DNA from: a virus
Virus record (IMG/VR): IMGVR_UViG_3300042113_000148
Span: 1-38,048 of that record
DNA length: 38,048 nucleotides
Direction: 5' to 3' (one strand)
The notes under the pieces are model-generated. The model saw only the letters and a list, made by a program, of their open reading frames with translations. It did no database searches and was not told the DNA's origin. Shown here piece by piece: positions 1 to 38,048 of this stretch. How positions within the stretch are numbered: the first letter of the stretch is position 1; every line of letters starts with the position of its first letter. The position numbers and the translations under genes were made by a program.

Positions 1-225
1 CTAGAAAAACAAAAAGAGCTTAATCCTAATAAAAGCGTAAAGCCTTGGGATCTTATTAATCCTAATGCAGAATATGTGGATGAAGAAACAAGAAATAATA
101 GGTTTGAAATTTGTAAGGGATGTCCAGAATTATTTCAAATTACAAAACAATGTAAAAAGTGTGGTTGTTTTATGGCATTAAAAACAAAATTAAAGGGTGC
201 CGCATGCCCTATTGGTAAATGGTAA
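1..225 (+). CDS. Cysteine-rich zinc-binding phage protein (5' end outside window)
   Basis: The frame is open from the first base and stops at TAA 223-225, giving the last 74 residues of a protein. The visible part carries a CKGCP motif followed by CKKCGC and ends with a lone cysteine before PIGKW, a pattern I associate with small phage proteins that bind one or two zinc ions. No enzymatic residues are visible. The stop codon overlaps the ATG of the next gene (TAATG), so the two are probably translationally coupled. The start and N-terminus lie upstream of the window. Function unknown. Confidence 0.7.
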   Translation, partial: LEKQKELNPNKSVKPWDLINPNAEYVDEETRNNRFEICKGCPELFQITKQCKKCGCFMALKTKLKGAACPIGKW

Positions 226-1118
226 TGTCAAGTATATTTGTTCAAATTCCTTCCTATCACGACTATGAATTAAAAAGAACAATACTGGATGCAATAAAAA
301 AAAGCTCTGGCCTGCATTTTATTAATTTTGGTGTACATATATCTTATTTTGAAAAAATAGATTTTGATATACCAGATATGGCGAATGTTAAATATGAAAT
401 TAGCAAAGCTCCAGAAAATATAGGGGTAGGAGTTTCTAGAAACATAGCAAATAGTTTTTATTCTGGAGAAGATTATTATTTTCAAATAGATTCTCATAGC
501 CGCTTTGAAGAAAATTGGGATAATAACTTAATTATTAATTATGAAAAAAATAAATCTGCTGGCTCAAATCCAGTTTTATCCTGTTATCCAGGAGCATATG
601 AATATAAAGATGGATCTTTAAATATTTTAAATAATAAGGCTCACGTATCTTATACAGATTTTATACCAGAATTAAGTTTTATTGATAATATGGTTCCGCA
701 TCAAAGGGCTGTTGGAAACTTCGGAAATAATATTTTTACTAAATCAATTTCAGCAGCATCAATTTTTTCTAGTGGGTCAATATCAGAAATAGAACCAAAT
801 ACTAAAATGTTTTTTTGGGGAGAAGAAATTCTTACTGCAGTTAGATTTTTTACTCATGGATATGATTTAATGCTTCCAGAATCTCAAAATGTTTATCACC
901 TATATTACTACCCAGAACTAGGATCAAAAAATTTACGCAGGCAGGTAGTTGAAGACTTTCAAAAAGAATCAGAGGATCTGGAAACTCAATCAAAAAATGA
1001 ACTTGAGCATATATTAAAAAATAAAATTATAGGGTCTCAGGCTCTGGGTACGGCAAGAACTCTTGAGGAATATGAAGAATATGCTTCAATAAACTTTGCT
1101 TTGAAAAAAATATTATAA
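225..1118 (+). CDS. GT-A glycosyltransferase, GlcNAc-transferase (Skp1-type) family
   Basis: This 297-residue protein opens with a beta strand and IPSYHD, the start typical of the GlcNAc-transferase family (Pfam GlcNAc). Near residue 90 it has QIDSHSRF followed by WD; the D-x-H would be the nucleotide-sugar and metal site. The C-terminal half has WGEE and a conserved-looking HLYYYPE segment. It probably adds a sugar to a phage structural protein or to host surface glycan. The start at 225 (TAATG overlap) is preferred over an in-frame ATG at 219 because the protein would then begin directly with the first strand. A second glycosyltransferase (32264) and an FkbM methyltransferase (15252) suggest glycan decoration. 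The acceptor is unknown. Confidence 0.78.
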   Translation: MSSIFVQIPSYHDYELKRTILDAIKKSSGLHFINFGVHISYFEKIDFDIPDMANVKYEISKAPENIGVGVSRNIANSFYSGEDYYFQIDSHSRFEENWDNNLIINYEKNKSAGSNPVLSCYPGAYEYKDGSLNILNNKAHVSYTDFIPELSFIDNMVPHQRAVGNFGNNIFTKSISAASIFSSGSISEIEPNTKMFFWGEEILTAVRFFTHGYDLMLPESQNVYHLYYYPELGSKNLRRQVVEDFQKESEDLETQSKNELEHILKNKIIGSQALGTARTLEEYEEYASINFALKKIL

Positions 1119-1128
1119 ATGGTATAAT
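1101..1128 (+). promoter_or_regulatory. Promoter, extended -10 (TTGAAA / TGGTATAAT)
   Basis: TTGAAA at 1101-1106 is followed after 16 bases by TATAAT at 1123-1128, with TG one base before the -10 box. It lies over the end of the glycosyltransferase gene and just upstream of a strong ribosome site. The core TAAATGGTATAATG recurs exactly in front of recA at 11417. Confidence 0.65.
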
Positions 1129-1144
1129 GTGAAAGGAGGTAAAT

Positions 1145-1378
1145 ATGGCAATTGAATTAACGAATGAAGATAAGCTTGGTATTGTAAATCAGCATATTAG
1201 GTCTATAGATTATTCTATTTATGGACTTCAATTGGACTTGCTGGAAGCTCAGGCTGTTGGAGAATCAGACGCTTCAACAATAGCAAATATAAACTCTAGA
1301 ATTGCAGCACAGAATTCAAAAAGAGCGGCACTTGTTACAGAAAAAAATTCTTTAACAGTTACAGAAGAACAGGAATAA
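1145..1378 (+). CDS. Small alpha-helical coiled-coil protein
   Basis: The 77-residue product is mostly helical, with heptad-like spacing and no catalytic motif. An excellent ribosome site, AAAGGAGG, lies a few bases before the ATG and directly after the promoter at 1123, so the gene leads its transcript. It sits among tail- or fibre-like genes, so a small virion or assembly role is possible, but no family is recognised. The next gene starts with GTG seven bases after its stop. Confidence 0.65.
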   Translation: MAIELTNEDKLGIVNQHIRSIDYSIYGLQLDLLEAQAVGESDASTIANINSRIAAQNSKRAALVTEKNSLTVTEEQE

Positions 1379-1384
1379 AAATAG

Positions 1385-1591
1385 GTGGCAGATAAAGCAG
1401 AACTAGTAATAACAGCCTTACAACAACGCATGGGAGAACTTGTATCAAATTATGAAACTCAAATTGCAATATTACGGGCAGAAATTACACAACTGGTTCA
1501 AGAGAGAGACAGGATTGCTGTTGATGAAGATGAAAAACAACAGGCTGTGGACGCATACTCAGAAAAACTTAGTAATATCACAGCCGACTAA
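1385..1591 (+). CDS. Small coiled-coil protein, GTG start
   Basis: The product has 68 residues and is almost wholly predicted helix rich in Glu, Gln and Arg. The GTG at 1385 is chosen because AGGAA lies about ten bases upstream, inside the end of the preceding gene. Its 3' end overlaps the reading frame of the next gene, which has no convincing start of its own after this stop. The pair may be two coupled genes, one gene joined by a +1 frameshift, or a gene split by a sequencing error. Confidence 0.6.
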   Translation: MADKAELVITALQQRMGELVSNYETQIAILRAEITQLVQERDRIAVDEDEKQQAVDAYSEKLSNITAD

Positions 1592-1937
1592 TTTTCCTTC
1601 TGGAATTGCAGTAAAAACTGAAAAAGGTATTTACTGGATTAAAGATGGGAAAAGATATAAATTAATTTCAGACAGGGCAGCCAAATCTTGGCTATTTACA
1701 ACCGTAAATGCTACAGAAAATGCTTTATCTGGAACCAAAATTATAGGCAGTCTTGGATTTAGAGATGGAACTCTAATTAAGAATATAGCCGATGGTAAAA
1801 TGTATTTAGTATCTCAAAATAAATTGAGGCATATTGTAGATCCAGATACATTTAATAAATATGGTCTAAACAGATCAATGCTTATAGAGGTATCTGAAGC
1901 AGAAATAAAAGCACATGAAATAGGAGAAAACCTGTAA
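1524..1937 (+). CDS. Probable tail or surface-associated protein with a small beta domain; start uncertain
   Basis: The confident part begins near codon 1581 (QPTNFPSGIA). It contains lysine, tryptophan and glycine turns typical of a short repeat seen in surface and tail proteins: strand, DGK, strand, then KLRHI-DPDTF-KYG. ATG 1524, with AGGAT about eight bases upstream, is the best canonical start but forces a 68-base overlap with the preceding coding frame and a poor, basic N-terminus. The frame stays open further upstream to a TTG at 1440. A +1 shift from the preceding gene near 1560-1590 would join a coiled coil to this domain. The stop overlaps the next ATG. Confidence 0.55.
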   Translation: MKMKNNRLWTHTQKNLVISQPTNFPSGIAVKTEKGIYWIKDGKRYKLISDRAAKSWLFTTVNATENALSGTKIIGSLGFRDGTLIKNIADGKMYLVSQNKLRHIVDPDTFNKYGLNRSMLIEVSEAEIKAHEIGENL

Positions 1938-2392
1938 TGCCATTCGTAGACGGTGAACCAATTGATGCATCTAAATTAGGTGCTTTAGAAACACAATTAA
2001 ATGAGTTAAAGGCAACAATGCCTAAAATTGGAGTTTCTCAAACAGTTATTAATACACCTGCTGCTACTAGTGGAAATCCAAGCGTTAGTAACTCTGGCAC
2101 GGTAGTCCCTGGCCCTACGCCACCAAAAATTTATGGCAACATAACTCAAGAAGTTTCTCTTACTTCTAACTCATATAAAACATTTCCAATAGATTATTCT
2201 GCTGCTGGTTTAACAGCTAAACCTCAAGCGATTATTTTGACCCCAATTTCTCCAGCAGTAAAAGGAACAATAAATCAAGCCTCAGTTCTTACTGGGTCAA
2301 TTACTGCTACAGGAGCAACTGGACAAATTTATCATAGAAGTGATGCAACTCCAGTAAAAGTTAAATACTATTTTCTTGTAATATCCTTTTAA
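1937..2392 (+). CDS. Probable minor structural or tail-fibre-like protein
   Basis: The product has 151 residues in three parts: a short helical N-terminus that begins with FVDGEPIDASKL, a Ser/Thr/Pro/Gly-rich linker near residues 40-70, and a beta-rich C-terminal part. That composition is common in phage fibre or baseplate accessory proteins. It starts at a TAATG overlap with the previous gene and ends just before a new promoter, so it closes the 1145-2392 unit. No enzyme motif is seen, and the structural role is inferred from composition and context. Confidence 0.6.
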   Translation: MPFVDGEPIDASKLGALETQLNELKATMPKIGVSQTVINTPAATSGNPSVSNSGTVVPGPTPPKIYGNITQEVSLTSNSYKTFPIDYSAAGLTAKPQAIILTPISPAVKGTINQASVLTGSITATGATGQIYHRSDATPVKVKYYFLVISF

Positions 2393-2397
2393 AGGTA

Positions 2398-2425
2398 TTG
2401 ACAGATTATAAATATATGTTACAAT
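2398..2425 (+). promoter_or_regulatory. Sigma-70-type promoter TTGACA-16-TACAAT
   Basis: TTGACA at 2398-2403 and TACAAT at 2420-2425 are separated by 16 bases. The -35 box is preceded by TA, as in the promoters at 25122, 27911 and 33226. Predicted transcription start is near 2432, only about eight bases before the hairpin at 2440. Confidence 0.7.
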
Positions 2426-2439
2426 TTAGCAGTATTTAG

Positions 2440-2463
2440 AAGTCACGACCCCGTGACTTTTTT
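2440..2463 (+). terminator. Intrinsic terminator-like hairpin just after a promoter start
   Basis: AAGTCACG (2440-2447) and CGTGACTT (2452-2459) form a perfect 8-bp stem with a four-base loop, followed by a T run to 2463. It could terminate the upstream unit, but it also lies at the very 5' end of the transcript from the promoter at 2398, where it may act as a stabilising 5' hairpin or an early attenuator. Confidence 0.7.
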
Positions 2464-2478
2464 CGTATAAGGATTTAA

Positions 2479-3285
2479 ATGACAAATGATTTAAGGTGGA
2501 TGCTTTCATCCGACCAGCAATTCCCGTACCAAGACAACAAGATGATCCAGCTTTGGTTTGAAGTTATGAAGTGGTGGAAACCAGACGTTGTAGATATTCT
2601 TGGAGATACAGATGATCAGGCATGCTATAGCAAATATACTGAAGGCAAATCTGCTGAATTTTTAAGAATGCATAAAGATCAAAACGGTGCAGCAATTGTG
2701 CCATTAATGCAACACGAAGCAAAAGGCGCAAGAGAATTTTATGAAATGAATCGTAAGGTTGCTGGAAAAGATGCAGAACTATTTACCGCTCTTGGCAATC
2801 ATGACATTCGTATCTTTAACTATATGGATGCAAAACTTCCAGATTATATTAAAGTAGTAACTCCAGAAGCTTTATGGAGACTAGACTCTTTAGGATATGA
2901 ATATATTTATTACGATGCTTTACCTAAGAAGAGATATGGCGATATCCACGTACATCATGGCATTTCAATTTCTGAAACTGGTGCTGTAAGAAAGGATATG
3001 GAAAATTTACAGGTATCATTAATTCGTGGACATTCACACAGACTTGCGTCACATTTCCAAACCTATGAATTAAGAAATAAGGGTAAGGGAGAAACTATTC
3101 GTGGATATGAAATTGGACATATGTGTGATCCAAAATCTTCAGGAATGAAGTATATGCAACATCATGACTGGCAACGTGGATTTGCAGTTGCACATATTGA
3201 AAATGGTAAGTGGCCACATATTCAATTAATTGAAGTTTCCCCAGATTATTCCTGCGTTGTAGACGGCAAGGTGTTTAAGTTATGA
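2479..3285 (+). CDS. Calcineurin-like metallophosphoesterase
   Basis: This 268-residue protein carries the metallophosphoesterase motifs in order: SDQQ (residues 11-14, where the usual D-x-H has Gln for His, as in several phage members), GDTDD (42-46), GNHD (106-109), HHG (159-161) and GHSH (184-187). These residues bind two metal ions and would hydrolyse phosphomono- or diesters. Placement just before helicase and primase genes suggests a nucleic-acid end-processing or nucleotide role, though the substrate cannot be read from sequence. AAGGA precedes the ATG. It leads the unit that runs to the primase, and its stop overlaps the next start (ATGATG). Confidence 0.85.
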   Translation: MTNDLRWMLSSDQQFPYQDNKMIQLWFEVMKWWKPDVVDILGDTDDQACYSKYTEGKSAEFLRMHKDQNGAAIVPLMQHEAKGAREFYEMNRKVAGKDAELFTALGNHDIRIFNYMDAKLPDYIKVVTPEALWRLDSLGYEYIYYDALPKKRYGDIHVHHGISISETGAVRKDMENLQVSLIRGHSHRLASHFQTYELRNKGKGETIRGYEIGHMCDPKSSGMKYMQHHDWQRGFAVAHIENGKWPHIQLIEVSPDYSCVVDGKVFKL

Positions 3286-3470
3286 TGCAGTGTAAAAGAT
3301 GTGGCGGGAGAGTATTTGTGGACAGAGTATTTTCTCAAAAACTACATGTAGAATTGTTTTGCATTCTATGCGGTAAGCGTTGGATGATACATAAGGAGAA
3401 TAACGCATTCGGAAGATGGCTAGAAATAAAAGACAGAGAGTACGCAAAAAACTTGGCTATTTCTTCTTAA
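3282..3470 (+). CDS. Small zinc-ribbon protein
   Basis: The 62-residue product has two CxxC knuckles, CKRCGG near residue 4 and CILCGK near residue 27, the four ligands of a zinc ribbon. Such ribbons bind nucleic acid or protein partners; no further function can be assigned. The gene starts inside the stop of the phosphoesterase gene and its end overlaps the next start by 55 bases. Confidence 0.65.
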   Translation: MMQCKRCGGRVFVDRVFSQKLHVELFCILCGKRWMIHKENNAFGRWLEIKDREYAKNLAISS

Positions 3471-3898
3471 ATGGCAAAATACACAAAACCATTAAGTCGG
3501 TAAGAGCTAAAGACGAACTAGTTGCCTGGTGCTATCCAGATAAAAAGCGTGTACTTTACCCATACTCCCTTGTAGAAAAAAATATGGAAAATGCTTATAG
3601 TGTAAAAGATGTAGCAAACTTGTTAAATAGGCATAAGGTTACTATCGAAGAATATATTCTGGCTGGTAAAATAAAAATACCCCAAAGAGTCTATCCAATT
3701 AGTAATCCAGAAAGCACATGGTTTAAATATATGTTTAGCGAATCCGATATACTTGATATTCATCAATTTATTGTTGATGCTGGATATATTAGGGAATTGC
3801 CAAATAGAAATGAATTAAAGGCACTTCTCAAACACAATATTATATTGTATACTAAGGTTAACGATTCGGAGTTCGTACCAGTATGGAAGGCGGAATAA
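3416..3898 (+). CDS. DNA-binding protein with MerR/excisionase-like winged helix
   Basis: The 160-residue protein has a basic N-terminus and, around residues 60-85, AYSVKDVANLLNRHKVTI followed by EEYILAGKI. This is the layout of the winged helix-turn-helix found in MerR and excisionase-type proteins. It probably binds DNA as a regulator or replication accessory. The chosen ATG overlaps the preceding gene by 55 bases and has only GGAAG immediately beside it; AAGGAG further upstream may serve instead. It ends on a TAATG overlap with the next gene. Confidence 0.6.
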   Translation: MARNKRQRVRKKLGYFFLNGKIHKTIKSVRAKDELVAWCYPDKKRVLYPYSLVEKNMENAYSVKDVANLLNRHKVTIEEYILAGKIKIPQRVYPISNPESTWFKYMFSESDILDIHQFIVDAGYIRELPNRNELKALLKHNIILYTKVNDSEFVPVWKAE

Positions 3899-4101
3899 TG
3901 GACACAAGAGTTAAGGTAGATCTTTCGTTTACCCGCAATTTGGGTAATTATGAAAGCATTAAAATTGGCATCGGTATTGAAGACTGGGTGCGAGATGGCG
4001 AAAATGCTGATACGGCTACAGAGCGAGTATATAAGTTTGTTGAAGATAAATTAATTCAAAAGACTCGTGAGGTTGAGGAAGAGTTAAAGAGTGGCAAATG
4101 A
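3898..4101 (+). CDS. Small conserved-looking phage protein, unknown function
   Basis: The protein has 67 residues: an N-terminal beta part (VKVDLSFTRNLGNYESIKI) and a C-terminal charged helix. The ATG at 3898 overlaps the preceding stop and has GGAAGGCGG upstream, so it is preferred over the in-frame ATG at 3883. It lies in the helicase-primase operon. I do not recognise a family; an accessory role in replication is only a guess from position. Confidence 0.6.
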   Translation: MDTRVKVDLSFTRNLGNYESIKIGIGIEDWVRDGENADTATERVYKFVEDKLIQKTREVEEELKSGK

Positions 4102-4408
4102 TAAACAGCCCTATGTTTTAATTGGGCTATACGAATCCCTTTATAGGGAGAAGTATGGAAAAAAGCCACGCCTAAATAAATTTCGTGAGAAGTGGGCTAT
4201 GCAAGATGTCATAGATAGTGTAGGATATGATCGTGCTGTAGAACTATTACAGTACTATTTTAGAACCAGCAAGTCTGGGCATCCGCTCAGTTTCTTCTTC
4301 TATAATTTTGATAAAATAGATTATTTAAAGAATGAGATTGATAAAGATAAAGAGAATCGTCGCATATTGCGAGAGGCTACAAAGAAGATGGTGGAAGGCG
4401 AAGAGTGA
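4091..4408 (+). CDS. Small protein upstream of the helicase, possible helicase loader
   Basis: This 105-residue basic, mostly helical protein starts with GTG inside the previous gene and ends on a GTGA overlap with the DnaB-type helicase gene. Small genes in this position in phage replication operons often encode loaders or primosome adaptors, but no ATPase or other diagnostic motif is visible, so that role is an inference from context alone. Residues 20-60 contain PRLNKFREKW and a Tyr/Phe-rich stretch. Confidence 0.6.
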   Translation: MANDKQPYVLIGLYESLYREKYGKKPRLNKFREKWAMQDVIDSVGYDRAVELLQYYFRTSKSGHPLSFFFYNFDKIDYLKNEIDKDKENRRILREATKKMVEGEE

Positions 4409-5655
4409 ATACAGAAGCAGAACTAATATCTGCAGTATGCAAAAATAAAGATATAAGCACACTTCTTGCAGACAATGTAGATGATATATTTACATCTCAT
4501 AGAGATATATGGGAAAGCCTAAAGTCATATTATTATAAGTTTAAAGCAGTTCCAGAAGCTGGTGTTCTTATGGAGCGTCATAAAGATTTTGAGCCAGTTA
4601 CCACAAAGGCTGAGACTGGATACTATTTAGATAAGCTCAAGAATGAGTATCTTACAAATAAACTTAAATCTGTAATTATTCAGTCTGGGTCTGCTCTAAA
4701 AGAAGATGCAGCATCTAGAGTTTTAGCAAATATGCAATCCCAACTTGCTAGTCTATCTAAGTTTACCAATAATGTCAGAGATCTAGATGTAGTTGATTTA
4801 CAATCTGCGGAAAACCATTTCTTATCTGTTAAAGAACGTTCTGCGGTTATGGGCGGCAGTCCAGGAATTCTTACTGGGTTTGATGCAATAGATAAAGCAT
4901 ATCCTACTGGTATGGCTCCAGGACATTTAATTGTTGCTATTGGTTGGCCAGGCAAAGGTAAGACGTGGTTTACATCCTATCTTGCATGTAAGGCATGGGA
5001 GCAAGGATTTAAGCCAATGATTATCTCCCTTGAAATGTCACCAGAGAATATGCGTGACCGCATTTACACAATGCTTGGTTCTGGATTATTCCGTGCCAGC
5101 GATTTATCAAAAGGAGATATTAACTTAGATGACTTCAAATCATGGGGCAAGAAAAAATTCGAAGGCAAGAACTCGTTTATTCTGGTTTCTAATGAGGGGA
5201 CAGCAGAGGTCACGCCTGCAACAGTACAAGGAAAGATTGACCAACACAAGCCAGACTTAGTAATTCTTGATTACCACCAGTTGTTTAATGACAATAAGCG
5301 TAGTCATTCTGAAGTTGAGCGTAATAGAAATATTTCTCGTGAGTTTAAGCTTTTGGCAGTAGCAAATAATATTCCAGTAATTGATATTACAGCAGCGACG
5401 GCAGACGATATATCTGATCAAGATGAGCCACCTATGATGTCACAGGTAGCATGGTCTAAAGCAATTGAATATGATGCTGATATGGCTATGGCTATTCACA
5501 GATATCCAGGAACCAATATGATTGAAGTTGTTAGCAGAAAGAATCGTCATGGACAGGACTTTGACTTCTATCTAGATTGGGATATTAATCGTGGTGTTAT
5601 TACTCCGATTTATGAAAACCTTCCAGATATGAAGAATGACACACAAAAGAATTAA
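4405..5655 (+). CDS. dnaB: Replicative DNA helicase, DnaB/RecA-fold
   Basis: The 416-residue protein has an N-terminal helical domain of about 120 residues and a RecA-fold motor. Walker A is GWPGKGKT at residues 180-187, followed by SLEMSPENM in the DnaB helicase H1a region. Walker B is VILDYHQLF near residue 290, and SRKNRHG near residue 380 resembles the arginine-finger region of hexameric helicases. It should unwind DNA ahead of the phage polymerase as a hexamer with the primase encoded downstream. The GTG start overlaps the previous stop, and the end overlaps the next start by 20 bases. Confidence 0.88.
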   Translation: MNTEAELISAVCKNKDISTLLADNVDDIFTSHRDIWESLKSYYYKFKAVPEAGVLMERHKDFEPVTTKAETGYYLDKLKNEYLTNKLKSVIIQSGSALKEDAASRVLANMQSQLASLSKFTNNVRDLDVVDLQSAENHFLSVKERSAVMGGSPGILTGFDAIDKAYPTGMAPGHLIVAIGWPGKGKTWFTSYLACKAWEQGFKPMIISLEMSPENMRDRIYTMLGSGLFRASDLSKGDINLDDFKSWGKKKFEGKNSFILVSNEGTAEVTPATVQGKIDQHKPDLVILDYHQLFNDNKRSHSEVERNRNISREFKLLAVANNIPVIDITAATADDISDQDEPPMMSQVAWSKAIEYDADMAMAIHRYPGTNMIEVVSRKNRHGQDFDFYLDWDINRGVITPIYENLPDMKNDTQKN

Positions 5656-5935
5656 ACGATTTCAGGTTGATGTAGAGTTTAAAGACAATGCTCAGCTCAT
5701 TAGTTTAAGACCGCAGTACGAAAACTTGTTAACTCAAGATATGCGGGGCAAGGGATATATTAGGGTACTTGACATAGATCCAGCTTTTTCGGTAGAATTC
5801 ACAGGCGAGACATGGAAGTTCTTAATGAGCATTCATGGTGTATATATAGGAAAGAAGAAAGCATGGCAATACGAGGGTTGGACTCAAGGAAAATTGATTC
5901 CACGACATATGCCCCAGCACATGTTAAATCGGTAA
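5636..5935 (+). CDS. Small hypothetical protein between helicase and primase
   Basis: The 99-residue product is rich in beta-type residues at the start and basic at the end. ATG 5636 lies inside the helicase gene, and the last 73 bases overlap the primase start, which is a long overlap for this genome. No family is recognised. It is kept as a gene because it fills the gap between helicase and primase in a continuous operon; the C-terminal part might be less constrained. Confidence 0.55.
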   Translation: MTHKRIKRFQVDVEFKDNAQLISLRPQYENLLTQDMRGKGYIRVLDIDPAFSVEFTGETWKFLMSIHGVYIGKKKAWQYEGWTQGKLIPRHMPQHMLNR

Positions 5936-6861
5936 TTAAATCTCTAGGACTTGAAATAGTTGGAGAGACATCTAATGATTTCCTATGCTTCTGCCCATTT
6001 CATTCTAATAGACATACATCAAGTTTTAGCGTAAGTCGTGAAAAGGGCGCATATATTTGTTTTAACCCTGCATGTGGAGAATCTGGAACTTTAACTGAAT
6101 TAATTAAAAAGATTTTAAATAAGAACGAGTTTGAGTCTATTAGGTATATTGCTGCACGTGAAGCAGAGTCCGTAGAAAATTTTGACGAAGTACTAAAAGA
6201 AATGTTTGAAGATAAACCAGATTTTGTAGAATTTCCACAAAAAACTTTGGATGATCTATATAATAATCTAGGCTCAAATCCACATGCTCAAGAATACTTT
6301 AGACATCGTGGAATAAATGATGAGTCTATGCAATATTTTAAATTAGGTTATTCTGCCAATATGGGAATGGTTATTGTTCCAGTACATAGCCCAGATGGGC
6401 TACCTGTAGGATTAGTTGGTAGATCTATATCCGAAAAGAAATTTAAGAATAGTACAAATTTGCCACGTAGTAAAACTATGTTTAATATTCACCGTGCTAA
6501 AAAAATTGGTGGCCAAGTTATAATAGTAGAGTCAACATTTGACGCTATCCGTGTTCATCAAGCTGGATTTCCAAACGTTGTGGCAACTCTGGGCGGTCAT
6601 ATATCACATGACAATATAAATTTATTAAATAGATATTTTAATAGAATAATTATTATGACAGATGCAGACCAGGCGGGTAGAGAATTAGGAATGAATATTG
6701 CTAATAAATTAAGAAATAAAGATATCTTGTGGGCTTCGCATAGTTATGGTAAGATATATCCTAACAATGCAAAAGATGCAGGTGACATGACCGATCAAGA
6801 AATTGCCACATGCATTAAAAGTGCTGTATCCGACATCGAATACAGAACCTGGAATCCATGA
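5863..6861 (+). CDS. DnaG-type DNA primase (zinc finger plus Toprim)
   Basis: From ATG 5863 the protein has 332 residues. The zinc-binding part has CPFH at 44-47 and CFNPAC near 66-71, an expanded spacing compared with the usual CFGC of CHC2 primases. The Toprim domain shows the acidic residue in VIIVESTFDA and DADQAGRE near residue 270, the metal site for RNA primer synthesis. At about 330 residues it is shorter than cellular DnaG and appears to lack the C-terminal helicase-binding domain. ATG 5863, preceded by AGGAAAG, is preferred to the in-frame ATG 5812, which gives a non-domain extension. Confidence 0.87.
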   Translation: MAIRGLDSRKIDSTTYAPAHVKSVIKSLGLEIVGETSNDFLCFCPFHSNRHTSSFSVSREKGAYICFNPACGESGTLTELIKKILNKNEFESIRYIAAREAESVENFDEVLKEMFEDKPDFVEFPQKTLDDLYNNLGSNPHAQEYFRHRGINDESMQYFKLGYSANMGMVIVPVHSPDGLPVGLVGRSISEKKFKNSTNLPRSKTMFNIHRAKKIGGQVIIVESTFDAIRVHQAGFPNVVATLGGHISHDNINLLNRYFNRIIIMTDADQAGRELGMNIANKLRNKDILWASHSYGKIYPNNAKDAGDMTDQEIATCIKSAVSDIEYRTWNP

Positions 6862-6867
6862 TATAAT
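6859..6867 (+). promoter_or_regulatory. Extended -10 promoter TGATATAAT
   Basis: TG at 6859-6860, one base, then TATAAT at 6862-6867, overlapping the primase stop codon. No good -35 box is seen, which is usual for extended -10 promoters. Predicted start is near 6874, ahead of the single-stranded DNA-binding protein gene. Confidence 0.6.
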
Positions 6868-6877
6868 GAAAAATACA

Positions 6878-6894
6878 GACGGATCTATACCGTC
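6878..6894 (+). promoter_or_regulatory. 5' stem-loop in the leader of the SSB gene
   Basis: GACGG (6878-6882) pairs with CCGTC (6890-6894) across a seven-base loop, about four bases after the predicted transcription start and before the AAAGGAG ribosome site. It may stabilise the mRNA or be a site of autogenous control. Confidence 0.45.
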
Positions 6895-6915
6895 AACTAT
6901 AAAGGAGAAATATAA

Positions 6916-7584
6916 ATGGGTATCGTAAAAGGACTAAAAGGCTTAAACGCAGTAATGGATAAGCCACAATCAAGTTCAGACGGAACAAAAGGTCGTTGGG
7001 TTAAACTAGAAGATGGCGAAAGCGTAAAGATTCGTTTTCTTCAAGAATTAGATCCAGACTCACCTTCATATAATGAAAAGCTTGGACTGGGCTTTATTGC
7101 AGTCGAACATACAAATCCAAAAGATTATCGCCGTAAGGCTCTATGCTCTATGGATGATCAAGGTAAGTGCTTTGGTTGTGAGCAACATCGCAAGGATTAT
7201 AAAGCAGGTTGGAAGGGTCGTTCACGTCTCTATATCAATGTGCTAGTTGATGATGGTAAGGAAGATCCATATGTAGCAATTCTTTCACAAGGTTCTAGCG
7301 GTAAGACCGTTACACCTACACTTATTGAATACGCAGGCGAGATGGGTTCAATTACAAATCTTATGTGGCGTATCAAGCGTTCTGGGACAAAGACAGACAC
7401 GAGTTATACAATTATTCCTCTTGCTAAAGATGAAGCACCATTTGATGCATCATCTCTTGAGTTATATAAACTTGAAGAGTCAGCAGTTCGTGACCTACCA
7501 TATACAGAACAAGAAGCCTTCTTCAACGGTGAGGGTGGCAATTCAGAGTCAGATTCATCTACCAGCAGCAGCTTAGACTGGTAA
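6916..7584 (+). CDS. ssb: Single-stranded DNA-binding protein, gp32-like
   Basis: The 222-residue protein resembles phage gp32-type single-stranded DNA-binding proteins. It has an N-terminal segment with KGRWVKL and a beta-rich core, an internal knuckle CSMDDQGKCFGCEQH near residues 75-90 that could hold zinc, and a low-complexity acidic Ser-rich tail from about 208 that ends in LDW. Such tails recruit replication partners. It would coat exposed DNA for the polymerase and RecA-like protein. AAAGGAG precedes ATG. Its own promoter and leader hairpin, and its place directly before the polymerase gene, fit high expression. Confidence 0.78.
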   Translation: MGIVKGLKGLNAVMDKPQSSSDGTKGRWVKLEDGESVKIRFLQELDPDSPSYNEKLGLGFIAVEHTNPKDYRRKALCSMDDQGKCFGCEQHRKDYKAGWKGRSRLYINVLVDDGKEDPYVAILSQGSSGKTVTPTLIEYAGEMGSITNLMWRIKRSGTKTDTSYTIIPLAKDEAPFDASSLELYKLEESAVRDLPYTEQEAFFNGEGGNSESDSSTSSSLDW

Positions 7585-7608
7585 TATCTAATTAAAGGCG
7601 GAGAGTTA

Positions 7609-10600
7609 ATGTCATTTACACACTTACATGTGCATTCATATTATTCTCTTATGGATGGGCTTAACTCTCCAGCCGAATTAGCTCAGGCAGCAAAAGATGC
7701 TGGTCAAACAGCATTAGCAATAACTGATCACGGCACACTTGCTTCACATCGTGAAATGCAAATAGCGTGTAAAGAAATTGGAATAAAGCCAATACTTGGA
7801 GTAGAAGCATATATATCTCCTACAGATAGGTTTGATCGTTCTTCTAAAACAGATAAAAGTATTCAGGCATACAATCATATTATATTGTTGGCTAAAAATC
7901 AGAACGGCTTAAACAATATTCATGCATTACAGGAGTTGGCTTGGAACGAAGGGTTTTACCATAAGCCACGCATTGATAGGGAGATACTTAAAGAATATGC
8001 AAAAGATATTATTGTACTTTCTGGATGCCTTAATGGGATTATTAGTAAAGCTATTGAACGTAAGGAATTCTCAGAAGCAAAACTCATACTCAAAGATTTT
8101 AAACAAACTTTTGGCAAAGACTTTTACATTGAAGTACAATCTCATAACCCGAAAGAAATAAACGAAAAATTATTAGAACTAGCAGATGAATTAGAAATAA
8201 AGGCGGTAGCAACAGGCGATGCCCATTTTGCCAAAGGTGAAGATAAAGTATTAGAAGAAGCCATGCTTATTTTGTCGACAAATCCGAAGGCTGACAAAGA
8301 AGCAGATTTTGATATGTCTAGAAATATGAAAGATATGCTAGATAGATTTAATTATTTATATCCTGATAGAAAAATATCCTTTCAGGACTATAATTTATTT
8401 ATTCAGACCCGCCAAGAAATTGAAGATGATTTTAAAAAGGCTGGCATAAATAGAACAGATATATTTGATAATACTATGGAGATAGCCTCTAAAATTGCAG
8501 AATACGATTTTTACAGGGGTTTAGACCTTCTCCCAGTCCCTAAGACCAATGCTGACCAAAAACTGGCTGAGATGGCCTTTGAAGGCCTAGAAAGGCTACG
8601 CCTGACAGATGCATGGCTAGGAAATGATATATATGAGCAAAGGCTTGACGAAGAATTATCTGTAATTAGAGATAAGGGATTTGCATCCTATTTCTTGGTT
8701 GTTGCAGATATGATTAGCTGGGCTAAGAGCCAAAATATTATGGTTGGTCCTGGGCGTGGTTCTGCCGCAGGTTCTTTAATTTGTTACTTATTAGGAATTA
8801 CGGATGTAGATCCAATTGAATATGATCTTCTATTTTTCCGATTTATTAACCCTGAACGTAATGACTTCCCTGATATTGATACGGATTTTGAGGACCGCCG
8901 CCGTAAAGAAGTTAAAGATTATTTAAAAAAGAAGTTTAAGCATGTCGCATCTATTTCTACATTTACTTATTTTAAAGATAAGGGTGTAGTTCGTGATGCT
9001 GCCAGAGTATTTATGGTTCCGCTAGGAGAAGTTAACAAAGCATTAAAGCAGGTAGACACTTTCGAAGACTATCTTGAGTCTCCAAATACTAAAGAATTTA
9101 GAACTAAATATCCAGAAGTAACTTGGTTGGCAGAAAGACTTCGTGGAAAAATTAGAAGCGTTGGAGTTCATGCTGCTGGAGTTGTTGTTGCTAAAGATGA
9201 TATTAGAAAATATGCCCCTATAGAATCTCGTGAAGATGCACAGGATAAGGTTTCTGGAAGAATTCCAGTTGTTGCATATGATATGGATACGGTAGCAGAT
9301 ATTGGTCTGATAAAGCTTGACGCTTTGGGCCTAAAGACCTTGTCTGTTATTTCAGATACATTAAAGTCTATTAAAGAAAGACATAAAAAAGAAATTGTTT
9401 TATCTGAAATTACTTTAGATGATCCTAAAGTTTATTCTATGTTAAGCGAAGGATATACTAAAGGAGTATTTCAAGCTGAAGCAACTCCATATACAAATCT
9501 TCTTATGAAGATGGGAGTCAGCACGTTTGAAGATTTGGCCGCATCAAATGCTTTGGTTAGGCCAGGAGCAATGAATACTGTAGGTGCTTCTTACATTAAT
9601 CGTAAGCATGGAAGAGAAGCAGTTCAGTATGTACACAATATAATGAAGCCATTTACAGAAAATACATATGGTGTAATTATTTATCAGGAACAGGTTATGC
9701 AGGCTTGCGTACACCTTGGAGGAATGACTTGGTCAGAAGCCGATAAAGTCCGTAAGATTATTGGAAAGAAAAAAGATGCAAAAGAATTCGATCAATTCAA
9801 AGATCAGTTTATTACTGGTGCTGAGAAGCATATTAGCAAAAAACAAGCCCAGCACCTCTGGCATGACTTCGAAGCACATGCGGGATACTCGTTCAATCGC
9901 TCTCATGCTGTCGCTTACTCTATGCTTTCTTATTTTACCGCTTGGCTTAAGTTTTATTATCCTTTGGAATTTCTTTTCTCCCTTCTTAAAAACGAAGGAA
10001 ATAAAGATACAAGAACAGAATACCTCATTGAAGCAAAAAGACTAGGCCTAAGAGTTAAACTTCCACACGTAAATGAGTCTGATGTTAATTTTTCTTTAAA
10101 AGAAGACGCAATAGTATTTGGATTAGCAGAAGTTAAATTTATTTCTGATAGCATTGCAAATAAATTAATAGAGCAAAGACCATTTAAAAACTATAAAGAT
10201 TTAATTGATAAGTCTTCTAAAAAGGGAAGCGGAATAAATAGTCGTGCAATTGCTGCATTAAACTCAATTGGCGGTGCAGCATTTGATGACAATCCAAGAC
10301 GTGGTAACGAAAAAGATAATTATTATGAATATTTAGGTATACCTACATTTAATTTAGATTTGCCCCCACGCATTAAAGCTCAGGCTAGACCAATTGAAGA
10401 GTTTGATGAACTAGGCTCCTTTGTTATGTTTGGTATGGTTAAAAATATTAAACGTGGAACTGGATGGGCAAGAGTTGAGTTAGTTGATGAGACAGGATCA
10501 ATAGGCTTGTTCCATAATGAGCAAACACAAATTGAAACAAATCAAATGTATTTTGTTTTAGTTGGAGACAATAGAATTGCTAGATATATAAAGGTTAGCG

Positions 10601-10887
10601 ATATTAATCCAGATTCAAAGGATTTGTTTGTTGACTACCTATATAGAAAGCAGTACGATCTTGCGGATAACGAATATATTGTGGTAAACTTTACACCTTA
10701 CAAAACTAAAGCTGGCAAAATGATGGCCCATATTGTAATGTCCGATAAAGATAAAAATTTAACTAGAGCAATTGCTTTTCCAACAATGTATAAAATAGCT
10801 TTAGCTAAAATGCGTGAAGGAATGAAGTGTCAAGTTAAATTAGCGAAGCTTGATGATGGAACTTTAAATGTTAAGGAGATAAGATGA
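7609..10887 (+). CDS. dnaE: DNA polymerase III alpha subunit (DnaE type)
   Basis: The 1092-residue protein has a PHP domain at the N-terminus (HLHVHSYYSLMDG, ITDHGTLA), the polymerase core with PDIDTDF near residue 421 and IKLDALGLKTL near 565 that supply the catalytic aspartates, then helix-hairpin-helix and OB-type C-terminal parts. It is near the usual length of DnaE. No DnaQ-type exonuclease is fused, so proofreading would depend on the PHP domain or another protein. It uses the ribosome site GGCGGAGAG and ends with an ATGA overlap to the next gene. It is the phage replicative polymerase. Confidence 0.93.
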   Translation: MSFTHLHVHSYYSLMDGLNSPAELAQAAKDAGQTALAITDHGTLASHREMQIACKEIGIKPILGVEAYISPTDRFDRSSKTDKSIQAYNHIILLAKNQNGLNNIHALQELAWNEGFYHKPRIDREILKEYAKDIIVLSGCLNGIISKAIERKEFSEAKLILKDFKQTFGKDFYIEVQSHNPKEINEKLLELADELEIKAVATGDAHFAKGEDKVLEEAMLILSTNPKADKEADFDMSRNMKDMLDRFNYLYPDRKISFQDYNLFIQTRQEIEDDFKKAGINRTDIFDNTMEIASKIAEYDFYRGLDLLPVPKTNADQKLAEMAFEGLERLRLTDAWLGNDIYEQRLDEELSVIRDKGFASYFLVVADMISWAKSQNIMVGPGRGSAAGSLICYLLGITDVDPIEYDLLFFRFINPERNDFPDIDTDFEDRRRKEVKDYLKKKFKHVASISTFTYFKDKGVVRDAARVFMVPLGEVNKALKQVDTFEDYLESPNTKEFRTKYPEVTWLAERLRGKIRSVGVHAAGVVVAKDDIRKYAPIESREDAQDKVSGRIPVVAYDMDTVADIGLIKLDALGLKTLSVISDTLKSIKERHKKEIVLSEITLDDPKVYSMLSEGYTKGVFQAEATPYTNLLMKMGVSTFEDLAASNALVRPGAMNTVGASYINRKHGREAVQYVHNIMKPFTENTYGVIIYQEQVMQACVHLGGMTWSEADKVRKIIGKKKDAKEFDQFKDQFITGAEKHISKKQAQHLWHDFEAHAGYSFNRSHAVAYSMLSYFTAWLKFYYPLEFLFSLLKNEGNKDTRTEYLIEAKRLGLRVKLPHVNESDVNFSLKEDAIVFGLAEVKFISDSIANKLIEQRPFKNYKDLIDKSSKKGSGINSRAIAALNSIGGAAFDDNPRRGNEKDNYYEYLGIPTFNLDLPPRIKAQARPIEEFDELGSFVMFGMVKNIKRGTGWARVELVDETGSIGLFHNEQTQIETNQMYFVLVGDNRIARYIKVSDINPDSKDLFVDYLYRKQYDLADNEYIVVNFTPYKTKAGKMMAHIVMSDKDKNLTRAIAFPTMYKIALAKMREGMKCQVKLAKLDDGTLNVKEIR

Positions 10888-11090
10888 CAAATGAAACAGA
10901 AGGTCTAATACAGGAAATAAGTATTAATCAGGTATTAGTATCTATTTTAGAAGAACATAAAAAGCTAACTGTTCCCACAGCAAAATTTGCTGAGGCGGCA
11001 AAAACAGATAAAGAATTAGTTATTGATTATGATGAGACTGGCCCATCATTTACTTTTAGTTTAAGGGATAAAAGTGGATCTTCCAACTGA
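10884..11090 (+). CDS. Small hypothetical protein after the polymerase
   Basis: The product has 68 residues, with an N-terminal helix and a short beta C-terminus (FTFSLRDKS). AAGGAG precedes the ATG, which overlaps the polymerase stop. Its end overlaps the GTG of the MazG-like gene by 17 bases. No family is recognised. Confidence 0.6.
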   Translation: MTNETEGLIQEISINQVLVSILEEHKKLTVPTAKFAEAAKTDKELVIDYDETGPSFTFSLRDKSGSSN

Positions 11091-11412
11091 TTATGGCCTA
11101 GATGCCTTAGCAGCAATTCTTCATGAGACCGCAAGAGATAAAGGGTTCTGGGATGGAGAATATTCGAACGATAAGGTGGGCAATAAACTTGCACTAGTAC
11201 ATTCTGAAGTTACAGAAGTTTTAGAAGCAATTAGAAAAAGTCAAGGGTCGGAAAAAGTAGTGGAAGAAATTGCAGATATTATTATTCGTATTTTAGATTT
11301 ATATGCTGCAATGAGAAATGAAGAAGCAGTACTTCACAGCCTTGATGAAATATTACACAAAAAAATGGAAATAAATAAAGGTCGTCCGACCCTTCACGGA
11401 AATTTATTCTAA
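11074..11412 (+). CDS. MazG-like nucleotide pyrophosphohydrolase
   Basis: This 112-residue all-helical protein shows the MazG-fold pattern ExxE ... ExxD: HSEVTEVLEAIR near residues 46-57 and EEIADIIIRILDL near 70-82. These acidic residues bind magnesium and the triphosphate. The family converts NTPs or dNTPs to monophosphates and pyrophosphate, and phage members may adjust nucleotide pools or host alarmones; which applies here cannot be told. The GTG start is inside the preceding gene. The recA promoter follows its stop immediately. Confidence 0.8.
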   Translation: MDLPTDYGLDALAAILHETARDKGFWDGEYSNDKVGNKLALVHSEVTEVLEAIRKSQGSEKVVEEIADIIIRILDLYAAMRNEEAVLHSLDEILHKKMEINKGRPTLHGNLF

Positions 11413-11413
11413 A

Positions 11414-11422
11414 TGGTATAAT
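11414..11422 (+). promoter_or_regulatory. Extended -10 promoter TGGTATAAT before recA
   Basis: TG at 11414-11415 and TATAAT at 11417-11422. The surrounding TAAATGGTATAATG is identical to the promoter core at 1118-1131. The -35 region is weak. Predicted start is near 11429. Confidence 0.62.
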
Positions 11423-11446
11423 GGTAGAAAGAGAAAAGACAAATAA

Positions 11447-12451
11447 ATGACAATAGTAATAGATGAAGTATTAGCAAAACTAGATCCAAAAACAAGAAAT
11501 AGAGTACAGTCAGCACAAGAAGTTCAGGTTCTTAAACAGCCTACACCAAGTATTGGGCTTAATCTAGCCCTAAAGGGTGGTCTTCCTTATGGCCGTCAAG
11601 TTCTTGTATGGGGAAATAAGTCTGCAGGTAAATCTTCTTTCTGCCTACAAATGATTGCTTTAGCACAAAAAGAAGGCAAGACGTGTGCTTGGATTGATGC
11701 AGAGCATTCTTATGATCCTAAATGGGCAGAGCGGTTGGGTGTAGACTCTAGTAAATTAATTTATTCTTCTGCTAAAACAGTAAATGATATGGTAGATGTT
11801 GCAACACAATTAATGGAAGCAGATGTTGATATTATTGTAGTTGATTCTATATCAGCACTTCTGCCAGCTATTTATTTTGAAAAAGATAGCGATGAATTAA
11901 AAAAGCTTGAAGATACAAAACAAATTGGTGCAGAAGCAAAAGATATGACTCATGCAGTTAAAATGCTTAATTACGCAAATAAAAACACCCTACTTGTCCT
12001 TATATCGCAACAGCGTAATCAATTTGGCAGTATGCATGCTTCGCATATTCCAACTGGTGGAATGGCAGTCAAGTTCTTCTCGTCAACAGTTATCAAACTT
12101 TGGTCTTCTGAAGCTGAGGCTAATGCTATCAAATCTGGCGTTAAGGTTGGCGATAAAATTATTGAACAAAAAGTAGGTAGACCAGTTAATTGGATTATTG
12201 ATTATAATAAAGTTGGTCCTCCAGGTGGTAATGGACAATATGATTTTTATTATCAAGGAGAAACACTTGGGGTAGATAGAATAGGAGAAACACTTGATGT
12301 TGCAGAAATGTGCGGTATCGTGGAAAAAGGTGGTGCTTGGTACACCGTGGATGGGGAACGGCTCCAGGGACGTGCGAAAGCGGTGCAATTCCTTCGTGAC
12401 AACTCAGAAGTAGTTACTAAACTGGCTGGTGAAATAGATGCCAAATCTTAA
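11447..12451 (+). CDS. recA: RecA-family recombinase
   Basis: The 334-residue protein has Walker A GNKSAGKS at 56-63, the IDAEHSYD segment near 82, Walker B DIIVVDSISALLP near 120-132, and the QQRNQFGSM and GGMAVKF region that corresponds to the second DNA-binding loop. It would form filaments on single-stranded DNA and drive strand exchange or recombination-dependent replication with the resolvases encoded downstream. It is slightly shorter than bacterial RecA and the core motifs differ enough to suggest a phage lineage. It leads a unit extending to about 16473. Confidence 0.9.
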   Translation: MTIVIDEVLAKLDPKTRNRVQSAQEVQVLKQPTPSIGLNLALKGGLPYGRQVLVWGNKSAGKSSFCLQMIALAQKEGKTCAWIDAEHSYDPKWAERLGVDSSKLIYSSAKTVNDMVDVATQLMEADVDIIVVDSISALLPAIYFEKDSDELKKLEDTKQIGAEAKDMTHAVKMLNYANKNTLLVLISQQRNQFGSMHASHIPTGGMAVKFFSSTVIKLWSSEAEANAIKSGVKVGDKIIEQKVGRPVNWIIDYNKVGPPGGNGQYDFYYQGETLGVDRIGETLDVAEMCGIVEKGGAWYTVDGERLQGRAKAVQFLRDNSEVVTKLAGEIDAKS

Positions 12452-12626
12452 TGAATTTTTTCATAAACCAGAAATAATTCATAAAACAGAATGGCAAAAT
12501 ATTCCTGGAGTTAAGCCTTGCTCTAAATGTGATGAAGATGCTAATGAAGCATTTTGGGATCCAACAACACTGACACTTTCTTGGCAATGTCCTAATGGTC
12601 ATGCAAATCAGGTAAAGGTAAATTAA
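12438..12626 (+). CDS. Small zinc-ribbon protein
   Basis: The 62-residue protein has CSKC near residue 28 and a second pair made by CPNGH near residue 51, probably C2-CH or C3H zinc ligands. ATG 12438 overlaps the end of recA by 14 bases and the stop overlaps the next ATG. It may be a nucleic-acid-binding accessory; function unknown. Confidence 0.62.
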   Translation: MPNLNEFFHKPEIIHKTEWQNIPGVKPCSKCDEDANEAFWDPTTLTLSWQCPNGHANQVKVN

Positions 12627-12925
12627 TGTCAGAAAGATCTGAAGCAAAACGTGATGGAGCAAAACAACAAAAAAATAGTGGTCGTGGTGACTACCAAAAA
12701 GGCGATGCCTTATGGAATGGCTTTGTAGTAGATTATAAAGAAACAGCAAAGTCTGTTACTGTATCAAAAGATATGTGGGCTAAAGTTTGTACTGATACCT
12801 TTAAGGTAAGCAGAGCATATCATCCAGTATTAAAATTAGTAATTGGTGAAGGAAATAGTAAAACTAGATTAGCTGTAATAGAGTGGTCTTTATTAGAACA
12901 ATTAATAGAAAGGTGGAAAGATTAA
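12626..12925 (+). CDS. Hjc-like PD-(D/E)XK nuclease, possible Holliday junction resolvase
   Basis: The 99-residue protein has the arrangement expected for a minimal PD-(D/E)XK fold. A conserved-looking N-terminal NSGRGDYQKGD (Asp27) is followed by VVDYKET (Asp36, Lys38), then alternating strands and helices that end with IEWSLLEQL. The spacing matches small junction resolvases and phage endonucleases of the Hjc type, with Asp in place of Glu in the E-x-K position. Placement right after recA supports a recombination role. A second, RuvC-fold resolvase lies at 14689. Confidence 0.62.
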   Translation: MSERSEAKRDGAKQQKNSGRGDYQKGDALWNGFVVDYKETAKSVTVSKDMWAKVCTDTFKVSRAYHPVLKLVIGEGNSKTRLAVIEWSLLEQLIERWKD

Positions 12926-13065
12926 TGTCAAGCGGACAAAAGAAACGGCATGATGGGTTTAATAAAATGCAAATTAAAAATGGCAGAATTGTTAGACTCA
13001 GAAAAGATGGAACAATCAAATCAGATCTAGGTCCATATCCAAAAGAGAAAAGAGTCAAGAAGTGA
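12925..13065 (+). CDS. Small basic protein
   Basis: The 46-residue protein is very rich in Lys and Arg with one glycine turn (LRKDGTIKSDLG). ATG 12925 overlaps the preceding stop; a longer in-frame reading from 12883 would begin inside the upstream gene without a ribosome site. It may bind nucleic acid. No family is recognised. Confidence 0.6.
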   Translation: MSSGQKKRHDGFNKMQIKNGRIVRLRKDGTIKSDLGPYPKEKRVKK

Positions 13066-13220
13066 GAGATGTATTGCTTACAACTATTGTCGGTGTAGCA
13101 ACTGGAGCAATTTTTAGTTTATTTAAACTTCCAATTCCCGCACCGCCAGTATTTGCAGGATTGATGGGTATAGTTGGATTATGGATCGGCTATGCATTAG
13201 TAGCGAAGGTTTTATTGTGA
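13062..13220 (+). CDS. XapX-domain membrane protein
   Basis: A GTG-started frame of 52 residues: an N-terminal hydrophobic helix with glycines (LLTTIVGVATGAIFSLF), the motif KLPIPAPPVFAG, and a second hydrophobic helix. The central PIPAPP between two membrane segments is the signature of the XapX (DUF1427) family of small membrane proteins. Their biochemical role is not established to my knowledge. The gene overlaps both neighbours by four bases, as usual for this operon. Confidence 0.75.
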   Translation: MRDVLLTTIVGVATGAIFSLFKLPIPAPPVFAGLMGIVGLWIGYALVAKVLL

Positions 13221-13333
13221 GTACTTTTATAATATTTTTAGTTGGAGTTTCAGCAGGTTTTGTTATCGGATATCCATTTGGATTATTTATAGATAAATTA
13301 GATAAGAGGAGTAAGCGAAATGGAATCAGGTAA
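13217..13333 (+). CDS. Very small single-span membrane protein
   Basis: The GTG frame encodes 38 residues: one hydrophobic helix (FIIFLVGVSAGFVIGYPFGLF) followed by a charged KLDKRSKR tail. It overlaps the XapX gene by four bases and the next gene by 14. Probably membrane-embedded with the basic tail in the cytoplasm; possibly a partner of the XapX protein. Function unknown. Confidence 0.55.
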   Translation: MSTFIIFLVGVSAGFVIGYPFGLFIDKLDKRSKRNGIR

Positions 13334-13658
13334 AAATACATTAGAGCTAATTAGCGATGTAACTGAGTTCAATGATCTTCATGAGTTTATGAAAGATGAT
13401 CAGTTAGATAAAGCATTGGCTATTGTAGTCAAACTTCTAATGAATCCAGATGTCCCTGCTGCTAAGGCTCCACAGTTAATTATTGAACTACAGGCTATGT
13501 CTACTAAGTTCTCTATGCTTGCTGCAGTTTATTCAACTATTGCTAAAGATAAGGCTGGGACAGTAAACAATAATAAGAAGAATGTATATTATTCAGCAAA
13601 GGAGTCGATAGATAAACTTGTGGATGCCCTCAAGTATGTCGTTCGTTATAATGGCTAG
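13320..13658 (+). CDS. Helical hypothetical protein
   Basis: The 112-residue protein is predicted to be mostly helical, with acidic N-terminal and neutral C-terminal halves, and no Cys, metal or nucleotide motif. GAGGAG precedes the ATG. It lies between membrane-protein genes and the Cas4-like nuclease gene, and its end overlaps the latter. Arrangement suggests a role with the recombination genes, but nothing in the sequence proves it. Confidence 0.65.
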   Translation: MESGKNTLELISDVTEFNDLHEFMKDDQLDKALAIVVKLLMNPDVPAAKAPQLIIELQAMSTKFSMLAAVYSTIAKDKAGTVNNNKKNVYYSAKESIDKLVDALKYVVRYNG

Positions 13659-14424
13659 AGATATAGTAAAGAATCTTAAATTTAAAAAATACGAAGGTAA
13701 ATTTAATCCATCCGAGTTTGCTAAAATGCTTGATGATGCTTACATCGCTACAAAAAGAGCAGACGGAGAAATGACTAAAAAATCATTTAGTCCAAGTACA
13801 GTAGGTTATGGATATGGAAATTGTCCTAGATATTGGTATATGGCTTTTAGCGGAGCAGTATTTGTAGACGACAATGATGCTGTTGCAATTGCAAACATGA
13901 AAAACGGAACTCTTGCCCATGAAAGACTACAATCTTTAATTAAAACCATGCCAAATTATAGAGATCAAGAAGTTGAGATTATTAACGAGTATCCGCCAAT
14001 TCGTGGCTTTATTGATTTACAAATGGAGTGGGACGGAGAGGAAGTCCTTGGAGAAATAAAAACAGCAAAGCAAGAGGTTTGGGACACAAATCAATCTAAG
14101 ATGTCTCCGTCTGGCAATCATTTAATTCAGTTATTAATTTATATGAAAATTAGAAATGTCAAAGAAGCGTTTTTTATATATGAAAATAAAAATACTCAGG
14201 AGCTTTTAGTTATTCCTGTTTATATGAATGATAAGAACAAAGAATTAATAGAGGGAGTATTTGTTTGGATGCAGGAAGTCTGGGATAATTTTAAAGACGG
14301 AGATCTTCCAATGCGTCCTTTTACTAAATCAAGTTCTTCTTGCAAATATTGCCCTATTAAAAAAGACTGTTGGTCTGGTCCAACAGGAACTACACAAATA
14401 GAACCTTTAGAAGTATCCAAATAA
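13651..14424 (+). CDS. Cas4/RecB-type PD-(D/E)XK exonuclease with Fe-S cysteines
   Basis: From ATG 13651 the protein has 257 residues. It shows NCPRYW (Cys58), NGTLAHERL (His90), GFIDL (Asp122), GEIKT (Glu135, Lys137), a Gln at 160 in LIQLLIYM, and a C-terminal CKYCPIKKDC (Cys231, 234, 240). One N-terminal and three C-terminal cysteines around a RecB-type nuclease core is the Cas4/AddB layout that binds a 4Fe-4S cluster. It likely resects DNA ends to feed the RecA-like protein. No CRISPR array or cas genes are near, so adaptation is not implied. Confidence 0.82.
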   Translation: MARDIVKNLKFKKYEGKFNPSEFAKMLDDAYIATKRADGEMTKKSFSPSTVGYGYGNCPRYWYMAFSGAVFVDDNDAVAIANMKNGTLAHERLQSLIKTMPNYRDQEVEIINEYPPIRGFIDLQMEWDGEEVLGEIKTAKQEVWDTNQSKMSPSGNHLIQLLIYMKIRNVKEAFFIYENKNTQELLVIPVYMNDKNKELIEGVFVWMQEVWDNFKDGDLPMRPFTKSSSSCKYCPIKKDCWSGPTGTTQIEPLEVSK

Positions 14425-14702
14425 TGATTTGTGCTAATAAAGAATGTGCTAAAGAGTTTGGTGCAAAAACACATAATCAAAAATATTGCTCTGACGAATG
14501 TTGCCGCATTGCTACAAATAGACGGATTATGGAAAAATACTATGAGAAAAAAGCAATTAGAAATGGTGCATATCGTGCATGTAAAAAATGTAATGCTTCA
14601 TTGAGCAGATATAATGAAGGAAATTTATGTTCTGCATGTAATAAAGCGGTAAATCAAGAAAATAGATCAAGGCTGTTAGGATTAATAGATGAAATTAGCT
14701 GA
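14424..14702 (+). CDS. Double zinc-finger protein
   Basis: The 92-residue protein has two cysteine clusters: CANKEC ... CSDECC near residues 3-27 and CKKCNASL ... CSAC near 51-72, with a basic helix between them. Two separate zinc knuckles joined by a positively charged linker suggest nucleic-acid binding. The ATG at 14424 overlaps the preceding stop (TAATG); the longer in-frame extension from 14370 lies within the nuclease gene. Function unknown. Confidence 0.65.
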   Translation: MICANKECAKEFGAKTHNQKYCSDECCRIATNRRIMEKYYEKKAIRNGAYRACKKCNASLSRYNEGNLCSACNKAVNQENRSRLLGLIDEIS

Positions 14703-15255
14703 ATTAATTAAAACAAAAGCAAATAGAGTTTTAGGCATAGACGCTTCTACAAATTCTGTTGCCTTTTGCTTAATGGAAAATAATCAGCCAATTAAGTGGG
14801 GTAAAATAGAATTTGAAGGTGCTGATATATATGAAAAAATATATGATGCTAAGGTTAAAATGCATGCAATGCTCCCTCAACTTAAATCAGATTATATTGT
14901 TGTTGAAGGTGCAGTGTTTGTCAAATCCCCTGATGCTGTGATAAAATTATCCTATGTATACGGTGTCGTTATTGCTGAGCTTATGTCTACTGGGGCTAGT
15001 GTTATTACTATATCTCCTACATCTTGGCAGGCATATATTGGAAATAAAAACCCAACAAAACTGGAGAAAGACAAACTTAGGTTTGAAAATCCAGGGTATG
15101 CCGATTCTTGGTATAAAGCAAAAATGCGGGAAATTAGAAAACAAAGAACGGTAGATTATTTTAATAATAAATATGGCTTGTCATTAACAGACTTTGACGT
15201 AGCAGATGCATTTGGCATTGCTTATTATTCGAATGGAGTGTTAACAGAAAGATGA
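14689..15255 (+). CDS. RuvC-like Holliday junction resolvase
   Basis: The 188-residue protein has the RNase H-fold acidic residues of RuvC: LGIDAST (Asp18), VVEGAVF (Glu73) and FDVADAFGIA (Asp170, Asp173). These bind two magnesium ions to cut four-way junctions. It is close to the usual RuvC length of about 170 residues. It overlaps the zinc-finger gene by 14 bases and the FkbM gene by four. Together with the RecA-like protein and the Cas4-like nuclease it would resolve branched replication intermediates before packaging. Confidence 0.82.
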   Translation: MKLAELIKTKANRVLGIDASTNSVAFCLMENNQPIKWGKIEFEGADIYEKIYDAKVKMHAMLPQLKSDYIVVEGAVFVKSPDAVIKLSYVYGVVIAELMSTGASVITISPTSWQAYIGNKNPTKLEKDKLRFENPGYADSWYKAKMREIRKQRTVDYFNNKYGLSLTDFDVADAFGIAYYSNGVLTER

Positions 15256-16004
15256 ATTTAGATCCAATAGATAAAGATCAAAAAGGTAATTATTATAAAG
15301 TTTTAGATAGCTTTTATGTTTATGGCGGAGACCTAGACGATAAATATGTCCAAGCATCATGCAGAACTTTAAGATATTGGGATGACGAATTAACCAATTT
15401 TATGATTCAAAACATAAAGCCTGGCTGGAAGTGTTTAGATATTGGTTCTAATATTGGATATTTTTCAGAAGTAATGGCACGTTTGGCTGGCCCAACAGGA
15501 GAGGTCGTAGCATTTGAACCAATTAAAAGACTTGTTGATGCATATGAAGAGGGAAGAAGTTTAAATGATTATTCAAATGCTGCTCCAATTACAGTGCATA
15601 ACTTTGGACTTTCAAATGAAAATAAATCTGGATATGTTAGAATACTAGAACATAATGTTGGTGGATCACATGTTACAGATGATGCTGGAGAAGGGTCTTA
15701 TGAAAAATGGGGATCATATACTGCTCAAGAAACTGAATTAAAAGTTTTATCTGATATTTATGATAAAACTCCAGATTTTATTAAAATTGATATTGAGGGA
15801 TATGAAAGATTTGCATTTGAAGGATTCGGAGAAAATGTTTTAAAGTGTCCTTTAATTGTAATTGAATTAGGAGAAGCTCATCCAATTCCATTTTTAAATT
15901 ATTTAACAAGAAACTATGATATGACTTATGTGGGTGGAACTCCAGCATATTCATATGATATTATTGGATATGATGTTATTAATATTGTTTTAAGAAAAAA
16001 ATGA
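15252..16004 (+). CDS. FkbM-family SAM-dependent methyltransferase
   Basis: The 250-residue protein has a Rossmann methyltransferase core: CLDIGSNIGYFS near residues 58-69 (SAM glycine loop), VVAFEPIKR near 85, and IKIDIEGYE near 178, the FkbM signature that follows the fourth strand. Members methylate hydroxyls on sugars or polyketides. In a phage this may modify a glycan on virions or the host surface, in line with the two glycosyltransferases in this window. It starts on the RuvC stop (ATGA). Confidence 0.85.
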   Translation: MNLDPIDKDQKGNYYKVLDSFYVYGGDLDDKYVQASCRTLRYWDDELTNFMIQNIKPGWKCLDIGSNIGYFSEVMARLAGPTGEVVAFEPIKRLVDAYEEGRSLNDYSNAAPITVHNFGLSNENKSGYVRILEHNVGGSHVTDDAGEGSYEKWGSYTAQETELKVLSDIYDKTPDFIKIDIEGYERFAFEGFGENVLKCPLIVIELGEAHPIPFLNYLTRNYDMTYVGGTPAYSYDIIGYDVINIVLRKK

Positions 16005-16144
16005 AATTATATCAAAGTAAGGATTGGCTATATAGAAGGTATATAGTTCAAAAGAAGACTGTCACAGAAATTGCGGCGGAATGTGGAGTCTCTGCTATGA
16101 CCATACAGAGATACTTAGAGAAGTTTGGGATGATTAGAAAATGA
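16001..16144 (+). CDS. Small helix-turn-helix protein
   Basis: A 47-residue frame from ATG 16001 to TGA 16142-16144, overlapping both neighbours by four bases. The centre reads KTVTEIAAECGVSAMTIQRY, a textbook helix-turn-helix: hydrophobic positions, Ala-Ala before the Gly turn, and a recognition helix. The start DWLYRRYIVQKK is typical of short phage HTH proteins. It probably binds DNA; its target is unknown. Confidence 0.72.
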   Translation: MKLYQSKDWLYRRYIVQKKTVTEIAAECGVSAMTIQRYLEKFGMIRK

Positions 16145-16473
16145 GTTTAGAGCCAGTATTTGCAGATGTAAAACAATTTAATTGTGATGATTTATATTTA
16201 CTTACAGTAGGAACTGGGGCGGGCAAAGAGATATATAATGCCTGTCATGAAATTGCCCATATGTTAATTAAGAAAAATATTGCTTACGGCAATTCCGCTC
16301 TTGATCCTATTCGTGTATTTTCAAAGGCGGATTCAAAGGAACAATTATATGTCCGTATTGATGATAAATTAAATAGATTAATGAAAGGTACAGATTATCC
16401 AGGCGATAATGATATTGATGATTTAATTGGATATTTAGTGCTATTAAAGATCGCCAAGCAAAAATCCAGTTGA
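16141..16473 (+). CDS. NMAD1/DUF1599-like protein, possible nucleotide-modification associated
   Basis: The 110-residue protein carries KKNIAYGNSALDPIRVFS near residues 40-57, VRIDDKLNRL near 70 and DDLIGYLVLLKI near 92. This order of motifs is that of the nucleotide modification-associated domain 1 (DUF1599) family, a helical fold related to MazG-like proteins. The role in phages is not settled; dNTP or base-modification metabolism is suspected. It is the last gene before a promoter with a palindromic -35 region. Confidence 0.68.
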   Translation: MSLEPVFADVKQFNCDDLYLLTVGTGAGKEIYNACHEIAHMLIKKNIAYGNSALDPIRVFSKADSKEQLYVRIDDKLNRLMKGTDYPGDNDIDDLIGYLVLLKIAKQKSS

Positions 16474-16498
16474 TTTTTTAGTCAACTAGGATTATAAT
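16468..16498 (+). promoter_or_regulatory. Terminase promoter TTGATT-17-TATAAT overlapping an inverted repeat
   Basis: TTGATT (16470-16475) and TATAAT (16493-16498) are 17 bases apart. AGTTGA (16468-16473) and TCAACT (16482-16487) form a 6-bp inverted repeat that includes the -35 box and the stop codon of the gene upstream. This could be an operator, a terminator, or both. The next ATG is nine bases after the -10 box, so the mRNA would have almost no leader. Confidence 0.68.
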
Positions 16499-16506
16499 AA
16501 GTTAAT

Positions 16507-17043
16507 ATGGAAATTGAATTAACAGACCACTATGACCGCATGAATAAGGTGGTCTCAGAATTATTAAAGGGTAATAACCCTACACAGATTGCCACCCTGA
16601 CGGGTTTTAAACGGGCAGATGTGTTAGAGTATATAGAAGAGTGGAAACAGGTCGTCAGAAACGATTCTACGGCTCGTGAGAGGGCTAAGGAAGCCATCTC
16701 TGGCGCTGACCAACATTACGCTATGTTAATTAAAGAGGCCTGGAGGACCGTAGAAGATGCGGACCAAGCAGGTCAATTAAATATAAAAGCAACTGCCCTA
16801 AAGCTAATTGCAGATATTGAAGGTAAGCGTATTGGAATGCTTCAGGAAGTTGGGCTACTAGATAATGCAGAACTTGCAACCCAATTGGCGGAAACTGAGC
16901 GAAAGCAAGATATTCTTGTAAAGATTTTAAAAGAAGTAACAGCTGGATGTCCTAAGTGTAAAATGGATGTGGCAAAAAGGCTTTCCCAAATAACTGGAAT
17001 TGTAGAGCCTGTAGAAATTATTGAGGAAGTAAGTGGATCTTAA
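16507..17043 (+). CDS. Terminase small subunit (probable)
   Basis: The 178-residue helical protein has an N-terminal helix-turn-helix-like stretch (NPTQIATLTGFKRADVLEYI, residues 25-44), a long coiled region, and a C-terminal CPKCK pair. Position directly upstream of the large terminase, size, and the HTH fit a small terminase that recognises phage DNA and regulates the motor. No direct family signature proves it. The ATG lies nine bases after a -10 box; the gene ends inside the next one. Confidence 0.7.
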   Translation: MEIELTDHYDRMNKVVSELLKGNNPTQIATLTGFKRADVLEYIEEWKQVVRNDSTARERAKEAISGADQHYAMLIKEAWRTVEDADQAGQLNIKATALKLIADIEGKRIGMLQEVGLLDNAELATQLAETERKQDILVKILKEVTAGCPKCKMDVAKRLSQITGIVEPVEIIEEVSGS

Positions 17044-18823
17044 TTTCAATGATCTAATTGATATATTGGATGGCGAAGAATTTGATGAGCGTCCAACAGA
17101 TCTTCGCACATTTGTAACAAGTCCAGACTATCTTGGATTACCACCACTTTCTGAATATCAATATACTTTAATAGAAAAATCTTCTCAAATATATAAAGAA
17201 TCAACCTTAATAAAATTATTTGGCGAAGATGAAGGAACACGCCGCTACAAACAGACCTGTAACGAAGTTATTGCACAATTGGGTAAAGGAAGCGGAAAAG
17301 ATTATTGTTCTACCATATCGGTATCATATATAGTTTATTTACTATTATGTTTAAAAGATCCTGCTACATATTACGGCAAGCCTCCTGGAGACTCAATAGA
17401 TATTCTTAATATTGCTATAAATGCTCAACAAGCTAATAACGTTTTCTTCAAAGGTTTAAAAACAAGAATTGATAGGTCTCCGTGGTTTATAGGTAAATAT
17501 GAAATGAAAGCGTCTGAGATTAAATTTAATAAAAATATTACTGTTCATTCAGGACACTCAGAACGTGAGGCATGGGAGGGTTATAACGTAATTACCGTAA
17601 TCCTTGATGAGATATCTGGATTTGCTACTGAAAATACAACTGGCCATGATCAGGCTAAAACAGCAGATGCTATATATGATATGTACCGTGGTTCTGTGGT
17701 ATCACGTTTTCCAGACTATGGTAAGGTTATTTTGCTATCCTTTCCAAGGTTTAAGAATGACCCTATACAAAAATTTTATGATTCAGTAATTGCTGAAAAA
17801 GAAACTATTGTACAATCAAAAACATTAAAGATGGACAATGATTTACCAGATGGAACAGATGGAAACGAAGTAAATGTTGAATGGGAAGAAGACCATATAA
17901 TTTCATATAAAATACCTAAAGTCTATGCCATTAAAAGACCTACGTGGGAAATTAATCCAACTAAAAAAATAGAAGACTTTAAGGTAGAATTTTATAAAAA
18001 TATGCCAGATGCACTATCACGTTTTGCCTGTATGCCGCCAGAAGCGGTAGATGCATTTTTTAAATCACGTGAAAAAATAGAAAAAGCTTTTAGTAATATG
18101 GCTTTAGCAGTAGATGAATTTGGCAGATTAGAAAGCTGGTTTGCTCCAGATCCAGACAAAGAATATTTCCTACACGTAGACCTTGCACAAAAACATGACC
18201 ATTGTGCAGTTGCTATGTCGCATGTAAATAAATGGGTTAATGTAAAAGTTACAGATACTTATTCACAAGCCGCTCCAATTGTAGAAGTAGACGCAGTTAG
18301 ATACTGGACTCCTACCGCAGATAAGTCTGTTGATTTTACTGAGGTAAAAGATTATATATTAGGATTAAGATCTACTGGATTTAATATTCGTGTTTGTACA
18401 TTTGACAGATGGAACTCACACGATATGATGCAACAATTAAAAGCATATGGAATTAATACAGAAACACTGTCAGTGGCCAAAAAACATTATGACGATATGG
18501 CTATGGTTGTTTTAGAAGAAAGATTATCTGGTCCACGCATACCTTTGCTAATAGATGAATTGCTACAACTTAAAATTATGCGGGATAGGGTAGATCATCC
18601 ACGTAAAGGCTCTAAAGACTTAGCTGATGCCGTATGTGGATCTATCTATAATGCAATTAGCAGAACTATTGTTCGTAGTGATGGAGAAATAGAAATACAT
18701 ACTTATGATAGTTTAAATTGGGATAGAGAAAAAGCAGATATTGAAACAAGAATGAATTTAATTAGGCCGCCCAAAATGCCACCACAATTAGCGGATGTTT
18801 TAGACGGAATGGAAATAGTATGA
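17033..18823 (+). CDS. terL: Terminase large subunit
   Basis: The 596-residue packaging ATPase-nuclease starts at GTG 17033. Walker A is the atypical GKGSGKD at 84-90, Walker B is VILDE at 189-193, followed by a coupling segment near ILLSFPRF. The C-terminal nuclease has the RNase H-type acidic sites: HVDLAQKHD near 384, TFDRWNSHD near 462, and KDLADAV near 529. It cuts concatemers and pumps DNA into proheads. It ends with an ATGA overlap to the next gene. Portal and capsid genes do not follow, so the packaging module is split from the head module. Confidence 0.9.
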   Translation: MDLNFNDLIDILDGEEFDERPTDLRTFVTSPDYLGLPPLSEYQYTLIEKSSQIYKESTLIKLFGEDEGTRRYKQTCNEVIAQLGKGSGKDYCSTISVSYIVYLLLCLKDPATYYGKPPGDSIDILNIAINAQQANNVFFKGLKTRIDRSPWFIGKYEMKASEIKFNKNITVHSGHSEREAWEGYNVITVILDEISGFATENTTGHDQAKTADAIYDMYRGSVVSRFPDYGKVILLSFPRFKNDPIQKFYDSVIAEKETIVQSKTLKMDNDLPDGTDGNEVNVEWEEDHIISYKIPKVYAIKRPTWEINPTKKIEDFKVEFYKNMPDALSRFACMPPEAVDAFFKSREKIEKAFSNMALAVDEFGRLESWFAPDPDKEYFLHVDLAQKHDHCAVAMSHVNKWVNVKVTDTYSQAAPIVEVDAVRYWTPTADKSVDFTEVKDYILGLRSTGFNIRVCTFDRWNSHDMMQQLKAYGINTETLSVAKKHYDDMAMVVLEERLSGPRIPLLIDELLQLKIMRDRVDHPRKGSKDLADAVCGSIYNAISRTIVRSDGEIEIHTYDSLNWDREKADIETRMNLIRPPKMPPQLADVLDGMEIV

Positions 18824-19071
18824 GTATATATCAGGAAAAGGCTAAAGAATGTAAGTGTTGCGGGAAGCATGTGCCGCTTCCAACTGTATTAAAAGAATAC
18901 GATGGAATAATGATTTGTCCCACTACATTTGCAAATGTGATAGAATATAAGAGATTGTGGAAGTCCCTTGGGGCCAGACCATCTGGAAGTATAAGAAAGC
19001 ATTTCTCCGATTACGTGCAGCAATTGGTAGAAAGAACTATTGACAAGAATGAAGATGGAACTGTACAATAA
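18820..19071 (+). CDS. Small zinc-knuckle protein after the terminase
   Basis: The 83-residue protein has CKCCGKHVPLP near residues 11-21 and a later MICP, which could make one zinc site, then a basic helical C-terminus. It overlaps the terminase stop by four bases and ends eight bases before the tRNA gene, so the tRNA may be processed from the same transcript. No family is recognised. Confidence 0.62.
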   Translation: MSIYQEKAKECKCCGKHVPLPTVLKEYDGIMICPTTFANVIEYKRLWKSLGARPSGSIRKHFSDYVQQLVERTIDKNEDGTVQ

Positions 19072-19079
19072 ATCAATTG

Positions 19080-19153
19080 GCAACAGTAGCCAAGTTGGTT
19101 AAGGCCCCGAACTCATAATTCGGTTATCGTAGGTTCAAGTCCTACCTGTTGCA
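19080..19153 (+). tRNA. tRNA with CAU anticodon (Met or Ile2)
   Basis: A full cloverleaf can be drawn: acceptor GCAACAG 19080-19086 with CTGTTGC 19146-19152, D-stem GCC/GGC with the GG-containing loop, anticodon stem CCGAA/TTCGG around CTCATAA (CAU at 19114-19116), five-base variable loop, T-stem GTAGG/CCTAC with TTCAAGT loop. The discriminator is A and CCA is not encoded. The G1-C72 pair argues against an initiator tRNA. Elongator Met or lysidine-modified Ile2 cannot be separated by eye. Confidence 0.93.
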
Positions 19154-19166
19154 CGGAAAGAAAAAA

Positions 19167-19481
19167 ATGGAAGAAGATAATGACGATATGAGAATGGCCT
19201 ACTATCTTGAAATAGGGGCAATAGAATTAGCTGGTATGGACGAAAACGGAGAAATGATCTACGCAATAAATGAAAAAGCAAAAGATTTAGCTCCAGAATT
19301 ATGGCAGGCTCATACCGAATATGTAGATAGAAATTTAGTAGAATTGTATGAAGCAGGATATTTAAAAGTAGACTACGATGAAAATCTTGAGGCTATGATT
19401 AGTTTAAGTAGAGAAGGTTATGAAATAGCAAAGGCTAAGGGCATACTACCAATGGATATGCCTGAACCGCCAAATAATTAG
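19167..19481 (+). CDS. Acidic helical hypothetical protein
   Basis: The 104-residue acidic protein has helical segments and a C-terminal part (LEAMISLSREGYEIAKAKG) that looks like the end of a winged-helix domain, with LVELYEAGYLKVDYDENL before it. ATG 19167 with GGAAAG upstream is preferred to an in-frame TTG at 19149 that lies inside the tRNA. It may be a small wHTH protein, but this is uncertain. Confidence 0.62.
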   Translation: MEEDNDDMRMAYYLEIGAIELAGMDENGEMIYAINEKAKDLAPELWQAHTEYVDRNLVELYEAGYLKVDYDENLEAMISLSREGYEIAKAKGILPMDMPEPPNN

Positions 19482-19489
19482 GAGGAAAT

Positions 19490-19666
19490 ATGCCATACGA
19501 TGTAAAACAAAATGTAGCAGGTTGCAAGGGTTGGGCAGTAGTAAATGATAAAGGTGAATTAAAAGGATGCCACCCAAGTAAATCACGGGCGGCAGCACAC
19601 CAAAGAGCCCTATACGCAGCAACTGCCAACGAAGAGAAATCTAAGAATAAAAAGCGTATTCTCTAA
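19490..19666 (+). CDS. Small protein resembling a domain found in phage head-morphogenesis proteins
   Basis: A 58-residue frame behind a strong TAGGAGG ribosome site. The motif GWAVVNDKGELKGCHPSKS followed by Ala-rich AAAHQRALYAA resembles a short module often attached to prohead proteases or other phage head proteins, ending in a Lys-rich tail. Here it stands alone. A structural accessory role is inferred from that resemblance only. Confidence 0.66.
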   Translation: MPYDVKQNVAGCKGWAVVNDKGELKGCHPSKSRAAAHQRALYAATANEEKSKNKKRIL

Positions 19667-19678
19667 AAATAAAACATT

Positions 19679-19717
19679 TGATATAATATATGTGGGTCGC
19701 CATTAGGGGCCCACATA
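19679..19717 (+). promoter_or_regulatory. Hsp20 promoter (TGATATAAT) with a palindrome at the start site
   Basis: Extended -10 TG-A-TATAAT covers 19679-19687. TATGTGGG (19689-19696) and CCCACATA (19710-19717) form a perfect 8-bp inverted repeat spanning the predicted start near 19694, with further C/G pairs inside. It may be an operator or an mRNA hairpin. It matches neither the CIRCE nor the HspR operator consensus. Confidence 0.6.
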
Positions 19718-19749
19718 AATTAACTTATTCGCTTAATAGGAGGAATAAA

Positions 19750-20169
19750 ATGGTAACAACATATACATGGGACCTATTTAAGGATCCCTTTTTTATTGGC
19801 TTCAACGGAATGGTTGATCGCCTAAATTCAGTTCATACAATGGCATCTCATCAGTCTTATCCGCCTTACAATATTGTAAAGGTAGAAGATGACGTATTTC
19901 GTGTAGACCTAGCTTTGGCTGGTTTCGACAAGAAAGATGTAGATGTTACTGTAGACAACGGAACCCTTGTAATTAAAGGAGAAGTTGCTACAGAAGAAAG
20001 CGGTGAAGCAGTTCATAGAGGAATTGCTGCTCGTAAATTTACTCGCACATTTGCGCTGGGTGAATATATGGAAGTCACTGCTGCTGAATTAAAAAATGGT
20101 TTATTGTCTGTAACAGTCGAAAAAATCGTACCAGAAGATAAAAAGCCAAAGACCATCAAAATTAAATAA
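19750..20169 (+). CDS. Hsp20-family small heat-shock protein
   Basis: From ATG 19750 (TAGGAGGA upstream) the protein has 139 residues. The alpha-crystallin domain is visible from about residue 38: YNIVKVEDDVFRVDLALAGF, then VDVTVDNGTLVIKGE, FTRTFALGEY and the G-L-L motif NGLLSVTV, with a short basic tail containing IKIK. Small heat-shock proteins hold unfolded proteins in oligomeric chaperone complexes, and phage copies may aid virion assembly. The long in-frame reading from 19690 would cover the leader palindrome and is rejected. Confidence 0.9.
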   Translation: MVTTYTWDLFKDPFFIGFNGMVDRLNSVHTMASHQSYPPYNIVKVEDDVFRVDLALAGFDKKDVDVTVDNGTLVIKGEVATEESGEAVHRGIAARKFTRTFALGEYMEVTAAELKNGLLSVTVEKIVPEDKKPKTIKIK

Positions 20170-20171
20170 GG

Positions 20172-20177
20172 TATAAT
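20172..20177 (+). promoter_or_regulatory. -10 box TATAAT upstream of the structured leader
   Basis: TATAAT lies two bases after the Hsp20 stop codon. A -35 box is not convincing. Predicted start is near 20184, which coincides with the base of the first hairpin of the leader. Confidence 0.5.
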
Positions 20178-20180
20178 CAG

Positions 20181-20280
20181 ATTACGGGCCATTCGTGGCT
20201 ACCGTAGGATAGTCGGGGGAGACAGCGACTATAAATAACTGGTATAGTCCTGAGCATGACTGTAAAAAACTGCTCATTAA
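20181..20280 (+). ncRNA. Structured RNA or 5' leader with alternative pairing
   Basis: About 110 noncoding bases separate the -10 box at 20172 and the ribosome site AAGGAG at 20286. Hairpin 1: TACGG (20183-20187) with CCGTA (20202-20206), extended by GCCA/TGGC closing a TTCG tetraloop. Hairpin 2: ATAGTCG (20209-20215) with CGACTAT (20226-20232). Its right arm GACTAT (20227-20232) can pair instead with ATAGTC (20244-20249). Hairpin 3: TGAGCA (20251-20256) with TGCTCA (20271-20276). I do not recognise a known riboswitch class. It may control the FmdB-type gene or be a stable small RNA. Confidence 0.55.
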
Positions 20281-20295
20281 ATTTTAAGGAGAAGC

Positions 20296-20478
20296 ATGCC
20301 TAATTACGATTACAAATGCATTATTTGTGAACATTGCAAAGAAGTTAACAAGCCAATCAACGAAGCAACAATGACAGAGCTTTGTGATAAGTGCGGGGCT
20401 GCAATGGTTAAACAGTTCGGTACATTTGGTATTCAGTTCAAGGGCTCTGGCTTTTATAAAACAGATAACGCTAAGTAG
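20296..20478 (+). CDS. FmdB-type zinc-ribbon protein
   Basis: The 60-residue protein begins PNYDYKCIICEHCKEV and has CDKCGA near residue 34, then GIQFKGSGFYKTD. This is the FmdB/CxxC putative regulatory family: a zinc ribbon followed by the FKGSGFY motif. Many phages and bacteria carry it; its role is unclear. It follows a structured leader and has a good AAGGAG ribosome site. Confidence 0.83.
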   Translation: MPNYDYKCIICEHCKEVNKPINEATMTELCDKCGAAMVKQFGTFGIQFKGSGFYKTDNAK

Positions 20479-20483
20479 TCCAA

Positions 20484-20492
20484 TGATATAAT
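20484..20492 (+). promoter_or_regulatory. Extended -10 promoter TGATATAAT
   Basis: TG at 20484-20485, A, TATAAT 20487-20492, just after the FmdB-type gene. Predicted start near 20499, ahead of the large PA14-protein gene with AGGAG at 20516. Confidence 0.6.
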
Positions 20493-20527
20493 TAACTAGT
20501 TACAAGATTTGTAATTAGGAGTTATAG

Positions 20528-22489
20528 TTGACTAGGACTAAGTTATGGAGATTATCATTAGCCGCCATTTTAGGGTTTGGTTGGCTATTTCTCACACCTG
20601 CTTCTTATAGCGACGATCCGCTTGGAACTGCCGCTCAACAGATAGATCAACTTGAGGCGGATGTTCAAAAACTCAATGACAAGGTTTCAACACAGGCTAA
20701 GATAGATATAGCCAATTCAAAATATGATGCTGCAGTTGCTGCAAAGTCTGATATGGATAATAAATTATCTATTAAAACAATTAAACAAGCAGAATATGAT
20801 ACGGCAGTAGCAACATTATCAACAGCATTATCTGAAAAAAATACAGCGCAAACAGCAGTAGATAGTCAGACTGCCATAGTTTCTACTGCTAATACTAATA
20901 AGCAAAATAAGCAAGATGCGCTAGATGTGGCTAATATAAATTTATCTACAGCAGCGGCAGGCAATAGTCCGCCAACATATTCTTTAAATGCATACCTATA
21001 TGATTGCTATACTTGGTATAATGAATATAATTCTGCACCAGATTTTGAGTGTCCAGACGGAAGAGGTGGTGGAATACCTGCAGCAATGGGGCCATGGTCT
21101 GGTATCAATTTTAACTTTGGTAGTGGAGGTCCAGCAGGATTAAATGATGACTATCAAATTAAATGGATAGGATATATTAAAACTACACAACATTGGACCC
21201 CACAATTTAGAGTATGCTCTGATGACGGAATGATATTAAAAATTAGTGGGCTTACTGTTGTTAATAACTGGTATGATCGTGGTGGTCAATGTGGAGCATC
21301 AAATGGATATTATATGGCATCAAATGGCTGGGAACCTATAGAAGTATGGTGGTATGAAAATGGCGGAGGAGCTAATGGTAGCCTTCAATGGAATATAGGA
21401 AACGGATGGGTTCCAGTTCCAAGTTCTGTATTTTCAACAACTATTCCAGAAGTAAGCCAACAGTATTTAGATGCACTTGCAGCACAACAAACAGCTCAAT
21501 CTGAATATGACGCAGCTCTTGCAACATATAATACTGAGAATAATAAATTAACTCAGTATAATCAAACTCTTTCTGATAAAACAATAGCATATAATACTGC
21601 TGTTACAGATAAAAATACTGCACAGACTTCTTTAAATACTGCCACAACAAATTATAATAACTCAGTAACTGCATATAATACTGCAATATCTGAATTAAAT
21701 ACGGCTATTATTGATGCTCAAAATGAATATAACAGTCAATGGAACTTAGAAGAACAACAAAGAATTCAAGCTGCTATTGCACAAGCAATGGCAAATCAAC
21801 CACAACCCACTCCCGAACCGACAATTGAACCTACTCCCGAACCATCGCCTGAGCAAACAACACCAGTCGATCCCACTCCAACTCCAGATTCTGAAACCAC
21901 AGATGAACCGAAGCCAGATGTAACTCCTGATCCTGAGCCCACTGTTGAGCCTTCACCAGAGCCTTCACCTCAGCCATCGGATATAGATCCAGAGCCAACT
22001 CCTGAACCAGAGCCAACTCCCGATAAACCTTCTCCAAAACCATCTGATAATTCTATCACAGAAGAGACAGCAAATCTAATAGCAGATTTGACAAGTAAAG
22101 ATACGCTAACTAAATTAAGCCCAGAACAAAAAGCGGCGGTAGCGGAAGGTCTTGGAATTAAAACAGAAGAATTAGCAAAGGTTGCTGCATTAGCGGCATC
22201 AGATAAAAATTTAGCAACAGCCCTTGAACAATTTGGTGATAGAATTAAAGAGAATAAAAACGCTCCAATGCCTTATACACTAGCAGATGCTACAACAGAA
22301 GTTGCTACAGAAGCATTTTTAGCAGACCCAATAGGAGCATTAACAAGTATTAATTTAGACGAATTACTTAACCCTTCAGAATGGGGTAAAGATATGACGG
22401 ACGATCAAAGAGAAAAAGCACAGGAAGTAGTTATTCCTGTAATTATTGCAAGTAATATTGTGGCAGCAGCCATGACAAGGAGGGTATAA
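20528..22489 (+). CDS. Secreted PA14-domain, proline-rich surface protein
   Basis: The 653-residue protein starts with TTG at 20528, seven bases after AGGAG. A signal peptide covers about residues 1-28. Coiled coils follow (30-140). A PA14-like carbohydrate-binding domain lies near 155-300, with KWIGYI, FRVCSDDGMIL and WEPIEVWWYENGG. A second coiled coil covers 310-420, a Pro/Glu/Thr repeat region 425-510, and a helical C-terminal domain ends with a hydrophobic stretch and TRRV. The layout is that of an exported, membrane-anchored adhesin. It may be virion-borne or displayed by the infected host. Confidence 0.8.
   Translation: MTRTKLWRLSLAAILGFGWLFLTPASYSDDPLGTAAQQIDQLEADVQKLNDKVSTQAKIDIANSKYDAAVAAKSDMDNKLSIKTIKQAEYDTAVATLSTALSEKNTAQTAVDSQTAIVSTANTNKQNKQDALDVANINLSTAAAGNSPPTYSLNAYLYDCYTWYNEYNSAPDFECPDGRGGGIPAAMGPWSGINFNFGSGGPAGLNDDYQIKWIGYIKTTQHWTPQFRVCSDDGMILKISGLTVVNNWYDRGGQCGASNGYYMASNGWEPIEVWWYENGGGANGSLQWNIGNGWVPVPSSVFSTTIPEVSQQYLDALAAQQTAQSEYDAALATYNTENNKLTQYNQTLSDKTIAYNTAVTDKNTAQTSLNTATTNYNNSVTAYNTAISELNTAIIDAQNEYNSQWNLEEQQRIQAAIAQAMANQPQPTPEPTIEPTPEPSPEQTTPVDPTPTPDSETTDEPKPDVTPDPEPTVEPSPEPSPQPSDIDPEPTPEPEPTPDKPSPKPSDNSITEETANLIADLTSKDTLTKLSPEQKAAVAEGLGIKTEELAKVAALAASDKNLATALEQFGDRIKENKNAPMPYTLADATTEVATEAFLADPIGALTSINLDELLNPSEWGKDMTDDQREKAQEVVIPVIIASNIVAAAMTRRV
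21795..22045 (+). repeat. Proline-rich degenerate coding repeat
   Basis: Repeats of the unit PEP, PTPEP or EPSPEP encode a stiff, extended linker in the PA14 protein. At the DNA level the units (CCTGAACC, CCTGAGCC, CCAGAGCC and similar) are imperfect, so they look like an old amplification. Confidence 0.7.
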
Positions 22490-22686
22490 TGAAATTAATT
22501 AAAGGTTTCTTTAACTGGATATGGGAGGCAATCAAGGAAAGCATCGCCCAAGTTTGGACACTTCTTGGATTTTTTATTGCATGGCTCACATTAACTGGAA
22601 CTGCACAAGACGTTGTAGGCGTAGCCACAATTGCAGCAACAGTAATCTGGTTAGTAACAATTCCACTAAGAAAAGAGGACGAATAA
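22489..22686 (+). CDS. Small membrane protein, holin candidate
   Basis: The 65-residue protein has an amphipathic N-terminus with several Trp and two hydrophobic stretches (residues 22-36 and 40-58), ending in RKEDE. Size, two membrane spans and a charged tail are typical of holins. The gene lies upstream of the CHAP endolysin. It overlaps the adhesin stop and the next start. Another candidate follows at once. Confidence 0.6.
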   Translation: MKLIKGFFNWIWEAIKESIAQVWTLLGFFIAWLTLTGTAQDVVGVATIAATVIWLVTIPLRKEDE

Positions 22687-22907
22687 TGAAAGATAGAGTT
22701 ATTTTAATGTTGTCTATGATGGTAGGTATAGCAATTATTACTGCTATTGTAGGTGATTATGTTACCGCCGCCCTAGAAACTTCTAAAACAGGAGAGCCTG
22801 TAGAGGTATCCGCAGAGGTGATGACCCTTGTTCAAACAGCCCTTGGAGGCCTTATTGGTATTATCGGCGGATATTTTGGGGCTAAGGGGTCTAAGGACAA
22901 AGACTAA
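22686..22907 (+). CDS. Small two-span membrane protein, holin or antiholin candidate
   Basis: The 73-residue protein has a hydrophobic N-terminal helix (residues 4-28), a short acidic middle and a Gly-rich second helix (LGGLIGIIGGYFGAKGS), ending in SKDKD. This is a common holin layout. ATG 22686 overlaps the previous stop. Two adjacent small membrane proteins before an endolysin may form a holin-antiholin pair; which is which is unknown. Confidence 0.6.
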   Translation: MKDRVILMLSMMVGIAIITAIVGDYVTAALETSKTGEPVEVSAEVMTLVQTALGGLIGIIGGYFGAKGSKDKD

Positions 22908-22912
22908 GAAAA

Positions 22913-22921
22913 TGCTATAAT
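22913..22921 (+). promoter_or_regulatory. Leaderless promoter TGCTATAAT
   Basis: TG 22913-22914, C, TATAAT 22916-22921. The ATG of the lipoprotein gene is at 22928, seven bases after the box, so transcription would begin at or next to the start codon. Confidence 0.62.
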
Positions 22922-22927
22922 GGGCAT

Positions 22928-23149
22928 ATGAGAAAAATAATTGCCTCATTGTCAAGCGTAATGCTAGTTTTGACCCTCACAGGTTGCGGGTATCAAGGTA
23001 GCTTCCGTTACCCTTGCCAAGAATCTGCAAATTGGGATAAGGCAGAATGTAATCCTCCAATTTGTGAATCAACAGGCACGTGCAGCAAAGATATTGTTGG
23101 CGAAAAAGTATGGAATGATTATCAGGAATCAAAGGTAAAAAATGGCTAA
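22928..23149 (+). CDS. Small lipoprotein
   Basis: The 73-residue product has a basic start, a hydrophobic core and the lipobox LTGC ending at Cys20, so it should be lipid-anchored outside the cytoplasmic membrane. The mature part has six further Cys, probably in disulphides. Its position between the holin candidates and the endolysin suggests a lysis or superinfection-exclusion role. The start is leaderless. Confidence 0.7.
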   Translation: MRKIIASLSSVMLVLTLTGCGYQGSFRYPCQESANWDKAECNPPICESTGTCSKDIVGEKVWNDYQESKVKNG

Positions 23150-23582
23150 AGAAAGATTAACACCAGCAGATCTTGATGCAAGATTAAAGTTTATTCTAGG
23201 ATTAACTCTAGGAACAATTCTTCTTCTTACATCTGTAGGAATTTTATACGGACTATTGTTCGTTTCACAACCAATTGGAGCGCAGTCTGAAAACGATAAG
23301 ATGTTTTTCAATGTGTTAGGTTCAGTTGCAACATTTATTACAGGAACATTGGCGGGACTATTAATTGGTCAATCAGGTGCTAAAGATATTATGAAAGCAC
23401 AGCTTGACAATAAAGAAGTAGACGCAAAAAATACTCAAGCAGATAAAAAGCTTGAATCAGAATTAGCAATTAATGAATTAAAAGCAGACGTAGAAGCAGA
23501 TGCAATTCGTGCTCGTCTTGCTAACAAACCAGACGGTGCAATGCCAGCAGAGCAACCAGTCGATACAGAATGGGATAAATAA
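23142..23582 (+). CDS. Two-span membrane protein with charged coiled-coil tail
   Basis: The 146-residue protein has hydrophobic spans at about 18-40 and 55-78, then a long Lys/Asp/Glu-rich helix (90-130) and an acidic end. AAAGG precedes the ATG, which overlaps the lipoprotein gene. It lies directly before the endolysin gene and could be a holin-associated or spanin-like membrane factor. No family is firmly recognised. Confidence 0.62.
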   Translation: MAKERLTPADLDARLKFILGLTLGTILLLTSVGILYGLLFVSQPIGAQSENDKMFFNVLGSVATFITGTLAGLLIGQSGAKDIMKAQLDNKEVDAKNTQADKKLESELAINELKADVEADAIRARLANKPDGAMPAEQPVDTEWDK

Positions 23583-23584
23583 TT

Positions 23585-24187
23585 ATGACAGATTTCCCAG
23601 TCCCAGCAGAAACATCAAAAGCGCCAGCAGGAACTGCTGCCCGCTTAATCCAAGTTGCCAAGTCTCAGGTAGGATATATTGAAGGTCCAAAAGATAATGA
23701 AACAAAATATGGTGCATTCACTAAATCTAATTTCCAACCCTGGTGCGGATCCTTTGTAATGTGGTGTGCAAATGAAGCGGGAGTAAAAATTCCAAATACA
23801 GTTTATACTCCAGGTGGCGCAGCCGCATTTAAAAAATCTGGTGCTTGGATTGACGGAGATATTGCAGACCCAGAACCAGGAGACATTGCCTATTTTGATT
23901 TCCCATCAGATGGTGTCGATAGAATTTCTCACGTGGGAATTGTTATTGAAGATAATGAAGATGGAACTGTTTGGTGCGTAGAGGGTAATACAACTGGAGA
24001 TGGTAAAAAGGGTAGTCAAAGAAATGGCGGGGAAGCTTGTAAAAAACTTCGTGCATACAAAAAAAATAAAGCAAATGTTATGGTTTCAATTGTAGGATTT
24101 GGAAGACCTAAATTTAAATCTGGAGGAACAACCGCAGCGGCAAAAACAGTTTTAGCAGACGGTAAGTGCCCAACCTGCGGTAAATAA
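23585..24187 (+). CDS. CHAP-domain endolysin
   Basis: The 200-residue lysin starts with an AQ-type motif (AKSQVGYIEGP) and has PWCGSFVMWC with the catalytic Cys54 and ISHVGIV with His116, the Cys-His pair of CHAP amidohydrolases. An Asn in VEGNT near 145 completes the usual triad. It would cut peptidoglycan peptides at lysis. The C-terminus is an Ala/Gly linker ending in CPTCGK, a half zinc knuckle or short binding tag. There is no signal peptide, so release depends on the holin candidates upstream. Confidence 0.85.
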   Translation: MTDFPVPAETSKAPAGTAARLIQVAKSQVGYIEGPKDNETKYGAFTKSNFQPWCGSFVMWCANEAGVKIPNTVYTPGGAAAFKKSGAWIDGDIADPEPGDIAYFDFPSDGVDRISHVGIVIEDNEDGTVWCVEGNTTGDGKKGSQRNGGEACKKLRAYKKNKANVMVSIVGFGRPKFKSGGTTAAAKTVLADGKCPTCGK

Positions 24188-24330
24188 TGAACATTTACAG
24201 CATTAAATTAGAAATAAATGCAGAAGTAGAAGCATTTAGCGAAGAAGATGCTGTAGAATATATTAGTGACATATTCGGAATTGACGATGAAGTAAAATCT
24301 GTCAAAGTCGTTAGCATTAAGGAGAAGTAA
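24187..24330 (+). CDS. Very small acidic protein
   Basis: A 47-residue frame from ATG 24187 that overlaps the endolysin stop and the next start. It is a compact beta-alpha-beta pattern (YSIKLEI, SEEDAVEYISDIF, VKSVKVVSI), similar in style to many small phage proteins that have one beta-alpha-beta unit. Function unknown. Confidence 0.62.
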   Translation: MNIYSIKLEINAEVEAFSEEDAVEYISDIFGIDDEVKSVKVVSIKEK

Positions 24331-25118
24331 TGGCTAAAGAAGGATACAAACCAACAGCAGGCATGAAAGCCGCAGCAAAGAGAGCTTTGCGTTGGAAAGA
24401 ACAGGGTAAAGCCAAAGGCGCAGGAACTATGGTTGGCTGGACTCGTGCAGGACAATTAGCTAGAGGTGAAACTCTAAGTCTATCTACTGTCAAGCGTATG
24501 TATTCCTTCTTTTCAAGACATGAGGTAGACAAGAAAGGTAAGGACTTCTATAATACTTCTAATCCTAGTAATGGTCGAATTATGTGGGATGCCTGGGGTG
24601 GCGATGCTGGTTTTTCTTGGTCACGTAAAATTGTTAATAGAGAAAAAAATGTTAAAAAATCTTTAACCCAAGAAGATCTATTTGAAGAAATTAAAGATAT
24701 CTTAGATGATGTAATTAATCCAGTAGATACAGTAATTGAAATTCCAGATGATGAAGAAATTACTAAAGGTCTACGTGCTGAAGTAACTCGTGAGCAAATG
24801 TATGCTCTTATTGAACATTTACAAGAAGCAATTGAAGCAATGATTGATGATGAGGTTGAAATGGAAGATGAGGCGGGCACAGAATCTGAATCTCCAGCAT
24901 CGGAAATAGAAGATATGTATAAATCAGATAATGAAGATGAAGATAAGTGGGATAATGAAATGCAAAAATGCTGGACTGGATATGTTCAGAGGGGGATGAA
25001 AGAAAAAAATGGCCGAATGGTCCCAAATTGCGTACCTGTTGAAAAGGCCTATGATATAGAAGATAAAGAAGAGCCTAAAGTTAAAAAGTCCATATGGGAT
25101 GGAACTTTTATAAAATAG
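24330..25118 (+). CDS. Phage morphogenesis-type protein with PTAGM...A...FFxRHE domain
   Basis: The 262-residue protein has an N-terminal domain (residues 5-105) with PTAGMKAAAKRALRWKEQG, LSLSTVKRMYSFFSRHEVD and MWDAWGGDAG. I associate this domain with phage head or portal-region proteins, often fused to other domains. A long acidic middle (115-210) resembles a scaffold. A C-terminal CWTGYVQRGMKEKNGRMVPN module also recurs in phage proteins. It probably helps capsid assembly, but no capsid genes are nearby. AAGGAG precedes the ATG. Confidence 0.65.
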   Translation: MAKEGYKPTAGMKAAAKRALRWKEQGKAKGAGTMVGWTRAGQLARGETLSLSTVKRMYSFFSRHEVDKKGKDFYNTSNPSNGRIMWDAWGGDAGFSWSRKIVNREKNVKKSLTQEDLFEEIKDILDDVINPVDTVIEIPDDEEITKGLRAEVTREQMYALIEHLQEAIEAMIDDEVEMEDEAGTESESPASEIEDMYKSDNEDEDKWDNEMQKCWTGYVQRGMKEKNGRMVPNCVPVEKAYDIEDKEEPKVKKSIWDGTFIK

Positions 25119-25121
25119 ATA

Positions 25122-25151
25122 TTGACACATCCCCAGCGACTGCTGTATAAT
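25122..25151 (+). promoter_or_regulatory. Strong sigma-70-type promoter TTGACA-18-TATAAT
   Basis: TTGACA 25122-25127 and TATAAT 25146-25151 both match consensus, with an 18-base spacer and TA before the -35 box. Predicted start near 25158; a 31-base leader with AAGGA follows. It drives the WhiB-containing unit. Confidence 0.82.
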
Positions 25152-25188
25152 ATTACTTAGGGATGCTACGTTTTACATTTTAAGGATC

Positions 25189-25416
25189 ATGCTAAATTTA
25201 ACTGAACGTGGTGTAGAAATATTTATTAAAAAGTCTAAAAATATACAAGCCTTTTGGGACAATTATGACTTAATTATATGGAAAAAAACACCAACAGGAT
25301 TTACAGATACAAAAGGATTATTTAGAAAGAACGCTTGGGGCGTTCATGAACGTATTGCTGTAAGCAATAATGGGATATGGAAACTACCTAAAAAATATGT
25401 CAAACATTTTAAATAA
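25189..25416 (+). CDS. Small basic hypothetical protein
   Basis: The 75-residue protein is beta-rich and basic, with several Trp (WDNYDLIIWKK, GIWKLPKKYVKHF). It is the first gene of a strong promoter's transcript, so it may act early, and it overlaps the WhiB gene start by 20 bases. No family is recognised. Confidence 0.62.
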   Translation: MLNLTERGVEIFIKKSKNIQAFWDNYDLIIWKKTPTGFTDTKGLFRKNAWGVHERIAVSNNGIWKLPKKYVKHFK

Positions 25417-25708
25417 TTTAGGGGTTGACGAAGACGATTTTGATTGGTTTCACCTTGCAATTTGTCGTGGGATGGATACAAATTTATTTTATGATAAATA
25501 TGAATCAGATCCGAATATAGCAAAAAATATTGATGAGATGTGTTTATCATGTCCAGTATTAGCAATTTGTTATAAAAATGGAATAGATAATAATGAATAC
25601 GGTGTTTGGGGTGGAGTTTTCTTAAACGCTGGCTTAATAGATAAAACTAAAAATTTACACAAAACATCAGAAATTTGGAAAAGGTTAAAGAAATTAAATG
25701 TCAGCTAA
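25397..25708 (+). CDS. whiB: WhiB-family Fe-S transcription factor
   Basis: From ATG 25397 the protein has 103 residues. Four cysteines, Cys23 (ICRGMD), Cys49, Cys52 and Cys58 (CLSCPVLAIC), have the WhiB spacing that holds a 4Fe-4S cluster. YGVWGG at 68-73 is the family turn, followed by a basic C-terminal helix for DNA contact. WhiB proteins bind the housekeeping sigma factor's region 4 and occur in Actinobacteria and their phages. A phage copy may redirect host transcription or block superinfection. Its gene is under the strongest promoter seen. Confidence 0.93.
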   Translation: MSNILNNLGVDEDDFDWFHLAICRGMDTNLFYDKYESDPNIAKNIDEMCLSCPVLAICYKNGIDNNEYGVWGGVFLNAGLIDKTKNLHKTSEIWKRLKKLNVS

Positions 25709-26018
25709 TCATTATTCTGATAATAAATACTTTAAGCATGGTGTAAATCTATGGACAGGTGAACCAAATAAGCCTGTCTTTTATACAGAAGAAATGAAAA
25801 AGAAGGTGTGGGAAATACCAAAGCCGTCCCTTCTTTTAATGGATATAGTAAAGTACCCAGACTTTCTTGCATTAAGATTATATGAAGATAATTTTTTACA
25901 ATTTGAAGGAACAAAAAAAGAAATAGTAATTGATTATGTTACAAAAGTTAAAAAACTAATTGAATCATATGGAGTAAGATGCGAGTTAGAGGGGGTACCA
26001 AGTGAAAGAGTATTATGA
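25698..26018 (+). CDS. Hypothetical protein
   Basis: The 106-residue protein has an aromatic-rich N-terminus (HYSDNKYFKHGVNLW) and an alpha/beta C-terminal half. It overlaps the WhiB gene by 11 bases and the next GTG start by 17. No motif or family is recognised; the genomic link with WhiB may imply shared timing only. Confidence 0.62.
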   Translation: MSANHYSDNKYFKHGVNLWTGEPNKPVFYTEEMKKKVWEIPKPSLLLMDIVKYPDFLALRLYEDNFLQFEGTKKEIVIDYVTKVKKLIESYGVRCELEGVPSERVL

Positions 26019-26199
26019 TACAATTCTTGTTGTTTATATACATGAAGAGCAGTGTCACGGTACTGTTGAAAACATGGGGGCGTTCGCCTCTGTCGTTAAA
26101 TACAATAAAGACGGCATAGAATACGAAGAACTATTAGAAAATGAAGAGTTTACTGTGCTAAATGAAATTGTATTCAAGCATATAGAGGAACAGGAATAA
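26002..26199 (+). CDS. Small acidic hypothetical protein, GTG start
   Basis: The 65-residue product combines beta strands (DTILVVYIHE, FASVVKYN) with an acidic C-terminal helix. GTG 26002 follows AGAGGGGGTACCAA, a purine-rich site that can serve ribosome binding. No family is recognised. Confidence 0.6.
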   Translation: MKEYYDTILVVYIHEEQCHGTVENMGAFASVVKYNKDGIEYEELLENEEFTVLNEIVFKHIEEQE

Positions 26200-26436
26200 A
26201 TGGAAAAAATACTTTGCTATAGTTGCAACAAGAGCAAAAATAAATTAGATGTAAAAAAGTCTTCTCTTTTACCAATTAATTTATTTATTTGTGAGGGTTG
26301 CCAGGCGTCCAAATTTGAGCCACGCTGGGTAATTATTTTAGCTGGAAGATCTAGTGGACCAGATTATGTCAAAGAATTTATAATTCGCAGACGGTATGTG
26401 GGCAACGAAATATCTGCTTCTGAATTATTAGTTTAA
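26200..26436 (+). CDS. Small zinc-ribbon protein
   Basis: The 78-residue protein has CYSC at residues 6-9 and CEGC near 31-34, a compact zinc ribbon, followed by a segment with FEPRWVIILAGRSSG and a basic helical end. AGGAA lies before the ATG. It ends the unit that began at 25189. Function unknown. Confidence 0.65.
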   Translation: MEKILCYSCNKSKNKLDVKKSSLLPINLFICEGCQASKFEPRWVIILAGRSSGPDYVKEFIIRRRYVGNEISASELLV

Positions 26437-26450
26437 GTCTTAATATAAGG

Positions 26451-26456
26451 TATAAT
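26451..26456 (+). promoter_or_regulatory. -10 box TATAAT, near-leaderless unit
   Basis: TATAAT 26451-26456 precedes ATG 26466 by nine bases, giving a predicted leader of about three bases. No convincing -35 box or ribosome site is seen. Confidence 0.5.
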
Positions 26457-26465
26457 TAATTTATT

Positions 26466-26777
26466 ATGGATTATACCTCTATTACAATTGCATTATTGGC
26501 TGCCGTGTTCTCTGGTATGGGAACGGCAATTGTTGCTGGTCTAAAAGAAAATAAAAAAGAAAAAAGACGGCAAATTGAACGGGAGCAGGACCACCTCAAA
26601 ATGGAGGTTAAGGATCTTAAAATATCCTTATTCCAAATTGAGCGGGAATTAACAGAATGGAAAGATAAATATTATAATTCTATTCAAGAATTAATTCAGG
26701 TTAAAGCAGAGTTAGAAAATGCCCTGGTTCAGCTTAATATGATAGAAATAACCCAGGAACTGGACTCCGAATTTTAA
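26466..26777 (+). CDS. Membrane-anchored coiled-coil protein
   Basis: The 103-residue protein has one N-terminal hydrophobic helix (residues 5-26) followed by KENKKEKRR and a long charged coiled coil (30-95). The positive cluster after the span predicts a cytoplasmic coiled coil with the N-terminus outside. It might be a spanin-like, docking or exclusion factor; no family is recognised. The transcript appears nearly leaderless. Confidence 0.66.
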   Translation: MDYTSITIALLAAVFSGMGTAIVAGLKENKKEKRRQIEREQDHLKMEVKDLKISLFQIERELTEWKDKYYNSIQELIQVKAELENALVQLNMIEITQELDSEF

Positions 26778-26789
26778 AAATAGTATACT
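26761..26789 (+). promoter_or_regulatory. Leaderless promoter TGGACT-17-TATACT
   Basis: TGGACT 26761-26766 and TATACT 26784-26789, 17 bases apart, with the next ATG at 26797, eight bases after the -10 box. Confidence 0.5.
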
Positions 26790-26796
26790 AGGGTAT

Positions 26797-27363
26797 ATGA
26801 CCTGTATAGTAGCCTTGATCAATGATAATAAAGTACTGCTTGGTGGAGATGCCGCTGCATCTGACGACAAGTCTGGTTTAATTTTTCAAAGAACAGATTC
26901 TAAGGTATTTAAAGTTGGTCAATTTGGAATAGGTTTTGTTGATTCATTTAGAATGGGTCAGATACTTCAATATTATTGGACCCCACCAGTTTATAAACCA
27001 ACTTCTGGATATAGAAATTTAGATAAGTTTATTAGAACAAAATTTGTAGAATCAGTTAAAGATTCATTTAAAGAATATGGATATGGTAACTTTAGCTCAG
27101 GAACTGAAGAGGGAGATCAAGGCGGTGTTTTTATAATTGCAGTTCAAGGTGCTGGAAGAATATTTACAATGGATACAGATTTCCATATTGCAGAAATAGA
27201 TGTTCCATATATGGCAGAAGGTGCTGGACAAGAACTAGCGCTTGGATCTTTATTCTCTACAGCACAAGTTAAGACTCCACGTAAGCGTGTTCGTATGGCT
27301 TTAGAGGCGGCAGCTAAGTTTAACATGGCAGTAAGGCCTCCCTTTACAATTATAGAAGTATAG
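26797..27363 (+). CDS. Proteasome-beta/HslV-like Ntn-hydrolase
   Basis: The 188-residue protein starts Met-Thr. If Met is removed, Thr1 becomes the N-terminal nucleophile as in proteasome beta and HslV subunits. Asp17 lies in VLLGGDAAAS and the lysine in DSKVFKV falls close to the catalytic Lys33 position. GAGQELALGSL near residue 145 corresponds to the Gly-Ser-Gly turn of the family, although the serine is missing. It would self-assemble into rings and cut peptides, or serve as an uncharacterised amidohydrolase of the same fold. The transcript appears leaderless. No ATPase partner is encoded nearby. Confidence 0.72.
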   Translation: MTCIVALINDNKVLLGGDAAASDDKSGLIFQRTDSKVFKVGQFGIGFVDSFRMGQILQYYWTPPVYKPTSGYRNLDKFIRTKFVESVKDSFKEYGYGNFSSGTEEGDQGGVFIIAVQGAGRIFTMDTDFHIAEIDVPYMAEGAGQELALGSLFSTAQVKTPRKRVRMALEAAAKFNMAVRPPFTIIEV

Positions 27364-27372
27364 TAGTATAAT
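27343..27372 (+). promoter_or_regulatory. Leaderless promoter TTTACA-18-TATAAT
   Basis: TTTACA 27343-27348 and TATAAT 27367-27372. ATG 27379 is exactly seven bases after the -10 box, so the predicted first base is the A of the start codon. There is no ribosome site. Confidence 0.62.
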
Positions 27373-27378
27373 AGATTT

Positions 27379-27732
27379 ATGAAATGGCTCAATAGGTTGG
27401 CTGCCCTACTCTTTGGGTTAATTACCCTTGGAATGATAAAAGATTTTTTAGAAAAAAATAGGCTTATCATAATTAATGATAAAGATGAAGACTTTGAGAT
27501 TGATGATGGTCCAAAAGATATTATACACTTAAAGCCAGAAAATTATGATAAGGCAATGGATATTCGTGGTACACCAACCCAATTGTGTCCCTGTGGATCA
27601 CAGGTATGGAACGTAAAGGTAATATTTAACGATTCGCAAATTGCTAGTTATTTTCTAGATATGGAATGTGCGAATTGCGGGAGTTTGGCGACGGCCCCTA
27701 CTCCAATAGATAATCGTGGAAATGAGATATGA
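27379..27732 (+). CDS. Membrane-anchored zinc-ribbon protein
   Basis: The 117-residue protein has an N-terminal hydrophobic helix (residues 5-20), an acidic linker, and a zinc ribbon made of LCPCGS near 68 and CANCGS near 96. The ribbon would face the cytoplasm if the basic K at 2 stays inside. Leaderless start. Possibly a membrane-linked adaptor; no family is recognised. Confidence 0.66.
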   Translation: MKWLNRLAALLFGLITLGMIKDFLEKNRLIIINDKDEDFEIDDGPKDIIHLKPENYDKAMDIRGTPTQLCPCGSQVWNVKVIFNDSQIASYFLDMECANCGSLATAPTPIDNRGNEI

Positions 27733-27905
27733 GAAAGTCTGATAGAATAAGGCTACTTGAAATGGAGATTATCCGTCTTCAATATCAAATAGAATATTTA
27801 AATACTGCAGTAAATCTGCTCCTTCATGATAATAACGTGAAGGCTCCAGATTTAGACGCTGGTAAATGGTATAAGTCTAAACTAGACGAAATAGGCAAGA
27901 AATAG
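27729..27905 (+). CDS. Small coiled-coil protein
   Basis: A 58-residue frame from ATG 27729 (overlapping the previous stop by four bases) to TAG 27903-27905. Residues 5-35 form an amphipathic helix (RLLEMEIIRLQYQIEYL). Its stop codon lies in the left arm of the hairpin that encloses the next promoter's -35 box. Function unknown. Confidence 0.6.
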   Translation: MRKSDRIRLLEMEIIRLQYQIEYLNTAVNLLLHDNNVKAPDLDAGKWYKSKLDEIGKK

Positions 27906-27939
27906 GGGTATTGACAGTTACCCTTCTATTTAGTATTAT
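27904..27939 (+). promoter_or_regulatory. Leaderless subtilase promoter; -35 box in a hairpin loop
   Basis: TTGACA 27911-27916 and TATTAT 27934-27939 with 17 bases between; ATG 27946 is seven bases after the -10. AGGGGTA (27904-27910) and TACCCTT (27919-27925) pair over seven positions (one G-T) with the -35 box forming the loop. Confidence 0.75.
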
Positions 27940-27945
27940 TCTGAT

Positions 27946-28881
27946 ATGAATAAAAAAATAGTAGCGGCATTAGTTGCCGTATTTGTTACTGTGCCTTTAA
28001 CAGCTCAGGCAAATATAAAAAACAGAACAACATCATTACCATCGTTGGCAGTTATTGATACTGCAATTAATTCTGCACAGGCAGAACTAAAAGGCAGAGT
28101 TGTTTATGAAGTTTGTTTTACACATAAAGCAACCTGTCCAAATAAACAAAATTTTATGGAGGGAACTGGAGCGGCAGCCCTACCATTAGATTTAATTTCT
28201 AAAAACGGATTTGATCATGGAACACAAATGGTTTCAACAGCATTGTCTGCAAATCCAGATATGAATATTGTATTTATTAGAATAATTGGAATTAAGCCAA
28301 ACGGAACTAGAGATATTGTTCCAACAGATTTAATTGCAAATGCAATTAATTGGGCTGTGGCTAATAGTTCTAAATATAATATTAAAGCAATTTCTATGTC
28401 TCAGGGACACCATAATTTAGGTGTGGCAGGCTCAGATTATTGTCCTAAAAATGCTCCAGCAGTAACAGATGCAGTTAACTCGGCATTAGCTAAAGAACTT
28501 CCAGTATTCTTTGCAACTGGCAATAATTGGGATTCTGCTCGTATCGATTGGCCATCTTGTATTCCAGGATCTATTGCGGTTGCTGGTATAGATAAAGATG
28601 GATATATTGGCGGATGGAGTAACTTTGATACCAAATTAGTAGACTTTGTTGACCTAGGAGATTTTGATGTAACATCTCCAAATGGGTCAACCGCTAGAAT
28701 GGTTGGAACATCAGTTTCTACCCAATTAGCAGCAGCAAAATGGGTTCGTGTTTCAAGCTTTAAATCTAATTTAACATATTCACAAATATACGAATTGTTA
28801 ACAAAAACTGCAACTTCTGCTAGAGGGGTAAAAGTTAATACAAATCGTGTAATTAATTTACAAGGGGCATTAAATGGTTGA
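27946..28881 (+). CDS. Secreted subtilisin-like serine protease (S8 type)
   Basis: The 311-residue protein has a signal peptide (MNKK then a hydrophobic core, Ala-type cleavage near residue 22). The subtilase order follows: LAVIDTAIN (Asp38), FDHGTQMVS (His91), oxyanion ATGNN (Asn193 or 194) and MVGTSVST (Ser256). The serine motif has V-S-T where most subtilases have M-A-x-P, so the fold is divergent but the triad looks intact. No long propeptide is evident. It is predicted to be exported. Phage-encoded secreted proteases are uncommon; targets could be host surface proteins. Leaderless start. Confidence 0.82.
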   Translation: MNKKIVAALVAVFVTVPLTAQANIKNRTTSLPSLAVIDTAINSAQAELKGRVVYEVCFTHKATCPNKQNFMEGTGAAALPLDLISKNGFDHGTQMVSTALSANPDMNIVFIRIIGIKPNGTRDIVPTDLIANAINWAVANSSKYNIKAISMSQGHHNLGVAGSDYCPKNAPAVTDAVNSALAKELPVFFATGNNWDSARIDWPSCIPGSIAVAGIDKDGYIGGWSNFDTKLVDFVDLGDFDVTSPNGSTARMVGTSVSTQLAAAKWVRVSSFKSNLTYSQIYELLTKTATSARGVKVNTNRVINLQGALNG

Positions 28882-29095
28882 TTCTTCTGATAGTAGAGTA
28901 ACCGTCCTTGAGGAAATTATGCAAGACGTATCTAAGGCTTTATTTCAAAAGTGGGCTAATAATTTGCCAGAAGACCAAAGATCTGACGAATCTGTTGCTA
29001 ATTTAAGCAAAAATGCTACCGATACAACTTATTTTGTAATTCAATTATTTATGAATAAGTTTAATGAAGCAGCAGAAGAATTAAAAAGTAAATAA
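28874..29095 (+). CDS. Small acidic helical protein
   Basis: The 73-residue protein is helical and acidic, without cysteines or nucleotide motifs. AAGGGG precedes the ATG, which overlaps the subtilase stop by eight bases, so the two are co-translated. A partner role for the protease is possible but not shown. Confidence 0.6.
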   Translation: MVDSSDSRVTVLEEIMQDVSKALFQKWANNLPEDQRSDESVANLSKNATDTTYFVIQLFMNKFNEAAEELKSK

Positions 29096-29101
29096 TAATA
29101 T

Positions 29102-29141
29102 GGGGGTAGGGTTGACTTACCCCCTATATATTTAGTAGAAT
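29102..29141 (+). promoter_or_regulatory. Leaderless promoter TTGACT-18-TAGAAT in a G/C-rich hairpin
   Basis: GGGGGTA (29102-29108) and TACCCCC (29118-29124) pair perfectly; the loop GGGTTGACT holds the -35 box TTGACT (29112-29117). TAGAAT is at 29136-29141 and ATG 29149 lies eight bases beyond. The arrangement repeats that at 27904. Confidence 0.7.
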
Positions 29142-29148
29142 AGGTATC

Positions 29149-29622
29149 ATGCAAACATTTTTACCAGAGGCGGACTTTGCAGAGACTGCTAAGCATTTAG
29201 ATCGCAAGCGTTTAATTAAGCAAAGTGTAGAAAACTTACAAGTATTAAAATCTTTGGCTGGTTATTATGACGAGTCAGGTGCATGGGTTAATCACCCTGC
29301 AGTTAAAATGTGGCGAGGTCACGAAGACTGGTTGTTTTTATACAACGAGTCAATCATCAAAGAAATAATTATGCGTGGATACAAAAATAGTACTCATGTT
29401 AAATTTGATGAAATATATGAAGAAAACTTTATGGGACTAGAATCAGATAGGCCATGGTGGTTAGGCGATGAAAAGCTTCATTACTCACACAAAGGCAGAC
29501 TATTTGAGAAGGATCCAGAAAAATATTATTTTTATAGTAATTATTCTGATTATCGTGAACTAGGTTATACCTGCTGTGATAAATGCAGTTATTACTGGCC
29601 AACACACGTGGAGGCTTCATGA
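29149..29622 (+). CDS. MSMEG_6728-like protein of the pyrimidine-dimer endonuclease superfamily
   Basis: The 157-residue protein begins MQTFLPEADFAETAKHLDRK and has RLIKQSVENLQVLKSL followed by NHPAVKMWRGHEDWL. This is the pattern of the actinobacterial MSMEG_6728 family, related to pyrimidine-dimer DNA glycosylase (Pyr_excise). The reaction in this subfamily is not established to my knowledge; DNA repair is the usual suggestion. A C-terminal CCDKC cluster is an addition. The start is leaderless. It overlaps the thioredoxin gene by four bases. Confidence 0.78.
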   Translation: MQTFLPEADFAETAKHLDRKRLIKQSVENLQVLKSLAGYYDESGAWVNHPAVKMWRGHEDWLFLYNESIIKEIIMRGYKNSTHVKFDEIYEENFMGLESDRPWWLGDEKLHYSHKGRLFEKDPEKYYFYSNYSDYRELGYTCCDKCSYYWPTHVEAS

Positions 29623-29921
29623 TAGTTACAGATGCAACTTTTAATGAAGTAATATCAAGTAATGGTTTAGTGTTAATTGATTTTTGGGCAGAATGGTGTG
29701 GGCCCTGTAGAAAGGTGTCCCCTATACTAGAAGAAATATCAAATGAGACTGGCCTATTGGTTGGTAAGTTAAATATTGATGAGAATCTTGAAAAAACTAG
29801 TCAGTACGCTGTACAATCAATACCAACTATGGTATTATTTAAGGATGGAAATCCAGTCCACACGATAGTGGGAGCAATGCCAAAGCACCGCCTGATGAAG
29901 GAGTTGGCAGAATGGATTTAA
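29619..29921 (+). CDS. Thioredoxin
   Basis: From ATG 29619 the protein has 100 residues: VLIDFWAEWCGPCRKVSP with the WCGPC redox site at 26-30, the cis-Pro motif IPTMVLFKDG near 73, and a final amphipathic helix. All essential thioredoxin residues are present. It reduces disulphides and may supply electrons to a ribonucleotide reductase or act as a polymerase partner as in T7. GTGGAGG precedes the ATG. It overlaps the next gene by 10 bases. Confidence 0.92.
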   Translation: MIVTDATFNEVISSNGLVLIDFWAEWCGPCRKVSPILEEISNETGLLVGKLNIDENLEKTSQYAVQSIPTMVLFKDGNPVHTIVGAMPKHRLMKELAEWI

Positions 29922-30145
29922 CATTTGACGAATGGATTACATACGGGATAGAAAAAGGCTGGTGTGGCCCTCCTGTATGTTACACACATGACGGACTACC
30001 AATGTCCGAACACGAAATGCAAGGCTTTGACGATGGTCAAGATCCGTGCATGCATGTTGTTCGAATGTACGAAGACATTGATATGAAAAACGAAATTGAG
30101 GAAAATCACTCACCGTCACTATGGCGGAACTCGTACACAGAATAG
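29912..30145 (+). CDS. Small acidic phage protein with conserved Cys/His residues
   Basis: The 77-residue protein has WCGPPVCYTHDGLPMSEHE followed by FDDGQDPCMHVVRMYE, with three Cys and several His and Asp residues. Similar short proteins recur in actinobacteriophages in my recollection, without known function. It overlaps the thioredoxin end; the Cys residues may be redox or metal sites. Confidence 0.64.
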   Translation: MDLTFDEWITYGIEKGWCGPPVCYTHDGLPMSEHEMQGFDDGQDPCMHVVRMYEDIDMKNEIEENHSPSLWRNSYTE

Positions 30146-30193
30146 AATTCCACGCTCAGAAAGAGGTGGATATGATAAGGAGAAATAAATTAA

Positions 30194-31249
30194 ATGAACT
30201 CATTTAAGAAAATCGCCCTAGCCATGGTTGCAGCCATGACTATGAGCACCCTTGTTGCAACATCTGCAAGTGCTGCACCGATGTCAATTACGTCTGTAAA
30301 AAAGGCGGGAGCGGCTTCAAATACCTCTCAAGGTAATTCGGCAGCATCACCAATTCTTTTGCCAGTACCGACAGATAACTCTGTTGATACAGCAGATACA
30401 GTTGAATTTGTTGTAACAGTTGATACTGGAACAGTTGTTTCAGTAGTAGCAACAAACGCATCAGTCATTGATGCAGTAGCAACATCTACAGCACCAAAGA
30501 CAGCAACATCTGGATCATCAACATGGTCACAGAATGTTGGAACAGGTACAACATCAACGTTTTATGTATATACTAAAACGACAGCAATTGGTTCAGTAGC
30601 CATTACAAATGGTGGAACCACAACAACTTATTATGTTCAAGGACAAGCAGGCGCTATTGATAAGCTTACCCTAACAGGTGTAGACGCAGCAGCAGCAGGC
30701 ACATCCGTAACTGTTACAATTGGCGCAGTTGACGTATTCGGAAATAAAATTTCTGGAAAGTCAATTTCAGCAATTGCTAATGGTGCAACTTTAGACACAG
30801 CAACAGTAACAACTGGATCTGGTCTAACAAATTTTGGTGTAGCAGAAGTTAAATTTGTTGCTCCAGCAACAGGCCCTGTAACAATCGTTGCATATGCTGC
30901 TTCAGCAGATATGGCAACAGCCGTTACTGGTTTTAGCACACCATCATCTTCAGCAGTTAAGGTAATTGCGGTAAATGATCTTACAGCACAAGTAGCATCT
31001 CTTACTGCACAACTTGCAGCAGCAAATGCCGCTAAAGCGGTTGCCGAGACAGCATTGGCAGCAGAAAAAGCTGCTCGTACAGTAGACTCTGCAACAGCAA
31101 CAGCAGCAATTGCATCAAAAGATGCAGAGATTGCTAAGTTAAAACTTGACAATGCAGCAGCACTAAAGGCCGTGAAGGATTCCTTCAACGCCTTGGCTAA
31201 AAAGTGGAATGTAAAATTCCCTAAAGCAAAGGTTAAGCTATTAAGCTAA
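30194..31249 (+). CDS. Secreted cell-wall/S-layer-like protein with coiled-coil end
   Basis: The 351-residue protein has a signal peptide with Ala-x-Ala cleavage near residue 28. Thr/Ser/Ala-rich beta domains (about 35-255) follow, including an Ig-like segment with SVTVTIGAVDVFGNKISGK. A coiled coil covers about 260-325 (VASLTAQLAAANAAKAVAET) and the end is basic: FNALAKKWNVKFPKAKVKLL. The layout resembles secreted surface proteins of small freshwater actinobacteria, so capture from the host is plausible. AAGGAG lies 11 bases before the ATG. It may coat the infected cell or be virion-associated. Confidence 0.72.
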   Translation: MNSFKKIALAMVAAMTMSTLVATSASAAPMSITSVKKAGAASNTSQGNSAASPILLPVPTDNSVDTADTVEFVVTVDTGTVVSVVATNASVIDAVATSTAPKTATSGSSTWSQNVGTGTTSTFYVYTKTTAIGSVAITNGGTTTTYYVQGQAGAIDKLTLTGVDAAAAGTSVTVTIGAVDVFGNKISGKSISAIANGATLDTATVTTGSGLTNFGVAEVKFVAPATGPVTIVAYAASADMATAVTGFSTPSSSAVKVIAVNDLTAQVASLTAQLAAANAAKAVAETALAAEKAARTVDSATATAAIASKDAEIAKLKLDNAAALKAVKDSFNALAKKWNVKFPKAKVKLLS

Positions 31250-31260
31250 TCTAATTTAAT

Positions 31261-31292
31261 TAATGGGGCAGGCTGAGAGGCTTGCCCCATTA
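31261..31292 (+). terminator. Strong hairpin terminator without U tract
   Basis: TAATGGGGCA (31261-31270) and TGCCCCATTA (31283-31292) form a perfect 10-bp stem with a 12-base loop, 12 bases after the stop of the secreted protein gene. No T run follows, as in many actinobacterial terminators. Its right arm also contains the -35-like TTGCCC of the next promoter. Confidence 0.75.
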
Positions 31293-31310
31293 GTCTATAA
31301 ATGCTAGAAT
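31282..31310 (+). promoter_or_regulatory. Leaderless promoter TTGCCC-17-TAGAAT
   Basis: TTGCCC 31282-31287 and TAGAAT 31305-31310 with TG-C before the -10 box. ATG 31317 lies seven bases beyond. Confidence 0.55.
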
Positions 31311-31316
31311 AGAGTT

Positions 31317-31444
31317 ATGGAAGACTATATACAAGATAAAGTCCGACAGGATATTATAAAAGAGATTAGTAATTTAGAGTTACCATATGAATGGAAACCT
31401 AAAGATGTTATCTCTTATATAATTAGAAAGATAGATAAAAAATA
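31317..31444 (+). CDS. Very small helical protein
   Basis: An ATG frame of about 42 residues that runs to the TAATG overlap with the next gene. It reads as one amphipathic helix and a short turn (VRQDIIKEISNLELPYEW then DVISYIIRKIDKK). It is the first gene of a predicted leaderless transcript. Function unknown. Confidence 0.6.
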
Positions 31445-31642
31445 ATGTTTGATAAACTAAAGAAGTGGTTGACTGGGCAAGAAGATACTTACTCATCCTT
31501 GCTACAAGATCTACCCGCTGAAAGAAAGGTGGCAGTCGTGAAGAAAGCAACAGCAAAAAAGACTCCTGCTAAAAAGAAGCCAGCAGTGAAAAAGCAGGCT
31601 CCTGCTAAGAAGCCAGCGAAAAAGACAACTAAAAAGAAGTAA
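31445..31642 (+). CDS. Histone H1-like lysine-rich DNA-binding protein
   Basis: The 65-residue protein has a short N-terminal part (MFDKLKKWLTGQE) and from residue 33 an almost pure Lys/Ala/Pro tail with AKKTPAKKK, AVKKQAPAKK and AKKTTKKK repeats. Such tails resemble histone H1 and bacterial H1-like proteins that coat and condense DNA. In a phage it may compact its genome, shield it, or compete with host nucleoid proteins. Confidence 0.78.
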   Translation: MFDKLKKWLTGQEDTYSSLLQDLPAERKVAVVKKATAKKTPAKKKPAVKKQAPAKKPAKKTTKKK

Positions 31643-31764
31643 TGTCTCAAGAAGAAAATTGTGGTGTGTCGGGTTGCAGTAATCCTGCAACTCGCATCAC
31701 CTCAACAGAAACTAAATATATTTTAATATGCGATGCTTGTTATGATAACAAGTACCGTACATAA
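31642..31764 (+). CDS. Very small four-cysteine zinc protein
   Basis: A 40-residue frame from ATG 31642 (TAATG overlap). It has CGVSGC near residue 7 and CDAC near residue 30, enough for one zinc site. The gene sits between the H1-like and AT-hook genes. Function unknown. Confidence 0.58.
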   Translation: MSQEENCGVSGCSNPATRITSTETKYILICDACYDNKYRT

Positions 31765-31773
31765 GGAGAAAAA

Positions 31774-31932
31774 ATGTGCGTTGAATGTGGTTGCGAAAAT
31801 GTAGGAAGTGAAACTGGAATGAAAGATATTCCAGGAGGAATTCTTAATGTAGCACGAGACGGAGAAGCAGGATTAACTTTAAATATGACTGCAACTCCAG
31901 AACAAAGAGAAAGATTTATTAATGAGCGATAA
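31774..31932 (+). CDS. Small protein with N-terminal Cys cluster
   Basis: A 52-residue frame with AAGGAG before the ATG. It begins MCVECGCENVGSETG and continues with a glycine-rich middle and a charged helical end. The CxxCxC start recurs in the 28-residue frame at 32145 (MCRNCGDC). It may bind a metal; no family is recognised. Confidence 0.6.
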   Translation: MCVECGCENVGSETGMKDIPGGILNVARDGEAGLTLNMTATPEQRERFINER

Positions 31933-32140
31933 TGGTACAGGAATTGATACTCCGCCAAATAATCAGCCATCTGGTGCAGTAACTTCACAAGAAGCTGGAA
32001 AAAAGAATCCTTCACAGGGTAGATTTAAATCTGGAGTACCAACACAAAGAACTCCAGTTAAGATAGATCGTAATAAACACGGTATTCGTAGAGAAACACC
32101 GCTTGTCCCAAAAAGAAGCGGAAGACCTAAAAAAGTATAA
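31922..32140 (+). CDS. Small AT-hook-like basic protein
   Basis: The 72-residue protein is rich in Pro, Gly, Arg and Lys and ends with LVPKRSGRPKKV, which contains the GRP core and flanking basic residues of an AT-hook, a minor-groove DNA-binding element for AT-rich sequences. The rest is probably disordered. ATG 31922 overlaps the previous gene by 11 bases. Confidence 0.66.
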   Translation: MSDNGTGIDTPPNNQPSGAVTSQEAGKKNPSQGRFKSGVPTQRTPVKIDRNKHGIRRETPLVPKRSGRPKKV

Positions 32141-32144
32141 TTAA

Positions 32145-32231
32145 ATGTGCAGGAATTGTGGAGACTGCACAAAGCAGCATGAGTATAGTACTGATGATGC
32201 TATTGATCAAGTAGAAGTTCTAGGCATTTAA
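32145..32231 (+). CDS. Putative 28-residue cysteine protein
   Basis: A short frame beginning MCRNCGDCTKQ with an acidic end. It repeats the N-terminal CxxCxxC style of the 31774 gene and could be a duplicated or decayed copy. Its length and weak ribosome site make it uncertain. Confidence 0.38.
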   Translation: MCRNCGDCTKQHEYSTDDAIDQVEVLGI

Positions 32232-32263
32232 TATAAAAGTCTAGTTTTAACAATAAAGACATT

Positions 32264-33223
32264 ATGGAACAAGTAATCCCTATTTTTAATTTCAATAGCC
32301 ATGTTATTGGTGGCACAGAGTATCAAGCTAAAACTTTTCATGAAAGAATATTGCCAGACTGTCCTAAATTTAAAGACTATTTGTGTATGATATTACCAGG
32401 TCAAAATTTAAGTGATGATGGTGTTATTCAGTGGGAGGGTGAAATTATATATTGGTTCCACAACCTACCAAGCCAGTTTGATAAAAATGTAACAAAATTC
32501 TTTTTTGAACAAGGTGAAATTGCAGATAAAATTAAATATGTAATTGTTCCTTCTGAATATGCAAAAAATAAATTTTATGAAGAAACTAAATTTCCGCTAG
32601 AAAAAATATATGTAATACCAAATGGCATAGATCCTTTGAACTATAATCCAGAAAAATTTAAAAATGTTGATAAGGTTACAATATCACACTCTTCTGGTCC
32701 AAATAGAGGGATGATGATATTATTAAATTCATTAAAGCACGTTAAGCACGATTTTAAATTAAATATATTTAATGATTTTTATCCAGAGATGTATTTAGAT
32801 GAAGAATTTTTTCATGATGATAGAATTACATTCTATGGTAAAACACCTAGAAAAACTATGTATAAGTATTTAGAGTCTTCGCATCTTCATGCATACCCTC
32901 CAATATTTTTAGAAACATTTTGTATTTCAATTGTAGAGTCTATGAGTGCTGGCTTGTTTCCAGTTTATGGGAATATAGGATCTTTACCAGAAATTGTAAA
33001 TGGCCATGGAATTTATATAGATGATATCAATAATAAATTTGTTCAGGATGGTTATTTTATGGGAGACTTGTATGCTGAAGAGTATGGAAAAATTCTTTCA
33101 GAAGGAATAGAAACTATTTTATCAGGAAAATGGGATCCATTAAAGCAAATAGAATATGTCAATAGTTCCTATGGCTGGGATAACGTAATTAAAAAATGGC
33201 ACGAGTTTCATGAATTATTGTAG
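32264..33223 (+). CDS. GT4-type glycosyltransferase
   Basis: The 319-residue GT-B protein has IGGTEYQA near residue 17 (N-terminal loop), VPSEYAKNKF and VIPNGIDPLNYNPEKF near 105-133 (linker to the second domain), SSGPNRGMMIL near 143, and ETFCISIVESMSAGL near 219-233, the E-x7-E motif that binds the nucleotide sugar. It should transfer a sugar from a nucleotide donor to an unknown acceptor. No ribosome site is obvious. It may act with the GlcNAc-transferase at 225 and the FkbM enzyme at 15252. Confidence 0.85.
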   Translation: MEQVIPIFNFNSHVIGGTEYQAKTFHERILPDCPKFKDYLCMILPGQNLSDDGVIQWEGEIIYWFHNLPSQFDKNVTKFFFEQGEIADKIKYVIVPSEYAKNKFYEETKFPLEKIYVIPNGIDPLNYNPEKFKNVDKVTISHSSGPNRGMMILLNSLKHVKHDFKLNIFNDFYPEMYLDEEFFHDDRITFYGKTPRKTMYKYLESSHLHAYPPIFLETFCISIVESMSAGLFPVYGNIGSLPEIVNGHGIYIDDINNKFVQDGYFMGDLYAEEYGKILSEGIETILSGKWDPLKQIEYVNSSYGWDNVIKKWHEFHELL

Positions 33224-33225
33224 TA

Positions 33226-33255
33226 TTGACAGAATCTAGTATATTATTATATAAT
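33226..33255 (+). promoter_or_regulatory. Sigma-70-type promoter TTGACA-18-TATAAT
   Basis: TTGACA 33226-33231 and TATAAT 33250-33255 with an 18-base spacer. It starts just after the glycosyltransferase gene. A short leader with GAAAGG precedes ATG 33279. Confidence 0.78.
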
Positions 33256-33278
33256 TATATCAAATAGAAAGGTATTTT

Positions 33279-33473
33279 ATGTGGGAAATATTTTTAGTAG
33301 CATTGGGTTTTGCCATAGGAAGATTGCTTGGAACTATAAATAAAGACCAGGACGGCATTGATCAGGCTAATGAAAGGGCGGAAACCATAAGACAATTATG
33401 GTTAGATGCTGAAGAAAAATCTGAAACATGGAAACGTAGATATTTAAATCTTGTTCCAACAGAAAAGGATTAA
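33279..33473 (+). CDS. Small single-span membrane protein
   Basis: The 64-residue protein has one N-terminal hydrophobic helix (residues 3-20, with a Gly-x3-Gly pattern) and a charged cytoplasmic helix rich in Glu and Arg. GAAAGG precedes the ATG. Resembles the 26466 product in plan but is shorter. Function unknown. Confidence 0.62.
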   Translation: MWEIFLVALGFAIGRLLGTINKDQDGIDQANERAETIRQLWLDAEEKSETWKRRYLNLVPTEKD

Positions 33474-33477
33474 ATTA

Positions 33478-33705
33478 ATGAAAAAAAATAATTCAAAAGC
33501 AAGACGTGGTTTAAAAAGAAATGCTAAAAACCTTAGAAGGAAAGCTCGTAAGTCTAATAAAGAACATTACATGATGAAACTAATTAGACAAAAAAATAAA
33601 TTAGATGGAAAGAATATAGAATTAAGTGATGAGGCTAAAGAGTCTTTACAACGTGCATTAGAAGAGTCAATTTCAGAGAATATTGGCGGGATGGAGAGTA
33701 AATGA
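33478..33705 (+). CDS. Small basic helical protein
   Basis: From ATG 33478 the protein has 75 residues with a strongly basic first half (KARRGLKRNAKNLRRKARKS) and an acidic helical second half. The basic region could bind nucleic acid. The longer reading from 33451 overlaps the upstream gene and is rejected. Function unknown. Confidence 0.6.
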   Translation: MKKNNSKARRGLKRNAKNLRRKARKSNKEHYMMKLIRQKNKLDGKNIELSDEAKESLQRALEESISENIGGMESK

Positions 33706-33839
33706 ATAAAAAAATTTTAGCTGCTATATCTTTAGTTGCAGCAATGGCAATAACAACACTAATAGCCTATAAAGCATTAGCTGGATTAGATCAACTAGAT
33801 CTATCTGATCCATTTGAAGTAGATATAGACGACGAGTAA
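33702..33839 (+). CDS. Very small membrane or secreted protein
   Basis: A 45-residue frame from ATG 33702: MNKKILAAISLVAAMAITTLI is a signal anchor or signal peptide, then an acidic tail ending in DIDDE. The N-terminus resembles that of the subtilase (MNKKIVAALVA). Function unknown. Confidence 0.6.
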   Translation: MNKKILAAISLVAAMAITTLIAYKALAGLDQLDLSDPFEVDIDDE

Positions 33840-33858
33840 TTGTACGAGACACTAATAA

Positions 33859-33954
33859 ATGATAGAATTAAGTGAATCAGGTTATATGGAAGAATGGTGG
33901 AAAGACGACGATATTGTATATCCTAGTATTCCATTTATTAATAAATTGCGATAA
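33859..33954 (+). CDS. Putative 31-residue protein
   Basis: A short frame with MEEWWKDDDIVYPSIPF. Three tryptophan and tyrosine residues and a compact length suggest a real but tiny product; its stop lies within the following 9-bp inverted repeat. Weak ribosome site. Uncertain. Confidence 0.4.
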   Translation: MIELSESGYMEEWWKDDDIVYPSIPFINKLR

Positions 33955-33968
33955 TATTAATCGCAATT
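33944..33968 (+). promoter_or_regulatory. Perfect 9-bp inverted repeat (hairpin or operator)
   Basis: AATTGCGAT (33944-33952) and ATCGCAATT (33960-33968) flank a seven-base AATATTA spacer. There is no T run. It lies between the tiny frame at 33859 and the gene at 33990. Confidence 0.55.
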
Positions 33969-33989
33969 AGTGCAGGCGAAAGTGCGGCG

Positions 33990-34391
33990 ATGAGAGAAGA
34001 CATTTCCATTAAAGTCCAGAACACTCGCATATTACCATTGCGATGGCTGGCCAATTACCTATTTGAGCCATTGGCTATGAAGTTCTTTAATATAGGCTTA
34101 CGCAGACATGATGAATTAGATAATATGGGGGCGGAAGAAAGAGTATTCAAGAATGATCTAAAGCTAAAGGTATCCTGGAGACTGTATGAAATACTAAGCG
34201 AACCCTATATGCGTTGGGGTACATTTTATGAATTAGATATGACCAAGATAAAAGAAGATTTAGATGATATGGATTTAAGCGGTCCTGAATGGAATGACTA
34301 TGATGAGAATGGAGTTCCATACTGGGAGAACGCTTGGCAGGAAGATCCAGTTACTGGAGATGCTTGGAGATTAATTAAAAAAGATGTTTGA
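33990..34391 (+). CDS. Hypothetical protein
   Basis: The 133-residue protein has a basic, partly hydrophobic N-terminal half (RILPLRWLANYLFEPLAM) and an acidic, Trp-rich C-terminal half (PEWNDYDENGVPYWENAWQED). The last part resembles the C-terminal acidic tails seen in several phage proteins. No family or catalytic motif is recognised, and no clear ribosome site is seen. It overlaps the next gene by eight bases. Confidence 0.62.
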   Translation: MREDISIKVQNTRILPLRWLANYLFEPLAMKFFNIGLRRHDELDNMGAEERVFKNDLKLKVSWRLYEILSEPYMRWGTFYELDMTKIKEDLDDMDLSGPEWNDYDENGVPYWENAWQEDPVTGDAWRLIKKDV

Positions 34392-34860
34392 TTATCATGC
34401 AGCGATGAAGGCTGGACACAGATACAATGAGATAGTCGCTATGCGACTTAGAGATCATGGAATTGACTGTACCGTGCCTGAATTAACGCTAGTCTCATCA
34501 AAGGAAGAGATAGCCCATATGACCGCCAATGATAAGGATATTATTGTTGGTGAACACGTACTTGAGGTTAAGAGTAGAAATTTAGCTTTTACAGATGACC
34601 CTATGTCATTTCCATATGACGATATGATAGTAGATACTGTATCTGGATATAATCAGAAGAAAACTAAACCTATAGGTTATATAATGATATCTCAGAAAAC
34701 TGGTGGTATGTTTGTTATACCAGATTATACATATATAAATTGGACGCAGGCAGTGCGGTTCGATAGAGAGAGAAAACACGAAGATAATTTTTATTTTGTA
34801 GGTAAACAATATGGTAAGCAATTTGTCGCATTGGTCAACTACCTTAAGAAGGCATCATGA
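34384..34860 (+). CDS. PD-(D/E)XK superfamily nuclease
   Basis: The 158-residue protein has an N-terminal helix with HRYNEIVAMRLRDHG (the Glu typical of this fold), then DKDIIVGEHVLEVKSRN with Asp52, Glu61 and Lys63, the D...E-x-K catalytic set, and PIGYIMISQKTGGM after it. Restriction-type or junction-type nuclease activity is likely, target unknown. It differs from the Hjc-like and Cas4-like nucleases earlier in the window. It overlaps the next gene by four bases. Confidence 0.7.
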   Translation: MFDYHAAMKAGHRYNEIVAMRLRDHGIDCTVPELTLVSSKEEIAHMTANDKDIIVGEHVLEVKSRNLAFTDDPMSFPYDDMIVDTVSGYNQKKTKPIGYIMISQKTGGMFVIPDYTYINWTQAVRFDRERKHEDNFYFVGKQYGKQFVALVNYLKKAS

Positions 34861-35024
34861 CCGAATATTGCGACCATGTCTACCAATATTTAAATGCTGA
34901 TATCTGCCCTAAATGTGGCGAAGTCACCCATGAAATGAATTGGGCGGAACAGAATAAAATTCAGAAACAATGGCTAAAGGATAATCCTAATGCCTGGAAA
35001 GAAGTAGGATGGTGGAGTATATGA
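34857..35024 (+). CDS. Small zinc-finger protein
   Basis: A 55-residue frame from ATG 34857 to TGA 35022-35024. It has CDHVYQYLNADICPKCGEVTH, giving Cys/His-type zinc ligands, and a Trp-rich basic C-terminus. It overlaps both the nuclease and SpeD genes by four bases. Function unknown. Confidence 0.66.
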   Translation: MTEYCDHVYQYLNADICPKCGEVTHEMNWAEQNKIQKQWLKDNPNAWKEVGWWSI

Positions 35025-35545
35025 TTTACCATAAGCACTTATTGGTAAATGCTAAAATAAGTAATCCAGTACAATCAGAGGCTCAGGGAATTGCCTTTTT
35101 GACCAATCTGGTAAATAAGATCGACATGAAAATAATTAAGGGTCCATTTGCATCCTATGTAAATAAGGAAGGCAATAGAGGTCTTACAGGGGTAGTTATG
35201 ATTGAGACCAGTCATATCGCCTTTCATATATGGGATGAGCTTAGACCAGGTTTAATTCAATTTGATCTCTATACTTGTGGTCAACTAGAATTAGATAAGG
35301 TTATATCTATATTTAAAGATACATTTGAAGTAGTCGAATATGACTATGTTCTCTTTGATAGGGAGAATGGATTTGTTGTAGAACAATCAGGGCGGGAGTT
35401 CAATGGAGTAATCCATAACCAATATCCCCAAGGTAAAGATGTACCCAAAGAGATGTTAGATCCAAATATAGGTGTATTCTTTGGAAATAAGACCAAAGCA
35501 GAGCAAGACGCTATATGGTCATCTCAAATTTCATTTGAAGAGTAG
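35021..35545 (+). CDS. speD: S-adenosylmethionine decarboxylase (SpeD type)
   Basis: From ATG 35021 the protein has 174 residues. GLTGVVMIETSHIAFHIWDE holds the self-cleaving Ser64 and His69, and FDLYTCG holds Cys86; these match the cleavage and catalytic residues of bacterial SpeD enzymes. The pyruvoyl enzyme makes decarboxylated SAM for spermidine synthesis. It is longer than typical class 1b SpeD, with an extra C-terminal segment of about 45 residues. No spermidine synthase is seen in the window. ATG 35021 overlaps the preceding stop; an in-frame GTG at 35009 is less likely. Confidence 0.85.
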   Translation: MIYHKHLLVNAKISNPVQSEAQGIAFLTNLVNKIDMKIIKGPFASYVNKEGNRGLTGVVMIETSHIAFHIWDELRPGLIQFDLYTCGQLELDKVISIFKDTFEVVEYDYVLFDRENGFVVEQSGREFNGVIHNQYPQGKDVPKEMLDPNIGVFFGNKTKAEQDAIWSSQISFEE

Positions 35546-36084
35546 CTAATACTTTTCCTACCCCCTCCCATTTTCTCCTCTCTAATAGCCTTATACGGCT
35601 TATTTGATGGAGTAAAGTGGAGCATTGTGGAGTAAAATGGCTATTAATTTACTATCAATTATTATTAATATTTATATTTAGATATATATGTGTAATTGGG
35701 CCATCTCAATATTTAAGACGTAATCCCAATTTGCAGCATATTTAATTCATATTGTCAATACTTTCTGGGAAATTTGTCTATATGTCGTAAATGTCCGATT
35801 TGTCCCACATTCTGGGGCTATAAATATATCCCCGTAAACGGGAAAATTTGCCCACAATTTTGGGAGATTTTGATCTATTTGTATAACATTTTGTTATATT
35901 CTATATACATTTAATTAAATAATTATACATTCTGATCTAATTTTCCCAGATTTTCTGGGACATTTTAATATGCTCCGTAAAAACGAAATAAGGCCCTCAA
36001 TTTTTCCACAAAAATATCCACAGATGTGGATAACTTTATGTTACCTCTGGATAACCTGTGGATATAAATGTATATTAGATTAGT
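35546..36084. other. Noncoding AT-rich region between convergent gene sets
   Basis: About 540 bases lack a gene on either strand. From left to right it holds a pyrimidine tract (35552-35583), TAATAGCC/GGCTATTA arms (35583-35590, 35639-35646) around two direct repeats TGGAGTAAA-TGG (35608-35620, 35628-35640), a long AT-rich stretch, four CGTAA pentamers (35719, 35786, 35833, 35976), a TCCCAG/CTGGGA hairpin (35944-35960), and the DnaA-box cluster. It has the composition expected of a replication origin. Confidence 0.75.
36002..36065. other. Replication-origin candidate: cluster of five DnaA-box-like 9-mers
   Basis: Within 64 bases there are TTTTCCACA (36002-36010), ATATCCACA (36014-36022), TGTGGATAA (36025-36033, an exact reverse match to TTATCCACA), TCTGGATAA (36046-36054, one base from consensus) and TGTGGATAT (36057-36065). 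The first two point right, the other three left; boxes two and three form a palindrome TATCCACA-GA-TGTGGATA. This density is not expected by chance, and the AT-rich stretch beside it could unwind. Confidence 0.72.
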
Positions 36085-36297
36085 TTAAGCTATTTGTTTT
36101 CTTCTAGCTGATTTACTTGATACTTGGGCAAGACCATATTTCCGCCGCCGCTTTAATAATTGAGAATTAGATGTAGCTTTTGATATAGATCTTAGATTAG
36201 TTATATTACCTATACCTTTACGTAGATCTGCTGGTAGCGTTCTTTCGAACGCCGCCAGTTGTCTACAATTAGGGAAGCCTGATGTGTTTGAACTCAT
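36085..36297 (-). CDS. Small basic hypothetical protein
   Basis: The 70-residue protein is rich in Lys, Arg and Ser toward the end (LLKRRRKYGLAQVSSKSARRKQ), as expected for a nucleic-acid-binding tail. Its ATG lies inside the end of the neighbouring gene (29-base overlap). It is the last minus-strand gene before the origin candidate. Function unknown. Confidence 0.58.
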   Translation of the reverse strand: MSSNTSGFPNCRQLAAFERTLPADLRKGIGNITNLRSISKATSNSQLLKRRRKYGLAQVSSKSARRKQIA

Positions 36298-36556
36298 TGC
36301 TTTCCTTGATTCTATCTACTAATTGGTCCAACTTGTATGCTAGGGCTAGACCTTCGGAGACTTCTTGATGTCCCGCCTTGGCTTCATAGATACGAGCATT
36401 CTTTTCTATAATCCAGCAGACGACCTCCATTACTCTGTCAATTGTCCAGTGTGGTTGATTCGCTAGATAATGACCTAGACTCGCTGGATTGAACCAGTGG
36501 TCTTCTACTGAGTTTGCTAGTAGTTCTCCTACTTTCAGTTCTTTTGATTGTCCCAT
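36269..36556 (-). CDS. Helical hypothetical protein
   Basis: The 95-residue protein is predicted to be mainly helical, with WFNPASLGHYLANQPHWTIDRVMEVVCWII near the middle. The ribosome site AAAGGCGGA, ten or so bases before the ATG, is the same type seen before 7609 and 37352. An extended -10 promoter lies just upstream. No family is recognised. Confidence 0.65.
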   Translation of the reverse strand: MGQSKELKVGELLANSVEDHWFNPASLGHYLANQPHWTIDRVMEVVCWIIEKNARIYEAKAGHQEVSEGLALAYKLDQLVDRIKESNEFKHIRLP

Positions 36557-36585
36557 TGTTTCCGCCTTTCTATAGAGAACCTTGA

Positions 36586-36594
36586 ATTATATCA
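36586..36594 (-). promoter_or_regulatory. Extended -10 promoter TGATATAAT (minus strand)
   Basis: On the minus strand TG, A, TATAAT occupy 36594-36586, immediately after the terminator of the Lsr2-like gene. Predicted start near 36579, giving a leader of about 23 bases. Confidence 0.6.
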
Positions 36595-36597
36595 GAA

Positions 36598-36619
36598 GGG
36601 GCTGACTTTCGCCAGCCCC
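36598..36619 (-). terminator. Hairpin terminator of the Lsr2-like gene
   Basis: GGGGCTG (36598-36604) and CAGCCCC (36613-36619) form a perfect 7-bp G/C stem with an 8-base loop, 18 bases after the stop of the minus-strand Lsr2-like gene. Only a short TTCT follows on the minus strand. It abuts the next promoter. Confidence 0.68.
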
Positions 36620-36637
36620 CGTCTCATTATGTGAGAT

Positions 36638-36784
36638 TTACTTCTGAGCTGTCTTTACTTCAGCGGTGAACTTAATGCCATTCTTTTCCGCCTCTGACAG
36701 AGCCTGCTTAGCTGCAGCTGAGAATCGGCCACGGCGGCCAACAGTAATTCCCTTTGAAGCTAGATATTCACGCTTTGTTGTCAT
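36638..36784 (-). CDS. Mini-Lsr2-like DNA-binding protein
   Basis: A 48-residue minus-strand frame from ATG 36784-36782 to TAA 36640-36638, with AAAGGA nine bases upstream. It reads REYLASKGITVGRRGRFSAA then AKQALSEA, which follows the pattern of the Lsr2 C-terminal domain: helix, G-x-x-V, the R-G-R minor-groove contact, helix. The Lsr2 oligomerisation domain is missing. Such a stand-alone domain could compete with host Lsr2 for AT-rich DNA, or bind the nearby origin region. It has its own strong promoter and terminator, so it forms a single-gene unit. Confidence 0.72.
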   Translation of the reverse strand: MTTKREYLASKGITVGRRGRFSAAAKQALSEAEKNGIKFTAEVKTAQK

Positions 36785-36816
36785 TTGATTTGATCCTTTC
36801 ATGATCGGTTATATAT

Positions 36817-36845
36817 ATTATATAAGATATTCACGAATTTGTAAA
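36817..36845 (-). promoter_or_regulatory. Promoter of the Lsr2-like gene, TTTACA-17-TATAAT (minus strand)
   Basis: On the minus strand TTTACA (36845-36840) and TATAAT (36822-36817) are 17 bases apart. Predicted start near 36810, with a 25-base leader. Confidence 0.72.
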
Positions 36846-36859
36846 TACCCCCGTAACCT

Positions 36860-37126
36860 TTATTCTATGCCCTCAACTAAAATCCCACTTTTCATTGATG
36901 GCCATTCATCTTGTGTATCTTTATTTAGTTTTATATCTTCATAGTCTTTAAAAGACTGATCATCCATATATACATCAATTGCTTCAATTACGTCATCATC
37001 TGGCAGCATAGACCATTTATGCTGCTCCGCAGCATTAGCTATGTCAATTGCCTCAAATCCGTCTTTTGCTTCTACCTTGATGTAATAATCTTGGTACTTC
37101 CGTCCAAATACTCTAAATGTCGGCAA
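36860..37126 (-). CDS. Small acidic hypothetical protein, TTG start
   Basis: The 88-residue protein starts with beta strands and a helix (PTFRVFGRKYQDYYIKVEAKDGFEAIDIANAAE), the same plan as several small phage proteins, and is acidic later. TTG 37126 has GAGGGAG close upstream and overlaps the neighbour by 14 bases. No family is recognised. Confidence 0.6.
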   Translation of the reverse strand: MPTFRVFGRKYQDYYIKVEAKDGFEAIDIANAAEQHKWSMLPDDDVIEAIDVYMDDQSFKDYEDIKLNKDTQDEWPSMKSGILVEGIE

Positions 37127-37352
37127 GTAGCTCCCTCATTTCCCACTCTGCATATGTACGAACAATAAAGTCCTTACCTAGATTGTAACAGAATTGGACG
37201 GCATCTGTCAAGGATTCCGTCTCATATATTGGGATATCCATAGCAATACCTTCTGGATTATTTATATCATATACCTCAAAGGTATCTATTCCTCCTGGAG
37301 AACAGGAATAATTAACTTCCAGGATTTCTAAGCTTGGTGCGTAATTAGTCAT
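37113..37352 (-). CDS. Small acidic hypothetical protein
   Basis: The 79-residue protein is acidic with mixed alpha/beta pattern (NYSCSPGGIDTFEVYDI, SLTDAVQFCYNLGKDFIVRTY). The ribosome site AAAAGGCGGAGGG is strong. It overlaps both minus-strand neighbours. Function unknown. Confidence 0.64.
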   Translation of the reverse strand: MTNYAPSLEILEVNYSCSPGGIDTFEVYDINNPEGIAMDIPIYETESLTDAVQFCYNLGKDFIVRTYAEWEMRELLADI

Positions 37353-37473
37353 TTTGTCCCTCCGCCTTTTCTACGATTGTCCGAATTATATCACGGGCCA
37401 ACCGTTCTTGTCCATTCTCTAGCCAGGCCTTTGCCAGGGCTAGTTTATAATTAATTATTTCCTGATCAGTCAT
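37345..37473 (-). CDS. Very small helical protein
   Basis: A 42-residue minus-strand frame, MTDQEIINYKLALAKAWLEN then GQERLARDIIRTIVEKAEG, two amphipathic helices resembling a helical hairpin. It overlaps the genes on each side by eight bases, so it fits the operon exactly. Function unknown. Confidence 0.6.
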   Translation of the reverse strand: MTDQEIINYKLALAKAWLENGQERLARDIIRTIVEKAEGQND

Positions 37474-37813
37474 CCAACCAGCCATCGTCATCTAGGGCAA
37501 CAATGAAATCATTTTCTCTCATCCAGTCCCTAATGACCTCTTCCATTACTTCACCACCAAGGTCCATATTAAGACCAAGGCTCTCGCAATCTTCAAAGAA
37601 CTTATCAAAGATTTGTTTTAATGTAACGCCATCACGAATTGCTTCATCGTAGCCAACCTCTGCATTGTTATCAAAGATATCTTTAATTATGTCAAAGGTC
37701 CAAAGCCAACACAATGATGGAAATACATCAAGATTGCTTAACTGTTCATTAATAGCCAACAGTTGATTAAATACATCGTCCCTACGTGTTGCATCTTGTA
37801 GATCTAATTTCAT
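37466..37813 (-). CDS. Acidic hypothetical protein
   Basis: The 115-residue protein is strongly acidic and helical, ending in ALDDDGWLDD. An acidic protein of this size could mimic DNA, but no specific family is recognised. It overlaps neighbouring genes by four to eight bases in the minus-strand operon. Confidence 0.64.
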   Translation of the reverse strand: MKLDLQDATRRDDVFNQLLAINEQLSNLDVFPSLCWLWTFDIIKDIFDNNAEVGYDEAIRDGVTLKQIFDKFFEDCESLGLNMDLGGEVMEEVIRDWMRENDFIVALDDDGWLDD

Positions 37814-38031
37814 ATATGTCCGTCCTTTTCGTTTTCTTTAATGATACCTTCGGCAAACGAGATATCGTATGTAAGGCCATAGCAACCTACTAAAGCGTCA
37901 TAGTAGCCTTCCCAGTACTTCCGCTCCATAGATTCCATAGCGTCTGAGTAGTCGTTCTCCTCCTCAATGCGCTGTGCCTCTGTTAGTTCAGCCTCAGCCT
38001 CTAGCATTCTCATTTTTAGTTCTCCGTGCAT
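37810..38031 (-). CDS. Acidic helical hypothetical protein
   Basis: The 73-residue protein has a long charged helix (LKMRMLEAEAELTEAQRIEE) and a Tyr-rich middle (RKYWEGYYDALVGCYGL). It starts 18 bases from the window end and overlaps the next minus-strand gene by four bases; the operon's promoter lies outside the window. Function unknown. Confidence 0.6.
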   Translation of the reverse strand: MHGELKMRMLEAEAELTEAQRIEEENDYSDAMESMERKYWEGYYDALVGCYGLTYDISFAEGIIKENEKDGHI

Positions 38032-38048
38032 AATATCTATGCCACGAA

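Follow-up and report, generated by a model that had tools for sequence, protein, structure and literature searches.

The 9-mer TTATCCACA is a high-affinity DnaA box in several bacteria, and at E. coli asnC a complex of DnaA with its box can block RNA polymerase. Sites for host DnaA have been described in a phage: the ori region of phage lambda has DnaA boxes near a phage promoter, protected by DnaA in footprinting (PMC3985674). The best DnaA box of Streptomyces is TTGTCCACA (PMC4285127). A limited literature search found no report of DnaA boxes in lytic actinophages. Like lambda, the phage DNA considered here carries sites for host DnaA, although these are predicted from sequence; unlike lambda, which has its own O initiator and origin region, it has no identified initiator, and its array of boxes is placed at the end of an operon. 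Chromosomal clusters at oriC and upstream of dnaA, for example in Rubrobacteraceae contigs, resemble the phage array in having the same exact boxes in a compact, 12-bp right-right-left arrangement. Unlike them, the phage array is flanked by convergent operons, includes a fourth box that is inverted and outermost, has the potential to fold into a terminator and has no dnaA nearby. The three-box geometry occurs at 75 bacterial loci, 17 of which have an ORF with a DnaA signature 1.4-2.5 kb away. A group of viruses of actinobacteria carries a tight DnaA-box array through which they may read host DnaA, and in the DNA analyzed here the array would double as a transcription stop signal.

That DNA, the window, comprises the 38,048 nucleotides of IMG/VR virus record IMGVR_UViG_3300042113_000148 and is, on its sequence, a fragment of a Stanwilliamsviridae-like actinophage. 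Its closest relatives in culture, judged by terminase and polymerase, are Streptomyces phages of the Stanwilliamsviridae (TerL about 60-63% and DnaE about 58% identity), and 22.5 kb of the window, compared with phage records by megablast, gave no match. A plus-strand replication gene block (4405-10887) runs from a DnaB-type helicase (4405-5655) through a primase (5812-6861) and an SSB (6916-7584) to a DnaE-type polymerase (7609-10887), all on the plus strand, and this 38-kb virus record also encodes RecA and terminase. A preliminary description had named the helicase, primase and polymerase and had seen no DnaA or initiator; all three proteins were found, and the DnaA C-terminal domain is absent from all 22 records searched (the window and 21 related records). 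Rfam searches of the window and its relatives returned nothing but tRNAs at gathering scores. The last rightward ORF was identified from its protein as SpeD, S-adenosylmethionine decarboxylase (35009-35545, plus strand), and the leftward set, which includes a short Lsr2-like protein (36638-36802, minus strand), ends with the ORF at 36085-36297 (minus strand). Between them lies the gap of the convergent gene sets (35546-36084), gene-free and AT-rich in part as first described, its flanking ORFs ending at 35545 and 36085 in a mechanical ORF call in which some short ORFs may be spurious. Four CGTAA sites stand on the plus strand (35719, 35786, 35833 and 35976), three of them CGTAAA; such modules recur beside arrays in relatives, and also in relatives that have no boxes.

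Within 64 bp of this gap (36002-36065) are five 9-mers with at most one mismatch to TTATCCACA, one of them exact. Box 1 (TTTTCCACA, 36002-36010) and box 2 (ATATCCACA, 36014-36022, 12 bp after box 1) are on the plus strand, and box 3, an exact TTATCCACA (36025-36033), is on the minus strand; the register of all three is kept in relatives. Box 5 (ATATCCACA, 36057-36065, minus strand), about 20 bp from the stop of the last leftward ORF, corresponds to the outer inverted box that relatives conserve. Box 4 (TTATCCAGA, 36046-36054, minus strand), degenerate yet within one mismatch, falls between boxes 3 and 5, which are 32 bp apart here; relatives usually have a 12-bp step at this place. The inner inverted pair gives the palindrome TATCCACA-GA-TGTGGATA (36015-36032). 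How unusual is such a cluster? Nowhere else in the window is there a cluster of at least three sites with at most one mismatch, 200 copies generated from it by a first-order Markov model contained four such clusters in total, and 60 shuffled 9-mers of the same composition reached a maximum of 2 sites per 70 bp of the window versus 5 for TTATCCACA. The site count across the whole window at up to two mismatches is not raised (170 versus 161.5 expected); the signal of the array is clustering, not site number. In relatives, exact TTATCCACA is over-represented, as in G038, with 7 copies where shuffled 9-mers average 1.0. The five boxes and the palindrome of the preliminary description are thus real features at the places given there, and the 9-mers close to TTATCCACA are clustered beyond chance, as in a DnaA-box cluster.

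The same inner inverted pair, followed by five T, builds a terminator-like hairpin on the minus strand (TATCCACATCTGTGGATA then TTTTT, 36010-36032), for which a 41-nt fold has -15.3 kcal/mol and a z of -5.0. A stem-loop that runs into a row of T on the leftward strand, some 20 bp after the last leftward ORF has ended, has the form and position of an intrinsic terminator. In the subgroups of relatives that have a T-run, the array is about 12-28 bp beyond the point at which the final leftward ORF ends; arrays that have no T-run were found in L271, L290, L291, L294 and L296 and, by sequence reading, in L054, L055 and the streptophages. At the homologous spot, G020 has a leftward-strand terminator, confirmed by a scan, and G024, G010 and G011 have leftward-strand hairpins with T-runs, judged by eye, the gaps of the last two closely resembling each other; no terminator hairpin is evident in the G014 gap. 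A hairpin as the sole explanation of the boxes was rejected on account of direct-repeat box pairs and of arrays without a T-run.

Related contigs arrange the array as two right-pointing followed by two left-pointing boxes in a 12-bp register, a four-box pattern found in 26 viral stretches (17 groups once near-identical sequences are pooled), most of which have rightward ORFs to the left of the array and leftward ORFs to its right. Searching with the three-box pattern retrieved 53 viral stretches versus none for a scrambled control, and a version of the array built from TTGTCCACA had no match in viral contigs. Steps between boxes in 15 freshwater arrays are mostly 12 bp, and the window's array, with its extra degenerate box, is a divergent member. 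The array is often present at loci that have similar SpeD genes or that share a 22-bp piece of it. An expectation attached to the cluster when it was first described, that close relatives would keep it at the same place, was not borne out: the geometry is fixed in many relatives, but among nine same-group records (the window itself or a DnaE relative of 76-85% identity, each with an identified convergence gap) the array is present at the gap in four (the window, G038, G028 and, in degenerate form, G008) and absent from five (G014, G020, G024, G010 and G011), counts that come from relatives picked by the author and are not an unbiased survey. Boxes do occur elsewhere in some of these five, as pairs in G020, one pair in G010 and a triple in G011, and the array scans made gave no box array in G014 or G024; many records are metagenomic fragments, whose missing sequence could hide boxes elsewhere, but not at the gap. 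The three-box array also occurs in viral contigs of 26%-66% GC (for example L267, L279, L289 and L308), several of them without similarity to the window's phage group in the proteins compared.

Relatives have additional box pairs upstream of leftward genes, promoter-type sites that are known from relatives only, the window stopping short of them. Upstream of a DUF932 gene the pair is inverted in G038, G006, G037, G008 and G020 and direct in G030, G027, G016, G036 and G028, and because the same pair takes both orientations, the conserved unit is the 9-mer and not one hairpin. A GC-rich hairpin usually comes before this pair, and a palindrome resembling TGTGA-N6-TCACA after it. Another small leftward gene has a second box site in front of it, and three or four boxes make up a third site. 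In several freshwater genomes these palindromes outnumber most of the controls with other spacings, although a 4-bp spacing is raised too. CRP-like TGTGA-N6-TCACA palindromes recur upstream of leftward genes in relatives (for example L087 at 19386, L088 at 1289 and 3979), several of them beside box pairs; the window has a single match, with one mismatch, at 7177. In L294 (3987-4016, minus strand) a 12-of-12 match to a sigma-70 promoter lies in the convergent gap, facing the rightward genes.

Phages isolated on Streptomyces have three-box arrays in gaps without annotated genes. The Stanwilliamsviridae among them (BillNye, Wakanda, Samisti12 and others) are like the window in having related replication and terminase proteins and an array in an unannotated gap, which is about 1-1.4 kb long in the three named, and the BillNye region has DNA-level matches in 35 phage records. 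They are unlike the window in host and GC content and in having the array off the terminator, as in BillNye and in Samisti12, where the scanned terminators are hundreds of bases away. Position 3 of the streptophage boxes is A in 23 of 27, T in 4 and never G, a mismatch with the Streptomyces optimum that is the main unexplained point. In Samisti12 (L120, 22951-23045) repeated gene coordinates imply a terminal repeat that starts about 50 bp beyond the array's last box; a packaging-site reading is not general, the repeat being about 5 kb off in BillNye.

What might such an array do? Since the boxes are real, clustered and conserved in geometry and the phages encode no recognizable DnaA, host DnaA is the natural candidate, and service to host DnaA is probably the best reading of them. 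The explanation that we favor, tentatively and with somewhat less than even confidence, is a host-DnaA-binding array fused to the terminator of the leftward operon, linking phage transcription to host DnaA. Two right-pointing and then left-pointing boxes in a register of about 12 bp are placed at the 3' end of that operon; host DnaA would bind them, as is suggested by phages without recognizable DnaA having a box of high affinity in several bacteria, and bound DnaA and the hairpin would act jointly where leftward transcription ends. In relatives, box pairs upstream of leftward genes would let the level or state of host DnaA influence their transcription, and phage replication might nucleate at the same array. 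Clustering beyond chance, the 12-bp four-box pattern, the closeness of the array to the leftward ORF end, the terminators at homologous spots, the 9-mer as the conserved unit, the arrays that have no T-run, the shared geometry at bacterial loci and the lack of a DnaA domain in the 22 records are consistent with this explanation; the streptophage arrays off terminators, the streptophage position 3 that is never G, the lack of viral matches to a TTGTCCACA array, and G014 and G024, where scans gave no array, argue against it. That host DnaA is, across this actinophage group, a switch for transcription and possibly replication, acting through the terminator-fused array and the upstream pairs so that expression follows the host's initiation state, is conceivable but doubtful. 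Were host DnaA to bind, phage expression or replication would be tied to the host replication initiator by cis-acting DNA alone, which would bear on how replication starts in phages that encode DnaB, primase and DnaE and in which no initiator has been identified.

The main rival, which we consider rather unlikely though it keeps substantial weight, makes the array the phage replication origin, at which host DnaA on the opposed half-arrays would melt AT-rich DNA and help to load the phage helicase. Opposed head-to-tail boxes in helical register, AT-rich stretches in the window's gap, the gap arrays of BillNye, Wakanda and Samisti12 with the 35 matching records, and the lack of an encoded DnaA domain all suit an origin, and the preliminary description had proposed one, opened by recruited host DnaA. 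That proposal is only partly supported. GC skew does switch sign at the array, as predicted, but from positive to negative, a cumulative maximum, which by bacterial convention is the sign of a terminus and not of an origin; the switch follows gene direction, and GC skew was rejected as origin evidence on both grounds. In G038 the cumulative curve has its local minimum about 12-14 kb from the array, close to a different box site, and the gap has no AT-rich stretches at the threshold used for the window. Nor does an origin sit well with the five array-less gaps, with a terminator filling the spot in relatives, or with boxes that here form a hairpin, and it leaves the box pairs upstream of genes unexplained.

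Streptophage boxes avoid G at position 3, where Streptomyces DnaA prefers it, and CGTAA/TTACG motifs accompany the boxes; both could instead mean that the binder is not DnaA but another host protein, or one encoded by the phage, whose site is similar. We judge this improbable: no candidate phage protein has been identified, and the same array turns up close to dnaA-type ORFs in actinobacterial contigs, those of Rubrobacteraceae among them, and in viral contigs that differ widely in GC content. A plain intrinsic terminator whose stem resembles DnaA boxes by chance would account for the hairpin with its T-run next to the final leftward gene and for other hairpins at the same spot in relatives, but not for the conserved outer boxes and 12-bp register, the arrays without a T-run, the direct-repeat pairs or the excess of exact TTATCCACA in G038, and is very unlikely. 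Least probable is that the array serves as a decoy, titrating host DnaA and so halting host replication: there are several box sites in one genome, but only about a dozen boxes across the identified sites of G038, and titration needs no fixed geometry or placement. The favored reading, a terminator-fused array for host DnaA, is open to experiment, the three-box arrays of Streptomyces phage isolates making binding, transcript ends and replication start testable in culture.

The non-coding DNA of one of these isolates has a further feature. The Streptomyces tectivirus Forthebois and the tailed phage BillNye have about 96 bp in common at 80.6% identity (L109, 19570-19665; L110, 3501-3598); the BillNye part, in a non-coding region, has no Rfam match, and the Forthebois part is intergenic DNA.
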